Assembly (NCBI GenBank): GCA_017522915.1 | Contig: JAFWXX010000053.1 | Location: 1 to 57,488, forward strand | DNA from: Bacteroidaceae bacterium | GTDB lineage: Bacteria > Bacteroidota > Bacteroidia > Bacteroidales > Bacteroidaceae | Length of the DNA: 57,488 nt | Reading direction: 5' to 3' | Shown: piece by piece, positions 1 to 57,488 of the stretch | Position numbering within the stretch: position 1 is the first letter of the stretch | Layout of the letters: every line of letters begins with the position of its first letter | The notes under the pieces: generated by a model | Databases searched by the model: none | Told to the model about the DNA's origin: nothing | The model's input: only the letters and a program-made list of their open reading frames with translations | Translations under genes and position numbers: made by a program

Positions 1-265
1 AATTTCTTTAGCCTAATATATTTATTCGTCAGAAATAAATATATTCATGGAAATAGGCCGTAACGCAGTTTAGGCCAATTTCTTTAGCCTAATATATTTA
101 TTCGTCAGAAATAAATATATTCATGGAAATAGGCCGTAACGTAGTTAGGCCAATTCCTTTATCCTAATATATTTATTCGTCAGAAATAAATATATTCATG
201 GAAATAGGCCGTAACGTAGTTAGGCCAATTCCTTTATCCTAATATATTTATTCGTCAGAAATAAA
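1..265. repeat. Tandem repeat array, about 3.5 copies of a 75-bp unit
   Basis: Units run 1-76, 77-151, 152-226 and a partial 227-265, with only a few substitutions and one indel between them. Each full unit holds two inverted repeats: an A/T-rich one (AATATATTTATT, short loop, AATAAATATATT) and a GGCC-bounded one around TAAC-GTA-GTTA. There are no unique spacers, so it is not a CRISPR. The window begins inside the array, so its true length is unknown. No gene is seen in 1-337. Confidence 0.9.
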
Positions 266-287
266 GGGCCAAATGGCCGAAGGCAAT

Positions 288-319
288 AAAAAAAGGATTC
301 CATGCGGAATCCTTTTTTT
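288..319. terminator. Bidirectional intrinsic terminator
   Basis: A perfect 14-bp stem (AAAAAAAGGATTCC / GGAATCCTTTTTTT) with an ATGC loop. It lies just past the stop of the minus-strand membrane protein gene and gives a T-run on either strand, so it should end that transcript and shield the repeat array. Confidence 0.85.
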
Positions 320-337
320 AATTCTATTTTATTGATT

Positions 338-1144
338 TTATGCTTTCTCCATTTCTGTGATAACCTTGTACCAGCCAACAATGCTCAATGCGATTGTTGC
401 AAGGGCAAGTACCGGGCATACAAAGAAGTCAACACCTGGGATAAAGTCGAATACTTCCTCTACGACAAGCACGATAGAACCGATGAAGAGCAGGTTTGCT
501 GCAGGAACGGCTTTCTTGTAGTTCATGAATGCGAGGAGTACGAAAACAACGAATACAAGGTAAGGAATCCATGCAACGATGCCTGCTATCTTAATCATGT
601 AGAGAACAGATGTTACGATACCGAGGATTGCAGCAATCTTGAGCTTGCCCAATGCCTCAATGCCTGTCTTAGGTGCGTTCATGATGATGAAGACATAGGC
701 AACGATTGCTGCAATGTTCATAAGAACAGCGTCGTCGTTGATTACTTCATAGAATGCAACTACTGTAGCACATGCTATTGTTACAATAGGGGCTGTTGCC
801 GCGTTGTTCCACTCTGCATTGTATGCCTTGCGTGCCATAACGATAGAGATGATGCCTGCAATGGTTCCAATCCAGCTGATAACGCCTACAAGAGTAGTGA
901 TGATTGAGATGAAGGCCATCACTGCTGTCACGATTGACAAAACAATGAATGCTGTCGGTTTGTTGTTCTGCCACTCGCTGTTCTGCTTTACAAGTGACAT
1001 TACGATAAGTACGATAGCTCCGAGCTTGCATACGGTTGCACTGAAGTCGAAGATGCTGATAGAGAACTCTGGAATCATGGCTGCTGTACCAAGACAAAGG
1101 CCGAGGAGCATCAGTACATAGTTGAACTTGCTTTTATTTTCCAT
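338..1144 (-). CDS. Polytopic membrane protein of unknown function
   Basis: A 268-residue protein that is almost entirely hydrophobic, with about nine or ten predicted membrane segments (roughly residues 10-31, 36-52, 64-104 as two, 115-134, 138-154, 167-208 as two, 214-231 and 240-262) joined by short loops. No catalytic motif, transporter signature or soluble domain is visible. The N-terminus MENKSKFNY is short and charged, as expected for an inner-membrane protein. It has its own promoter upstream and a terminator right after the stop, so it is probably monocistronic and not part of the mla pair. I do not recognise the family; the repetitive Ile/Val/Ala composition makes distant resemblance to other small membrane proteins uninformative. 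Confidence 0.75.
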   Translation of the reverse strand: MENKSKFNYVLMLLGLCLGTAAMIPEFSISIFDFSATVCKLGAIVLIVMSLVKQNSEWQNNKPTAFIVLSIVTAVMAFISIITTLVGVISWIGTIAGIISIVMARKAYNAEWNNAATAPIVTIACATVVAFYEVINDDAVLMNIAAIVAYVFIIMNAPKTGIEALGKLKIAAILGIVTSVLYMIKIAGIVAWIPYLVFVVFVLLAFMNYKKAVPAANLLFIGSIVLVVEEVFDFIPGVDFFVCPVLALATIALSIVGWYKVITEMEKA

Positions 1145-1195
1145 TTTCTTAAGATTACGGGTTAAACAAAAATATTTACATTATTCATTTTGTGG

Positions 1196-1224
1196 CAAAG
1201 ATAGTTAAAATAATGTAAAATCAA
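1196..1224 (-). promoter_or_regulatory. Bacteroidetes-type promoter for the 338-1144 membrane protein
   Basis: On the minus strand TATCTTTG (1196-1203) fits the -7 consensus TAnnTTTG, with TTG 18 bp upstream (1222-1224). This leaves a leader of roughly 45 nt before the ATG at 1144. Confidence 0.6.
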
Positions 1225-1260
1225 TGGTTTTATGCGTGTAAATGAAAGTTATGGCGCATT

Positions 1261-2019
1261 TTATTTTGCTCCCATCTCTTTTACTTTCTTTACAAGGTCC
1301 GAAGAAAAGAGGAAATTGTTCAGTGTTTCGTTGTTGGAACTTAGGATGTTCTCTTTGTTGCCTTCCCATTCGAGTCTTCCGCCGGAAAGGAAAAGAACAT
1401 GGTCTCCTATGCCCATTACGGAATTCATGTCGTGGGTGTTGACGATTGTGGTGATGTCGAAATCTTTTGTTATGTCATGAATGAGCTCGTCAATCTTGAG
1501 GGAGGTCTGCGGGTCGAGTCCTGAATTCGGCTCGTCGCAGAAGAGGTACTTGGGTTCCAGAGCGATTGCGCGTGCTATGGCTGCGCGCTTCTGCATGCCT
1601 CCTGAGAGCTCGTCGGGGTTCTTGTACTGGGCTTCGATAAGGCCTACCCTGTCGAGGCAGAATCTTGCACGCTCCCTACGTTCATTATAACTCATGGCTG
1701 AGAACATGTCAAGAGGGAACATTACATTCTCCAGCACGCTCATGGAGTCGAAAAGGGCTGAGTTCTGGAACAGCATGCCTATCTCCTGGCGAAGCTTAAG
1801 TGTCTCTTTCTTGCCCATTGCCGATATGTCGCGCCCGTCGTAGAGCACCTTGCCCTCTTCGGGTGTGAAGAGTCCTACGATGCATTTGAGCAACACCGTC
1901 TTGCCGGCACCGCTCTGGCCGATGATGAGGTTGGCCTTCCCGTTCTGGAATGTGGCTGTTATATCCTTGAGCACCTGCTGCCCGTTGAACTCCTTGCAAA
2001 CAGAAATTACCTCTATCAT
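1261..2019 (-). CDS. mlaF: MlaF-like ABC transporter ATPase
   Basis: The cytoplasmic ATPase of a phospholipid-transport (Mla/TTG2) ABC importer-type complex that keeps outer-membrane lipid asymmetry. In its 252 residues, Walker A GQSGAGKT is at 34-41, the ABC signature LSGGMQKR at about 138-145, and Walker B plus the D-loop (YLFCDEPNSGLDP) at about 158-170. The NSGLDP wording after Walker B is typical of the MlaF branch. Its start overlaps the stop of the mlaE gene by 4 bp (ATGA), a sign of translational coupling. No MCE-domain (MlaD) gene or MlaB/C lies next to the pair here; the remaining subunits would have to be elsewhere. Confidence 0.9.
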   Translation of the reverse strand: MIEVISVCKEFNGQQVLKDITATFQNGKANLIIGQSGAGKTVLLKCIVGLFTPEEGKVLYDGRDISAMGKKETLKLRQEIGMLFQNSALFDSMSVLENVMFPLDMFSAMSYNERRERARFCLDRVGLIEAQYKNPDELSGGMQKRAAIARAIALEPKYLFCDEPNSGLDPQTSLKIDELIHDITKDFDITTIVNTHDMNSVMGIGDHVLFLSGGRLEWEGNKENILSSNNETLNNFLFSSDLVKKVKEMGAK

Positions 2020-2798
2020 TGCATCAACAATTGGGTTAGTACTATGTCGGAAAAGAGAATCAGCACGCTGCAGCTTACAACGGCGTTGGTACTTGCCTGC
2101 CCTACCTCAATCGAACCGCCGGTAACTCTGTATCCGTAGAACGAGGCTACCGAGGTGATTATGAATGCGAATGCAAATGACTTTATTATGCTGCACCATA
2201 TATACCATTGCCTGAATTCGTGCTGCAGGCCGGTGGTGAGGTCTTCGGCAGTGATTATTCCGGTGAACTCGCCAATGGCGTAAGCTCCGGCTATGCCGGC
2301 CGTTATGCTGAATGTTACCAGTATGGGCATCATCGATACCAGTGCGGTAATCTTTGGCAATATGAGGAAATTGGCCGAATTCACTCCCATTATTTCAAGG
2401 GCGTCGATCTGCTGGGTTACGCGCATGGTGCCTATTTCCGATGTTATGTTGGAGCCGACCTTGCCCGAAAGTATGAGGCACATGATAGAGGAAGAGAACT
2501 CCAGCAGGAGAATCTCTCTGGTGGCGTATCCGACGACGAATTTAGGCATCCAGGGGCTTTCGACGTTGAGCTTCATCTGAATGCAGATGACTGCTCCGAT
2601 GAAAAATGAGATAAGAAGAACTATTGGTATGGAGCTCATTCCCAGCTGATATACCTCGTGCAATGTCTGGCGGAAAAAGACACTCCACCTCTGCGGGCGC
2701 GACAGTACACGTCTCATCAGTATCAGATAGCTTCCGAAACTTTTTATGGAATTGGCCAGAATCATTTGTTCGTTATCTTTTGTTTCTCTTTGCGCCAT
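2016..2798 (-). CDS. mlaE: MlaE-like ABC transporter permease
   Basis: The membrane permease that partners MlaF. At 260 residues it has the usual MlaE length and layout: an amphipathic N-terminal stretch, then about five membrane segments, with the conserved central block GSNITSEIGTMRVTQQIDAL characteristic of MlaE/YrbE permeases, where E. coli has a similar G-x-x-TAELGxM-x-V-x-EQ-x-DAL. It is the first gene of the mlaE-mlaF operon, reading away from lptB. The chosen start (MAQRETKD) sits about 60 nt after a minus-strand promoter element. It works at the inner membrane with an MCE protein reaching across the periplasm, but that protein is not in the window. Confidence 0.9.
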   Translation of the reverse strand: MAQRETKDNEQMILANSIKSFGSYLILMRRVLSRPQRWSVFFRQTLHEVYQLGMSSIPIVLLISFFIGAVICIQMKLNVESPWMPKFVVGYATREILLLEFSSSIMCLILSGKVGSNITSEIGTMRVTQQIDALEIMGVNSANFLILPKITALVSMMPILVTFSITAGIAGAYAIGEFTGIITAEDLTTGLQHEFRQWYIWCSIIKSFAFAFIITSVASFYGYRVTGGSIEVGQASTNAVVSCSVLILFSDIVLTQLLMQ

Positions 2799-2861
2799 GC
2801 TCTTCTAACACTATGGCATCCCATAGGTTTGACAAAATGCACGGTGCTTGTGAATTTTTTG

Positions 2862-2869
2862 CAAATGTA
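2862..2869 (-). promoter_or_regulatory. Probable -7 element for mlaEF
   Basis: TACATTTG on the minus strand matches TAnnTTTG. No good -33 TTG is seen at the usual distance, so this is a weaker call. It lies in the divergent region between mlaE and lptB. Confidence 0.4.
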
Positions 2870-2953
2870 ATAAAAAATGGCAATGCCGGGTGCCGGTTTT
2901 GACGGTAAAGTTGTCATAAATGCCGATAATTGGCCATAAGTAGAGGAGATTTT

Positions 2954-2984
2954 TTGCGTGAAATGCAAAAATGCACTATCTTCG
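2954..2984 (+). promoter_or_regulatory. Promoter for lptB
   Basis: TTG at 2954-2956 is followed after 20 bp by TATCTTCG (2977-2984), one mismatch from TAnnTTTG. It leaves only a short leader before the ATG at 3006. Confidence 0.5.
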
Positions 2985-3005
2985 TACATCTAAACTTTAT
3001 TCTTC

Positions 3006-3803
3006 GTGGCTATGGATGCTGTAAATGAGAATGTTAATGCCGGTGCTGAGGAGCAGATGGTGCTGCGTACCGAGAATCTTGTGAAGCGATACGGCAAGCG
3101 CACTGTCGTGAACAATGTCTCTTTCAATGTGAAGCAGGGCGAGATTGTGGGTCTGCTGGGGCCTAACGGCGCAGGAAAGACAACTTCGTTCTATATGACT
3201 ACCGGTCTTGTCGTGCCGAATGACGGCCGCATATTCCTTAACGACGAAGAGATTACGAAGTTCCCGGTATATAAGCGCGCAAGGGCCGGAATAGGCTATC
3301 TGGCTCAGGAGGCAAGTGTGTTCCGCAAACTGAGTGTTGAGGATAATATCGCTGCTGTGCTTGAGCTTACAGGCAAGCCTAAAGAGTATCAGAAGGAGAA
3401 ACTGGAAAGCCTTATCGAGGAGTTCCGTCTGCAGAAGGTGCGCAAGAATCTCGGCGACCGCCTGTCGGGAGGAGAACGCCGCCGTACCGAAATTGCCCGA
3501 TGCCTTGCCATAGACCCTAAGTTCATCATGCTCGACGAGCCGTTCGCAGGTGTCGATCCTATTGCGGTAGAGGATATCCAGTATATCGTGTGGAAACTGA
3601 AGGACAAGAATATCGGTATCCTCATTACCGACCATAATGTGCAGGAGACTTTGAGCATTACCGACCGTGCATATCTGCTGTTCGAGGGAAGAATCCTCTT
3701 TGAGGGAACTCCGGAGGTGCTTGCCGAAAACAAGGTCGTACGTGAGAAGTATCTTGGGCGTGACTTCGTGCTGCGCAAGCGCGAGTTCCAGATAAACGAT
3801 TGA
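3006..3803 (+). CDS. lptB: LPS export ABC transporter ATPase LptB
   Basis: The cytoplasmic ATPase of the LptB2FG complex that extracts LPS from the inner membrane and drives it along the Lpt bridge. Walker A GPNGAGKT lies at 52-59, the Q-loop at about Q101, the signature LSGGERRR at 153-160, and Walker B FIMLDEPFAGVDP at 173-185. The signature followed by RTEIARCLA and the FAGVDP wording are characteristic of LptB. The 265 residues are slightly longer than the roughly 240 of E. coli because of about 18 extra N-terminal residues; an internal start near the VLRTENLVKRY segment has no ATG (only Met18), so the annotated ATG is kept with some doubt. It diverges from mlaEF, another envelope lipid transporter. 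Confidence 0.9.
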   Translation: MAMDAVNENVNAGAEEQMVLRTENLVKRYGKRTVVNNVSFNVKQGEIVGLLGPNGAGKTTSFYMTTGLVVPNDGRIFLNDEEITKFPVYKRARAGIGYLAQEASVFRKLSVEDNIAAVLELTGKPKEYQKEKLESLIEEFRLQKVRKNLGDRLSGGERRRTEIARCLAIDPKFIMLDEPFAGVDPIAVEDIQYIVWKLKDKNIGILITDHNVQETLSITDRAYLLFEGRILFEGTPEVLAENKVVREKYLGRDFVLRKREFQIND

Positions 3804-3898
3804 GAATACCGGCACTCTCCTCCGATGCTTGCTTTATGCCGCTGGCCGTCATATGATAAAGAATCATCGGTCAAGTTTTCAACAAAATCGGTTTTTGC

Positions 3899-3929
3899 TT
3901 GATTTTGTGTTCGATTTGTTGTATTTTTG
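3899..3929 (+). promoter_or_regulatory. Promoter for tig
   Basis: TTG (3899-3901), a 20-bp spacer and a perfect -7 TATTTTTG (3922-3929). The transcript would begin about 80 nt before the ATG at 4020, which argues against the further upstream ATG at 3954. Confidence 0.6.
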
Positions 3930-4019
3930 CAGGCCCTAAATTAGGTATATACTATGCCTCGGCGGGGCATGCATTGCCATGCAATGCGTTTTTCAAAGAA
4001 ATTATTAAAATATTTTATA

Positions 4020-5366
4020 ATGGAATTTACACTTAAGAATCAGGACGCTACAAGCGCAATCCTCTCTGTAAACATTCAGGAGGCAGATTATTCGGCTTTG
4101 GTAGAGAAGCAGTTGAAGAACTTCCGTCAAAAAGCAAACATTCCGGGTTTCCGTCCTGGCATGGTGCCTATGGGCCTTATCAAGAAGCAGTACGGTACAG
4201 CTGTAAAGGCTGAGGAGATAAACAAGCTTCTGCAGACAAAGATTTTCGAGTACATCAGAGAGAATAAGGTGGATATGCTCGGTGAGCCTCTTCCAGTCGA
4301 GGAGCAGCAGGCTAACATAAATATGGTCGAGGATAAGGAGTTTACTTTCGAATTCGAGATTGCCCTTGCTCCTAAGTTCGATGCGGTGCTCGACAAGAAC
4401 GACAAGCTTGCATACTACAGAATACAGCCTACCGATGAGATGATTCAGGGTCAGGTGAATGCTTATGCACAGCGTTGCGGCGAGTACAAGCAGGTTGATT
4501 CTTACGAGAACGGCGACATGCTCAAGGGCACTCTTGCCGAGTCTGTTGAGGATGGCATAGTAGTGCGCGAGGCTGTAATGATGCCGTCATATATGAAGAA
4601 CGATGAGCAGAAGGCTCTTTTCGCAGGTGTAAAGGTGAACGATGTGGTTACATTCAACCCGTCTGTTGCTTTTGACGGAAATGAGGCTGAGCTTGCATCT
4701 CTCCTCAAGGTTGAGAAGGGTGAAGTTGCTGCCCATAACGGTGAGTTTACTTTCACTGTTGCCGAAATTACACGTTTCGTTGCAAGCGAGTTGAACCAGA
4801 ATGTGTTCGATGCTGCTTTCGGCAAGGATGCTGTCAAGAGTGAAGAGGAGTTCCGTGCAAAGATTTCCGAGCAGTTCGAGGCCCGCTTCGAGGTTGAGAG
4901 CGACTACAAGCTTCTTATGGATGTACGCAAGTACCTCATGGAGAAGGTCGGCAAGCTTGAGTTCAACGAGTCTATCCTCCGCCGTATCATGGATACAAAC
5001 AAGGCTGAGGGTGCTGAGGCTGTCAGCGAGGAGGATTTCCAGAAGAGCCTTACAGAACTTACATGGCACCTTATCAAGGAGCAGCTTGCAAGAAAGTTCG
5101 AGGTTAAGGTTGACGACAACGACGTGCTTTCTGTAGCTAAGGACGCTACACGCGACCAGTTTGCTCAGTATGGCATGGCAAACGTGCCTGACGACCTTCT
5201 TGAGAACTATGCAAAGGAGATGCTCAAGCAGGACAAGACACGCGAGGCTCTCATCAACCGTGCTGTTGACGTGAAGCTCATCGGCGCAATCAAGGGTGCT
5301 GTGACTCTCGAAGAGGAGAAGGTTTCTGTAGAGGATTTCAACAAGAAGGTTTCGGAGAACGCCTGA
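4020..5366 (+). CDS. tig: Trigger factor
   Basis: A ribosome-bound chaperone that meets nascent chains at the exit tunnel. The ATG at 4020 is chosen because the protein then begins MEFTLKNQDATSAILSVNI, the usual trigger-factor start; an in-frame ATG at 3954 would add 22 residues without family resemblance. Of 448 residues, the N-terminal ribosome-binding domain carries IPGFRPGMVP at about residues 40-50, the counterpart of GFRxGKxP, with Met in place of the usual Lys. The middle PPIase-like region is weakly conserved, and the C-terminal part is the helical, highly charged SurA-like chaperone domain. It is followed by its own terminator, so it is probably separate from clpPX. Confidence 0.92.
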   Translation: MEFTLKNQDATSAILSVNIQEADYSALVEKQLKNFRQKANIPGFRPGMVPMGLIKKQYGTAVKAEEINKLLQTKIFEYIRENKVDMLGEPLPVEEQQANINMVEDKEFTFEFEIALAPKFDAVLDKNDKLAYYRIQPTDEMIQGQVNAYAQRCGEYKQVDSYENGDMLKGTLAESVEDGIVVREAVMMPSYMKNDEQKALFAGVKVNDVVTFNPSVAFDGNEAELASLLKVEKGEVAAHNGEFTFTVAEITRFVASELNQNVFDAAFGKDAVKSEEEFRAKISEQFEARFEVESDYKLLMDVRKYLMEKVGKLEFNESILRRIMDTNKAEGAEAVSEEDFQKSLTELTWHLIKEQLARKFEVKVDDNDVLSVAKDATRDQFAQYGMANVPDDLLENYAKEMLKQDKTREALINRAVDVKLIGAIKGAVTLEEEKVSVEDFNKKVSENA

Positions 5367-5385
5367 TTGTTGTTGACATAGAACA

Positions 5386-5427
5386 CGTTCTGGCTCATTT
5401 CTTTGCAAATGAACCAGAACGGTTTTT
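5386..5427 (+). terminator. Terminator after tig
   Basis: CGTTCTGG-c-TCATTT, loop CTTTGC, AAATGA-a-CCAGAACG: a 15-position stem with one mismatch, followed by GTTTTTC. It separates tig from clpP. Confidence 0.75.
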
Positions 5428-5466
5428 CAATTATTAAGTATATAATAAGTATAAAAAGAGTGTTGT

Positions 5467-6138
5467 ATGGAGAGAGATGATTTCAAGAAGTATGCTACCA
5501 AGCACCTGGGCATGAACAGCATGGTGCTTGACGATGTGATAAAGGCTCAGTCGCAGTATCTTAACCCTTATATCCTGGAAGAGCGTCAGCTCAATGTAAC
5601 ACAGATGGATGTCTTCTCAAGGCTTATGATGGACAGAATCATCTTCTTGGGAACCCAGATAGACGATTATACTGCCAATACGCTTCAGGCACAGCTGCTC
5701 TATCTTGATTCTGTGGATAGCGGCAAGGATATTTCAATATATATAAATTCTCCCGGCGGTTCGGTTTATGCCGGTCTGGGTATCTATGATACTATGCAGT
5801 TCATAAGCAGTGATGTCGCAACAATCTGTACCGGCATGGCTGCAAGCATGGCTGCGGTTCTGCTTGTTGCCGGCACCGAGGGCAAACGCTCGGCTCTTAC
5901 ACATAGCCGTGTTATGATACATCAGCCTCTGGGCGGTGTGCAGGGCCAGGCAAGTGACATTGAGATAACTGCACGTGAGATACAGAAACTGAAGAAGGAA
6001 CTTTATACAATAATTTCAGACCACAGCAAACAGCCTTTTGACAAGGTGTGGGCCGATAGCGACCGTGACTACTGGATGACTGCTTCTGAAGCTCAGGAGT
6101 ATGGCATGATTGACCGTGTTCTGATACGCAAGAAGTAA
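5467..6138 (+). CDS. clpP: ATP-dependent Clp protease proteolytic subunit
   Basis: A serine peptidase that forms the tetradecameric degradation chamber used by ClpX. In 223 residues the catalytic triad is visible: Ser127 in GMAASMAA, His152 in IHQPLGG and Asp in SDRDYWM (about 201). The N-terminus has an extra 30 or so residues (MERDDFKKYATKHLG) before the processed YLNPYILEERQ segment, as usual for Bacteroidales ClpP. Four bases separate its stop from the clpX start, so the two are co-transcribed. No clear TAnnTTTG element was found in the short gap after the tig terminator. Confidence 0.95.
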   Translation: MERDDFKKYATKHLGMNSMVLDDVIKAQSQYLNPYILEERQLNVTQMDVFSRLMMDRIIFLGTQIDDYTANTLQAQLLYLDSVDSGKDISIYINSPGGSVYAGLGIYDTMQFISSDVATICTGMAASMAAVLLVAGTEGKRSALTHSRVMIHQPLGGVQGQASDIEITAREIQKLKKELYTIISDHSKQPFDKVWADSDRDYWMTASEAQEYGMIDRVLIRKK

Positions 6139-6142
6139 TCGA

Positions 6143-7363
6143 ATGGCAGAAAAGGGGAAAAAACGTTGCAGCTTCTGCGGAAGGACTGAAGATAATGTAG
6201 GGTTGCTTATGACCGGCATGACCGGTTATATATGCAACGATTGCGTAGAGCAGGCCCACGCGATTTTGCGTGAAGAGGCTATGCTGCCTAAAAGCGACTT
6301 CCGGATGGATGAGCTTCCTAAGCCTAAGGAAATAAAGGAGTTCCTTGATGGCTACGTCATAGGGCAGGATGAGGCCAAATGTGCGCTTGCGGTGTCGGTG
6401 TACAATCATTACAAGCGTCTGATGCAGCGTGACGCATGTGAGGATGTGGAGATAGAGAAGAGCAATATAATAATGGTGGGCAGTACCGGTACGGGAAAGA
6501 CCCTTCTGGCGCGTACAATCGCACGATTGCTTAAAGTGCCTTTTACCATTGTCGATGCTACGGTGCTTACACAGGCCGGTTATGTGGGTGAGGATATAGA
6601 GAGTATTCTTACCCGTCTTCTTCAGGTTGCCGACTATAACGTGGAAGAGGCTGAACGCGGTATTGTATTCATTGATGAGATTGACAAGATTGCACGTAAG
6701 GGCGACAATCCTTCGATAACGCGTGATGTGAGCGGCGAGGGTGTGCAGCAGGGCTTGTTGAAACTGCTTGAGGGTTCTGTAGTGAATGTGCCTCCTCAGG
6801 GTGGGCGCAAGCATCCCGAACAGAAGATGATTCCGGTAAATACCAAGCATATACTGTTCATCTGCGGCGGTGCCTTTGACGGTATCGAGAAGAAGATTGC
6901 GCAGAGAATGAATACTCATGTAGTGGGCTATGATTCAGTGCAGAACAGCAAGCAGGTTGACAAGAGTGATATGATGCGTTATATAACTCCTCAGGATTTG
7001 CGCTCGTTCGGCCTTATTCCGGAAATCGTTGGCCGCCTGCCCATACTCACGGCACTGCGTCCTCTTGACCGGGAGGCACTGCGCAATATTCTTACAGAGC
7101 CCAAGAACTCTATAATCAAGCAGTATGTAAAGCTTATGGAGATGGATGGTGTCGCGCTCTCGTTTGATGCCGATGCACTTGAGTATATTGTAGATACGGC
7201 AATGGAGTATAAGTTAGGTGCGCGCGGCTTGCGTTCTATCGTGGAGACAATCATGATGGAGAAGATGTTCGAAGTGCCGTCAAGCGGTGCCAAGAGCTGC
7301 AAGATAACGAAAGCATATGCGAAAAAGCAGATAGACAAAAGTGCGGCTCTAAGCCTGGCTTAA
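6143..7363 (+). CDS. clpX: ATP-dependent Clp protease ATP-binding subunit ClpX
   Basis: An AAA+ unfoldase that recognises tagged substrates and feeds them to ClpP. In 406 residues, an N-terminal C4 zinc-binding domain has cysteines at 9, 12, 31 and 34, Walker A GSTGTGKT is at 113-120, Walker B is [10 protein letters not shown], and the ClpX-specific [10 protein letters not shown] and GGRKHPEQ segments follow. The C-terminal small AAA+ domain contains [12 protein letters not shown] (sensor 2 Arg). It lies directly downstream of clpP, the conserved order. Confidence 0.96.
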
Positions 7364-7384
7364 GGCTTGACCGGATGTATGCGT

Positions 7385-7417
7385 AAATCCTCCCCTTGCA
7401 ACACAAGAGGAGGATTT
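7385..7417. terminator. Probable terminator after clpX
   Basis: AAATCCTCC / GGAGGATTT stem with an inner CTTG/CAAG extension. There is only a loose T-rich tail about 10 bases downstream, so it may be a weak or factor-assisted stop. Confidence 0.6.
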
Positions 7418-7480
7418 GTGTAAATTGTTTTTGCGCTTCTTCCCTTTTTGCAACATTTATGAAAATATATTTGAAAAAAA

Positions 7481-7512
7481 TTGCACGTTTCATTGATATA
7501 TTTATAACTTTG
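7481..7512 (+). promoter_or_regulatory. Promoter for recQ
   Basis: TTG (7481-7483), 21-bp spacer, TAACTTTG (7505-7512), a full match to TAnnTTTG. The ATG is 24 bases downstream at 7536. Confidence 0.6.
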
Positions 7513-7535
7513 TTTGCAAATAGGCATATTGTAAA

Positions 7536-9710
7536 ATGACGAAGATGCGCAATTTGACGGAGGTCCTAAAAGAGAATTTCGGTTTTGATACGTTCAAGGG
7601 GGATCAGGAGGCTGTCATCAAGAACTTGTTGGCAGGCAACGATGCTTTTGTCCTGATGCCTACAGGTGGAGGCAAGTCCTTGTGTTACCAGCTGCCATCG
7701 CTTGTCATGGATGGTACAGCTATAGTAATATCGCCGCTCATAGCATTGATGAAGAATCAGGTCGATGCTATAAGAAACCTCAATGAAGAGGATGGGGTCG
7801 CACACTTCCTCAACTCGTCACTTACAAAACAGGCGATTGAGGAAGTAAAGGCCGATGTGCTTTCGGGCAAGACAAAACTGCTCTATGTCGCTCCTGAGTC
7901 TTTGACAAAAGATGAGAATGTGGAGTTCCTTAAAAGTGTCAAGATCTCATTCTATGCGATTGATGAGGCTCATTGCATATCGGAATGGGGACACGACTTC
8001 CGTCCGGAATACCGTCGTATCAGGCCTATAATAAATGAATTGGGGAAGGCTCCGGTCATTGCACTAACGGCTACAGCTACAACAAAGGTACGCGATGACA
8101 TAAAGAAGAATCTGGGGATACAAGGAGCACCCGATTTCAAGTCTTCGTTCAACAGGCCGAACCTCTATTATGAGGTGCGTCCTAAGACAAAGGATGTTGA
8201 CAAGGAGATTATAAAGTTTATCAAATCCAATCCCGGCAAGTCCGGAATCATATATTGCTTAAGCCGCAAGAAGGTTGAGGAACTTGCCGAAATACTGCAG
8301 ACAAACGAAATTTCGGCAAAGGCCTACCACGCAGGAATGGACTCCGCGCTGAGGTCGCAGACTCAGGACGACTTCATAATGGAGAAAATAGATGTCATTG
8401 TGGCTACAATAGCATTCGGTATGGGTATAGACAAACCGGATGTGAGGTATGTAATACATTATGATATCCCGAAAAGCCTGGAGGGTTATTATCAGGAAAC
8501 CGGCCGTGCCGGCCGTGATGGCGGAGAGGGCTTGTGTATAGCCTTTTACAATAACAAGGATTTGCAGAAGCTGGAGAAGTTCCTCGAAGGCAAACCTTTG
8601 GCGGAGCAGTATATCGGGCGGCAACTGTTGCATGAGACTACGGCATATGCCGAGTCTTCGGTGTGCCGAAGAAAATTATTGTTACATTATTTTGGTGAAA
8701 ATTACGACGTGGAGAATTGCGGAAACTGTGACAATTGCCAGTCACCTAAGAAGCAGGTTGAGGCAAAGGAACTGCTTGAGGCTGTTTTGGAGACAGTCCA
8801 GGCGTTGAAAGAGAATTTCAAGACCGATTACGTGATTGATGTCCTTCTGGGCAAGGAAACGGCTGATATCCTTTCGCACAAGCATGACGAACTGGATTGT
8901 TTCGGCTGCGGCGATGATGAGGATGCAAAACGCTGGAATGCGGTGATACGTCAGGCCCTCATTGCCGGTTACCTTGACAAGGATGTTGAGAATTACGGCT
9001 TGTTGAAAATAACGAAACAGGGAAAGGCTTTTCTTGATAAACCGGTTTCTTTCAAGATTGTAGAGGACCGAGATTTTGATGAAGAGGAGACTGTTGTGCA
9101 GACATCAAGCACATTTGCTGTCGATCCCGAACTTTATGCGATGCTCAAGAATTTGAGAAAGAAACTTTCGAAGCAACTTGAGCTTCCGCCATACGTGATA
9201 TTCCAGGATCCCTCGTTGGAGGCAATGGCTACAACATATCCTATTACTATTGAGGAACTGAAGAATATTCCTGGCGTAGGTGAAGGCAAGGCAAAAAGAT
9301 ACGGTGAGGAGTTCTGTGCTTTGATAAAGCGTCACTGCGAGGAGAACGAGATTGACCGTCCTGAGGATATACGCATACGTACAGTCGCGAACAAATCGAA
9401 ACTTAAAGTCGCGATTATAAATGCAATAGACCGTAAGGTTGCATTGGACGACCTTGCCATAAGCAAAGGGGTCGAGTTCGACGAACTGCTCGATGATGTC
9501 GAATCTATCGTCTATTCCGGAACAAAACTGAATATAGACTATTTCCTTGAAGAGATTCTTGATGAAGAGAACATGACCGAAATATACGACTATTTCAAGA
9601 ATTCCGATACAGACAACATCGATGTGGCTATAGAGGAACTCGGAGGTGAGTACAGCGAGGAGGAAATCCGTCTTGTAAGAGTGAAGTTCATCTCGGAGAT
9701 GGGGAACTGA
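7536..9710 (+). CDS. recQ: ATP-dependent DNA helicase RecQ
   Basis: A 3'-5' DNA helicase for recombination and fork repair. Walker A MPTGGGKS lies at 41-48, DEAH at 143-146 followed by the RecQ aromatic loop CISEWGHDFRPEY, and motif VI QETGRAGRDG near 330. The RQC zinc-binding cysteines are in a CRRKLLLHYFG...NCGNCDNC block near 380-400. An HRDC domain (about 525-600, with LKNIPGVGEGKAKRYG) follows, then a roughly 110-residue acidic helical tail. At 724 residues it is longer than E. coli RecQ (about 610), the difference being mostly that tail, which is common in Bacteroidales. guaB follows after 34 bp with no promoter seen, so read-through is likely. Confidence 0.95.
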   Translation: MTKMRNLTEVLKENFGFDTFKGDQEAVIKNLLAGNDAFVLMPTGGGKSLCYQLPSLVMDGTAIVISPLIALMKNQVDAIRNLNEEDGVAHFLNSSLTKQAIEEVKADVLSGKTKLLYVAPESLTKDENVEFLKSVKISFYAIDEAHCISEWGHDFRPEYRRIRPIINELGKAPVIALTATATTKVRDDIKKNLGIQGAPDFKSSFNRPNLYYEVRPKTKDVDKEIIKFIKSNPGKSGIIYCLSRKKVEELAEILQTNEISAKAYHAGMDSALRSQTQDDFIMEKIDVIVATIAFGMGIDKPDVRYVIHYDIPKSLEGYYQETGRAGRDGGEGLCIAFYNNKDLQKLEKFLEGKPLAEQYIGRQLLHETTAYAESSVCRRKLLLHYFGENYDVENCGNCDNCQSPKKQVEAKELLEAVLETVQALKENFKTDYVIDVLLGKETADILSHKHDELDCFGCGDDEDAKRWNAVIRQALIAGYLDKDVENYGLLKITKQGKAFLDKPVSFKIVEDRDFDEEETVVQTSSTFAVDPELYAMLKNLRKKLSKQLELPPYVIFQDPSLEAMATTYPITIEELKNIPGVGEGKAKRYGEEFCALIKRHCEENEIDRPEDIRIRTVANKSKLKVAIINAIDRKVALDDLAISKGVEFDELLDDVESIVYSGTKLNIDYFLEEILDEENMTEIYDYFKNSDTDNIDVAIEELGGEYSEEEIRLVRVKFISEMGN

Positions 9711-9732
9711 TTTAATGAATAAAAAGAAATAA

Positions 9733-11226
<1,494 letters not shown>

Positions 11227-11240
11227 AACAGGTTTTCATT

Positions 11241-12656
11241 ATGCGATATAAGAGTCTTGTAGCGTTTGCTTTGTTGGCGGTTTATTCGGCTGTTGCCCAG
11301 GTTGCCGACCCTGTGTTGATTAGGATAAACGGGAATGAAATCCGTCGTTCTGAATTTGAATATGCATTCAACAAGAATAACGGTAACCTCAGCGGTAACG
11401 AGCAGAGTGCAGAAGAGTATCTGCCTATGTATGTTGATTTCAAGCTTAAGGTGGAAGAGGCGAAGTCCTTAAGATACGACACGCTCTCGTCTTTGAAGGA
11501 GGAGTTCCTTAAAGACCGCACTCAACTTGCCGAAACTTATCTCATAGACAATGATTTCATTGAAAATGAGGCATACAGCATCTATGCAAGAGATTCTGCT
11601 ACAATAGGCAAGGACGGATTCGTCAAGATGGCGCATCTCTTCTTCCCGGTAAAGCAGAAAGCAGAAAAGGCTGCGGTTGAACTTGCCAAGGCGCAGGCAG
11701 ACTCTGCGTATGCAATGGTGAAGGAAGGCAAGAGTCTTGCGGATATTGCAGGGCATTTCAAGCTCCAGCCCCGTTCTGTAGAGCCTTTCGAGATTATAAA
11801 GGGCCAGGTTTATGCCGAATTCGAGAGTGTGGCTTTCGCTCTTGCCGATGGAGAGTTCTCTGAGCCTTTTGAGTCTCCTATAGGCTTCCATGTAGCACAA
11901 CGCATATCTACACGTCCTTTCGGCTCTTTTGATGAGTATAAACCCGCCATAATAAAGATGCTTGAACAGAACAATATACGTCAACAGGCACGCTTCAAGA
12001 AAGGTATGGAACTGGCGGTGAAGTTCGGCGGCAACATTACGCCCGAAGAGGCTCTGGCACGCGAGGACAGTCTTCTTGAGACAACTTATCCCGAATTCGG
12101 GAATCTTATGCGTGAGTACTACGAGGGGCTTCTCTTCTTTGCTGTTTCAACCAGTGAGGTCTGGAACAAGGCTTCGTCTGATGAGGCCGGCTTAAAGAAG
12201 TTCTTCAAGAAGAACAAGAAGAAATACAGCTTCGAGACACCGCGTTTCCGTGGTGCGGTTATATTTGCCAACTCAAAGGAGAATATGGACAGCATAAAGC
12301 TGGTCGTTGACGGAAAGCCGGCAGACGAGTATAAAGGGCTTCTGGAGAAGGGAATCTCAAAAGATTCTATCAAGGCTGCCCGTGTTGAGGTCGGGGTGTT
12401 TGCCGTGGGCGACAATCCATGGGTTGATAAATTGGTGTTCTCGCAGGGTGATGGCGGCAAAATGCGCCGTGGTTTCTCGATTGTAGATGTTGCCGGTAAG
12501 GTTATTTCCAATCCTGAAACATACAAGGATGTGAAGGGTGTTGTCGTTAACGACTATCAGAAGTTCCTGGAGGAAAAGTGGGTGAAGTCGTTGCGCAAGA
12601 AGTATAAGGTGTCTGTTGATAAAGAGGTACTAAAAACTGTTAATAATCACGATTAA
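11241..12656 (+). CDS. Secreted parvulin-type peptidyl-prolyl isomerase, SurA/PpiC-like
   Basis: A probable periplasmic folding factor for outer-membrane proteins. An N-terminal signal peptide (MRYKSLVAFALLAVYSAVAQ, cleavage near 20) is followed by a helical SurA-N-like segment (ADPVLIRINGNEIRRSEFEYAF). A parvulin-like domain at about 125-235 has the expected end GFHVAQRIS after FSEPFESPI. The C-terminal half has a second, more divergent region with SFETPRFRGAVIFA. Total 471 residues. It opens a run of three related folding-factor genes that leads to an OstA-like protein, pointing to outer-membrane assembly. The exact substrate is not inferable. Confidence 0.82.
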   Translation: MRYKSLVAFALLAVYSAVAQVADPVLIRINGNEIRRSEFEYAFNKNNGNLSGNEQSAEEYLPMYVDFKLKVEEAKSLRYDTLSSLKEEFLKDRTQLAETYLIDNDFIENEAYSIYARDSATIGKDGFVKMAHLFFPVKQKAEKAAVELAKAQADSAYAMVKEGKSLADIAGHFKLQPRSVEPFEIIKGQVYAEFESVAFALADGEFSEPFESPIGFHVAQRISTRPFGSFDEYKPAIIKMLEQNNIRQQARFKKGMELAVKFGGNITPEEALAREDSLLETTYPEFGNLMREYYEGLLFFAVSTSEVWNKASSDEAGLKKFFKKNKKKYSFETPRFRGAVIFANSKENMDSIKLVVDGKPADEYKGLLEKGISKDSIKAARVEVGVFAVGDNPWVDKLVFSQGDGGKMRRGFSIVDVAGKVISNPETYKDVKGVVVNDYQKFLEEKWVKSLRKKYKVSVDKEVLKTVNNHD

Positions 12657-12670
12657 AGCAGTTTATTCAG

Positions 12671-12678
12671 TACCTTTG
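12671..12678 (+). promoter_or_regulatory. Possible -7 element before the lipoprotein gene
   Basis: TACCTTTG matches TAnnTTTG, 18 bases before the ATG at 12697. No convincing -33 TTG is seen, so it may only add to read-through from upstream. Confidence 0.4.
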
Positions 12679-12696
12679 CCAAAATAAAGCGGATAT

Positions 12697-13575
12697 ATGA
12701 ATCTCTTCCGATACGTTGAAAACGGTTTGTGCACAGCAGTTATGGCTATATTGCTTTTTGCAGCATGCCACTCTGCCGACCCTCACAAAGGACGTATTCC
12801 TTTGGCGGGGGTAGATGATACGTATCTTTACAAGGATGAGGTCGATTTGATGTATGCGGTGAACGGTAATGGAGAGGACAGTGTGGCATATGTTGAATCG
12901 TATATCAAGAAATGGGTCATAGAAACGTTGTTCTATAATAAGGCTCAGGAAAATGTTGCGTCGGACAACGATATTGAGAAACGTGTCGAGATGTATCGTC
13001 GCAACCTCATACTGAACGATTATCAGGAGAGACTTGTTGTTCAGCAGCTTGAACCGGAGTTGAGCAATTCGGAGATTAGGGATTTCTATAACAGCAATCT
13101 TTCGATGTTCGATGCCGAAGAGTCCTTGATGAAGGGGTATTTCCTTAAGGTGCCGTCAAATTCTCCGAGAATCAACGATTTGCGTAAATGGTGTGTGGGC
13201 AAGACAGAGGAGGATCTTGAGAAGATTGAGAAATATTGCCTTACAAAAGATGCTGTCTTTGAATGCTTCTTTGAGGAGTGGCACCCGGTTGCCGTCATAG
13301 CTGCCAGGACTCCGTTGACAGAGTATCAGTTGAAGGAGCGTCTGTTGCGTAAGAGTACAATAGAATTCAATGACAATAGCCATGTCTATTTCATAAGTGC
13401 CGATACAATGGTTCTTGAAGGTGACAGCAAGCCTATAGAAATGGTGTCGGGTGAAATTAAGGAGTTGTTGCTGAATTCCAAAATGGCAAGGTTCATAAAA
13501 GAGAAGAAATCTGCCCTGTATAATGAAGCAATGCAGAATAACAGTATAAGAATATATAAAGAGAATAAGCCTTGA
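12697..13575 (+). CDS. Probable lipoprotein with SurA-N-like helical region, no PPIase domain seen
   Basis: 292 residues. The N-terminus has a hydrophobic stretch ending LLFAAC (residues 20-25), a plausible lipobox, so Cys25 would be lipidated. The mature part resembles the helical N-terminal half of SurA-type chaperones: a GVDDTYLYKDEVDLMY start, then helices with a YESYIKKWV-like pattern (here YVESYIKKWVIETLFYNKAQ). No parvulin domain can be recognised after it. It lies between two parvulin-type genes; the next gene's upstream TTG/ATG starts overlap or abut its stop, so they are coupled. I infer a chaperone-like accessory in the same outer-membrane assembly pathway; this is not demonstrated. 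Confidence 0.7.
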   Translation: MNLFRYVENGLCTAVMAILLFAACHSADPHKGRIPLAGVDDTYLYKDEVDLMYAVNGNGEDSVAYVESYIKKWVIETLFYNKAQENVASDNDIEKRVEMYRRNLILNDYQERLVVQQLEPELSNSEIRDFYNSNLSMFDAEESLMKGYFLKVPSNSPRINDLRKWCVGKTEEDLEKIEKYCLTKDAVFECFFEEWHPVAVIAARTPLTEYQLKERLLRKSTIEFNDNSHVYFISADTMVLEGDSKPIEMVSGEIKELLLNSKMARFIKEKKSALYNEAMQNNSIRIYKENKP

Positions 13576-13583
13576 ACGGCACG

Positions 13584-14957
13584 ATGATTATGGTAAAAAG
13601 ATATGTTTTAGGGGTATTTTGCTCCTTTATGGCTCTATTCAGTACCGGAGTTTTTGCTCAGGATAATGTTATAGACCGTGTTGAATGGGTTGTAGGTGAC
13701 AAGTGCATCCTACGTTCAAATATTGAAGAGACAATACGTTATTGGCAGAGCAATGGTACTAAAATCGAAGGCGACCCATATTGTGTAATAGGTGAAGACC
13801 TTGCTGTCCAGAGACTTTTCCTTCATCAGGCTGCGCTTGACAGTATAGAGATTGACGAAACCCAGCTCTTGCGTGACGTGGACTCACAGATGGATTATGT
13901 CACCCAGAGAATCGGTTCAAAGGAGAAACTTCAAGAGTATTTCAACATGAACTCTGCCGAAATCCGCGAGATGTATCGCGAGCAGTTGTACAACGTGCGC
14001 ATGATGGAGATGATGAAGCATAAGATTATCGGTGAAATCAAAGTTTCTCCGGCTCTTGTACGCCGTTTCGTTGACTCGTTGCCGGCAGACAGCTTGCCTT
14101 TCATTCCCGAGCAGTACGAAGTGCAGGTGTTGACCCTTGTTCCTCCGATAGACCAGGAGGAAATTGACCGTGTAAAGGGTGAATTGCGTGATTATACCGA
14201 AAGAATATTGAATGGTGAGACATCTTTTTCCACGATGGCCCTGCTCTATTCCGAGGACCCTGGTTCGGCCCGCAGAGGCGGTGAACTGGATTTTATGGGG
14301 CGTGCACAGCTGCAACCGGAATTTGCGGCCGTTGCTTTCAACCTTACCGATCCGAGCAAGGTGTCAAAGATTGTTGAGACAGAATACGGTTTCCATATCA
14401 TACAGCTGATGGAGAAAAGAGGCGACCGAGTGAAGGTCCGCCATATCCTTAGGACACCTCGCCGTTCAAGCGAGAATATAAAGAAGATGCTTCTGAGACT
14501 CGATTCAATCTCAGAAGGCATAAAGGCCGGGGAGGTTAGCTTCGAAGATGCTGTAGGCCTTTATTCTCACGATAAGGATACTCGTAACAATTACGGTGTA
14601 ATGTATAACAAGATGAGTGCATCGTCACGCTTCGGTATCGATGAACTCCCGGCCGATGTCGCACGCGTTGTTGATGGCCTTAAGCCAGGTGATGTTTCAC
14701 AGCCATTTACATGGACGCTGGACAATGGAAAGACTGTATGTGCTATTGCAAAAATGAAGGCTAAGGTTGAGGCACATACTGCAACTATGAAGGATGACTA
14801 TGAAATTCTCAAGGGAATGTATCAGGCAAAACTCAGTGACGAGCGTATAGAGGAGTGGATAAGGGAGAAGCAACGTGTGACTTATGTCAGGATTAATCCG
14901 GAGAGCCGCAATTGTGAATTCAAGTACCCTGGTTGGATATTTTACGAAGAGAAATAA
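13584..14957 (+). CDS. surA: SurA-like periplasmic chaperone / peptidyl-prolyl isomerase
   Basis: 457 residues from the ATG at 13584; another ATG at 13590 and an upstream TTG at 13572 are alternatives. The signal peptide ends about ...FSTGVFAQ. A SurA-N domain (DRVEWVVGDKCILRSNIEET) is followed by two parvulin-type regions: the first contains SEDPGSARRGGELDFMGR and EYGFHIIQL, the canonical parvulin landmarks, and the second (VKVRHILRTPRRS through PADVARVVDGLKPGDVSQPF) is also well preserved. It would escort unfolded outer-membrane proteins across the periplasm. The next gene, OstA-like, begins 3 bp after its stop. Confidence 0.88.
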   Translation: MIMVKRYVLGVFCSFMALFSTGVFAQDNVIDRVEWVVGDKCILRSNIEETIRYWQSNGTKIEGDPYCVIGEDLAVQRLFLHQAALDSIEIDETQLLRDVDSQMDYVTQRIGSKEKLQEYFNMNSAEIREMYREQLYNVRMMEMMKHKIIGEIKVSPALVRRFVDSLPADSLPFIPEQYEVQVLTLVPPIDQEEIDRVKGELRDYTERILNGETSFSTMALLYSEDPGSARRGGELDFMGRAQLQPEFAAVAFNLTDPSKVSKIVETEYGFHIIQLMEKRGDRVKVRHILRTPRRSSENIKKMLLRLDSISEGIKAGEVSFEDAVGLYSHDKDTRNNYGVMYNKMSASSRFGIDELPADVARVVDGLKPGDVSQPFTWTLDNGKTVCAIAKMKAKVEAHTATMKDDYEILKGMYQAKLSDERIEEWIREKQRVTYVRINPESRNCEFKYPGWIFYEEK

Positions 14958-14960
14958 AGG

Positions 14961-16586
14961 ATGCGCAGGTTCTTGCTGGGTATAATTTTTCTGTTCTCTG
15001 TTATTCCGTCAATAGCGCAGGAGACGGTTGCGGATGATAGCACTTCGGTAAAGAAGAAGAGCTACATCCGTATGCTGCATACCGATGTGACACGTTTCGA
15101 TGAGAAGATAAATCCGGATGCCTGGATTCTTGTCGGTGACGTCCGTTTCCGTCGCGACAGCATGTATATGTTCTGTGACAGTGCCCATTATTTCCAAAAG
15201 AAGAATGCGTTTCAGGCTTTCGGAAATGTGAGGATGGAGCAGGGTGATACCCTTTTCCTATATGGAGATTATCTGGATTATAACGGCGATACCAATCTTG
15301 CCCGTGTCCGCAGGAATGTAAAGCTTATAGACAAGAATACTGTTCTTGAAACGGATAGCCTTGATTACGACAGGAATGCTAATCTCGGTTACTTCTTCGA
15401 TTATGGTATCTTGTCCGATGAGGAGAGCGTGCTGTCGTCCTTCTACGGCGAGTATAATATAAGTTCCAAGACAGCGTTGTTTACCGATGACGTTAGTCTT
15501 GAGAATCCCCAGTTCCGAATGCTTTCCGATACGCTGTACTATAATACAGGCAACAAAATCGCGACAATTGTAGGACCGACAAACATATACACAAGAGACA
15601 GCGAGGTATATTCGGAGCGCGGGCGATACAATACATCTTCCCGTCACGCATTCCTGCTTGACCGTTCCGTTCTGTACAACGATATGAAGAATGTTGTGGC
15701 CGATTCGATTTTCTATGATTCGGCTCAAGGCTATAGCGAGGCTTTCGGCAATATTGTATATAATGATACAGTCAACCGCAATATGCTTACGGGCGAGTAT
15801 GCATATATAAACGAGATAGTGGATTCGGCTTATGTCACCGACCGCGCAGTAGTTGTCGATTACTCTCAGAAGGATTCTCTCTTCATGCATTCCGATACTA
15901 TTTGGGCCGTTTCGTATAATCAGGAGACAGATTCCTTATATCATCTTGTAAAGGCATACCATAAAGTACGTGCATGGGGCCCTACGATGCAGGCTGTCTG
16001 CGATTCCATGGTTTTTGATTCGCGCGATACCTGTGTTACAATGTACAAGGACCCGATACTTTGGAATGAGAATGTCCAGTTGCTCGGTGAAGTTGTCAAG
16101 ATATACATGGACAGTACGTCAATCGATTGGGTCAATGTGATAAACCAGACGCTCTATGCCGAAGAGATGGATTCCGTGAACTATAATCAGATAAAGGGTC
16201 AGGAGATGAAGTTCTTCTTCAAGGAGGGCAAATTGAGCGAAATGCAGGTTATCGGCAGTGTGGAGATCGTATTCTATCCTCTTGATGAGGACAGTACGTA
16301 TGTCGGTATGAACACTACTATGGCCGGCAGTGCTGTGGCATACTTGAAAGAAGGACAGGTTGATAAGGTTATTGTGCCTAAACAGTCAAAGGGCGTCTTT
16401 TATCCAATGAGCCAACGTCCGGCCGATAAAAGGTTTCTCGATAATTTCGTGTGGTTCGACTATGTGCGCCCTACCAGTAAGGAGGATATATTCAATTGGA
16501 GAGGAAAGAATGCCGGTGAGGTGCTTAAGGTCATAAAAAGAGAGAAAGTGCCTTTGCCGACTTTGGACCGTTTTAAGAAGGAGTAA
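14961..16586 (+). CDS. OstA-like LPS-transport protein (LptA/LptD N-terminal type)
   Basis: 541 residues with a signal peptide (MRRFLLGIIFLFSVIPSIAQ). The mature protein is made of many short beta repeats with the pattern G-x-V-x-F-x-x-D-S-M-x-M-x-C-D-S-A and LETDSLDYD, the hallmark of the OstA/LptA beta-jellyroll that binds the acyl chains of LPS. It is much longer than E. coli LptA (185 residues) but has no recognisable LptD beta-barrel. I infer a periplasmic bridge component for LPS transport, matching lptB in the same window. It sits between surA and a small membrane protein, all in one direction with gaps of 2-3 bp. Confidence 0.83.
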   Translation: MRRFLLGIIFLFSVIPSIAQETVADDSTSVKKKSYIRMLHTDVTRFDEKINPDAWILVGDVRFRRDSMYMFCDSAHYFQKKNAFQAFGNVRMEQGDTLFLYGDYLDYNGDTNLARVRRNVKLIDKNTVLETDSLDYDRNANLGYFFDYGILSDEESVLSSFYGEYNISSKTALFTDDVSLENPQFRMLSDTLYYNTGNKIATIVGPTNIYTRDSEVYSERGRYNTSSRHAFLLDRSVLYNDMKNVVADSIFYDSAQGYSEAFGNIVYNDTVNRNMLTGEYAYINEIVDSAYVTDRAVVVDYSQKDSLFMHSDTIWAVSYNQETDSLYHLVKAYHKVRAWGPTMQAVCDSMVFDSRDTCVTMYKDPILWNENVQLLGEVVKIYMDSTSIDWVNVINQTLYAEEMDSVNYNQIKGQEMKFFFKEGKLSEMQVIGSVEIVFYPLDEDSTYVGMNTTMAGSAVAYLKEGQVDKVIVPKQSKGVFYPMSQRPADKRFLDNFVWFDYVRPTSKEDIFNWRGKNAGEVLKVIKREKVPLPTLDRFKKE

Positions 16587-16588
16587 GT

Positions 16589-16885
16589 ATGGGATTTTTC
16601 AAGATGAACGAACCGCGCAAGTTCAATCACAAGTATATATTTGTTGACGAGCGTAAGGAGAAATTGGACAAGATTGTCGAGAATGCCAAACGCGACCTCG
16701 GTATGCTGCCTCCGCGGGAAGACGGTTATCGTGAACGTCTGAAAGGTGCATTTGCGAATGAGGGATCTCACCTTTCCCGGCGAAAAGATAACGGTGAACG
16801 CATATCCTCCCGTGTTGCTGTCGGGGCATTGTTTGTCTGTTTTCTGATACTCTATTTTTTGCTTAAGGAAACTTTCGTCTTTTAA
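16589..16885 (+). CDS. Small single-pass membrane protein, unknown
   Basis: 98 residues: a charged N-terminal 70 residues (start MGFFKMNEPRKFNHKYIFVD, rich in Lys, Arg and Glu) and one C-terminal membrane helix (about 76-93, VAVGALFVCFLILYFLL). It starts 2 bp after the OstA-like gene and ends 3 bp before mutL, so it is part of the operon. The topology suggests a tail-anchored inner-membrane protein with a cytoplasmic basic head. The position next to an LPS-transport gene makes an envelope role plausible but nothing in the sequence proves it. Confidence 0.7.
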   Translation: MGFFKMNEPRKFNHKYIFVDERKEKLDKIVENAKRDLGMLPPREDGYRERLKGAFANEGSHLSRRKDNGERISSRVAVGALFVCFLILYFLLKETFVF

Positions 16886-16888
16886 TCT

Positions 16889-18745
16889 ATGAATGACATT
16901 ATACATCTTCTGCCCGATTCGGTTGCTAACCAGATTGCAGCCGGAGAGGTTGTGCAGCGTCCCTCATCGGTAGTAAAGGAACTCATTGAGAATGCTATAG
17001 ATGCCGGTGCAACAAGGATTCAAGTGAATGTCTCGGATGGCGGAAGAACCCTTATCCAGGTTATTGATGACGGCAAAGGAATGTCGGAAGCAGATGCGCG
17101 TCTGGCCTTTGAACGACATGCTACTTCAAAGATAAGTTGTGCCAATGACCTGTTCTCTCTCTCTACCATGGGATTCAGAGGCGAGGCATTGGCTTCGATA
17201 GCGGCAGTGGCCGAAGTGGAACTGCTTACGCGCCGTCCAACTGATGAGTTAGGTACCCGTATTGTGATATCAGCATCGAAACTGGAGTGCCAGGAGCCGG
17301 CTATGACATCTGCCGGATGTAACTTTAAGGTCAAGAACCTCTTTTACAATATACCGGCACGCCGCAAGTTCCTGAAGACAACCCAGACAGAACTGAATAA
17401 TATAGTAATGGAATTCGAACGCGTTGCGTTGGTAAACTGCAATGTCGAGTTTATGCTTACTCACAACGGGTCGGAAATGATTTCTCTCCCGCCATCTTCA
17501 TTCCGCCAAAGAATCGTGAATCTTTTTGGAAAGAAGATAAACTCCCATCTGATTGAAGTAGGTGTTGAAAGTCCTCTAATAAATATAAAAGGCTTTGTAG
17601 GTGCTCCTGAGAGCTCCAAAAAGAAGGGTGCTCAGCAATTCTTCTTTGTAAACGGCCGCTATATGCGTAATCCCTATTTTGCAAAAGCTGTAAGCGAAGC
17701 ATACGGTGCAGTCTTGCCCCAGGGCGAGCAGGTGCCGTTCTTTCTCTGTTTTGATGTAGAGCCTTCTCGCATTGATGTAAATATACATCCGACAAAGACC
17801 GAAATCAAGTTCGAGGACGAGCAGAGTCTTTGGAAAATAGTTTCTGCTGCCGTACGTGAGTCCTTAGGGCGTTTCAATGCTACTCCTAGTCTGGATTTTG
17901 ACGATGACGGAATGCCCGACATTCCTGTAATGGATATTTCTTCGGCCGGCACTGTGCCGGTTTCTGCGCCAAAAATAAAATATACTCCAGGGTACAACCC
18001 CTTCAAGAGTGGTGCAGGAAAAGGAAAACCGGCACGTGAATCATGGGAGCTTCTATATGAAGGTGTCCAAGGTGAGGAGAAACCTCTTGACCTTTCTCCA
18101 TTCGAAGATTCATGTTGCTCAGAGCCTTCTCTGCCTTTAGAGAATGAATTGGAGAATGGGGCACTTGTAAAAGAAGAGTTTGTTCCTTTGACACAATATA
18201 AGGCGCAATATATACTCATTCCAGTGAAATCGGGGCTGATGTGGGTGCATCAGCACAGAGCCCATGTGAGGGTGCTTTATGAAAAGTATCGTACCCAGCT
18301 TGTTGAGCATAGTGCGGTTTCGCAGAGGTTGCTTTTTCCGGAAAGATTGGAACTGGGTGTCAATGAAGCTGTTGCGCTGGAATACGTTTCCGGCGAGTTT
18401 GCGGCTTTGGGGTTCGATATCGCACCGTTAGGTGGCAATACATACGCGGTTAATGGGGTGCCTGCAGGTGCTGAGGGGCTCTCCTACACCGATTTGCTTA
18501 TGGAGTTGTTGCATTGTGTTATGGAAGAGACGCATGGAGCGAAAGACAATGTTTATGATAGAATCGCAAATTCTATGGCAAAGCAGGTGGCAATAGTAAA
18601 AGGGCTGGTGCTGTCCGCAGATGAGATGAAAACACTCATAGATGACCTTTTCCGTTGCTCAATGCCTTCCCGTACCCCCGATGGGCATCTGATAGTTTAC
18701 ATTATGCCGGACACTGATATAGACCGCTATTTCAGTAAACGATAG
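16889..18745 (+). CDS. mutL: DNA mismatch repair protein MutL
   Basis: A GHKL ATPase that couples MutS mismatch recognition to strand removal. In 618 residues, motif I ELIENAIDAGA is at about 31-41, motif II DDGKGM at 60-65, motif III TMGFRGEAL at 93-101, and VNGRYMRNP plus VDVNIHPTK-like text (IDVNIHPTKTEIKF) follow. A low-complexity linker (about 340-430) joins the C-terminal dimerisation domain. The endonuclease motif DQHA(X)2E is not intact: the corresponding stretch at 454-459 reads HQHRAH followed by V, and the C-terminal zinc-site motif is also altered (CSMPSRTPDG). Its start is 3 bp after the small membrane protein gene. Confidence 0.94.
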   Translation: MNDIIHLLPDSVANQIAAGEVVQRPSSVVKELIENAIDAGATRIQVNVSDGGRTLIQVIDDGKGMSEADARLAFERHATSKISCANDLFSLSTMGFRGEALASIAAVAEVELLTRRPTDELGTRIVISASKLECQEPAMTSAGCNFKVKNLFYNIPARRKFLKTTQTELNNIVMEFERVALVNCNVEFMLTHNGSEMISLPPSSFRQRIVNLFGKKINSHLIEVGVESPLINIKGFVGAPESSKKKGAQQFFFVNGRYMRNPYFAKAVSEAYGAVLPQGEQVPFFLCFDVEPSRIDVNIHPTKTEIKFEDEQSLWKIVSAAVRESLGRFNATPSLDFDDDGMPDIPVMDISSAGTVPVSAPKIKYTPGYNPFKSGAGKGKPARESWELLYEGVQGEEKPLDLSPFEDSCCSEPSLPLENELENGALVKEEFVPLTQYKAQYILIPVKSGLMWVHQHRAHVRVLYEKYRTQLVEHSAVSQRLLFPERLELGVNEAVALEYVSGEFAALGFDIAPLGGNTYAVNGVPAGAEGLSYTDLLMELLHCVMEETHGAKDNVYDRIANSMAKQVAIVKGLVLSADEMKTLIDDLFRCSMPSRTPDGHLIVYIMPDTDIDRYFSKR

Positions 18746-18838
18746 CATTTAGGTTTTGAATGCATAAATATATTGTTAAAAAAACTTAATTACAAACTCT
18801 TTTGCTTTGTATGTGTATATATATTTGTGAAAAATATG

Positions 18839-18846
18839 TAATTTTG
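18839..18846 (+). promoter_or_regulatory. Probable -7 element for the OmpA-family gene
   Basis: TAATTTTG matches TAnnTTTG. A -33 TTG at the right distance is not obvious. It would give a leader of about 135 nt before the ATG at 18990, long for this window and typical of abundant outer-membrane proteins. Confidence 0.45.
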
Positions 18847-18989
18847 CAAATAAATAGGTGAACTATAAGTGGGTTGATGGGGCGATGTTCCCTTGTGACC
18901 GAAACAAATATCCTGTTTTATATGTTTTTAGTAAGTGTTTTGGAATAAGAAATAATAATTGAAGATATAATTCTAATTGATTTAAGCGT

Positions 18990-20162
18990 ATGAAAAAGTT
19001 TATGATTTCACTGGCTATCGCTAGTATTGCAATGTTCTCTTACGCACAGGAAACTGCCAGCGAGGTTGTAGTTCCTACAATTGAGAAGTCTGTTGTTACA
19101 AACAGCTTCGGCAGCAACTGGTTTGTAAGTGTGAATGGCGGTGTTAACCTTTACAACGGCGTCTTCACAAATGGTGAGAGTCCTTTCAAACATGTATCTC
19201 CCGCACTTAGTATCTATGGCGGTAAGTGGCATACTCCCGGTTTCGGTTGGAGAGTTGCTTATCATGGTATGAATATTCAGCCATATAAGGATTCATCTCA
19301 CTCAACATTCATGAATTTCCACTTCGATGCAATGTTTAACCTCAGCAACCTTATCTTTGGTTACAAGGAGGAGCGCATCTGGAATGTGATTCCTTATCTT
19401 GGAGTAGGTTGGGCCGGCCGTAAGTCATTCAACCACGAGGAGGGATATAAGGACAAGACTTTCAGCGGAAATACATTCGCAGGTACTCTTTCTGCTAACT
19501 ACGGTATCATCAATACATTCCGTTTGGCGGAGCGTTGGGCTCTGAACCTTGAACTTGCCGGTTTCTTCTTCCGCAATGGTTTCAGTTCAATTACTGGTTC
19601 AAGCGGTCATGACATGATGTGGTCTATTATGGCCGGTGTAACTTACAGAATCGGTAAGGTAGGTTGGGAGAAGGCTGTTGATGTTCCTGCTCTTCAGGCA
19701 AGCTATGCAGCTATCATTGATGGTTTGCAGAACGACGTTAACAACGCTAATGCTCTTAACCAGAAGTCACAGGCTGAGATTGCGGCTCTTAAGGGTCAGC
19801 TCGGCGACATGACAAACAAGTACAACCAAGCTAAGAATGACAAGAAAGTTGTAGATGTTAAGCAGTCTGTATTCTTTGCTTTCGGTTCTGCAAAGATTGA
19901 CTCAAAGAAGGAGGAAATGAATATTGCGGCATATGCAAAGGCTGCTGCTGATGCAGGCGTTAAGCTCCGCGTAATCGGTTGGGCAGACGTTATCGGCAGC
20001 GATGCATATAACAAGGAACTTTCTCAGAAACGTGCTGATGCTGTTGCTGAGCTCTTGAGAGCAAACGGTGCAACTGTTGAGTCTGCAGTTGGTAATGGCG
20101 AGACAAGCGAGTACAGCACAAAGTTCTTGAACCGTCGTGCCATCATTGAGGTTATTAAGTAA
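18990..20162 (+). CDS. OmpA-family outer-membrane protein
   Basis: 390 residues. Signal peptide MKKFMISLAIASIAMFSYAQ; an N-terminal beta-barrel domain (about 40-230, alternating aromatic strands such as NWFVSVNGGVNLY and WNVIPYLGVGWAG); a short coiled region (about 235-285, NALNQKSQAEIAALKGQLGD); and a C-terminal OmpA peptidoglycan-binding domain (about 292-390). In the last, VFFAFGSAKID opens the domain, ADVIGSDAYNKELSQKRADAV matches the binding helix with its conserved Asp and Arg, and NRRAIIEV closes it. It links outer membrane to cell wall and is probably a major porin-like protein. It has its own promoter region and a strong terminator. Confidence 0.92.
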   Translation: MKKFMISLAIASIAMFSYAQETASEVVVPTIEKSVVTNSFGSNWFVSVNGGVNLYNGVFTNGESPFKHVSPALSIYGGKWHTPGFGWRVAYHGMNIQPYKDSSHSTFMNFHFDAMFNLSNLIFGYKEERIWNVIPYLGVGWAGRKSFNHEEGYKDKTFSGNTFAGTLSANYGIINTFRLAERWALNLELAGFFFRNGFSSITGSSGHDMMWSIMAGVTYRIGKVGWEKAVDVPALQASYAAIIDGLQNDVNNANALNQKSQAEIAALKGQLGDMTNKYNQAKNDKKVVDVKQSVFFAFGSAKIDSKKEEMNIAAYAKAAADAGVKLRVIGWADVIGSDAYNKELSQKRADAVAELLRANGATVESAVGNGETSEYSTKFLNRRAIIEVIK

Positions 20163-20181
20163 TAGATAATATCATTGATAT

Positions 20182-20217
20182 AATATGAGGAGCAATTCAG
20201 CTCCTCATATTTTTTTG
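20182..20217 (+). terminator. Terminator after the OmpA-family gene
   Basis: AATATGAGGAGC, loop AATTCA, GCTCCTCATATT, then a T-run: a perfect 12-bp stem and classic intrinsic terminator. Confidence 0.9.
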
Positions 20218-20245
20218 TTTATATTGTAAAATTGTTGCCTAAAAA

Positions 20246-20277
20246 TTTGGCGGTTATTCCAAATTGATATACCTTTG
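20246..20277 (+). promoter_or_regulatory. Promoter for the tRNA-Val pair
   Basis: TTTG (20246-20249), 20-bp spacer, TACCTTTG (20270-20277). It is one of the best consensus promoters in the window, as expected for stable RNA; the first tRNA starts 27 bases after it. Confidence 0.7.
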
Positions 20278-20304
20278 CATCGCAATTAAGGTTTGCGACA
20301 TATT

Positions 20305-20379
20305 GGACGTTTAGCTCAGCTGGTTTAGAGCATCTGCCTTACAAGCAGAGGGTCGGCGGTTCGAATCCGTCAACGTCCA
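20305..20379 (+). tRNA. tRNA-Val (anticodon TAC)
   Basis: A 75-nt cloverleaf: acceptor GGACGTT pairs with AACGTCC, D-arm GCTC...GAGC, anticodon stem TCTGC/GCAGA with loop CTTACAA (anticodon TAC, reading GTA-type Val codons), T-loop TTCGAAT. Discriminator A; CCA is not encoded. Confidence 0.95.
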
Positions 20380-20401
20380 CTGGTTTAAAGAAAAGAATAT
20401 T

Positions 20402-20476
20402 GGACGTTTAGCTCAGCTGGTTTAGAGCATCTGCCTTACAAGCAGAGGGTCGGCGGTTCGAATCCGTCAACGTCCA
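20402..20476 (+). tRNA. tRNA-Val (anticodon TAC), second identical copy
   Basis: Identical to the copy at 20305 over all 75 nt, at a period of 97 bp including the preceding TATT. It is a tandem duplication transcribed from the same promoter. Confidence 0.95.
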
Positions 20477-20486
20477 CGATGCTCAG

Positions 20487-20511
20487 CCTGCGCAGTGCGT
20501 AGGTTTTTTTT
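20487..20511 (+). terminator. Terminator after the tRNA-Val pair
   Basis: CCTGCG, loop CAGTG, CGTAGG (one G-T wobble), followed by an uninterrupted run of eight T. Confidence 0.8.
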
Positions 20512-20576
20512 ATCTCCCTTATGCTGTTGTTCGATAAACTTTAGGCCAGTATAAGGTGTTTATAGCTAAAAAGTAC

Positions 20577-20584
20577 TATTTTTG
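20577..20584 (+). promoter_or_regulatory. Probable -7 element for purB
   Basis: TATTTTTG, a full TAnnTTTG match, 31 bases before the ATG at 20616. The upstream box is poor. Confidence 0.45.
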
Positions 20585-20615
20585 CATAGAAAACATTTAT
20601 CATAAATAAAAAACG

Positions 20616-21962
20616 ATGGAACTTGATATTCTGACTGCCGTTTCCCCAATTGATGGACGATACAGAGGTAAAACAGAACCGCTTGCCGGTTATTTTTCGG
20701 AGTACGCGCTTATAAAGTACCGTGTCTTTGTAGAGATAGAGTATTTTATAGCATTGTGTGAACTTCCGATTCCGCAGCTGGCAGGTCTTGATAAGGCTCT
20801 ATATCCCCGTTTCCGTGAGATATACGGTAATTTTACCCCTGCGGAAGCATCACGTGTGAAAGAGATAGAGAAGGTGACAAATCATGATGTCAAGGCTGTA
20901 GAGTATTTTATAAAGGAAAAGTTCGATTCTATCGGAGGCCTTGACGAATACAAGGAGTTCATCCATTTTGGTCTTACATCGCAGGATATCAACAACACAT
21001 CTATACCTTGCTCGATAAAGGATGCTCTTGCAGAGGTCTATTATCCGGCTATAGAGGAACTCATCTCTCAGTTGAAGGAGTATGCAGCAGCTTGGGAAAA
21101 TATTCCTATGTTGGCACGTACACACGGACAGCCGGCTTCACCTACCCGTTTGGGCAAGGAGGTGATGGTTTTCGTGTACCGTATTGAGACGCAGTTGGCA
21201 GAATTGAAGAAGTGTACAATATCGGCAAAGTTCGGAGGTGCAACAGGAAACTTCAACGCTCACCGCGTCGCGTATCCTTCTATTGACTGGAAAGCCTTTG
21301 CCAACAAGTTTGTTAGTGAAAGCCTTGGTCTTCAGCGTGAGCAATATACAACCCAGATATCCAACTATGACAATCTTGCGGCTCTGTTCGATGCTATGCG
21401 CCGTCTGAACGTGATAATCATGGATATGGACAAGGATTTCTGGCAGTATATCTCCAATGAGTTCTTCAAACAGAAGATTAAAGCGGGCGAGGTAGGCTCA
21501 AGTGCAATGCCCCATAAAGTGAATCCTATCGACTTCGAGAACAGTGAGGGTAATTTGGGCATAGCTAATGCAATCCTTGACCATCTGTCAATGAAGTTGC
21601 CGATTTCACGCCTGCAGCGTGATCTTACCGATTCTACTGTGCTACGTAATGTCGGTGTTCCTATGGGGCACATGCTCATTGCTATAAAGAGTTCACTTGT
21701 AGGTCTGCGCAAGTTGCTTCTCAATGAGTCGGCAATCTATGACGAACTGGACAACTGCTGGAGTGTGTGTGCGGAAGGTATCCAGACAATACTTCGCCGT
21801 GAGGCATATCCTAATCCCTACGAGGCACTCAAGGCTCTTACACGTACAAATGAAGGTATAAACCAGAATACCTTGTTGCAATTCATTGACGGCTTGGATG
21901 TGGCAGAAAGTGTAAAGGAAGAACTGCGTGCAATAACACCGCACACCTATACAGGTTTGTAA
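20616..21962 (+). CDS. purB: Adenylosuccinate lyase
   Basis: Cleaves SAICAR and adenylosuccinate, releasing fumarate, in purine synthesis. The 448 residues match the E. coli-type (longer) PurB. The fumarase/aspartase superfamily signature GSSAMPHKVNPIDFEN carries the catalytic Ser on its flexible loop; ARTHGQPASPTRLGKE holds the catalytic His, and the N-terminal DGRYRGKTEPL is typical. It appears monocistronic or leads into the pseudouridine synthase gene 41 bp downstream. Confidence 0.95.
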   Translation: MELDILTAVSPIDGRYRGKTEPLAGYFSEYALIKYRVFVEIEYFIALCELPIPQLAGLDKALYPRFREIYGNFTPAEASRVKEIEKVTNHDVKAVEYFIKEKFDSIGGLDEYKEFIHFGLTSQDINNTSIPCSIKDALAEVYYPAIEELISQLKEYAAAWENIPMLARTHGQPASPTRLGKEVMVFVYRIETQLAELKKCTISAKFGGATGNFNAHRVAYPSIDWKAFANKFVSESLGLQREQYTTQISNYDNLAALFDAMRRLNVIIMDMDKDFWQYISNEFFKQKIKAGEVGSSAMPHKVNPIDFENSEGNLGIANAILDHLSMKLPISRLQRDLTDSTVLRNVGVPMGHMLIAIKSSLVGLRKLLLNESAIYDELDNCWSVCAEGIQTILRREAYPNPYEALKALTRTNEGINQNTLLQFIDGLDVAESVKEELRAITPHTYTGL

Positions 21963-22003
21963 AAATATAATTTGGACCGTGAGGTTCGTAAAATATTTCA
22001 TCG

Positions 22004-23227
22004 ATGAGTAATTATAGAGAGAAGCGTCAGGGTGACTTTACCCCACGCGGCAATAGGGAGAGAAGTTCATTCAACCCTAATTTCGGGAGTGACAACAGAC
22101 TGAAGTCACGTCCGCATTTCAACAGGAATTCCGACGAGCGTCCTCAGTTCACACGCCCCGATCGCAATGAGTCAAACGGAGGTTACAGGTCATATAACCG
22201 TTCTGGCCGTAACTTTGACAATAACCGTTTTGATAATGATAAAGGTTACAGGCCACGTTCCGGCGGCGAGTTCAGGCCGCGATACAATGCTGAGCAGCAG
22301 GGTGGTGAAAGGAACTTCCGCAAAGGGGGATACCGTAGTGAAACGCAGAGTTCCTATTCCGGCAATAGCGAGAACAGGTCGTACGGAAACTACGGTGCCG
22401 AACGTCGTGGTAGTTATGGAGCAAGAGGCAATAGAAAGGCATACGACCCTAACTCAAAATACAGTACCAAGAAACGCGTTGCATATCGTGAGGCTGCAAT
22501 AGACCCGAATGCGCCTGTACGTCTGAACAAGTACCTTGCCAATGCCGGAATCTGCTCACGTCGCGAGGCTGACAACTACATTGAAGCCGGTCTTATTACT
22601 GTTAACGGTGAGGTCGTTACAGAACTGGGTACAAAGGTCGTGCCGACAGACGATGTGCGCTTCAACAGTGAGCGCATTAATCCGGAGCGTAAGGTATATG
22701 TTCTTCTTAACAAGCCAAAGGATTGCGTTACAACTGTTGATGATCCTCAGGAGCGCAAGACTGTGCTCGATTGTCTTCGTGGAATCGGCAAGGAGAGAAT
22801 ATATCCTGTAGGCCGTCTCGACCGCAATACTACCGGTGTGCTTCTTCTTACCAATGATGGTGATATGGCAGCCAAGCTTACTCATCCTAAATTCATGAAG
22901 AAGAAGATATACCATGTAACATGTGACAAGAATGTCGCTATGTCCGACATGGATATGCTTGTAAATGGAATAGAGCTTGAGGACGGTCCAGTTTATGCCG
23001 ATGAGGTTACTTATGTGAATGAGGCCGACCGCTCCCAGATAGGTATTGAAATACACTCCGGCAAGAACCGTATCGTTCGCCGTATGCTTGAACATCTCGG
23101 TTACCGTGTCAACAAGCTCGACAGGGTTCTGTTTGCAGGGCTTACAAAGAAGAATCTGAAGCGCGGTGACTGGAGATATCTGACTGAGAAAGAGGTGAAT
23201 ATGCTCCGTATGGGTGCTTACGAATAA
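22004..23227 (+). CDS. RluB/RsuA-type pseudouridine synthase with a long Arg/Gly/Asn-rich N-terminal extension
   Basis: 407 residues. Residues 1-165 are low complexity, rich in Arg, Gly, Asn, Ser, Tyr and Phe, with many RG, RS and NR pairs. The enzyme follows: an S4 RNA-binding domain (about 170-230, with VRLNKYLANAGICSRREADN) and the RsuA/RluB catalytic domain, where GRLDRNTTGVLLLTNDG holds catalytic Asp273, and SGKNRIVRRMLEHLGY is the conserved C-terminal motif. It isomerises a uridine in rRNA; by type this would be 23S rRNA (RluB/E/F-like), but which uridine cannot be told. The tail is intrinsically disordered by composition and probably binds RNA. asnS begins 45 bp downstream. Confidence 0.9.
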   Translation: MSNYREKRQGDFTPRGNRERSSFNPNFGSDNRLKSRPHFNRNSDERPQFTRPDRNESNGGYRSYNRSGRNFDNNRFDNDKGYRPRSGGEFRPRYNAEQQGGERNFRKGGYRSETQSSYSGNSENRSYGNYGAERRGSYGARGNRKAYDPNSKYSTKKRVAYREAAIDPNAPVRLNKYLANAGICSRREADNYIEAGLITVNGEVVTELGTKVVPTDDVRFNSERINPERKVYVLLNKPKDCVTTVDDPQERKTVLDCLRGIGKERIYPVGRLDRNTTGVLLLTNDGDMAAKLTHPKFMKKKIYHVTCDKNVAMSDMDMLVNGIELEDGPVYADEVTYVNEADRSQIGIEIHSGKNRIVRRMLEHLGYRVNKLDRVLFAGLTKKNLKRGDWRYLTEKEVNMLRMGAYE

Positions 23228-23272
23228 TTAGAAACAAGAACAGGAGGAAACTCCGACACAAATAAAGATTCA

Positions 23273-24676
23273 ATGAAAACGATAAAGCGTACAAGAATAT
23301 CGGATGTTCTCAAGAGCAAGAGTGCCGGTATAGAGGTTAATGTAAGGGGGTGGGTCAGAACCCGCCGCAGTAGCAAACAGGTCGCTTTTGTGGCTCTTAA
23401 CGACGGTTCTACAATCAATAATATTCAGGTTGTGATAGATGCCGACAAGTTCGATGAAGAGCTTGTAAAACAGTTTACTACAGGTGCATGCCTTAGTGTC
23501 AACGGAATGCTTGTCGAGTCTATCGGCGGTGGTCAGGCTGTCGAGATTCAGGCTACCGAGATTGAACTGCTCGGTGCATGTGACAATACTTATCCTTTGC
23601 AGAAGAAGGGACAGACTATGGAGTTTATGCGTACGGTAGCTCACTTGCGTCCGCGTACAAATACTTTCGGTGCAGTGTTCCGCATACGCCACAATATGGC
23701 ATACGCTATACATAAGTTCTTCCATGACAAGGGTTTCTACTATTTTCATACTCCGCTTATCACAGCTTCAGATTGTGAAGGTGCCGGTCAGATGTTTCAG
23801 GTTACAACCATGAATCTCTACGACCTTAAGAAGGACGAGAACGGAAATATCAAGTATGACAGCGATTTCTTCGGCAAGCAGGCAAGCCTTACCGTTTCCG
23901 GCCAGCTCGAAGGCGAATTGGCAGCAACTGCGCTGGGTGCAATCTATACATTCGGTCCGACATTCCGTGCCGAGAACTCAAATACTCCACGCCACTTGGC
24001 TGAGTTCTGGATGATAGAACCAGAGGTCGCGTTCAATGATATATACGACAATATGGAGCTTGCCGAGGAATTTATAAAATATTGTGTGCAGTGGGCTCTC
24101 GACAACTGCATGGAAGATATAACATTCCTCAATAACATGATTGACAAAGAGCTGATTGCCCGTTTGCGTTCAATCGTTGATACTGAGTTCGTTCGTCTCA
24201 GCTATACCGACGGTATAAAGATTCTTGAAGATGCTGTTGCTGCCGGCCACAAGTTCGAGTTTCCGGTATATTGGGGTGTTGACCTTGCTTCGGAGCATGA
24301 GCGTTATCTGGTTGAAACTCACTTCAAGCGTCCGGTCATCCTTACCGACTATCCGAAGGATATAAAGGCTTTCTACATGAAGCAGAATGATGATGGCAAG
24401 ACCGTACGTGCAATGGACGTTCTCTTCCCGAAGATAGGGGAGATTATCGGTGGCTCGGAGCGCGAAGCCGACTATAACAAGCTGCTTGCACGTATTGAAG
24501 AGATGAATATTCCGATGAAGGATATGTGGTGGTATCTTGACACACGCCGTTACGGCTCATGTCCGCACTCCGGTTTCGGTCTCGGATTTGAGCGTCTTCT
24601 GCTCTTTGTGACCGGTATGGCAAATATTCGCGATGTCATACCTTTCCCAAGAACTCCGAATAATGCAGAATTTTAA
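23273..24676 (+). CDS. asnS: Asparaginyl-tRNA synthetase
   Basis: A class IIb aminoacyl-tRNA synthetase charging tRNA-Asn. In 467 residues, an N-terminal OB-fold anticodon-binding domain (about 15-110, [18 protein letters not shown]) is followed by the catalytic core with motif 2 [20 protein letters not shown] and motif 3 [16 protein letters not shown]. The Asn-type wording ([18 protein letters not shown] at the C-terminus) separates it from AspRS. It ends at a strong terminator. Confidence 0.96.
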
Positions 24677-24686
24677 ATGAATAACG

Positions 24687-24738
24687 AACAATCCCCTGAA
24701 CTCTTTAAAATTATATCAAAGTCCAGGGGATTGTTTCT
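24687..24738. terminator. Bidirectional terminator between asnS and the GT9 gene
   Basis: AACAATCCCCTG (24687-24698) pairs with CAGGGGATTGTT (24724-24735), with further imperfect pairing inside. It lies between two converging genes and can serve both. Confidence 0.75.
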
Positions 24739-24761
24739 GTAAATGCAGATATTGTAGAGTA

Positions 24762-25826
24762 TTATATCTGATTCTTTTTAAAAAAGTTGTCAAGTAGTGG
24801 AAACAGCTCCTTGCATACCTTGTCGGGAGTTATTGTATTGAAGATTTCATCGTTGTTCATTCCTTCCGGGCGCGGATAGTCGGCTTCTATTCCATAAGCA
24901 GGTACATTGTTTGTAGGTAACCATGTTCTTTTGCTTATGTGCGGGGAGAAAATTGCATAAGACGGAATGCCTAGTGCCTGTGCAACATGTCTTGTGCCTC
25001 CTTCGTTTCCAAAGTAGAATGTGCAATTGGCGCATAGGGCAAGCAATTCACGTAAGGAAGAGGCTTCCACATCAATTTTTATAGCCGAAGGAGAACCAAG
25101 GTTGCTGAATATTTCCTTTGCGTCCTGTTCTTCTTTTCCTGGTGCATAGTTGAAGATTATCTGTACGTCGCTATATCTTTGTATTATACGTGAGATAGTT
25201 TCCTGCATATACTCCAAATTCCATCTTTTAGGCAGGAGTTTTGTCGTTACGCCGGCCAAGAGGACAGGGCGTGAGAGATCCATGCCAGCGTCTTCCATCC
25301 GTTTTCTCATCGCATTCTTTTCATCTTCGCTGACAAAAAGACGGAAATCATCTGCAACAGCAATAGGTGCAATATATGAAAGTGTATTGGCGAATAGCTG
25401 GTTCTTCTCAATCAAACTTCCCTCGATGTTCTTTACGGAATGGTTGAAAAACAGTGATGAGTACCATTTTTTATAACCTACGCGTATAGGTCTATGGAGC
25501 GAAAAAAGCGACAATAGTGAGAAGAGCAGCGTCTTGACAGTACTTCTCATATCGATAATAATATCATACTTGCCATGCTTGATAACCCTCCACACATTCC
25601 TTATATATCTAAAGGTGCTCCTGTTCTCGGCAACGTTAAAAGGAATAGCCTTGTCTATGTCGGGATGACCGGAAACAATTGGTGCAATGCGCTCATTCAG
25701 AATTATGTGTATTTCTGCTTCGGGGAAACTCCGTTTCAGGCTACTGCATAAGGCCGTGGACAGGACTGTGTCTCCAATCTGTCGGAAACGTATGACAAGA
25801 ATCCGCTTTATGTTTCTTTTCTTCAT
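24762..25826 (-). CDS. Glycosyltransferase family 9 (heptosyltransferase-like)
   Basis: 354 residues with the GT9 start KRILVIRFRQIGDTVLSTAL and the nucleotide-sugar region FYFGNEGGTRHVAQALGIPSYAIFSP, where family members have a comparable GxxxH-AAALGxPxxAIFG block. Such enzymes usually add ADP-heptose (or a related sugar) to the inner core of LPS on the cytoplasmic side of the inner membrane. The donor here is not certain. It stands alone on the minus strand, diverging from manC, and belongs with the surface-glycan genes in this window. Confidence 0.85.
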   Translation of the reverse strand: MKKRNIKRILVIRFRQIGDTVLSTALCSSLKRSFPEAEIHIILNERIAPIVSGHPDIDKAIPFNVAENRSTFRYIRNVWRVIKHGKYDIIIDMRSTVKTLLFSLLSLFSLHRPIRVGYKKWYSSLFFNHSVKNIEGSLIEKNQLFANTLSYIAPIAVADDFRLFVSEDEKNAMRKRMEDAGMDLSRPVLLAGVTTKLLPKRWNLEYMQETISRIIQRYSDVQIIFNYAPGKEEQDAKEIFSNLGSPSAIKIDVEASSLRELLALCANCTFYFGNEGGTRHVAQALGIPSYAIFSPHISKRTWLPTNNVPAYGIEADYPRPEGMNNDEIFNTITPDKVCKELFPLLDNFFKKNQI

Positions 25827-25913
25827 ATACTATAATCAATTTACAGTGATTCCAGATTTGTACGTTCATTGCAGTATAGCTGTGAACTGACTGGCTCCTA
25901 AAGTAATACAAGA

Positions 25914-25943
25914 CAAAGATATGCAATTCCTGTTATGTAGCAA
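25914..25943 (-). promoter_or_regulatory. Promoter for the GT9 gene
   Basis: On the minus strand TTG (25941-25943), 19-bp spacer, TATCTTTG (25914-25921). The leader to the ATG at 25826 is about 80 nt. Confidence 0.6.
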
Positions 25944-26064
25944 GGTTTTCATTGCATAACTTCTCAATAAAACTTCTACTATGGTAGAATGCTCGTGTAA
26001 TGATGTGGGTATAAAAGAAATTGCATAACATGCTGAAATTTCAATGGAATTTGAAATTTCTTCT

Positions 26065-26072
26065 TATTTTTG
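26065..26072 (+). promoter_or_regulatory. Probable -7 element for manC
   Basis: TATTTTTG matches TAnnTTTG, about 128 bases before the ATG at 26200. The -33 position is occupied by the GAAATTTC repeat instead of TTG, which could indicate regulator-dependent initiation. Confidence 0.45.
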
Positions 26073-26199
26073 TAAAACCATTGTTTGGAATGTCGGTTCC
26101 ATTTATACAGAATGGGAGATGGGTTATTGTAATAATGCCGAAACATTAGCTTCTCTTGTTGTTGTAATGGCCGGCAATATATAATTAAGTATTGATGAT

Positions 26200-27285
26200 A
26201 TGGACAACAATCGTTATTGTGTGATTATGGCCGGTGGGCAAGGTACGCGTTTGTGGCCGTTGAGCCGAAAGTCACTTCCTAAGCAGTTTCTCGACTTGCT
26301 GGGCTGTGGAAGAACACTGCTTCAGCAGACATACGACCGTTATTGCCGTATTGTTCCGCACGAGAACATAATAGTTGCTACTCATGTCGATTATACCGAT
26401 ATTGTCCGTGAGCAGCTTCCGGATTTGCCCGACTCTCAGGTGATACATGAGCCGGCATTCCGCGGTACAGCTCCAAGCATAGCAAATCTGGCATGTCATA
26501 TACGCACACTTAATCCCAATGCCAATATTGTGGTGGCCCAGAGTGACCAGCTGATACTCGACGAGAGCAAGTTCGTTGATGTAATAAGCAAAGGACTTGA
26601 TTTTGTGGCCGAAAAGAAGAAACTGGTTGTCGTAGGCATTAAGCCAACATGTCCTGAGACACGTTACGGATATATCCAGGCGGAGGGTGTTCCCGAAAAT
26701 GACATTTTTTATAAAGTGCGTACATTTACAGAGAAGCCCGCACTTGAATTTGCAAGAATCTTTATGGAGAGCGGTGAATTCTATTGGAACTCCGGTATAT
26801 ACATCTGGAATGTGCAGACAATCATAGATACCATTTCTACGTATCTGCCTGATATGATGGCTATGCTGGAGAATATATACAGCGAGATTCCTGACAGGGC
26901 GCAGCGTCGTCGCAAGGGGTATGAGATATATACATCCTTCCCGAATGCATCGGTCGATATGAGCGTTATGGAGCGTGCCGACAATGTGTATGTCATGACG
27001 GGTGAGTTCGGATGGGCCGATATCGGTACCTGGGATACTCTTTACGGAACTCTTCCCAAAGACAGTGACGGAAATGTCTTGATCGGCTGCAAGACCCTGA
27101 AATATTCCAGCCATAACAATATGGTTGTGTTGCCAAAGGACAAGCTTGTGGTAATGCAGGGCGTAGATGACCTTGTTGTGGTAGATACTGATGATATACT
27201 TATGATATGCAAGAAAGGCAATGAACGCGATATAAGGAAATTCCTCAACGAAGCTAAGATGAAGCTTGGCGAGAAGATGGCGTAG
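26200..27285 (+). CDS. manC: Mannose-1-phosphate guanylyltransferase
   Basis: Makes GDP-mannose from mannose-1-phosphate and GTP, the donor for mannosyl transfer and the precursor of GDP-fucose. In 361 residues the nucleotide-binding signature is IMAGGQGTRLWPLSRKSLPKQF at about 9-30, followed by a VVGIKPTCPETRYGYIQ block and FTEKP. It is the single-domain form, without the C-terminal phosphomannose isomerase half seen in ManC of enterobacteria. It fits the surface-glycan genes nearby, and in particular the GT10 enzyme if that uses GDP-fucose, but gmd and fcl are not in the window. Confidence 0.93.
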   Translation: MDNNRYCVIMAGGQGTRLWPLSRKSLPKQFLDLLGCGRTLLQQTYDRYCRIVPHENIIVATHVDYTDIVREQLPDLPDSQVIHEPAFRGTAPSIANLACHIRTLNPNANIVVAQSDQLILDESKFVDVISKGLDFVAEKKKLVVVGIKPTCPETRYGYIQAEGVPENDIFYKVRTFTEKPALEFARIFMESGEFYWNSGIYIWNVQTIIDTISTYLPDMMAMLENIYSEIPDRAQRRRKGYEIYTSFPNASVDMSVMERADNVYVMTGEFGWADIGTWDTLYGTLPKDSDGNVLIGCKTLKYSSHNNMVVLPKDKLVVMQGVDDLVVVDTDDILMICKKGNERDIRKFLNEAKMKLGEKMA

Positions 27286-27289
27286 GTGT

Positions 27290-27337
27290 ATAAAATGATT
27301 GGCGGATTGAGTGTATTCAATCCGCCAATCATTTTAT
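27290..27337. terminator. Bidirectional terminator between manC and the lytic transglycosylase gene
   Basis: A perfect 21-bp stem (27290-27310 with 27317-27337) and loop GTGTAT, with A-runs and T-runs on both sides. Its right edge takes in the first base of the TAA stop triplet (27337-27339) of the converging gene. Confidence 0.92.
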
Positions 27338-28338
27338 TATTCAACGACCCATCTGCTGTCGTGCGCCTTAGTCCTGTGCGGGTCGTATTCAAGTGTCTTT
27401 GCATCTGGAATGTTTACCGAATACTCTTTCATGTTTTTGTTTGTGAGTGCAGTACCTCTTATCCAAGGGTTGGCTTCACGTAATTGAAGGTATGTCACTC
27501 CATGCTCCTTTGCGAATGTACCCCAGTTTGTTATTGCAGAATCCACTATAATAGTATCCTTGTGTGGAATCAATGGGTATAGGTCGCTGCTTCTCAGGCA
27601 GAATCCATAGGCCTTCGGGTCGGAAAAGATAGTCTTTACTGCAAGAAGGCGGAATATGTAGCGCGATGTTTCCGGCAGTAGCTTAAGGTTAATGGCCTTT
27701 TCCTCCTTCTGCCCCTCAATGCGTTTTGCTACATTGCCACGTCCGGTGTTATAGCTTGCAGCAACTGTGAGCCAGTCTCCGTATATGCGGTACGATCCTT
27801 TGAGATATTTGCATGCGGCGCGTGTTGCCTTTTCAATGTGGTATCTTTCGTCAACCTCCTTGTTTACCTCCAGTCCGTACTCGCGTCCGGTGCTTTCTAA
27901 AAATTGCCATAAGCCCCCAGCCTTTGCCGGTGAAACGGCTTCAGTATCACCGTTGCTCTCAATTATCATCAGATATTTCAAGTCTTCGGGTACACCGCAC
28001 TCTTTCAGTATAGGCTCTATTATAGGGAACAGACGGTTGGCGCGCTTTATCTGCAGCATTGTGTTTATATGCGAGTAGCTGAAAGCCAGCATCTCCCTGT
28101 CCATGCGTTCACGACGGTCCTGTGTAGTCAGGCTTATCTCTTCTCCTGCGAATGTAACGCTTGCAGGAACATCCGGTGAGAGTACAGTGCTTGGCTGTGG
28201 CCGCTCCATTGTCTCTGTCGGCTTCTGTTCCGTAACTGTCGCGCTGGAAAGAGCTGCTGTTATGCATGCAGTGGCAAGTATTGCAAAAACTGTTGTTGCT
28301 GTCTTTAGTTTCATGTTATTTCGGCTTTTCTTTTCCAA
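27337..28338 (-). CDS. Lytic murein transglycosylase (SLT domain)
   Basis: A peptidoglycan lytic enzyme that cleaves the MurNAc-GlcNAc bond with a 1,6-anhydro product. In 333 residues an N-terminal hydrophobic segment (about 11-33) acts as signal or anchor; the SLT domain spans about 100-230 with the catalytic Glu127 in YLMIIESNG, followed by AGGLWQF and the AASYNTGRGNV motif. The C-terminal 70 residues (WGTFAKEHGVTYLQLREANPWI) resemble a LysM-like cell-wall-binding module. Such a MltD-like layout is common in Bacteroidales. The internal Met9 (28314) is an alternative start that gives a shorter signal peptide. Confidence 0.88.
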   Translation of the reverse strand: MEKKSRNNMKLKTATTVFAILATACITAALSSATVTEQKPTETMERPQPSTVLSPDVPASVTFAGEEISLTTQDRRERMDREMLAFSYSHINTMLQIKRANRLFPIIEPILKECGVPEDLKYLMIIESNGDTEAVSPAKAGGLWQFLESTGREYGLEVNKEVDERYHIEKATRAACKYLKGSYRIYGDWLTVAASYNTGRGNVAKRIEGQKEEKAINLKLLPETSRYIFRLLAVKTIFSDPKAYGFCLRSSDLYPLIPHKDTIIVDSAITNWGTFAKEHGVTYLQLREANPWIRGTALTNKNMKEYSVNIPDAKTLEYDPHRTKAHDSRWVVE

Positions 28339-28387
28339 TTATCTTCTTGTTATATCCATTGTGTGGCATTTGAAGCCAAAAGGATTG

Positions 28388-28418
28388 CAAATGTAGCTTA
28401 TTCCTGCTCAAATAACAA
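28388..28418 (-). promoter_or_regulatory. Promoter for the lytic transglycosylase gene
   Basis: Minus strand TTG (28416-28418), 20-bp spacer, TACATTTG (28388-28395). Confidence 0.6.
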
Positions 28419-28503
28419 GTCTCTTTTGTTGATTCGCATTGCTTTTTTTTGTTCCTTTGCAAATTATTAGGGGAGTATCTCTTTATTTCTTTTTGACATT
28501 CTT

Positions 28504-30126
28504 ATGGGTGAATTTGAAATGATTGCAAAGACCTTTCAGGGTCTCGAAGAGGTTTTGGCAAAGGAGCTTGTCGCTCTTGGTGCGAATAATGTGCAGTTGG
28601 GGCGCAGAATGGTCTCTTTTACAGGAGACAAGGCATTGATGTATAAGGCTAATTTCCATTTGAGAACTGCCGTGCGTATCCTCAAGCCTATAATGCACTT
28701 CAAGGCTGCCGATGCCGACGAGGTTTATAATGTTATAAAGTCCGTAGAGTGGGAGCAGTATCTTGACAGCCGTTCTACCTTCTCTGTAGATTCTGTGGTT
28801 TACAGTGATGTGTTCCGTCATTCCAAATTTGTGGCATACCGTGTCAAGGATGCCATTGCCGATTATTTCAATGAAAAGTCAGGAGAACGCCCTTCGGTCC
28901 GTTTGAATAACCCGGATTTGGTGTTCCATATACATATTGCCGGCGAGGATTGTACTTTGGCTTTTGACAGTTCGGGCGAGTCCCTGCACCGTCGTGGCTA
29001 TCGTGTCGAGACTGGAGCTGCTCCTATAAACGAGGTGCTGGCTGCCGGAATGATTATGCTTACAGGCTGGAACGGCGAATGCGATTTCATAGACCCTATG
29101 TGCGGTTCGGGAACAATCCCTATCGAGGCAGCACTTATTGCCCGTAACATAGCTCCCGGTGTCTATCGCAAGGGATACGCTTTCGAGAAGTGGAAGGATT
29201 TCGACAGCGAACTGTTCAGGTCGATATATGAGGATGACTCTGCTGAACGCGAGTTCAACCATAAGATATACGGTTACGATGTTGACGGCCGAATGGTTGC
29301 ATGTGCACGCAAGAATGTGAAATCGGCCATGATGGGCGATATCGTTGAAATCGAGTGCCGTGACATAAAGGATTTCGTTGAGCCAAAGGAACGTGCTTTG
29401 ATGGTTGTCAACCCTCCTTATGGAGAGCGTCTTGTACTGGAGAATCTTCTGAGCGTGTATAAGGAACTAGGCTCGCGCCTGAAGCATGCTTTCCAGGGCA
29501 ATGAGGCATGGATAATAAGCAGCAGTTACGATTGCTTCGATCAGGTGGGTCTTAAGGCATCGGCCCGTATTCCATTGTATAACGGTGACCTTGACTGCGA
29601 ATTCCGCAAGTACGAACTTTTTCAAGGAAAATACAAGGGATTCAGGGACGAAGGCAATGAACTCAAGAAAGATTTTGCACCTCTTAAGCGCAAGTCCCGT
29701 CTGACTGGGCTTGACGGTGAGTTGCGCCCGTCGCGCAAGGAACGCGAAGAGGATGGCTTCTCGTCAGATATAGACAGCGACTCTATGCGTCGCCGTAGGG
29801 AACTTGAATCGTATTTCGGTACAAAGAATGCCAAGCGCATAGTTGCAGGTCGCGAGCGCAGGGAGTATGACAAGGAGCGTCCTCAGCGTGAAGACCGCAG
29901 GAATGGCCATTACGAAGATAGGCAAGATAACCGTTATGGCAATCGTAAGGAGACACGTGGCGGTGATAGACGTGAAGGACGCGGCGGTTATGGCAACAGA
30001 GAGCGAAGCGGTGCACAGAGAGACCGTTATGAACGCCGTGATGGGGCCGGCAAGCGTCAGCCGTCTCGCGGCAACGGTGATTTCAAACCATTGCGTGGAG
30101 GAAAAAGAGATAGTAAAAGAAAATAA
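28504..30126 (+). CDS. THUMP-domain 23S rRNA N2-guanine methyltransferase (RlmL/YcbY N-terminal type) with RG-rich C-terminal tail
   Basis: 540 residues. A THUMP RNA-binding domain (about 45-160) precedes a Rossmann methyltransferase domain with SAM-binding DPMCGSGTIPIE at 197-208 and the catalytic NPPYGER at 303-309. These are the features of the RlmL-type enzymes that make m2G2445 in 23S rRNA. From about 388 the protein becomes charged and then, from about 440, a low-complexity Arg/Gly/Asp/Tyr tail with many RGG-like and RDR/NR repeats ending in a KRDSKRK segment. The RlmK half of the E. coli fusion is absent. purD follows after 27 bp. Confidence 0.88.
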   Translation: MGEFEMIAKTFQGLEEVLAKELVALGANNVQLGRRMVSFTGDKALMYKANFHLRTAVRILKPIMHFKAADADEVYNVIKSVEWEQYLDSRSTFSVDSVVYSDVFRHSKFVAYRVKDAIADYFNEKSGERPSVRLNNPDLVFHIHIAGEDCTLAFDSSGESLHRRGYRVETGAAPINEVLAAGMIMLTGWNGECDFIDPMCGSGTIPIEAALIARNIAPGVYRKGYAFEKWKDFDSELFRSIYEDDSAEREFNHKIYGYDVDGRMVACARKNVKSAMMGDIVEIECRDIKDFVEPKERALMVVNPPYGERLVLENLLSVYKELGSRLKHAFQGNEAWIISSSYDCFDQVGLKASARIPLYNGDLDCEFRKYELFQGKYKGFRDEGNELKKDFAPLKRKSRLTGLDGELRPSRKEREEDGFSSDIDSDSMRRRRELESYFGTKNAKRIVAGRERREYDKERPQREDRRNGHYEDRQDNRYGNRKETRGGDRREGRGGYGNRERSGAQRDRYERRDGAGKRQPSRGNGDFKPLRGGKRDSKRK

Positions 30127-30153
30127 TCATTTCAACATTAGAAAACATATATT

Positions 30154-31422
30154 ATGAAGATATTGCTTTTAGGTAGCGGAGGCCGCGAACATGCTCTTGC
30201 GTGGAAGATAGCTCAAAGTCCAAAGGTCGATAAACTGTTCATTGCTCCTGGCAATGCCGGAACAAAGGAGGTTGGCGAGAATGTAGATATCAAGGTTACA
30301 GACTTTGATTCCATTGCGGCCTTTGTGCTCGAAAATGGTGTTGATATGGTTGTTGTCGGTCCTGAGGACCCGCTGGTAAAAGGCATCTATGACTATTTTC
30401 AGGATAGTGAGGCTCTTAAAGGCATCTCTGTCATTGGGCCGACTAAGGCTGCGGCCGAGCTTGAGGGAAGCAAGAGCTTTGCAAAGGACTTCATGCAGCG
30501 TCATTCAATTCCTACAGCAGCATACAAGGCTTTTACTGCTGCAGAGAAAGGGGATGCATACCAGTTCCTTGAGGGGCTTAAGGCTCCGTATGTCCTGAAA
30601 GCCGATGGCCTTTGTGCAGGAAAGGGAGTGCTTATTTTGCCTACATTGGAAGAGGCAAAGAGCAGTCTTGATGAGATGTTCGACGGTATGTTCGGAGACT
30701 CTTCGGCAACAGTTGTCATAGAGGAGTTTCTCGATGGCATTGAGTGTTCTGTATTTGTTCTCACCGACGGAAAGGATTATGTAATATTGCCGGAAGCAAA
30801 GGACTACAAGCGCATAGGTGAGGGAAATACCGGGCTGAATACAGGAGGTATGGGTTCTATCTCGCCTGTTCCTTTCGCAACGCCTGAGTGGATGAAGAAG
30901 GTCGAGGAGAGGATAATACGTCCGACTGTCGATGGCCTTGTAAAGGATAATCTGCTGTATAAGGGATTTATCTTCTTCGGTCTGATAAATGTTGATGGCG
31001 AGCCGATGGTAATCGAGTACAATGTGCGTATGGGTGACCCTGAAACAGAGTCAGTTATGCTCCGTCTCAAGAGTGATATTGTAGAACTGTTCGAAAAGGT
31101 TGCATCCGGAACTCTGGCCGGAACCTCTGTTGAGTTTGACGAACGCAATGCAGTATGTGTGATGCTTGTGTCGGGAGGATACCCCGAACATTACGGCAAG
31201 GGCTACGAAATAACCGGTTTCGAGAATGTGAAGGATAGCATCCTGTTCCATGCCGGAACCGCCGATAAAGACGGCAAGGTTGTTACAGCCGGTGGCCGTG
31301 TCATAGCTGCTGTGTCATATGGTTCTACTCGTGCCGAGGCTTTGGAGAAATCGTTCAAGGCTGCAAATGCGATTGATTTCGAAAAGAAATACTTTAGGGG
31401 AGATATAGGCTTTGATTTATAA
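30154..31422 (+). CDS. purD: Phosphoribosylamine-glycine ligase
   Basis: The second step of purine synthesis, ligating glycine to phosphoribosylamine with ATP. 422 residues, standard length: N-terminal [31 protein letters not shown], an ATP-grasp domain with [11 protein letters not shown] and the [16 protein letters not shown] signature, and a C-terminal domain with the sugar-nucleotide-like [16 protein letters not shown] loop. The stop region overlaps a TTG start of the next gene by 11 bp. Confidence 0.96.
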
Positions 31423-32380
31423 CAAGTCGATACAAGGACGTTTCGTTACAGGAATATTTACAATGCCGGTGCTGCTGTCATGCGCTCTGGCATTGTGGCT
31501 TTTTGTGGCAATAGCCGGAGAATTCAGGGATGATGTTTTGTCGTCATCAGCTCCCTCATGCAATTTTTTGACAAGATCGTTGTCATTGCTGTGTTACATA
31601 GCTGTTGCCTTTATATTGAACCATCTTCATCTTTTTGAGAGAAGGGTGGGGTGGCTCATGTCGCTATTTATATGGCTTATTGCCCTTTCAATGCATGTCA
31701 GCTATGATTTCCATGTCGCCTTTTCTGCAATGGCACTGGCTGCATCTGTAGCTATGCTCTTCTCGTGTCAGGTTACGGCTGAGCATGAGAGGGTTCTGTT
31801 TGCTGTTTTTGCACTTATAGGAAGTGTGTCATTGCTCACTCCTGTCTTTTTATTGATATTGCCGGTACTGGTGTCATTTACCTTTATCTCGAATACAATT
31901 ACTGTGAAGAGGGGCTTTGCTATGCTGCTTGGCTTGTTGACGCCTTTCTGGTTGATTTTCGGTGCTTCTTATGTGTATGAGCCGGCTCGAATGCTGTTTT
32001 CGGGCATGCAAGGCTTCTTTACCGGCGGAATGTTCATGGTTGCAATGCCTCCGTTCCATATACTATTGTCCGTAGTTGCCGAACTGTTGGTTCTTGTCCC
32101 GGCATCAGTGCTTTTTTTTACCTCTTCATCTCCCGGCAAGCCTGTATTGAGGAAGAGACTCAGTCTTGTACTTTTGCTCAACAGTTATCTGATGTTGTTG
32201 TCGTTTCTCCTTCCTTTGCATAGCGAACTGCTTTATGCGTGCCGTATTCCGGGTACAGCGGTTCTGATGTCGTATTTATTTATACAGAAAATAACAAAGT
32301 TGTCAAATATATACTTTATATTTGTGAATCTGTTTTGGGTTTCTTTTGCATCATATAGCCTATGGATGGGACTGTTTTAG
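31412..32380 (+). CDS. Multi-pass membrane protein, unknown
   Basis: 322 residues from a TTG start at 31412 that overlaps the end of purD by 11 bp; the first internal ATG would be 31463, 17 residues later, leaving a cleaner hydrophobic start. The protein has about eight membrane segments with short loops. No catalytic motif or known signature is visible. The overlap on the upstream side and a 19-bp overlap with the next membrane-protein gene suggest translational coupling in a purD operon. I do not recognise the family. Confidence 0.65.
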
Positions 32381-32832
32381 AATTTTTCAAGGATTATGGG
32401 TATCTTGGGATGGGAGTGCTCTCATTCCTCTCCGGAACAGTTGTGCCGATAACAAGCGAAGTTCTTCTGGTCTTTTTCCTTAATTTGGGACTTAATGCAA
32501 TAGGCATTACTCTTGTCGCAACACTCGGAAATACTCTGGGTGGCGTGACATGCTTCTTGATGGGCTACCTTACAACAAAAGAGCGTGCACAGAAATTCTT
32601 CAAGATATCGGACAAGAGAATGAAACGTGCCGACAAGCTTATCCAGAAGTATGGATATTGGGCAGCAGGAGTTTCGTTTGTTCCTATTTTCGGTGAAGCA
32701 CTGCTGGTGACTTTGGGTGTGATGCGTGTTGACAGATATAAGGTAATAGCTGTTATGGCTGCGGGAAAGCTAATCCGTTATGCGTTTATAACAGCTTCAT
32801 ATACAGGCCTTTCTTCTTTTTTTGATTTCTAA
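32362..32832 (+). CDS. YqaA-type SNARE-associated/DedA-like membrane protein
   Basis: 156 residues with about four membrane segments. The blocks FLSGTVVPITSEVLLVFFL, GNTLGGVTCFLMGYLTTKE and KYGYWAAGVSFVPIFGEALL match the small YqaA branch of the DedA/VTT family: a re-entrant motif with conserved Pro and Glu, a Gly-rich segment, and an amphipathic helix near the end. The family is implicated in lipid scrambling or flipping at the inner membrane. It overlaps the preceding gene by 19 bp, so it is translationally coupled. Confidence 0.8.
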   Translation: MDGTVLEFFKDYGYLGMGVLSFLSGTVVPITSEVLLVFFLNLGLNAIGITLVATLGNTLGGVTCFLMGYLTTKERAQKFFKISDKRMKRADKLIQKYGYWAAGVSFVPIFGEALLVTLGVMRVDRYKVIAVMAAGKLIRYAFITASYTGLSSFFDF

Positions 32833-32854
32833 AGGATTTTTGCTTCCGGTATTT

Positions 32855-33631
32855 TTAGTATGATGCCGATGCCTTTATTCCGGATTCTTGCAGCAGGGCT
32901 ACGATTCTGTCAAGTTCTTCCTTAGTTGCTTTTGACAACCCGTCTTGTGGGGTTTCGCGGTCTATTGTATATATCATCACTTCGCGCGGTACAATTTTCT
33001 TTACTGCTTCAAGCCAGGGCAATACGTATTTGTCTGTAGTGTTGTCAAGCTCCTTGCCGTCAACAGTACCTTTGAGGAACATGGTCTGTATAACGGCTCT
33101 TCCATTGAAAGCCTTCATCTTTTCGATGATTGCACTAAGGTCGTATCTCCCCGTAGGGCGGTCAAGCGTCCTTATGTAGTCTGCATCAACGGTGTCGAGT
33201 TTCAGTATGTTGTTGTCGACCTTGCATAGTGCTTCAAAAACCTTCTCCCTCGTTATCAGTGTGGCATTTGTCAGCACACTTACCTTTGCTTTCGGGCAGT
33301 ACCTGTCACGCAACGCAATGGTGTCATCGATTATATCATTGAATTGCGGGTGGATGGTGGGTTCGCCGTTGCCTGCAAATGTAAGGACATCAGGCAGTGC
33401 ATCTTCTCTGCTCATTTCTATGAGTTTTTTCTCTAATGCATCAGCGACCTCTTCCCGTGTAGGCAACGGAGACTTTGCTCTTCTGTCGGTGTTGAATCCG
33501 CATTCGCAATAGAGGCAGTCGAATGTACACACTTTGCCGTCGTTGGGCAATAGGTTTATTCCTAATGATATTCCGAGTCTGCGGCTTTTTACCGGGCCGA
33601 ATATCGGAGATGGGAAGAGTATTGTAGGCAT
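32855..33631 (-). CDS. Radical SAM protein (COG0731-like)
   Basis: 258 residues. The 4Fe-4S cluster motif CxxxCxxC is at CTFDCLYC, near residue 35, preceded by GPVKSRRLGISLGINLLP. The SAM-binding region TFAGNGEPTIHP matches the GxGEPT box. This architecture, close to archaeal/eukaryal TYW1-like tRNA-modification enzymes but without their flavodoxin half, is widely found in bacteria with no assigned substrate. It stands alone on the minus strand. Confidence 0.85.
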   Translation of the reverse strand: MPTILFPSPIFGPVKSRRLGISLGINLLPNDGKVCTFDCLYCECGFNTDRRAKSPLPTREEVADALEKKLIEMSREDALPDVLTFAGNGEPTIHPQFNDIIDDTIALRDRYCPKAKVSVLTNATLITREKVFEALCKVDNNILKLDTVDADYIRTLDRPTGRYDLSAIIEKMKAFNGRAVIQTMFLKGTVDGKELDNTTDKYVLPWLEAVKKIVPREVMIYTIDRETPQDGLSKATKEELDRIVALLQESGIKASASY

Positions 33632-33654
33632 AAGTCTATAATTGTTGTCTTGTA

Positions 33655-33683
33655 CAAAGATAGCAATAAATATTTAACATCAA
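33655..33683 (-). promoter_or_regulatory. Promoter for the radical SAM gene
   Basis: Minus strand TTG (33681-33683), 18-bp spacer, TATCTTTG (33655-33662), 24 bases before the ATG. Confidence 0.6.
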
Positions 33684-33758
33684 TAGGTTGTAAAAGGATG
33701 TGATACGAGCAATGATACCAAATTGCAGGGCATGTCTGTATTTTTGCCGTTGCAAGTG

Positions 33759-33787
33759 TTGAAAAAGAATATTTTTTCGTAAGTTTG
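33759..33787 (+). promoter_or_regulatory. Promoter for the surface-glycan/phosphonate gene cluster
   Basis: TTG (33759-33761), 18-bp spacer, TAAGTTTG (33780-33787). A second TAnnTTTG match, TATTTTTG, lies at 33739-33746. Both precede the kinase gene and no later clear promoter is seen before 36660. Confidence 0.5.
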
Positions 33788-33870
33788 TGGATGATAGCAA
33801 CATTATTGTCAATTCCGTATGAATCTTTTTATGGGATTGCGTTGTGTGCAGGCAGAAAGACGGTTATGGT

Positions 33871-34638
33871 ATGAAAATTGTTATAGCAGCAGAATTCGAG
33901 TATCTTAAAGGATGGTTGTCCTCCATAGACAGGCTTATGGAGGCACCTGATGACAAAATACTTTATAATGGGCGTAATAAGATTGTTCTGTGTTGTTCTC
34001 CGCAGGGAGACAAACTTGTTATAAAAAGATATAAAAAGCATAATATAATAAAAAGGATTGTTTATACGCTTTTCAAGCCTAACAAGGCAAAACGTGCATT
34101 CAGGAATGCCGTGGAGTTGAGAAACAGAAACTTTGATACGCCACACGAGGTTGCCTATGCCGAGAAAAGTTGTTTTGGCTTTATAACCCAGGTCTATTAT
34201 GTATGCGCTTTTACAGACGGCAAGAGTGTCCGTTCGGAATTGATAGAACGTGAACCCTATAATGCAGATCTTGCTGGTGCATATGCCGGATTTGTTGCAT
34301 CTTTGCACGATGCGGGGGTCTTGCATAAGGATTTGAATCCAACTAATGTCTTGTATAGAAAGGAACAGGGTTCCTACAGGTTTGAATTGATTGACATCAA
34401 CAGGATGCGATTTTACGAAGAGGCGGTGCCCAAAAAGGAGTGTATGGAGAATCTTACCCTTTTCTGGTGGCTTACCGACGTTTACAGGTATGTTCTTGGC
34501 AAGTATGCCATGAATAGGGGATGGTCGCAGAATGATGTGGATGAGGCTGTGCGTGTCAAGCAGCGTCACGACCGTAGTTGGGTTAGAAGAAAGAAATTTA
34601 CAGGATTAATAAAGAAGTATATTTTAGGAAAGAGATAG
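33871..34638 (+). CDS. LPS core sugar kinase, Kdo kinase/WaaP/InaA-like
   Basis: 255 residues from the ATG at 33871; a GTG at 33844 would add nine residues. It has an eukaryotic-like kinase fold: the ATP-binding Lys in VIKRYK (about 50-55), a catalytic loop HKDLNPTN at 152-159 with Asp154 and Asn159, and the metal-binding Asp in LIDINR. These match the lipopolysaccharide kinases that phosphorylate Kdo or heptose of the inner core. In Bacteroidales, phosphorylated Kdo is the expected product, but the acceptor is an inference. It is the first gene of the glycan cluster and the GT10 gene starts 2 bp downstream. Confidence 0.82.
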   Translation: MKIVIAAEFEYLKGWLSSIDRLMEAPDDKILYNGRNKIVLCCSPQGDKLVIKRYKKHNIIKRIVYTLFKPNKAKRAFRNAVELRNRNFDTPHEVAYAEKSCFGFITQVYYVCAFTDGKSVRSELIEREPYNADLAGAYAGFVASLHDAGVLHKDLNPTNVLYRKEQGSYRFELIDINRMRFYEEAVPKKECMENLTLFWWLTDVYRYVLGKYAMNRGWSQNDVDEAVRVKQRHDRSWVRRKKFTGLIKKYILGKR

Positions 34639-34640
34639 CA

Positions 34641-35660
34641 GTGATGAAAAAGGTTCTTATTTTGACACAAGACCCCTTGGTCAGCCTGAGGCAAACTGTT
34701 GGTGGCAACGGTATCAGTGATGATGGGAAATGCCGTTTCTATATAAACGATATTGACTCGTCTCCCGATTTTATTGTTGTCAAGGGTAAAGGTATAAGTT
34801 CTGCTAAACAGTTTCAGCTCCCCAAGAACAGGACGATGCTTGTCACATGTGAACCTTACGGGATAGTGGAATACCCTAGAGGTTATTGTGAACAGTTCGG
34901 AACAGTCCTTGCATGTCAGCCGGGTCTTAAGGTTTCTCCCGGAAGCGGAACCAGAGTGATATATACTCCAGCCGTATTGCCATGGTTTGTCGGCGGTATT
35001 TTTGAGAATGGCGGCTGCAGAATAACGAGAAACCGTGAGGAGATACTGTTGTCTGAGCCAAAGAAAGAGAAATTTATGTCTGTCGTGACAAGCAAGAAGG
35101 CATTCACAAAAGGTCATGTTGACAGGCTCCGTTTTATAAGAAAACTGAAAGACAGGTTCGGTGACAAGGTTGATATCTTCGGTGGAGGGTTCAAACGTTT
35201 TGATGACAAATGGGATGCAATAGCTCCTTATAAGTATCACATTGTCATAGAGAACTCTGAATGCGACTATTATTGGACTGAGAAGCTGTCCGATTGTTAT
35301 CTGGCAGGAGCCTATCCTTTGTATCATGGCTGTACCAATGTGAAGGAGTATTTTCCTGAGTCGTCATTTACCCCAATAGACATATGCGATTTCGATAGTG
35401 TGGCGGAGATAATAAACAAGATAGACAAAGAAGGAACATATGAAAAGAATCTTGATGCTATCAATGATGCGAAGCTTAGGGTTGTAGGCGAGCACAATAT
35501 GTTCAATATTATTGCAAGGGCTGTTTCTGAGATAGAAATGGACAATTTGGAGGGAACGACCGAAATAAAACCGGCTTCATCTTTCTTCTCTCTCCATAAT
35601 CTCTATCTTCATACAATAGAATGGAGTTATTATAAACTCCTAGGCAGATATTTTTTGTAA
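34641..35660 (+). CDS. Glycosyltransferase family 10 (fucosyltransferase-like)
   Basis: 339 residues. The C-terminal half carries the GT10 signature YKYHIVIENSECDYYWTEKL (about 197-216), followed by LAGAYPLYHGCTNVKEYFPESSF, which corresponds to the family's ENS...DY-x-TEKL and AxPVV-x-G blocks that bind the GDP-sugar. Most characterised members are alpha-1,3/1,4-fucosyltransferases using GDP-fucose. The N-terminal half is divergent, as is usual for acceptor-side domains. Position among LPS-type genes suggests decoration of a surface glycan. Sugar and linkage cannot be deduced. Confidence 0.82.
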   Translation: MMKKVLILTQDPLVSLRQTVGGNGISDDGKCRFYINDIDSSPDFIVVKGKGISSAKQFQLPKNRTMLVTCEPYGIVEYPRGYCEQFGTVLACQPGLKVSPGSGTRVIYTPAVLPWFVGGIFENGGCRITRNREEILLSEPKKEKFMSVVTSKKAFTKGHVDRLRFIRKLKDRFGDKVDIFGGGFKRFDDKWDAIAPYKYHIVIENSECDYYWTEKLSDCYLAGAYPLYHGCTNVKEYFPESSFTPIDICDFDSVAEIINKIDKEGTYEKNLDAINDAKLRVVGEHNMFNIIARAVSEIEMDNLEGTTEIKPASSFFSLHNLYLHTIEWSYYKLLGRYFL

Positions 35661-35682
35661 TGTACAAGAAAACCGGTACTGT

Positions 35683-36513
35683 ATGATGAAGAAGTTTACT
35701 GTAGGAATAGTCATCTCAACGTATAATAATCCCCGATGGCTCGAAAAGACATTGTGGAGCTATGAGGTACAGAGTGTGGTACCCGATGAGGTTATAATTG
35801 CCGATGACGGTTCGGGTGAAGAGACTCGTATGCTTATAGACAGCTTCAAGGCATCATTGCCGATAAAGCATGTATGGCACAAGGATGAAGGCTTCCGTAA
35901 GACAAGGATTTTGAATGAGGCATTGCGCGTAGCGACATCCGATTATCTAATCTTCACCGATCAGGATTGTGTCGCAAGGCCCGATTTCATCGAGACGCAT
36001 CTGCGTTTTGCACGTGAGAGGTATATCCTGTCGGGGGGATATTTCAAGCTGCCAATGGATATAAGCGAATGTATTACACGTGAAGATATCATGTGCGGAC
36101 GTGCCTTCACTCTTGATTGGCTTGTAGGCAAGGGATTGAAGAGGAACTTCAAATGTACTAAACTTTTCAACAGCAGATGGTTCTCGGCCTTCATGAATTT
36201 TATTACTCCGGCAAAAGCGACGTGGAACGGCATGAATTCAAGCGGGTGGAGAAGAGATATCTTGGCCGTAAATGGATTTGATGAGCGAATGCAGTACGGC
36301 GGTGAAGATAGAGAAATGGGTGAGCGTATGTTCAACAACGGAATACGGTCGAAGCAGATACGCTATTCTGCGATAATACTTCATCTCGACCATAAACGGC
36401 CTTATGTTAACGCTGAGGCTCTTGAACGTAATAAGGCAATACGCAAAGAGACAAAACGTCTTAATAGAGTGACTACAGAGTTTGGTTTAGGCATGAGAGA
36501 GGATTGCGAATGA
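35683..36513 (+). CDS. Glycosyltransferase family 2
   Basis: 276 residues with the GT-A start VGIVISTYNNPRWLEKTLWS, the nucleotide-binding DDGSGEETR, the metal-binding FTDQDCVARPDF (a DxD-like DQD) and a probable catalytic region GGEDREMGERM. The chain is soluble with no membrane segment, so it acts at the cytoplasmic face. Galactosyl-type GT2 enzymes in LPS core loci look similar. Start may be either of two consecutive ATG codons at 35683 and 35686. It is 22 bp after the GT10 gene, in the same operon by spacing. Confidence 0.87.
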   Translation: MMKKFTVGIVISTYNNPRWLEKTLWSYEVQSVVPDEVIIADDGSGEETRMLIDSFKASLPIKHVWHKDEGFRKTRILNEALRVATSDYLIFTDQDCVARPDFIETHLRFARERYILSGGYFKLPMDISECITREDIMCGRAFTLDWLVGKGLKRNFKCTKLFNSRWFSAFMNFITPAKATWNGMNSSGWRRDILAVNGFDERMQYGGEDREMGERMFNNGIRSKQIRYSAIILHLDHKRPYVNAEALERNKAIRKETKRLNRVTTEFGLGMREDCE

Positions 36514-36659
36514 GGTGTCTTTCTTGTTTAAGGTGTGCTGAACGGCACTTTGATACAAGACGTAGCTATGTGGATGTGCTTCTTGAGGTAAGAAGAGAGT
36601 ATAAATAAACGCTCTATGTTTAGAAGATTAAAGAACAAAAGATTCAAAAATAAATAGAT

Positions 36660-37970
36660 ATGAGCAAGAAAGTTTATCTTGGCATGATTGCAGATATCAT
36701 GCATCCGGGACTTACAAATATCATTAACGAAGGAACCAAGTACGGTGATGTTGTAATAGGCCTCTTTACAGACAAAGCAATTGCAACACATAAGCGTCTT
36801 CCCTATCTCAACTATGAGCAGCGTAAGGAGGTTCTGATGAATATAAAAGGTGTTAGCGAAATTGTCCCGCAGGATGAGTGGAGTTATGTCCCTAACCTCT
36901 TGAGATATAAACCGGATTATATAATCCATGGGGATGATTGGGTTCAGGGCCCCGACAAGTATATCCGCGATGAGGTCTTCAAGGTTATGGAGAAGATAGG
37001 CGGAAAGGTGATAGAGATTCCCTATACCCAAGGTATAACCTCTTCGGGGTTGGCAAATGAGCTTGCTTCTCTTGGAACGACACCTCAGGCACGTCTTTCA
37101 TCTTTGCGACGCTTGATATCAGCCAAGCCGATAGTCCGCATCCTAGAATCGCATAATGGTCTTACCGGCCTTATTGCAGAGCATACCAGTGTTGATGTTG
37201 ACGGCCAGCATAGGGAGTTCGACGGAATGTGGTCCTCTTCGTTGACCGATTCTACAAGCAAAGGCAAGCCCGATATTGAAGCGGTTGACCTGACAACACG
37301 TTTGCATGACCTTAACGATACCCTTGAGGTAACGACAAAGCCGATTATCTTTGACGGTGATACAGGCGGCAAGGTAGAACACTTCGGTTTTACTGTACGT
37401 ACACTTGAGAGGTTGGGAATCTCGGCTGTCATAATAGAAGATAAGGTCGGTCTTAAGCAGAACTCACTTTTTGGTACGGATGCAGTGCAGACACAGGACA
37501 CGATAGAGGGGTTCTGCACAAAGATAAAGGCCGGAAAGGATGCCCAGATAACACGTGATTTCATGATAATTTCGCGTTGTGAGTCGCTTATAGCCGGAAA
37601 GTCTGTGGACGATGCGCTAGAGCGTTGCCATGCCTATGTAGAAGCCGGCGCAGACGGAATCATGATACACTCAAAGGACAAGAGCGGTGAGGATGTCAAG
37701 GAGTTCTGCAAGCGTTTCAGAGAAAAAGACAAGCATACTCCAATAGTTGCAGTTCCCACTACATACAACCAGTTTACCGAGGAAGAACTTGCAGAGTGGG
37801 GCATAAACATTGTCATTTATGCCAATCACATGCTTCGTTCGGCATATCCTGCAATGGTAAAGTGTGCCGAAACAATTCTCACCTGTAGCAGAAGCCTTGA
37901 GGCTGCCGACAAGTACTGTATGCCAATCAAGCAGATACTTAACCTTATCCCCGGAACAAAGAAAAAGTAA
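36660..37970 (+). CDS. aepX: Phosphoenolpyruvate mutase fused to a degenerate cytidylyltransferase-like domain
   Basis: 436 residues. Residues about 1-135 are a glycerol-3-phosphate-cytidylyltransferase-like domain, and about 150-436 are PEP mutase, which converts PEP to phosphonopyruvate and makes the first C-P bond. The PEP mutase signature EDKVGLKQNS is at 260-269, and the metal-binding DGDTGG at 232-237. In the N-terminal domain the HxGH motif reads HPGL (15-18) and the later ISST-type motif reads ITSS. AepX proteins of Bacteroides capsule loci have the same layout. It heads the three-gene AEP pathway; aepY starts 6 bp after its stop. Confidence 0.92.
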   Translation: MSKKVYLGMIADIMHPGLTNIINEGTKYGDVVIGLFTDKAIATHKRLPYLNYEQRKEVLMNIKGVSEIVPQDEWSYVPNLLRYKPDYIIHGDDWVQGPDKYIRDEVFKVMEKIGGKVIEIPYTQGITSSGLANELASLGTTPQARLSSLRRLISAKPIVRILESHNGLTGLIAEHTSVDVDGQHREFDGMWSSSLTDSTSKGKPDIEAVDLTTRLHDLNDTLEVTTKPIIFDGDTGGKVEHFGFTVRTLERLGISAVIIEDKVGLKQNSLFGTDAVQTQDTIEGFCTKIKAGKDAQITRDFMIISRCESLIAGKSVDDALERCHAYVEAGADGIMIHSKDKSGEDVKEFCKRFREKDKHTPIVAVPTTYNQFTEEELAEWGINIVIYANHMLRSAYPAMVKCAETILTCSRSLEAADKYCMPIKQILNLIPGTKKK

Positions 37971-37976
37971 ACCAAT

Positions 37977-39107
37977 ATGATAAGTCCAAAATTTTTCATT
38001 GACAAGCTGGGCTCATTAGGCATTGATTTCTTTGCCGGTGTGCCGGACAGCCTTTTGAAGAATATATGTGCATATATCTCGGACAATGTTGACTCAGAGC
38101 ATAATATAATAGCTGCCAATGAGGGCGGTGCTGTCGGCCTTGCTGCCGGATATCATCTTGCGACAGGCCGTATAGGTTGCGTTTATATGCAGAACTCCGG
38201 TGAAGGAAATGTGATAAACCCTCTTGCATCTTTGACAGATAAAGAGGTCTATAATATCCCGGTTCTGTTGCTCATAGGCTGGAGAGGGCGTCCGGGTGTG
38301 CACGATGAGCCTCAGCATGTGAAACAGGGAAAGATAACAACAGGCCTTCTCAATACTATGGGTATCAACTTCGATGTTCTTAGCAAGGATGAGGAAAAGG
38401 CTTCAAGGCAGATAGAGAAGGCTGTTGAGGCTATGAAGGAGACGAATGAGGTATATGCGCTGGTTATAGAGAAGGATACTTTTGATACATATATGCTTCA
38501 GAATGCCGAGCAGAACGGCTATACAATGACACGTGAAGAGGCTATCGGCCTGGTTGCATCATCAATGGACAAATGCGATGCTGCAGTGGGCACTACCGGA
38601 ATGATAAGCCGCGAACTGTTTGAGTACCGCGAGAGTGCAGGTGAAGGTCATGAACGCGATTTCCTTACTGTCGGTGCTATGGGGCATGCTTCACAGATAG
38701 CTCTGGGTATCGCTCTTATGAAGCCGGAACGTAAGGTTTGGTGTTTCGACGGTGATGGAGCAAGCATAATGCATATGGGTTCTATGGCCATTGTGTCGAG
38801 CAAGTCACCAAAGAACTATGTGCATGTCATTTTTAATAATGGAGCACATGACTCTGTCGGTGGCCAGCCGACAGTAGGTCTTAAGATAGATTTCCCTATG
38901 ATTGCCAGGGCTTTAGGGTATAAGAGTGTGCTGAGCGTCGATAGTAGGAGTGCTCTTGAAGAGATTCTCCCTTCGATAAAAGAGTGTGAAGGTCCGGTTT
39001 TGCTCGAAGTTAAGGTCAAGAAGGGCAATAGAAAGGATCTGGGAAGGCCAACTACTACGCCGGTGCAGAATAAAGAGGCTTTGATGGAATTCCTTGAAAA
39101 ACAATAA
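37977..39107 (+). CDS. aepY: Phosphonopyruvate decarboxylase
   Basis: A thiamin diphosphate enzyme that pulls the unfavourable PEP mutase reaction forward by turning phosphonopyruvate into phosphonoacetaldehyde. In 376 residues, an N-terminal PYR-type domain (NEGGAVGLAAGYHLATG with the conserved Glu) precedes the ThDP-binding domain containing GDGASIMHMGSM and NNGAHDSVGGQPT (about 260-300). It lies directly after aepX and 3 bp before phnW, the standard pathway order. Confidence 0.93.
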   Translation: MISPKFFIDKLGSLGIDFFAGVPDSLLKNICAYISDNVDSEHNIIAANEGGAVGLAAGYHLATGRIGCVYMQNSGEGNVINPLASLTDKEVYNIPVLLLIGWRGRPGVHDEPQHVKQGKITTGLLNTMGINFDVLSKDEEKASRQIEKAVEAMKETNEVYALVIEKDTFDTYMLQNAEQNGYTMTREEAIGLVASSMDKCDAAVGTTGMISRELFEYRESAGEGHERDFLTVGAMGHASQIALGIALMKPERKVWCFDGDGASIMHMGSMAIVSSKSPKNYVHVIFNNGAHDSVGGQPTVGLKIDFPMIARALGYKSVLSVDSRSALEEILPSIKECEGPVLLEVKVKKGNRKDLGRPTTTPVQNKEALMEFLEKQ

Positions 39108-39110
39108 GCT

Positions 39111-40235
39111 ATGAATATAAAGAGAAATGTCCTTTTGAATCCGGGGCCTGCAACGACGACCGATACTGTCAAGCTGGCTCAAGTCGTGCCTGATATCTGT
39201 CCTCGCGAGAAGGAATTTGCCGGGCTTATGAAAAAGCTCCGTTCCGACCTTCTTAGGCTTGTACATGCCCCGGAGGGCGAATATACATCGGTGTTGTTCT
39301 GCGGTTCAGGAACCATAAATATAGATGTATGTATCAACTCTCTGTTGCCGGAGGGTAAGAAGATTCTTATAGTAAACAACGGGGCCTACAACTCACGTGC
39401 CGTAGAGGTATGCGAGATGTACCGTCTTCCGCATATAAATCTTCAGTTCAGTGTGTATGAACAGCCCGACCTTGATGCTGTAAAAGCAGCTCTTGATGCT
39501 AATACCGATGTTGCTGTTGTCTATTGTTGTCACCATGAGACCGGTACAGGAATATTGAACCCAATAAGGGAAATCGGTGCGATGGCACATGAGCATGGGG
39601 CAATCTTTGTCAGCGATACGACATCGACTCTTGGCATGATACCTCTTAATGTGGTTGACGATAATGTTGACTTCTGCATGGCGTCGGCCCAGAAGGGTCT
39701 TATGGCTATGTCGGGATTGTCGTTCATAATAGGCAAGACCGATATTATAAAGGCTTCTAAGAACTATCCTACACGTTCGTACTATTGCAACCTCTATCTG
39801 CAGTATGAATATTTCGAGAAGACCGGGGAGATGCACTTTACTCCTCCCGTACAGACAATCTATGCAACAATACAGGCTCTGAAAGAGTATTTCGAGGAGG
39901 GTGAGGCTGCTAAGTTCGCCCGTCATAGAGCTGTCTATGAGGCGATACATGATGGGCTTGACAAGCTCGGCCTTGAAACAGTAATCGACCGCAACATCGA
40001 ATCGGGTCTTGTTGTCTCTGTAAAGTATCCCGATGACCCGAACTGGGATTTCGAGAAGGTACACGATTACTGCTATGAAAGAGGATTTACAATATATCCG
40101 GGCAAGATAAGTACCACGAATACTTTCAGGTTATGTTCGTTAGGCAAGATATTCCCGAAGGATATCGAAGATTTCTTTGTCGTTTTGGGTGAGGCTCTTG
40201 ACGTGTATGACATAAAAACAGCTAGAAATGGTTAG
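39111..40235 (+). CDS. phnW: 2-aminoethylphosphonate-pyruvate transaminase
   Basis: A fold-type I PLP enzyme that converts phosphonoacetaldehyde to 2-aminoethylphosphonate (in the biosynthetic direction). In 374 residues the PLP-anchoring Lys is probably Lys195 in ASAQKGL, with FVSDTTSTLG upstream (Asp169). The N-terminal LLNPGPATTT is characteristic. No phnX or phnA-type degradation gene is next to it; the neighbours are a synthesis and attachment set, which supports a biosynthetic role. The next gene overlaps its end by 8 bp. Confidence 0.92.
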   Translation: MNIKRNVLLNPGPATTTDTVKLAQVVPDICPREKEFAGLMKKLRSDLLRLVHAPEGEYTSVLFCGSGTINIDVCINSLLPEGKKILIVNNGAYNSRAVEVCEMYRLPHINLQFSVYEQPDLDAVKAALDANTDVAVVYCCHHETGTGILNPIREIGAMAHEHGAIFVSDTTSTLGMIPLNVVDDNVDFCMASAQKGLMAMSGLSFIIGKTDIIKASKNYPTRSYYCNLYLQYEYFEKTGEMHFTPPVQTIYATIQALKEYFEEGEAAKFARHRAVYEAIHDGLDKLGLETVIDRNIESGLVVSVKYPDDPNWDFEKVHDYCYERGFTIYPGKISTTNTFRLCSLGKIFPKDIEDFFVVLGEALDVYDIKTARNG

Positions 40236-40947
40236 GACAGCAGTAATAATGGCTGCCGGTCTCGGTACCCGCTTCGGCAAGATGACCGAAACACAGCCCA
40301 AAGGTTTCATAGAGGTCGGTGGAATCTCAATGATAAGGCGTTCCATAGAAACTCTGCTTTCATGCGGAATAGAGCGCATAGTAATAGGAACCGGATACAA
40401 GAAAGAGTGCTACGAGGCTTTGTGCGAGGAGTATCCCCAAATAGAGTGTGTATATTCTCCACGATATGCCGAGACAAACAGCATGTACACGCTGTATAAT
40501 TGCCGTGAAGCAATAGGTGACAGTGATTTTCTTCTTCTGGAGTCCGATATCGTGTTCAATGCCGATGCAGTCAAGGAGATACTTTCCGATGTGCATGAGA
40601 ACATAATGCTTATAACACCGGTAATAAAATTTCAGGACCAGTATTATGTGATGCATGATGAGAATGGCACGCTTGTTGCTTGCTCTACCGACAAGGATGT
40701 GCTGGATGCGCAAGGGGAACTGGTCGGAATACATAGAATATCATCACTGTTCTATCATGTAATGTGTGACGAATATGCCGGCATTGTGGAGGAGAAACCC
40801 AAATTGGGTTACGAGTATATGCTTCTTGATATGTCCCGGAATAAAATTCCGGTATATGTACTCAACTCAAGCGTTGCCAAGTGGTATGAGATTGACGACG
40901 AGCGGGATTTGAAATACGCCGAAGAAAATATTATAGGACTTTTTTGA
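40228..40947 (+). CDS. pntC: LicC/PntC-like cytidylyltransferase, probable CTP:2-AEP
   Basis: 239 residues of the nucleotidyltransferase fold: the P-loop-like AAGLGTRFGKMTETQPKGF (about 9-27, Lys25 for the CTP phosphates), TNSMYTLYNCREAI, the metal Asp in ESDIVF, and C-terminal WYEIDDERDL. LicC, which makes CDP-choline in Haemophilus and Streptococcus, has the same signature. Because it overlaps phnW by 8 bp and follows the AEP pathway, CMP-AEP is the more likely product, as for the fused PntC of Treponema. Choline kinase and choline transport genes are not in the window, which argues against CDP-choline. Confidence 0.78.
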   Translation: MVRTAVIMAAGLGTRFGKMTETQPKGFIEVGGISMIRRSIETLLSCGIERIVIGTGYKKECYEALCEEYPQIECVYSPRYAETNSMYTLYNCREAIGDSDFLLLESDIVFNADAVKEILSDVHENIMLITPVIKFQDQYYVMHDENGTLVACSTDKDVLDAQGELVGIHRISSLFYHVMCDEYAGIVEEKPKLGYEYMLLDMSRNKIPVYVLNSSVAKWYEIDDERDLKYAEENIIGLF

Positions 40948-40967
40948 GTGTCATTTAAATTAAGAAT

Positions 40968-41804
40968 ATGGCAAATAATTCTACAAAGGCAGGATACGAC
41001 ATAAAAGAACTGCATGCCAAGATGCTTGATATACTTTCGGCTATTGACGAGACTTGCCGCAAGTATAATCTGCGTTATTATCTTATTGCCGGTACGATGT
41101 TGGGTGCTGTACGTCATAAGGGCTTTATACCTTGGGATGATGATGCTGATATCTGTATGCCTCATAGTGATTATGACAAACTTATAGCACATAGCAATGA
41201 GTGGCTGCCAGAACGCTATGAACTTATTTGTGCTGAGAATGACAAGGACTATCCGCAGCCCTTTGCAAAGATACAGGATTCCCACACAACTATAATTGAA
41301 CATGCTCACTTGAGGTATTTGGGCGGAGCATATATAGATGTCTTTCCTCTTGACGGCATGCCGGACGGGAAATGGGCGCAGCGTTGGCACTATTTCAAGT
41401 ACAAGCATTTTTGCAAGTTGCTCTATTTTACATACCGCGATCCATACAGGCATGGCCGTGGCCCCAGTTCATGGTTGCCTCTTCTTTGCAGGAAGCTATA
41501 TACTGTCGAAGGATTGCAGAAGAAGATACGCAAGCTGTTGACAAAATATGATTTCTATAAATGCAAGAAGGTTCTTTGCTTTGACGATGGTTTAAAGAGC
41601 ATTGTTGACAGAGATGTTTACGGCACTCCAAGCCCATACACATTCGAAGGACGTGAACTGTTAGGTGTAGAGGATTATGATACCTTGCTTAAGCAAATGT
41701 ATGGCGATTATATGAAGCTTCCTCCTGTAGAACATCAAAGGCAGCATAATTTCTATTATTTGGATTTGGATACTCCTTATCGTGAATATAAGGGTGACAA
41801 GTAA
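40968..41804 (+). CDS. LicD-family phosphotransferase, probable AEP transferase to a glycan
   Basis: 278 residues. The family signature GTMLGAVRHKGFIPWDDD (about 42-59), with its cluster of Asp residues for metal binding, is intact. LicD enzymes move a phospho-amine (phosphocholine in known cases) from a CDP donor to a sugar. With a CMP-AEP-making enzyme 20 bp upstream, I infer transfer of aminoethylphosphonate. The glycan acceptor is unknown; LPS core sugars are likely from the neighbours. The gene ends at a shared terminator with the rnhA gene. Confidence 0.85.
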   Translation: MANNSTKAGYDIKELHAKMLDILSAIDETCRKYNLRYYLIAGTMLGAVRHKGFIPWDDDADICMPHSDYDKLIAHSNEWLPERYELICAENDKDYPQPFAKIQDSHTTIIEHAHLRYLGGAYIDVFPLDGMPDGKWAQRWHYFKYKHFCKLLYFTYRDPYRHGRGPSSWLPLLCRKLYTVEGLQKKIRKLLTKYDFYKCKKVLCFDDGLKSIVDRDVYGTPSPYTFEGRELLGVEDYDTLLKQMYGDYMKLPPVEHQRQHNFYYLDLDTPYREYKGDK

Positions 41805-41845
41805 ATAGAAATCGGAAAAGCAGTGCTTTTCCGATTTCTATTTAC
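41801..41845. terminator. Bidirectional terminator shared by licD-type gene and rnhA
   Basis: A perfect 21-bp stem (41801-41821 with 41825-41845) and a 3-base loop. The TAA stop of the plus-strand gene (41802-41804) and the TAA of the minus-strand gene (41842-41844) both lie inside the stem. Confidence 0.92.
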
Positions 41846-42468
41846 TTTCTGCCGAAGTCGGCAGGTATCTCTCCCCATTTGTCTGTCTCCCACTTGAGGA
41901 GTGTTGTGGTATATCTGTTCTCTTTTAGCCACTTCTCGGCTCTTTCGATGTAGCCGAACAGTTCTTCGCTCTTGCTGTTGCGCGGCAGCTTTGTCTTGCA
42001 CTGTTTCTGTTTCACCCAAAGGAGCGCATTGCGGCTGTCGGAATATATAGGAAGCTCTATTCCTTTCTGCTTCAGCAGTGCCAAGCCGTGTACAATGGCA
42101 AGGAACTCTCCGATATTGTTGGTTCCGTACATGGGCCCGAAATGGAATATCTCCTCGCCGGTCCCGACATATACTCCCCTGTATTCCATCTTTCCCGGAT
42201 TGCCGCTGCATGCCGCATCTACGGCAAGGGCATTGGGTATAACCTCTGCCGGCAATCCGTCGGGTTTCCTGTTGCTCTTCTCTTTTGCAGAATTGCCAAT
42301 GTACTGCTGCGGTGTGGAACTGTAGGCCCTTTCGGCCTCCTCCAGCGTGTCGAAAGCCTTGTAGAGTGCCTGCTTTACACCTTTAATCTGTGCCTGGCAC
42401 TCATCCCAGGTGTTGTATATGCCTGGCTCAAGGCCGTTCCACACAACATAGAATCGCTTCTTGCCCAT
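41842..42468 (-). CDS. rnhA: Ribonuclease HI with N-terminal hybrid-binding (viroplasmin-like) domain
   Basis: Cuts RNA in RNA-DNA hybrids. In 208 residues an N-terminal RNA-DNA hybrid-binding domain (about 4-50, YVVWNGLEPGIYNTWDECQ) is joined by a linker to the RNase H domain (about 80-208). Catalytic acidic residues are Asp84 (VDAACSGNPG), Glu121 (NNIGEFLAIVHG), Asp144 (IYSDSRNALLW) and a C-terminal Asp, probably Asp204 in IPADFGRK. It appears to be transcribed with argS, whose stop is 35 bp upstream. Confidence 0.92.
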   Translation of the reverse strand: MGKKRFYVVWNGLEPGIYNTWDECQAQIKGVKQALYKAFDTLEEAERAYSSTPQQYIGNSAKEKSNRKPDGLPAEVIPNALAVDAACSGNPGKMEYRGVYVGTGEEIFHFGPMYGTNNIGEFLAIVHGLALLKQKGIELPIYSDSRNALLWVKQKQCKTKLPRNSKSEELFGYIERAEKWLKENRYTTTLLKWETDKWGEIPADFGRK

Positions 42469-42503
42469 AGACGGTTATTATATGTATTGCTTGCCGTGCC
42501 CGA

Positions 42504-44297
42504 TTACATTCTCTCAGGAACCTCTATGCCCAAAAGGTTCATAGCAGTCTTTATAACCTTTCCTACATTGCGTGTCAGCAATACACGGAATGCCTTTGAA
42601 TCCTCGTTCTCTTCGCGCAGAATGCTGAAGTCGTGGTAGAACTGGTTATACTCCTTAGCAAGTTCATAGGCATAGTTTGCAATACCAGACGGTGAGTAGT
42701 CTGTTCCGGCCTGCTTCACTACTGCCGGGAATTCGTTCATGAAGCGGATGATAGAGCACTCCTTTTCGCTTATGCTTTCAGGAACATTTGCATTTTCTAT
42801 ATTTACTCCGGCCTCTGCAGCCTTGCGCTCAATGGAACGTGTGCGAGCGTATGTGTATTGGATGAATGGGCCGGTGTTGCCGTTGAAGTCGATAGACTCC
42901 TTAGGGTTGAAGAGCATGTTCTTGCGTGCATCGACCTTGAGCATGAAGTACTTGAGTGCTCCAAGACCTATAATGCGGTTTATCTCGGCTTTCTCCTCTG
43001 CTGTAAGGTCGTTGAGCTTGCCGCCAAGCTCTTCCGATGTCTCACGTGCAGTATTTATCATCTCGTCCATGAGGTCATCGGCATCCACTACAGTTCCCTC
43101 ACGGCTCTTCATCTTTCCTTCGGGCAGTTCAACCATGCCGTATGAGAAGTGTACCAGTCCTTTGCCCCAAGAGAAGCCCAGTCTGTCGAGAAGCAGTGAC
43201 AATACCTGGAAATGGTAGTTCTGCTCATTTCCCACAACATAAACCATCTTGTCAATAGGGTAATCGCGGAAGCGCAGCTGAGCTGTACCGATATCCTGTG
43301 TCATATATACCGATGTGCCGTCGCTTCTGAGCAGCAGCTTCTCGTCGAGTCCGTTCTGTGTGAGGTCGGCCCATACAGAGCCATCCTCTCTGCGGTAGAA
43401 CTTGCCCTCAGCAAGCCCTCCGAGCACAGTCTCCTTGCCTACAAGATATGTGTCGCTCTCGTAGTATATCTTGTCGAAATCGACACCAAGACGCTTGTAA
43501 GTCTCGTCGAATCCTTCGTAAACCCAGTTGTTCATCTTCTCCCAGAGTGCGCGCACCTCCTTGTCGCCGGCCTCCCATTTTACAAGCATCTCGCGTGCTT
43601 CGGCCATAAGGGGTGACGCCGCTTCCGCCTCCTCCTTGCTCATGCCTTTCTCCATCAGCTCATTCAATTCGGCCTTGTAGTGCTTGTCGAATGCCACATA
43701 ATAGTCGCCTATGAGGTGGTCACCCTTCTTTCCGCTGCTTGCCGGGGTCTCGCCCTCGCCCCATTTCTGCCATGCAAGCATAGATTTGCATATATGTATT
43801 CCTCGGTCATTGACAATGTTTGTCTTTACAACCTTATTGCCGTTTGCAGCAATAATGTTCGACAGGGCATATCCAAGCAGGTTGTTCCTTATGTGTCCAA
43901 GATGCAAAGGCTTGTTGGTGTTAGGTGACGAGTACTCTACCATAACCAGCGGTGATTCCTCTGTTACGGCTGTAGTGCCCCATTTCTCCGTAGAATCTAT
44001 TTTCTTGAGCAACTCAATCCAGTACGAAGGTGAGATAGCTATGTTAAGGAAGCCTTTCACGACGTTGAATGAAGATATTACAGGCTGGTTGGCCTTCAGG
44101 TATTCTCCAATCTCCTGAGCAGTCTCCTCAGGACGCTTCTTTGAGAGCTGAAGGAAAGGAAAGACAACCAATGTGAAATCGCCCTCAAACTCCTTGCGTG
44201 TCTTCTGTAACTGTATCTTCTCTTCGTTGAATTCTGCACCGTACAGGCTTTTGATTGCTTCTACAGTGCTTTTTGCCAATGTTGCTTCAATACTCAT
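42504..44297 (-). CDS. argS: Arginyl-tRNA synthetase
   Basis: A class I synthetase charging tRNA-Arg. 597 residues, standard length. An Add-1 N-terminal domain (about 1-110), the HIGH-like HLGH at 132-135 in SSPNTNKPLHLGHIRNN, and the KMSKS region degenerate in the way usual for ArgRS (GKMKSREGTVV) are seen. The C-terminal domain is the DALR anticodon-binding bundle (YNQFYHDFSIL). Transcription starts inside a duplicated repeat just upstream. Confidence 0.95.
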   Translation of the reverse strand: MSIEATLAKSTVEAIKSLYGAEFNEEKIQLQKTRKEFEGDFTLVVFPFLQLSKKRPEETAQEIGEYLKANQPVISSFNVVKGFLNIAISPSYWIELLKKIDSTEKWGTTAVTEESPLVMVEYSSPNTNKPLHLGHIRNNLLGYALSNIIAANGNKVVKTNIVNDRGIHICKSMLAWQKWGEGETPASSGKKGDHLIGDYYVAFDKHYKAELNELMEKGMSKEEAEAASPLMAEAREMLVKWEAGDKEVRALWEKMNNWVYEGFDETYKRLGVDFDKIYYESDTYLVGKETVLGGLAEGKFYRREDGSVWADLTQNGLDEKLLLRSDGTSVYMTQDIGTAQLRFRDYPIDKMVYVVGNEQNYHFQVLSLLLDRLGFSWGKGLVHFSYGMVELPEGKMKSREGTVVDADDLMDEMINTARETSEELGGKLNDLTAEEKAEINRIIGLGALKYFMLKVDARKNMLFNPKESIDFNGNTGPFIQYTYARTRSIERKAAEAGVNIENANVPESISEKECSIIRFMNEFPAVVKQAGTDYSPSGIANYAYELAKEYNQFYHDFSILREENEDSKAFRVLLTRNVGKVIKTAMNLLGIEVPERM

Positions 44298-44339
44298 CTG
44301 TTATAATAGTTTTATTGTTTCTTTACTTTTAATCTTTTG

Positions 44340-44372
44340 CAAAGATACAAACAAACGAGCGAAATAGACAAA
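44340..44372 (-). promoter_or_regulatory. Promoter for argS, proximal copy
   Basis: Minus strand TTTG (44369-44372), 21-bp spacer, TATCTTTG (44340-44347), 42 bases before the argS ATG. It lies in copy A of the duplicated 56-bp repeat. Confidence 0.6.
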
Positions 44373-44396
44373 GCTTGCTTTGGCATTTTGCAGCGA
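44341..44396. repeat. 56-bp direct repeat, copy A (argS promoter region)
   Basis: Matches copy B at 44426-44481 with one base change in 56. It contains the palindrome CAAAGC-TT-GCTTTG. The period is 85 bp. Confidence 0.9.
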
Positions 44397-44424
44397 GTGC
44401 AGTGTATTTTCGAGGTTTTTCCCT

Positions 44425-44457
44425 CAAAGATACAAACAAACGAGCGAAATAGACAAA
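44425..44457 (-). promoter_or_regulatory. Duplicated promoter upstream of argS, distal copy
   Basis: Same TTTG-N21-TATCTTTG arrangement as the proximal copy, 85 bp further upstream, so argS has two equivalent promoters in tandem by sequence. Confidence 0.5.
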
Positions 44458-44481
44458 GCTTGCTTTGGCATTTTGTAGCGA
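44426..44481. repeat. 56-bp direct repeat, copy B, with further repeat debris to about 44586
   Basis: Near-identical to copy A. A second shared block, AGTGTATTTTCGAGG, follows each copy (44401-44415 and 44550-44564), and a partial third unit start (AGAGATACAAAG) is near 44572. Between lies a GC-rich insert with the hairpin CGACGC/GCGTCG (44482-44500). No gene is seen in 44298-44748. Confidence 0.85.
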
Positions 44482-44686
44482 CGACGCGAAAAAAGCGTCG
44501 TTTGCGACGAAGGAAACTTTAGCTTCCCAGAGGAGTGCTGCTTGCAGCCAGTGTATTTTCGAGGATTTTTTTAGAGATACAAAGCCATATTGTTCTTTCG
44601 CATCTAAATATTGTAAAAACCGTTATAGAAATTTAAATAAAACTCTTTAATGGCAATTCGTGAAAGATTAACTCAACGGTTTGTAT

Positions 44687-44694
44687 TATCTTTG
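44687..44694 (+). promoter_or_regulatory. Probable -7 element for the rhomboid genes
   Basis: TATCTTTG, a full match, 54 bases before the ATG at 44749. The -33 box is not convincing. Confidence 0.45.
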
Positions 44695-44748
44695 TCCCCG
44701 AAATGGGCTTGCACTCTTTTGTGCCGGCCAGGCAAAGAATAATATCCT

Positions 44749-45477
44749 ATGGACAAGATACCTACAGTTACCAAAAACCTTCTGGCGATAAATATCGTCA
44801 TGTTCCTGGCTCTGTTTGCTGCGGAAAGATGGGGAATCGACCTTAACGACCTGCTTGGGCTTCATCTGTTCGCCTCAAGCGAGTTCTACCCGTTCCAGCT
44901 TGTTACATACATGTTCATGCATGCAAGCCTTACGCATATATTCTTCAACATGTTCGCGCTTTACATGTTCGGGCGTGTGCTTGAGCACGTCTGGGGGCCA
45001 AAGCGTTTTCTCATATACTATATCGTGGCTGGTATCGGTGCGGGCCTTCTGCAAGAAGCGGTCGGTTTCCTGCGTTATAGCTCCATCGCCGACGGTATGT
45101 CTCCCGAAAGCATATCTATAGTGTTGAATGAAGGTGCAGCAGCATTACAGAGGCATATGAATTTCGTCGATTCAAGAATGGCGGAACTGAATCTTGTGCT
45201 CAATGTTCCTACGGTGGGTGCGTCAGGTGCTGTATATGCTATCCTGCTGGGTTTCGGAATGTTGTTTCCCAACGAGCGCATGTTCGTGTTTCCTTTGCCG
45301 TTCCCAATCAAAGCAAAATACTTTGTTATCGGGTATGCGATTATTGAACTTTACCTCGGCACAACCGGGACGCGTGACGGAGTAGCACATTTTGCTCATC
45401 TTGGCGGAATGCTGTTCGGCTTCATGCTGATAATGTATTGGCGCAAGAAAGGTAGGATAGGAGGGCCTTATGTTTAG
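44749..45477 (+). CDS. Rhomboid-family intramembrane serine protease, first of two
   Basis: 242 residues, six membrane segments. The catalytic dyad is intact: Ser159 in VGASGAVYA and His217 in AHFAHLGG. Asn67 in THIFFNMFALYMFG is the oxyanion-hole partner, after the family motif near the L1 loop. It cleaves membrane proteins inside the bilayer; substrates are unknown. The second rhomboid gene overlaps its end by 8 bp, so the two proteins are made together. Confidence 0.92.
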   Translation: MDKIPTVTKNLLAINIVMFLALFAAERWGIDLNDLLGLHLFASSEFYPFQLVTYMFMHASLTHIFFNMFALYMFGRVLEHVWGPKRFLIYYIVAGIGAGLLQEAVGFLRYSSIADGMSPESISIVLNEGAAALQRHMNFVDSRMAELNLVLNVPTVGASGAVYAILLGFGMLFPNERMFVFPLPFPIKAKYFVIGYAIIELYLGTTGTRDGVAHFAHLGGMLFGFMLIMYWRKKGRIGGPYV

Positions 45478-46372
45478 TCAGATATTTCGTAAATTAAAGT
45501 GTTCCAGTATTGTTGAACGATTCATTTTTGCCAATGTTGCAGTGTATGTAATCGTCGTTTTCATCGGAGTTTTTTCGGTTCTTTTCAACCTCCCGTCCGT
45601 AGCTTCCGATGTGGTGGACTTCATTGAGCTGCCGGCATCGTTCGTGCAGCTTGCATGCCGTCCTTGGACATTGGTTACATATATGTTTCTGCATGAACAT
45701 CTGTCGCATATCCTATGGAACATGCTGGCGTTGTACATTTTCGGCCGCATATTCCTTGGCTTCTTTTCCTTGCGCCATTTTGTGGGTACATATTTGCTTG
45801 GCGGAATTTTCGGCGGGTTGGCGTTTGTCCTTTCCTACAACATCTTCCCCTATTTTGCACCTTTTGTCAACAGCTCTTGTCTTGTTGGTGCTTCAGCTTC
45901 GGTGCTTGCCGTTGTTGTGGCATCGGCGGTGCGTGCTCCGGGCTACCGTGTAAACCTGCTGCTCTTCGGCAGCGTAAAGCTTTCCACATTGGCATGGGTT
46001 ACTGTAATAATCTCGTTTCTGATGCTCTCCGGAGAGAATGCCGGCGGTAACTTCGCACATCTGGGCGGTGCTTTTGCCGGTTGGCTCATGGCCTCCATGC
46101 TCAACAAGGGCATTGACATTACGGCGGTAATAAACAAGCCGATAGATTTCTTCGCTTCTGTTTTCAGGAAACGCAAGGCCGGCCAACGCAGAAAAGGAAA
46201 GTTTACCTATTCGTCCTCTTCGGCAAAGCACTCGGTCGACTACAGCTACAATGCACGGAAAAAGGCTTCAGAAGCCGAAATAGACCGCATCCTTGAGAAA
46301 ATAAAGAAGGGTGGCTACTCATCATTGAGCGATGATGAGAAGAAGCGTCTTTTTGAGGCATCCTCCAAGTAA
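45470..46372 (+). CDS. Rhomboid-family intramembrane serine protease, second, with C-terminal cytosolic extension
   Basis: 300 residues. Catalytic Ser142 in VGASASVLA (the usual GxSG is here GASA), His197 in NFAHLGG and Asn84 in HILWNMLALYIFG are kept. After the membrane part (about 1-215) comes a basic linker and a short helical domain with EIDRILEKIKKGGYSSLSDD, a DUF6576-like tail found in Bacteroidetes rhomboids, which may guide substrate or complex binding. It overlaps the first rhomboid gene by 8 bp. Confidence 0.88.
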   Translation: MFSQIFRKLKCSSIVERFIFANVAVYVIVVFIGVFSVLFNLPSVASDVVDFIELPASFVQLACRPWTLVTYMFLHEHLSHILWNMLALYIFGRIFLGFFSLRHFVGTYLLGGIFGGLAFVLSYNIFPYFAPFVNSSCLVGASASVLAVVVASAVRAPGYRVNLLLFGSVKLSTLAWVTVIISFLMLSGENAGGNFAHLGGAFAGWLMASMLNKGIDITAVINKPIDFFASVFRKRKAGQRRKGKFTYSSSSAKHSVDYSYNARKKASEAEIDRILEKIKKGGYSSLSDDEKKRLFEASSK

Positions 46373-46399
46373 TCCCTGCCAGTTCTTGAAACGTGTTAT

Positions 46400-46430
46400 A
46401 GTATGCTTGCCTCTTTCCGGCATGCTTTTT
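46400..46430 (+). terminator. Weak terminator candidate after the rhomboid pair
   Basis: AGTATGC pairs with GCATGCT (one G-T wobble) around a 13-base loop, then TTTTTCTTTC. The stem is short, so this is tentative. Confidence 0.4.
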
Positions 46431-46531
46431 CTTTCTTCTGCCGTGTCTTGCGTATTGGCAGAATCTTCCTCATTTACACCTTTAAAATAAAGAAAAATAG
46501 CGAAATGTCGTAATGTTTAAGAAAAAAGCAC

Positions 46532-46539
46532 TATATTTG
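46532..46539 (+). promoter_or_regulatory. Probable -7 element for secDF
   Basis: TATATTTG matches TAnnTTTG, about 48 bases before the ATG at 46588; no good -33 box. Confidence 0.45.
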
Positions 46540-46587
46540 CGCGATTTTAGGCAAGGAACAAATAAATCATAATAAAAATTAATAAAA

Positions 46588-49443
46588 ATGCAGAACAAAG
46601 GATTTGTAAAGTTGTTTGCACTGCTGCTTTCTGTCGTGTGTCTGATATATCTGTCATTCACAGCGGTTACAAGCTATCATGCAAGTAAGGCTGAAGCATG
46701 CCCTCAGGGCAGTCAGCACTATCTCGATTCAGTGAAGAACGAGAAGGTTTGGCTTGGCATATACACTCTTGAGCAGTGCCGTGAATTGGAAATTGGCCTG
46801 GGTCTTGACCTTAAGGGCGGTATGAACGTGATAATGGAGGTCTCTGTACCCGATATCATCAAGTCATTGTCCGGAAACAAGAATGATTATGCGTTCAATA
46901 CAGCAATCGAAAGTGCACGTATGGCATCAATGAGAGGCGGTGACGTGGTTACAGAGTTCGTAAAGAGCTTCAACGAGGCCGATACTACAGGCCGTGGCTT
47001 GGCTTCTCTCTTCGCTACCCACGCTCTCAAGGACAAGGTAAAGCCTAACTCTTCGGACAAGGATGTCGAGGATGTGCTCCGAAGCGAAATCAAGAGTGCC
47101 GTTGACAACTCTTTCAACGTTTTGCGCTCACGTATCGACCGTTTCGGTGTGGTACAGCCTAACATTCAGGCTCTTGAGGGTGGTGTAGGCCGCATCATGA
47201 TTGAGCTTCCCGGCGTTAAGGAACCCGATCGTGTACGCAAGTTGCTTGAGGGTTCTGCCAACCTTGAGTTCTGGGAGACATTCACAGCGGAGGAGATAAA
47301 CAGCACAGTTCTTCCTTCACTTGTTGACCTCGGCAAAATGTTGTCAAAAGATTCTACAAACTCAATCCTTTCAAGCCTGAAGAGCGTTCATCAGTTCAAG
47401 GACAGGAACGGCTATTCAGGTGCATCGTTGAGCGTTGTGGCTTTGGCACACTATAAGGATACAGCTGCAATCAATGCAATGATTGCTACCGACGAGGCTA
47501 AGAGACTTCTTCCACGTGACCTCCGTCTTATGTGGAGCGTCGAGGCACACGACAACGACTCTACACGCACACACTTCGAGCTCAATGCTCTCCGCAGCTC
47601 AGGCCGTGACGGCAGTGCAGCTCTGTCCGGCGATGTTGTTGCCGATGCATCTGCAGGCTATGACAGCTACAACCGTCCATGCGTTGACATGCAGATGAAC
47701 GCTGAGGGCGCAAGAAAGTGGGCAGCCTTGACAAGAAAGAATATCAAGAAGGCCGTTGCAATTGTACTTGACGGTTATGTTTACAGCGCGCCGACAGTTC
47801 AGAACGAGATTCCTAACGGAAGTTCTCAGATTTCTGGTAACTTTACAATCGAGGCTACCCAGGACTTGGCTAACGTGCTCCGTTCAGGTAAGATGGCCGC
47901 ACCTTCACGTATCGTGCAGGAAGAGGTCGTAGGTCCGTCACTTGGCCAGGCATCAATTAACCAGGGTATCGTGTCGTTCATCGTTGCATTCGTACTCCTT
48001 ATGATATACATGTGCGCGATTTACGGTTTCATTCCCGGTGCTGTTGCGAACCTTGCACTTATACTCAACCTCTTCTTTACAATGGGTATCCTTGCATCAT
48101 TCCAGGCTGCCCTGACAATGTCCGGTATCGCAGGTATCGTGTTGACATTGGGTATGGCGGTCGATGCCAACGTGCTTATCTACGAGCGCACTAAAGAGGA
48201 ACTCCGTGCAGGCAAGAATGTACGTCTTGCACTTTCCGACGGTTACAAGAACGCATTCTCTGCAATCTTCGACTCAAACTTCACATCAATCATAACAGGT
48301 ATCATCCTGTTCAACTTCGGTACAGGTCCTATCAAGGGCTTTGCTACCACATTGATTATAGGTCTTCTCTGCTCATTCTTTACAGCAGTGTTCGTTACAC
48401 GTGTAATATACGAGCACTTCATGAACAAGGGCAAGTGGCTGAACCTCACATTCACCACAAAGCTGTCCGAGAACCTCATGAGAGAACCTAAATACAACTT
48501 CCTCAAGTCTTCTAAGACAGCAGGTGTCATCTTTGCTGTTGCAGGTTTGGTTATGATTGGCTCATTCGCTCTCCGTGGTCTCAGCCAGAGCATCGACTTC
48601 ACCGGCGGACGTAACTTCGTAGTTCAGTTCGAGCAGAAGGTTGAGCCCGAAACTGTCCGTGAGCTTCTGAAGACAAAGATTACCGAAGACAACGTACAGG
48701 CAATAGCATTGGGTACCGACGGCAGAACAATCCGTGTATCTACAAACTACATGATTAACGACACAGCAAAGGTGGCCGATGAGAAGATTGAGGTATTCCT
48801 CTATGAGGCATTCATGGAGGGCGGCCTGTTGAGCAAGAACCTTACATTGGATACATTCCGTGATTATGAGAACCGTGAAGGCGGCTCAATCATACAGTCG
48901 CAGAAGGTTGGTCCAAGCATTGCTGACGATATCCGTGACGGTGCAATCGTATCAGTGATTCTCGCACTCATAGCAATCTTCATCTACATACTCGTACGTT
49001 TCCGCAACGTAGCATACAGCATCGGCTCTATTGCAGCGTTGGCTCTCGACGTGCTGTTGATTATCGGTTGCTACTCACTGCTCTATGGCGTTCTGCCAAT
49101 GTCATTGGAGGTTGACCAGACATTCATCGGTGCTATTCTCACCGCTATCGGTTATTCTATCAATGACAAGGTGGTTATCTTCGACCGTATACGTGAGTTC
49201 ACATATCTCTATCCTAAGCATGACAAGTACGAGCTGTTCAACAACTCTTTGAATACAACTCTTGCACGTACAATCAATACATCATTGAGTACTCTCATCG
49301 TATTGCTCTGTATCTTCGTGCTTGGTGGCGACAGTATCCGCAGCTTCTCATTCGCAATGATTCTCGGTGTAGTATTCGGTACACTCTCATCATTGTTCGT
49401 CGCTGCCCCAATTGCATACAGCATCATCGGCCGCAAGAAGTAA
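46588..49443 (+). CDS. secDF: Fused protein-export protein SecDF
   Basis: Uses the proton gradient to help SecYEG-translocated proteins leave the channel. 951 residues in a single chain: an N-terminal membrane helix (about 7-27), the periplasmic SecD domain opening with GLGLDLKGGMNVIMEV, five SecD membrane segments with GMAVDANVLIYERTKEEL (the conserved Asp of the proton path), then the SecF half with SIDFTGGRNFVVQF and AIGYSINDKVVIFDRIRE. Fused SecDF is the rule in Bacteroidetes, whereas E. coli has two proteins. It has its own promoter candidate and a very strong terminator. Confidence 0.95.
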   Translation: MQNKGFVKLFALLLSVVCLIYLSFTAVTSYHASKAEACPQGSQHYLDSVKNEKVWLGIYTLEQCRELEIGLGLDLKGGMNVIMEVSVPDIIKSLSGNKNDYAFNTAIESARMASMRGGDVVTEFVKSFNEADTTGRGLASLFATHALKDKVKPNSSDKDVEDVLRSEIKSAVDNSFNVLRSRIDRFGVVQPNIQALEGGVGRIMIELPGVKEPDRVRKLLEGSANLEFWETFTAEEINSTVLPSLVDLGKMLSKDSTNSILSSLKSVHQFKDRNGYSGASLSVVALAHYKDTAAINAMIATDEAKRLLPRDLRLMWSVEAHDNDSTRTHFELNALRSSGRDGSAALSGDVVADASAGYDSYNRPCVDMQMNAEGARKWAALTRKNIKKAVAIVLDGYVYSAPTVQNEIPNGSSQISGNFTIEATQDLANVLRSGKMAAPSRIVQEEVVGPSLGQASINQGIVSFIVAFVLLMIYMCAIYGFIPGAVANLALILNLFFTMGILASFQAALTMSGIAGIVLTLGMAVDANVLIYERTKEELRAGKNVRLALSDGYKNAFSAIFDSNFTSIITGIILFNFGTGPIKGFATTLIIGLLCSFFTAVFVTRVIYEHFMNKGKWLNLTFTTKLSENLMREPKYNFLKSSKTAGVIFAVAGLVMIGSFALRGLSQSIDFTGGRNFVVQFEQKVEPETVRELLKTKITEDNVQAIALGTDGRTIRVSTNYMINDTAKVADEKIEVFLYEAFMEGGLLSKNLTLDTFRDYENREGGSIIQSQKVGPSIADDIRDGAIVSVILALIAIFIYILVRFRNVAYSIGSIAALALDVLLIIGCYSLLYGVLPMSLEVDQTFIGAILTAIGYSINDKVVIFDRIREFTYLYPKHDKYELFNNSLNTTLARTINTSLSTLIVLLCIFVLGGDSIRSFSFAMILGVVFGTLSSLFVAAPIAYSIIGRKK

Positions 49444-49459
49444 TAACAGCGGTTCATAT

Positions 49460-49500
49460 ATAAGACAAAGGGATGCCGTTCGGCATCCCTTTGTCTTATT
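49460..49500. terminator. Bidirectional terminator between secDF and the DUF2851 gene
   Basis: A perfect 19-bp inverted repeat (49460-49478 with 49481-49499) with a tiny loop, and A/T-runs on both sides. It serves the two converging genes. Confidence 0.9.
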
Positions 49501-49512
49501 ATAATTATATTG

Positions 49513-50796
49513 TCAGTTTTCCTCCGTAATTCTCCTCTTTATGTAATGGTATGCAAAATGGCACTCCTCGCAGTTGCATACCGAACAGTATCTCCTGTTC
49601 AGTTGCAGAAAAGCCTGTGAATCGGCAGCGCAGTCAATCTCTATCCCCTGTTCCTTCCAGCGTCTTACAATACTGTTCTCTTCGCTTTTCAAGAAGTGCA
49701 GGAAGTCTTCGGCCTTGTTGCAAAGAGCAAGGTCATTATGCCTTTTGCCGTATATGAACAGTATCGGAACAATCGCATTGATTATAATTATGTCGCAATG
49801 CCTTGCTTTCATGGCACCGTTGCCGCTCGTTTCCGTTCCCCCGAAGCAAGTATGGTTATACCAGTAGCCTTGAAGGGGCGTGTCCAGCAGCTTGTTCAGC
49901 TCTGCTGTTGTGTCGCATGCTGCAATGCTGCTTATGCTTGCCTTCTGGCCGAAGTAGAGTGCTGCCAGCCTGGCTATCCTCAGGTGAGGTGTGTTGTTCG
50001 ACATTCCCCACTCCTTGTAACTCATCTCCTTTAGGCCGAACTTCCGTGAAAGGAAACGGTACTCTCGCTGCAACTCCTTGAAGTATGTGCTGCATATTGC
50101 ATTCTCGTAGTAGTAATAGGGAATGCTCTCTTCGTTGAGCAGTCCTGCCTGCCCGAACATTATAGCCTCTACCTGTATGGCTCTGTCGCGGTGCTTTGCC
50201 AATGCCCTCATATCGAGTATGTTTCCCCACTCCTCGAAGATGTCGCTCTGTATGCCGAATCCGAAGCTTCTTATAATGGTCCTGAACAGAGTGTCGTCCC
50301 ATTTGCTGTCGCTGGCCTTGAATATTTTCTCAATGTTGGCAGCCTTCTCTTCAATCCGTTCCATCAGCAACCTCGACATAATGCTATGCAGAACAACATC
50401 TTCAAGTTCTGCCATCACCTCATAGCACTGAAGCCGGCGTTCCCGTTTCTCCATCGCATCGTATTCCTTTATGAGGCTGTCGTCGCATTTGAGCTGGAGC
50501 CTGTTTATACTGTCGAGTTCATATATCTCGTCATCATCCCCGTTCAGCATTATCTTCAAAATTATATTCTCTCCTTTCATGTTCACCCCTTTCGTTTCTT
50601 TATTGTTGCACACCAGCAGAACATTGCCGCTAAACATCTCGTCGCCAATCCTTACCTTGGCATTCTTTACCATATAGCACTCTTCGTCCCACGAACCGTA
50701 GTCAATGATTTCGGTCTTCTTCCCGTCAGCCGTGTACAATCCTCTTCTATTCAGAAGCCGATGCTGCCAAACATAATAAATTATCCCTTTCATCAT
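49513..50796 (-). CDS. Divergent DUF2851-family protein
   Basis: 427 residues, resembling the conserved Bacteroidetes DUF2851 proteins of unknown function: MMKGIIYYVWQHRL, VEVIDxG-like (EIIDYGSWD), NAKVRIGDEMFSGNV, then the helical C-terminal half with RIARLAALYFGQ and a closing Cys-rich stretch CSVCNCEECHFAYHYIKRR. In the family members I recall, a metal-site-like block of His and Asp residues follows the GNVEIH segment; here that segment reads GNVLLVCNN and the usual block is missing, with deletions. It may therefore be a degenerate paralogue. It is flanked by its own terminator and by the pgpH-like gene's terminator. Confidence 0.7.
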   Translation of the reverse strand: MMKGIIYYVWQHRLLNRRGLYTADGKKTEIIDYGSWDEECYMVKNAKVRIGDEMFSGNVLLVCNNKETKGVNMKGENIILKIMLNGDDDEIYELDSINRLQLKCDDSLIKEYDAMEKRERRLQCYEVMAELEDVVLHSIMSRLLMERIEEKAANIEKIFKASDSKWDDTLFRTIIRSFGFGIQSDIFEEWGNILDMRALAKHRDRAIQVEAIMFGQAGLLNEESIPYYYYENAICSTYFKELQREYRFLSRKFGLKEMSYKEWGMSNNTPHLRIARLAALYFGQKASISSIAACDTTAELNKLLDTPLQGYWYNHTCFGGTETSGNGAMKARHCDIIIINAIVPILFIYGKRHNDLALCNKAEDFLHFLKSEENSIVRRWKEQGIEIDCAADSQAFLQLNRRYCSVCNCEECHFAYHYIKRRITEEN

Positions 50797-50823
50797 TTGT
50801 GTAGTTTTTCAAGGGCAAAGTAA

Positions 50824-50869
50824 AATGGTAAACCGTTGAAAGTCCTTCTATCTTTCAAGGTTTACCATT
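50824..50869 (-). terminator. Terminator after the pgpH-like gene
   Basis: AATGGTAAACC-(G)-TTGAAAG and CTTTCAA-GGTTTACCATT, an 18-bp stem with one bulged base and a 9-base loop, followed on the minus strand by TTTTAC. It lies between the pgpH-like stop and the start of the DUF2851 gene. Confidence 0.75.
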
Positions 50870-50911
50870 ACGTTTTAACATTATTTTGCAAAACAGGCTT
50901 TTGCTTCTGCT

Positions 50912-52966
50912 TTATCCTTGCTGTTTCTTGTCGCTCGGATAACTTATTCTGGTGTGATATATTGCTTCGAGCCTCTTCATGAACACCTTCTTTATTTTAT
51001 CGATATCCTGGAATGTTATCGGGCTGTGGCTGAGTTCTCCCTCTCTAAGCTTGCTATCGACAATCCTGTTGACCATCTCCTCGATTTTCTCAGCCGTATA
51101 TTCCTTGAGGCTGTGTGATGCAGCTTCCACGCAGTCGGCAAGCATGAGTATAGCCTGTTCTTTGGTATGTGGCTTAGGTCCGGGGTAGGTGAACAACGAT
51201 TCGTCTATCTCCTCGTTGGGGTGCTCTTCCTTGTATTTGGCGTAGAAGTAACCCGTCTTTGACTCTCCATGATGTGTCGTTATGAACTCCCTAATCTTCC
51301 TTGGCAGGTGTTCATGCTCGGCTATTGCAAGGCCGTCTGTCACATGCTTCTTTATTATGGCAGTGCTCTCCTGCGGTTCAAGCGAGTCGTGCGGGTTTAT
51401 TCCTCCGCTCTGGTTCTCGGTGAAGTAGATGGGGTTCTCCATCTTGCCCAGGTCGTGGTAGAATGCTCCTGTACGCACTTCAAGGCTGTTCGCTCCTATA
51501 ACTCTGGCCGCTTCGGCCGCAAGGTTTCCTACCTGCATCGAGTGCTGGAATGTTCCGGGAGCCTCCTGCGACATCTTCTGCAAGAGCTTGCAGTTAAGGT
51601 TCGACAGCTCGATGAGGGTGACGTTCGATATGAAGCCGAAAGTCTTTTCCACAAGGAACATCATCGGATATACGAAAAGCATAAGCACCGCACTTACGGT
51701 GAAGTATATGTACATGTTGTACTTCATCTTCGAGAAGTCCGATTCTATAATCAGTTCATAGCACATATATACTATTGCGTATGTCATGAACGTAATGAGT
51801 ACGCACCTGAACATCTGCGAGCGTGACGAAAGCTCCTTGAGGCTCAGTATCGCGCTCGTGCCGGCAAAGAGCTGCAGCATGACGAATTCATAGGGTGAGC
51901 CAATCATAATAGAGCATATCATTATGGTGATTGCATGCGTAAGAAAAGCCGTGTTGTTGTCGATGAAGAGGCATAGCATCATAGGGACAATTGCAAACGG
52001 AAGCACGAATACGCTTATTCCTCCGTGGTCAAGAACCAATCCTACAATAACCGGGAATACCGTTGCGGACAGTATAGTGAACGTGAACTTGTTCATGCTC
52101 GCAGCAATATTGCTGCGGTAGGTATATATGTATGCCAGCAGCAGGAACATTCCTATTATTACGAACAGCACTTGCCCCATGAATATGTTGAACTTGTTTC
52201 CGCTTGCCTTTGAGTTCTCCAGCTCGTGCATCTTGTCAAGATATGTCTCTATTGTTCGGTATGCCGTTGAATCAATACGGTCGTGCTTGTTTATTATTCT
52301 CTGCCCTTTGAGAATAGTTCCTATCTGCGTGCTGTGTTCCTGCAGTTTCTTGTTGAGCTCTCTGTTTGTTCTTGCCGTGTCGCAAATGTAGTTCGGTCTT
52401 ATAAGTTCCGTCATTCCAAGCTCCGAAATTGTACTGCCGGGTATGCTGTCTGCCTTAAGCAGAATGTCATATGCTTCGGACACGCTTGTGAACATGCTTG
52501 CGTTCATTCTTGTGCTATTGCCGTTGTGAATGACATTAATCTGGCTGTTTCGGCCTTCCCTTATGATATGTATATCCTCGTCCGATACAATTCCGTCGTT
52601 ATAAAGGTTCTCCAGGCATATCCTGTATTCCTCCATTGAATAGGGAAAGAAAGGGATGTTGTATCTGCTGCGGAACTCCTTTAGCATCTCATCCTTTATC
52701 TTTTCCTTATATGTGAAGAACGGTATATGTCCCGATTTTATGTTCTCCTTCTCCTGGGTCACCTGCTTGTCGCTCTTCTTTACAATGAAATCGAATTCTG
52801 CAATAATCTGCTCATGGTTCCAAGTCTTGTCGTATTCGAAACTGTAACTTGTAAATTTGTCTCTTGGCATGAAGAAGACAATTATGCCAATGCATATCAC
52901 TACAAGGCTCACCTGTGTTATTATTCGTGTATGCTTCCCGAAGAAACTGTTGTTCTGGCTGGTCAT
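50912..52966 (-). CDS. 7TM-HD phosphohydrolase, PgpH-like (cyclic dinucleotide phosphodiesterase)
   Basis: 684 residues. One N-terminal membrane helix (about 15-33), an extracytoplasmic 7TMR-HDED domain (about 45-255), a seven-helix membrane block (about 262-445), then a cytoplasmic HD domain. The metal-binding motif HD is His504-Asp505 in GAFYHDLGKMENP, preceded by His475 in FQHSMQVG; later His and Asp residues in EHEHLPRKIREFITTHHGE and ADCVEAASHSLKEY complete the site. Members of this architecture hydrolyse c-di-AMP. It has its own promoter and terminator. Confidence 0.9.
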   Translation of the reverse strand: MTSQNNSFFGKHTRIITQVSLVVICIGIIVFFMPRDKFTSYSFEYDKTWNHEQIIAEFDFIVKKSDKQVTQEKENIKSGHIPFFTYKEKIKDEMLKEFRSRYNIPFFPYSMEEYRICLENLYNDGIVSDEDIHIIREGRNSQINVIHNGNSTRMNASMFTSVSEAYDILLKADSIPGSTISELGMTELIRPNYICDTARTNRELNKKLQEHSTQIGTILKGQRIINKHDRIDSTAYRTIETYLDKMHELENSKASGNKFNIFMGQVLFVIIGMFLLLAYIYTYRSNIAASMNKFTFTILSATVFPVIVGLVLDHGGISVFVLPFAIVPMMLCLFIDNNTAFLTHAITIMICSIMIGSPYEFVMLQLFAGTSAILSLKELSSRSQMFRCVLITFMTYAIVYMCYELIIESDFSKMKYNMYIYFTVSAVLMLFVYPMMFLVEKTFGFISNVTLIELSNLNCKLLQKMSQEAPGTFQHSMQVGNLAAEAARVIGANSLEVRTGAFYHDLGKMENPIYFTENQSGGINPHDSLEPQESTAIIKKHVTDGLAIAEHEHLPRKIREFITTHHGESKTGYFYAKYKEEHPNEEIDESLFTYPGPKPHTKEQAILMLADCVEAASHSLKEYTAEKIEEMVNRIVDSKLREGELSHSPITFQDIDKIKKVFMKRLEAIYHTRISYPSDKKQQG

Positions 52967-53074
52967 AGCGTAATGTTCAATTTAACAATCCTGAATATTG
53001 ATTATTCTTGTCTGCGGGCTGTCCGGCTCTCCTTGTGGCCTGTTAATCCATGAAAGAGCTGTGCCGCTACTTCG

Positions 53075-53103
53075 CAAATGTACTAAAAAATAACAAATAA
53101 CAA
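53075..53103 (-). promoter_or_regulatory. Promoter for the pgpH-like gene
   Basis: Minus strand TTG (53101-53103), 18-bp spacer, TACATTTG (53075-53082), about 110 bases before the ATG at 52966. The divergent region 52967-53308 otherwise shows only the gltX promoter. Confidence 0.5.
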
Positions 53104-53214
53104 TGGCAAAATGTCATTTCTTGGCTTTCATCTTCTTTTCTTTCAATGTATAATCTGTTTGCAGAGCCTTTGAAGCGTCTGTTTTGCAGATAAGTGAAAA
53201 ATAGAGTGATTTAT

Positions 53215-53245
53215 TTTGTTAAAAACTCAACTTATACTACTTTTG
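53215..53245 (+). promoter_or_regulatory. Promoter for gltX-waaA
   Basis: TTTG (53215-53218), 19-bp spacer, TACTTTTG (53238-53245). It is a near-ideal Bacteroidetes promoter with a leader of about 55-60 nt. Confidence 0.7.
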
Positions 53246-53308
53246 TGTAGCAGTTAAGATGCCTTATTGGGTCTTTGTGTCCGGTATGGCAGTTTAAAAA
53301 TCAAAGAC

Positions 53309-54826
53309 ATGAGTGAAAGAAAAGTAAGAGTACGTTTTGCACCGAGTCCTACAGGCCCGCTTCATATTGGCGGTGTAAGGACTGCACTATATAATTATCT
53401 TTTCGCCAAGCAGCATGGCGGTGACCTGATTTTCCGTATCGAAGATACCGATTCGAACCGTTTTGTGCCTGGTGCCGAGGAGTATATCCTTGAATCGTTC
53501 CGCTGGTTGGGAATCAAGTTCGACGAAGGCGTAAGTTTCGGAGGCGACAAGGGCCCTTACAGGCAGTCGGAGCGTCGCGACATATACAAGAAGTATGTTC
53601 AGGTTCTTCTCGACAGCGGCAAGGCATATATCGCATTCGATACACCGGAGGAACTTGAGAGCAAGCGCGCTGAGGTTGAAAACTTCCAGTACGACGCATC
53701 GACACGCTTGTCCATGCGCAACTCTCTGGCAATGCCGGCCGAAGAGGTCGAAGCCCTTATAGCAAGCGGCCACCAGTATGTGGTACGTTTCAAGGTAGAG
53801 CCGGGCGAAAAGGTTGTAGTGAACGACATTATCCGCGGCGAAGTAACGATAGACTCTTCGATTCTCGATGACAAGGTGCTCTACAAGTCGGCCGACGAAC
53901 TCCCTACCTATCACCTCGCTAACATCGTTGACGACCACCTCATGGAGGTGTCGCATGTTATCCGCGGTGAAGAGTGGCTTCCTTCGGCTCCCCTGCATGT
54001 ACTTCTCTACCGTGCTTTCGGCTGGGAGGATACCATGCCCCGTTTCGCACACTTGTCACTGTTGCTGAAGCCCGAAGGAAACGGCAAGCTCAGCAAGCGC
54101 GACGGTGACCGTCTCGGCTTTCCCGTGTTCCCGCTTGAGTGGCACGACCCCAAGAGCGGTGCAGTCTCATCGGGCTTCCGTGAGAGCGACTATCTTCCCG
54201 AAGCTGTCATCAATTTCCTCGCCCTGTTGGGCTGGAATCCCGGTGACGATGTCGAGATGATGTCTATGGAAGACCTCATATCGAAGTTCGACCTGGCGAA
54301 GTGCAGCAAGGCCGGCGCCCGTTTCGACTATAAGAAAATGATTTGGTTCAACCATGAATATATTCTTCAGAAGCCCGACAGGGAGATTGCCGAAATATTC
54401 ATGCCTGTTGTCGAGTCGCACGGCATTGCAACAACAATCGAGCATCTTGAGAAGATTGTATCACTTATGAAAGGCCGTGTCAACTTCGTGCATGAGCTAT
54501 GGGATGCAAGCAGCTTCTATTTCGTGGCTCCGGTTGAGTATGACGAGAAGACCGTGAAGAAACGCTGGAAAGAGGATTCTGCAGCAAAGATGACCGAGCT
54601 TGCCGACCTGCTTGAGAGCCTCGATGACTTCTCCATCGAAAATCAGGACAAGGCTGTCCACGAGTGGATAGAGCAGAAGGGCTACGGAATGGGCGAAATA
54701 ATGAACGCTTTCCGTCTGGCTCTTGTAGGCGAGGGAAAAGGTCCTCAAATGTTTGATATCTCAGGTCTTATAGGCAAAGAGGAGACTCTTGCACGTCTCC
54801 GCAGGGCAATCACAATCTTAGGATAA
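53309..54826 (+). CDS. gltX: Glutamyl-tRNA synthetase
   Basis: A class I synthetase charging tRNA-Glu. 505 residues from the ATG at 53309, where the protein begins [20 protein letters not shown]; an in-frame ATG at 53267 would add 14 residues with no family match. The HIGH-type motif is HIGG at about 19-22, [17 protein letters not shown] holds the KMSKS counterpart KLSKR, and the long C-terminal helical domain binds the anticodon. waaA starts 3 bp after the stop, so the two share a transcript. Confidence 0.95.
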
Positions 54827-54829
54827 GCA

Positions 54830-56053
54830 ATGTACACATTCGCAATATATCTGTATATATTCTTTGTGAAGCTTGTAGCTCTGTTCGGGCACAAGAAGGC
54901 AAAGCAGATGTTGCAGGGGCACAAAGAGGTATTTGCACTCCTTAAGGAGCGTGCGGTGCCCGGTACCCGTTATGTCTGGTTCCATGCCTCATCGCTCGGC
55001 GAGTTCGAGCAGGGACGTCCGATGATAGAGAAACTGCGTGCCGAGCATCCCGAATACAGGGTAGTGCTCACATTCTTCTCCCCTTCGGGCTACAACACGG
55101 CAAAGAACTACCAGCAGGCCGATATCGTATGCTATCTGCCTTTCGACACTAAAAGGAACGCAAGGCGTTTTCTCGATATCCTCAAGCCTGAGATGGCTTT
55201 CTTCATCAAATATGAGTTCTGGCTCAATTACCTTGTAGGTCTCAAGAAACGCAATGTACCTGTTTACAGCGTATCGTCAATCTTCCGCAAGGATCAGATA
55301 TTCTTCAAGCCCTGGGGCGGAAGATACCGTCTTGCCCTTCACTGCTTCGACAGGCTGTTCGTGCAGAACGAGAAGTCAAGGGAACTCCTGAAGATGCTCA
55401 ACGTAGAGAACGTCTCAGTAGTAGGCGACACCCGTTTCGACCGTGTTGCAAAGATTCTCGAACAGGCCCGTCAGCTGCCCCTGGTCGAGGCTTTTGTCGA
55501 GGGTAGCCGTAAGGTATTCATTGCCGGCAGTTCATGGGGAGGCGACGAGGCGATATACATGCCCTATTTCAACAATCATAAGGAGTGGAAGCTCATAATA
55601 GCGTCACACGAAGTCAATGAGGAACGTATAAAGGCTATAATCGGGCAGTATGACGGCAAGTGTGTGCTTTATACACGGGCGACAATGGAAGAGGTCCGTA
55701 TGGCCGACTGCCTCATCATCGACTGTTTCGGGCTGCTCTCTTCGATTTACCGTTACGGTGATGTCGCTTACGTGGGCGGAGGTTTCGGAGTCGGCATCCA
55801 CAATGTGCTTGAGGCAGCTGTCTATGGTGTTCCGGTCTTCTTCGGTCCCAATAACCGCAAGTTCCAGGAGGCTCAGGCTCTAAAGGCATGTGGCGGAGGC
55901 ATTGAGATTTCGAGCGCGTTCGAGTTCGGGCAGAAGATGGATGCCTTTATGGCCAGCGAAGCTGTGCTTGAGGCAGCAGGGAAGGCTGCCGGGGAGTATG
56001 TGTCGGAGAACTCCGGTGCAACAGCGAGAATCTTCAAGGAACTTGGGTTGTAG
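54830..56053 (+). CDS. waaA: Kdo transferase
   Basis: Adds 3-deoxy-D-manno-octulosonic acid from CMP-Kdo to lipid A, the step that starts the LPS core, at the inner membrane. 407 residues with an N-terminal membrane-associated helix (about 1-20), the GT-B fold landmarks HASSLGEFEQGRPMIEKL (catalytic Glu near 58), the FIKYEFWLN motif and VYSVSSIFRKDQ, then the CMP-Kdo-binding half with VGGGFGVGIHNVLEAAVYG. It is adjacent to gltX by 3 bp, a conserved Bacteroidales pairing. It is the acceptor-making enzyme for the Kdo kinase-like gene at 33871. Confidence 0.94.
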   Translation: MYTFAIYLYIFFVKLVALFGHKKAKQMLQGHKEVFALLKERAVPGTRYVWFHASSLGEFEQGRPMIEKLRAEHPEYRVVLTFFSPSGYNTAKNYQQADIVCYLPFDTKRNARRFLDILKPEMAFFIKYEFWLNYLVGLKKRNVPVYSVSSIFRKDQIFFKPWGGRYRLALHCFDRLFVQNEKSRELLKMLNVENVSVVGDTRFDRVAKILEQARQLPLVEAFVEGSRKVFIAGSSWGGDEAIYMPYFNNHKEWKLIIASHEVNEERIKAIIGQYDGKCVLYTRATMEEVRMADCLIIDCFGLLSSIYRYGDVAYVGGGFGVGIHNVLEAAVYGVPVFFGPNNRKFQEAQALKACGGGIEISSAFEFGQKMDAFMASEAVLEAAGKAAGEYVSENSGATARIFKELGL

Positions 56054-56079
56054 AATCGGATTAAACAATGTTAATTGTA

Positions 56080-56109
56080 TTGCAACGGAATCCGAATCTG
56101 CTATTTTTG
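56080..56109 (+). promoter_or_regulatory. Promoter for mdh
   Basis: TTG (56080-56082), 19-bp spacer, TATTTTTG (56102-56109), about 50 bases before the ATG. Confidence 0.65.
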
Positions 56110-56158
56110 CAGTAAGAAACAATAATAAGATTAATATAAACCTTTAAAATCTAAGATT

Positions 56159-57151
56159 ATGCAGTTTTTGACAGATGAAAAATTGGTGATTGTAGGTGCT
56201 GCCGGCATGATCGGCTCTAACATGGCACAGTCGGCTCTCATGATGGGCTTGACAACAAATCTCTGCTTGTACGATGTGTTTTCACCGGAGGGTGTTGCCG
56301 AGGAGATGCGTCAGAGCGGTTTCGACAATGTGAACATAACAGCAACAACCGATGTTGCCGAGGCTTTCAAGGATGCAAAATACATTATCTCTTCAGGCGG
56401 TGCTCCACGTAAGGAAGGCATGACACGTGAGGACCTTCTCGCCGGCAACTGCAAGATAGCCGAGGAGCTTGGCAAGAATATCAAGACATACTGCCCCGAT
56501 GTAAAGCATGTTGTAATCATCTTCAACCCGGCCGACCTCACCGGTCTTGTAACCCTTCTCTACTCAGGCTTGAAACCGGGTCAGGTTACAACTCTCGCCG
56601 GTCTCGACTCAACACGCTTGCAGAACGCTCTTGCAAAGAAGTTCGGTGTTATGATGAATGAGGTTACCGGTTGCGCTACATACGGTGGCCACGGTGAGCA
56701 GATGGCAGTGTTCGGCAGCGCAGTGAAGATTGCCGGCAAGCCATTGACCGATATCATCGGAACAGCTGAGTTCCCCGAAGAGGAGTGGGAGCAGATGAAG
56801 AAGGACGTTACACAGGGCGGTGCAGCAATCATCAAGCTCCGTGGCCGTTCATCTTTCCAGAGCCCTTCATACCTCTCTGTTGAGATGATACGTTCGGTTA
56901 TGGGCGGCGAGACATTCCGTTACCCTGCCGGTACATACGTTTCAAACGACAAGTACGACCACATCATGATGGCTATGGACACTGTTCTCGATGCAAACGG
57001 CTGTTCATACAAGATGCCTGTAGGTACTCCTGAAGAGATAGCAAAGCTCGATGCAAGCTATGCTCACCTATGCAAGATGCGCGACGAGCTTGTTACATTG
57101 AACATCGTTCCTGCAATCTCAGAGTGGAGCAGCATTAATCCAAACCTCTGA
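56159..57151 (+). CDS. mdh: Malate dehydrogenase
   Basis: Oxidises malate to oxaloacetate with NAD+. 330 residues: NAD-binding GAAGMIGSN at about 13-21, substrate-binding Arg84 and Arg90 in GGAPRKEGMTRED, Asn123 in IFNPADL, Arg153 in LDSTRLQNAL and the catalytic His178 in GGHGEQM. The Arg at 84, rather than the Gln of lactate dehydrogenases, supports malate as the substrate. Strongly expressed by position: clean promoter in front and a strong terminator behind. Confidence 0.94.
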   Translation: MQFLTDEKLVIVGAAGMIGSNMAQSALMMGLTTNLCLYDVFSPEGVAEEMRQSGFDNVNITATTDVAEAFKDAKYIISSGGAPRKEGMTREDLLAGNCKIAEELGKNIKTYCPDVKHVVIIFNPADLTGLVTLLYSGLKPGQVTTLAGLDSTRLQNALAKKFGVMMNEVTGCATYGGHGEQMAVFGSAVKIAGKPLTDIIGTAEFPEEEWEQMKKDVTQGGAAIIKLRGRSSFQSPSYLSVEMIRSVMGGETFRYPAGTYVSNDKYDHIMMAMDTVLDANGCSYKMPVGTPEEIAKLDASYAHLCKMRDELVTLNIVPAISEWSSINPNL

Positions 57152-57179
57152 TAATCGGATTTGACGTTTTTCAAATAAT

Positions 57180-57224
57180 GTGGAGAGCGGCCCAAAAGTC
57201 AAAGGGCCGCTCTCCACTGCTTTT
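57180..57224 (+). terminator. Terminator after mdh
   Basis: GTGGAGAGCGGCCC / GGGCCGCTCTCCAC, a perfect 14-bp GC-rich stem with a 10-base loop, followed by TGCTTTT. The stretch from here to 57392 holds no gene. Confidence 0.85.
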
Positions 57225-57392
57225 GCATCAATCTTTTTAAAAGCTCCCGTATTTATAATTAAGTGGGTAAGGAACTAAATGAAAGTTCTAAACCCTGCAC
57301 TCTGCACATTAAACATCACCCTTGCACCTTTTGCCTTGCGTGCCCTCTTTCCCCTTTCTTTCATCCTTTTCTGCAAAAAATAGTGTAAAAGT

Positions 57393-57423
57393 TTTGCCAA
57401 TTGAGAAAATGTCCCTAATTTTG
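57393..57423 (+). promoter_or_regulatory. Promoter for a gene leaving the window
   Basis: TTTG (57393-57396), 19-bp spacer, TAATTTTG (57416-57423). An ATG follows at 57475 after an A-rich leader. Confidence 0.65.
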
Positions 57424-57474
57424 CACCGCATTTTGTATGGAGTGAAATAATATAAACTAAAAAATAAATAGGAA

Positions 57475-57488
57475 ATGATTGTAGTACC
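57475..57488 (+). CDS. Start of a gene cut by the window end
   Basis: ATG followed by codons for Ile-Val-Val, preceded by a leader of the kind seen in front of other genes here and by a consensus promoter. Only four codons are present, so the product cannot be named. Confidence 0.4.

Follow-up and report, generated by a model that had tools for sequence, protein, structure and literature searches.

It is predicted that cell-surface phosphonates are widespread among bacteria, and few have been characterised. The LicD and LicC families are known above all for phosphocholine, which the lic system (LicA/LicC/LicD) handles by a cytidylyltransferase plus LicD logic, and in the fosfomycin pathway Fom1 (5x3d) fuses a cytidylyltransferase to a PEP mutase. 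Closest to the locus described here is the phosphonyl-tailoring (Pnt) pathway that Rice et al. (2019; PMC6697681) describe in Treponema denticola, Atopobium rimae and Olsenella uli. It has PEP mutase (Ppm), phosphonopyruvate decarboxylase (Ppd), 2-aminoethylphosphonate (AEP) transaminase (AEPT) and CTP:AEP cytidylyltransferase (PntC) genes grouped with LicD-like or glycosyltransferase (GT) genes, and a Ppm carrying a fused nucleotidyltransferase with a second one nearby. Within the Bacteroidales, the capsule of Bacteroides fragilis bears AEP on GlcN (PMC12413058).

We analysed a 57,488-nucleotide stretch of contig JAFWXX010000053.1 from a Bacteroidaceae bacterium (the window). To judge from their sequences, eight genes of this gut bacterium very probably make AEP and attach it to a cell-surface sugar (Table 1). 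The type of pathway is the known Pnt logic, so that the locus is less unusual than the earlier note had supposed; its grouping of genes, its fused and second nucleotidyltransferases and its PntC residues all have counterparts in the Pnt systems. It departs from those systems in a fused domain without the second His of the HxGH motif, a kinase/GT10/GT2 set, a variable chromosomal site and, compared with T. denticola, where PntC is fused to AEPT, a free-standing PntC. It shares the two-domain order of Fom1 but has HPGL where Fom1 has HPGH, and AEP genes instead of HEP genes follow the fusion. Compared with the lic system, the run has no choline kinase among its eight ORFs and has an AEP-type PntC. 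The predicted likeness to the B. fragilis case is AEP on a Bacteroidales surface polysaccharide, though the product in the window need not be a capsule. New here are the HPGL fused domain, the remains of a second LicD gene (LicD2), the variable site, the replacement of donor genes in three congeners and a Fibrobacter mutase.

Table 1. Features of the predicted AEP locus and its borders (positions in the window)
Feature	Position	Strand	Evidence
Radical-SAM gene, left border of variable site	32855..33631	-	PF04055; 44/44 congeners
Match TAAGTTTG to Bacteroidota -7 promoter element	33780..33787	+	84 bp upstream of kinase ATG; fits TANNTTTG
Kdo/WaaP-family (protein-kinase-like) sugar kinase	33871..34638	+	PF06293 2.6e-9; HKDLNPTNVL
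GT10 (fucosyltransferase-family) glycosyltransferase	34644..35660	+	PF00852 1.2e-12; IENSECDYYWTEK
GT2 glycosyltransferase	35683..36513	+	PF00535 7.9e-21
LicD2 relic, decayed 3' end of second LicD gene, in 146-bp gap	36549..36654	+	
Fusion: Fom1-like cytidylyltransferase (~residues 1-140, HPGL) + PEP mutase (149-433)	36660..37970	+	PF01467, PF13714; TIGR02320; 5x3d 1.5e-42
Phosphonopyruvate decarboxylase (Ppd)	37977..39107	+	TIGR03297 508 bits, cut-off 312.5
AEP transaminase (AEPT)	39111..40235	+	TIGR03301 461 bits, cut-off 360.8
PntC, predicted CTP:AEP cytidylyltransferase	40228..40947	+	6pd1 3.3e-45; Tde-PntC Arg15, Lys25, Glu104, Glu196 kept
LicD-family transferase	40968..41804	+	PF04991 3.2e-44; GTMLGAVRHKGFIPWDDDAD
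Inverted repeat (24 bp, perfect; loop 1 nt) where LicD and RNase H converge	41799..41847	.	
RNase H gene, right border of variable site	41842..42468	-	PF01693, PF00075; 44/44 congeners

All eight ORFs lie on the + strand between 33871 and 41804, in the order that the earlier note had given, and agree with the families named there (matches to Kdo/WaaP-like kinase, GT10, GT2, PEP mutase, Ppd, AEP transaminase, NTP_transf_3 and LicD). Its gaps of 3-6 bp and its 8-bp overlap hold for mutase-Ppd (6 bp), Ppd-AEPT (3 bp) and AEPT-PntC (8-bp overlap), but PntC and LicD are 20 bp apart. By coordinates, GT10 and GT2 are separated by 22 bp and GT2 and the mutase by 146 bp; the kinase-GT10 spacing is 2-5 bp, varying with the start codon chosen. 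We favour ATG 33871 over GTG 33844 as the kinase start, because many homologue alignments open at query residue 9 or 10, the site of this Met. Among solved structures the kinase has weak matches to protein kinases only (0.0013 at best). The only upstream matches to TANNTTTG, the Bacteroidota -7 promoter element, are those before the kinase (Table 1, and one more at 33739); the window holds 55 matches where 38.6 are expected. On the + strand there is no match from 35005 to 37345, and thus none inside the 146-bp gap. We infer co-transcription of the run. The inverted repeat between LicD and RNase H is a probable two-way terminator. Repeat searches at the cassette borders returned short direct repeats, mostly two-copy, and this terminator-like repeat, and nothing resembling an insertion boundary.

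What the sequences show directly is gene content, family membership, PntC-type residues, the LicD2 relic and the variable site, and we consider it highly probable that the run is one exchangeable cassette placing AEP on a surface glycan. PEP mutase, Ppd and AEPT would make AEP, the separate PntC would convert it to CMP-AEP, and LicD would use CMP-AEP as donor to place the AEP group on a glycan hydroxyl; GT2 and GT10 would add sugars of the acceptor glycan, one of which the kinase may phosphorylate. The synthetic part of this scheme, running from PEP through phosphonopyruvate, phosphonoacetaldehyde and AEP to CMP-AEP, is well supported by equivalog cut-offs, the PntC structure match and PntC residues. 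The mutase scores 412 bits against TIGR02320 (equivalog cut-off 319.6) and carries EDKVGLKQNS, of the EDKXXXXXNS pattern; Ppd and AEPT both exceed their curated equivalog cut-offs. The best solved match of PntC is 6pd1, the AEP-specific Treponema PntC (3.3e-45, versus 3.6e-15 for LicC 1jyk), and the four Tde-PntC residues of Table 1 are kept in 55/55 PntC rows (46 distinct sequences), including that of the window. One residue speaks against the scheme: at the position of Tde-PntC Lys153 the window has Thr, and the 55 rows have Thr (44) or Val (11). According to PMC6697681 the Lys153 Ala mutant retains <10% activity and the residue is partially conserved, so Lys153 does not strictly define a PntC. 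The mutase has a homologue in Fibrobacter at 88-91% identity, which indicates cross-phylum transfer.

Fused to the N-terminus of the PEP mutase, and overlooked in the earlier note, is a CTP_transf_like domain that aligns to Fom1 over residues 5-133; its HxGH motif reads HPGL. The second His of this motif is presumably needed for activity. The distinct close relatives all lack it (95/95), and Fom1 and 6/6 other-family mutases have it, so PntC probably performs the activation, and the fused domain is probably not the working activator. The domain could instead be active despite HPGL, acting on AEP or hydroxyethylphosphonate with PntC as a second or redundant activator: it is well conserved, close to active Fom1, and partly retains a GITSS-type motif, and two activators can coexist, since in four of the six other-family genomes an intact-HxGH fusion has a PntC match (28-30% identity) about 7.7 kb away. 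Given the uniform loss of the His, we regard this as unlikely. A rule that intact-HxGH fusions occur without PntC is not upheld in those four genomes; the other two have no PntC match at 1e-8. The 146-bp gap contains the decayed 3' end of a LicD2 gene, likewise overlooked before. LicD2 is intact in two sister genomes, and the position of the relic between GT2 and the mutase therefore indicates that the two halves of the run belonged together. Of the 29 family genomes with both genes, 12 have a kinase homologue, at a threshold that includes distant homologues, no more than 12 kb from the mutase (0.28 expected), and kinase, GT10 and LicD accompany AEP genes in another genus (g15; L103 = G216). 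Relic and linkage, as gene order in related genomes, back the earlier suggestion that the halves are linked, against the idea that a gene-gathering site brought two unrelated halves side by side by chance. Chance would fit the 17/29 genomes in which kinase and mutase are not close (in drafts, mostly on different contigs), and also G012 and G027, where the AEP half stands with GT2 and a galactofuranosyltransferase-like gene, with no GT10 match and no kinase alongside; we think it improbable.

The product itself could differ at the last step. LicD has an intact catalytic block (WDDDxD), and its match among solved structures is FKRP (0.0026); the LicD of AEP locus L149 groups with LicD2 on a long branch. 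The only NCBIfam match of the window's LicD is a lipid (diacylglycerol) cholinephosphotransferase, at 76 bits far under the cut-off of 225. With AEP and CMP-AEP made as above, LicD might then load AEP onto a membrane lipid or glycolipid, giving a phosphonolipid instead of a decorated polysaccharide or LPS glycan. GT2 and GT10 could make a short glycolipid, and the run contains no glycan export or polymerisation gene (no flippase, no polymerase). The GT genes nonetheless make a glycan the likely acceptor; LicD repeatedly occurs together with GT10, GT2 and kinase genes, and the known Bacteroidales case (PMC12413058) is a capsule, which leaves a lipid acceptor with only a small share of the probability. 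Smaller still is our expectation that phosphocholine or phosphoethanolamine is what the PntC/LicD pair works on while AEP from the first three enzymes is used elsewhere. Related LicDs do adjoin LicC-like enzymes in three congeners, and phosphocholine is the usual business of both families; but the eight ORFs include no choline kinase, the AEPT and PntC genes overlap, and PntC is far nearer Tde-PntC than LicC and carries Glu at position 104, which is Asp in LicC.

An AEP-decorated glycan remains our preferred product. The chromosomal site gives no support to the earlier placement of the run in an LPS/LOS-core locus. The run is flanked by UptA-like and radical-SAM genes on one side and by RNase H and ArgS on the other; the neighbours in the window (PurD, an unknown ORF, UptA-like, radical SAM, RNase H, ArgS, rhomboids and SecDF) include no LPS-core or lipid A genes, and a GT10 homologue adjoins a lipid A acyltransferase only in another genome's locus, L067. 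Decoration genes at the site differ from species to species: between the radical-SAM and RNase H genes, 13 of 44 congeners have nothing, 23 have PF00884 membrane transferases, two AEP cassettes and two other glycosyltransferases, and four are unreadable. The transferases found elsewhere at this site are LtaS/YejM-like.

Close relatives appear to swap the donor genes of the cassette. Three congeners keep the kinase and LicD, but the place of the AEP genes is taken by a HisC-like enzyme and a LicC-like nucleotidyltransferase; in 12 of 21 genomes, by the same inclusive threshold, a kinase homologue lies no more than 12 kb from the HisC-like gene (0.20 expected). The HisC-like enzyme falls below both cut-offs (HisC, 219 of 277 bits; CobD, 122 of 291), and most of its best solved matches carry the name histidinol-phosphate aminotransferase. 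This cassette possibly serves phosphoethanolamine. Campylobacter offers precedents in a serine-phosphate decarboxylase and a dihydroxyacetone-phosphate aminotransferase; our search of the open-licence literature returned no paper on the former or on the donor swap. Tentatively, we suggest that a common acceptor set in one genus (kinase, GT genes, LicD, LicD2) may be fed by exchangeable donor cassettes, either AEP or HisC/CobD-like plus LicC-like, the second making CDP-ethanolamine by phosphoserine decarboxylation; the site would be a place of surface head-group exchange, and the fused cytidylyltransferase would now be a conserved non-catalytic domain.

The 2019 survey (PMC6697681) counted PF01467 domains fused to PEP mutase as nucleotidyl activation; such domains may be non-catalytic in gut Bacteroidales and Fibrobacter, a caution for that counting. 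The locus is also a natural comparison: among near relatives whose LicD and kinase genes are related, some carry AEP genes and others the other donor cassette, and in other species the insertion site is empty or otherwise filled. This comparison makes testable what a cell gains from a C-P bond in place of a phosphate ester. If the donor-swap reading is true, species exchange phosphoethanolamine on one glycan for a phosphonate twin that resists hydrolysis.

The eight genes of the run (sugar kinase, GT10, GT2, PEP mutase, phosphonopyruvate decarboxylase [Ppd], 2-aminoethylphosphonate [AEP] transaminase [AEPT], CTP:AEP cytidylyltransferase [PntC] and LicD) are present in the window in the order and on the strand claimed by the earlier note, and family matches bear out its names for all eight. 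Its 3–6 bp spacing fails for the PntC-LicD pair, where the gap is 20 bp. Curated NCBIfam models match the mutase (TIGR02320, 412 bits, cut-off 320), Ppd (TIGR03297, 508 bits, cut-off 313) and AEPT (TIGR03301, 461 bits, cut-off 361), and the expected motifs were found in the mutase, Ppd, AEPT, LicD, GT10 and the kinase.

Positions of the run, its borders and neighboring features in the window
Feature	Position	Strand	Remark
ORF, 322 aa	31412–32380		adjoins UptA-like gene; no Pfam match; homologues 35–57% identical in congeners where seen
Radical-SAM gene	32855–33631	-	border of the variable site
Eight-gene run	33871–41804	+	kinase to LicD
LicD2 relic	36549–36654		in the 146-bp gap between GT2 and the mutase
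Inverted repeat	41799–41847		perfect, 24 bp, 1-nt loop; spans ends of LicD and convergent RNase H gene
RNase H gene	41842–42468	-	border of the variable site

The closest solved structure to the window PntC is that of Treponema denticola PntC (Tde-PntC; 6pd1, 3.3e-45), with pneumococcal LicC far weaker (3.6e-15). Rice et al. (PMC6697681) ascribe the AEP selectivity of Tde-PntC to steric limits and place Glu104 and Glu196, which are Asp in LicC, near the amine. When PntC rows (55 rows, 46 distinct, window included) were aligned to the published Tde-PntC sequence, Arg15, Lys25, Glu104 and Glu196 were kept in the window and in 55/55 rows. The position of Tde Lys153 is occupied by Thr in 44/55 rows, the window among them, and by Val in 11/55, a replacement that counts against an exact copy of the Tde-PntC mechanism. 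PntC-like domains also lie within proteins of 581–591 aa at six loci (L176, L178, L179, L183, L184 and L186); at L176 the N-terminal part of the protein matches LPG_synthase_TM.

The PEP mutase named in the earlier note proves to be a two-domain fusion. Its N-terminal domain is nearest to the cytidylyltransferase of Fom1 (5x3d, 1.5e-42). The second His of the HxGH motif matters in this nucleotidyltransferase superfamily; Fom1 has HPGH, whereas the window domain has HPGL. Rows for the motif count were drawn from genus and family genomes, plus a scan by six query-derived patterns, and were limited to >45% identity and >380 aa, so that the count covers close relatives only: among 95 distinct proteins (130 rows), 92 have HPGL, two HPGY and one HHGY, and none has an intact HxGH. 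The motif is intact in 6/6 mutases from another family of the same phylum, and two distant family proteins have HSGH and HGGH. We infer from these sequences that the fused domain is conserved, yet would not be the working activator. The expectation that an intact HxGH goes with absence of PntC was checked and did not hold cleanly.

Two congeners, G012 and G027, carry a further LicD gene (LicD2) that separates GT2 from the mutase. The 146-bp gap of the window aligns with the LicD2 3' end of G027 at a DNA score of 83 (shuffle maximum 53, n=100) and with that of G012 at 71 (shuffle maximum 50, n=100). When one frame of the gap is translated and compared with four LicD2 proteins, the scores are 77, 71, 74 and 66 (shuffle maxima 40–45, 300 shuffles), and the match continues in a different frame. 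These matches mark the gap as the remnant of a gene; in the ancestor, GT2, LicD2 and the mutase were adjacent. The LicD of G012 (L062, 2620–3444) carries an internal TAG, either a real loss or an assembly error.

The radical-SAM and RNase H genes that border the site are present in 44/44 congeneric genomes, all of them drafts, so that some absences may reflect assembly loss. The AEP cassette occupies the site in two, G000 and G027 (in G027 the contig stops within RNase H). In 23 genomes the site holds PF00884-type membrane transferases (rearranged in G008 and G014), and in two (G002, G020) it holds other glycosyltransferases. The site is nearly empty (14–112 bp) in 13, seven established by sequence and six from coordinates alone, and the borders lie on separate contigs in four (G001, G006, G032, G033). 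PF00884 was confirmed by hmmscan for five site proteins; the remainder were placed with them through blastp matches to three of the five. The five look like lipoteichoic acid synthase, phosphoglycerol transferase or YejM, with scores far below the cut-offs (four scanned). Six of the 23 PF00884-type sites also hold a GT2, 63–65% identical to that of the window. Across L207–L238, alternative surface-decoration genes fill the site in congeners, PF00884 membrane transferases being the commonest.

The mutase occurs in 3/44 congeners (G000, G012, G027), not counting weaker matches confined to the N-terminal domain. Another three (G016, G017, G023) have a LicD 62–65% identical to that of the window, in loci that also carry a kinase (57–63% identity) and, in place of the AEP genes, a HisC/CobD-like enzyme and a nucleotidyltransferase; GT10 and GT2 are present in G016 and G017, and other glycosyltransferases in G023. 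None of these loci is at the site of the window's run, and in all three genomes, as in G012, that site is empty. The G016 nucleotidyltransferase is closest to LicC (4.1e-20; Tde-PntC, 8.9e-14), and all four HisC-locus nucleotidyltransferases have a LicC-type Asp at 104 and Glu at 196. LicDs of both kinds of locus share one clade that leaves out six further LicDs from this genus, with support (97/96) that applies to the joint clade and not to grouping within it; several LicDs of other genera in that clade lie kilobases from AEP genes or on the opposite strand. Among the 301 genomes of the family sample, the mutase is found in 49, the HisC-like gene in 39 and the kinase in 125. A kinase homologue lies ≤12 kb from the mutase in 12 of the 29 genomes having both and ≤12 kb from the HisC-like gene in 12/21 (0.2–0.3 expected in each case), and G214 and G276 have both donor types close to the kinase. 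We propose that the alternative donor would be phosphoethanolamine, because the phosphate counterpart of CMP-AEP would be the easiest alternative substrate for a LicD that can use CMP-AEP.

At 21 of 80 named loci (L122–L125, L127, L128, L130, L131, L133, L134, L140, L141, L146, L151, L156, L157, L166, L167, L181, L185, L197), defined by at least three of four accompanying proteins, the mutase occurs with a metallophosphatase, an NAD epimerase, DUF6564 and a saccharopine-dehydrogenase-like protein, which replace AEPT and PntC. The hosts are 11 Fibrobacter, nine Bacteroidota and one Thermoguttaceae-titled MAG. Ppd accompanies the mutase in 20/21, and the only AEPT match is at L166 (23%). No paper in the open-licence library searched mentions 'DUF6564', and these loci possibly represent an undescribed phosphonate route.

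The nearest named mutase records are from Bacteroidaceae MAGs of water-buffalo cecum (95%) and roe-deer cecum (94%), followed by a Bacteroidales MAG (92%) and Fibrobacter MAGs (88–91%). A quick tree built from 83 mutases puts the 16 Fibrobacter rows in a single clade (SH-aLRT 98). This clade lies inside Bacteroidota, with the window's clade (98) as its sister. The Fibrobacter locus L142 is 88% (mutase), 79% (Ppd), 69% (PntC) and 83% (AEPT) identical to the window. For ArgS, identity between four Fibrobacter genomes and the window is just 29%. The 16 rows come from several studies, which speaks against a binning error, though all are MAGs; the simplest reading would be a single transfer from Bacteroidota to Fibrobacter. 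Fibrobacter mutases (L122–L136, L142, L146) are nearer to the window's than are most of its own family.

The AEP pathway of the window is of an already known kind. New are the relic of a second LicD gene, the loss of the HxGH His throughout the lineage and the site with its alternative cargo; also new are the cross-phylum spread and the probable donor swap.
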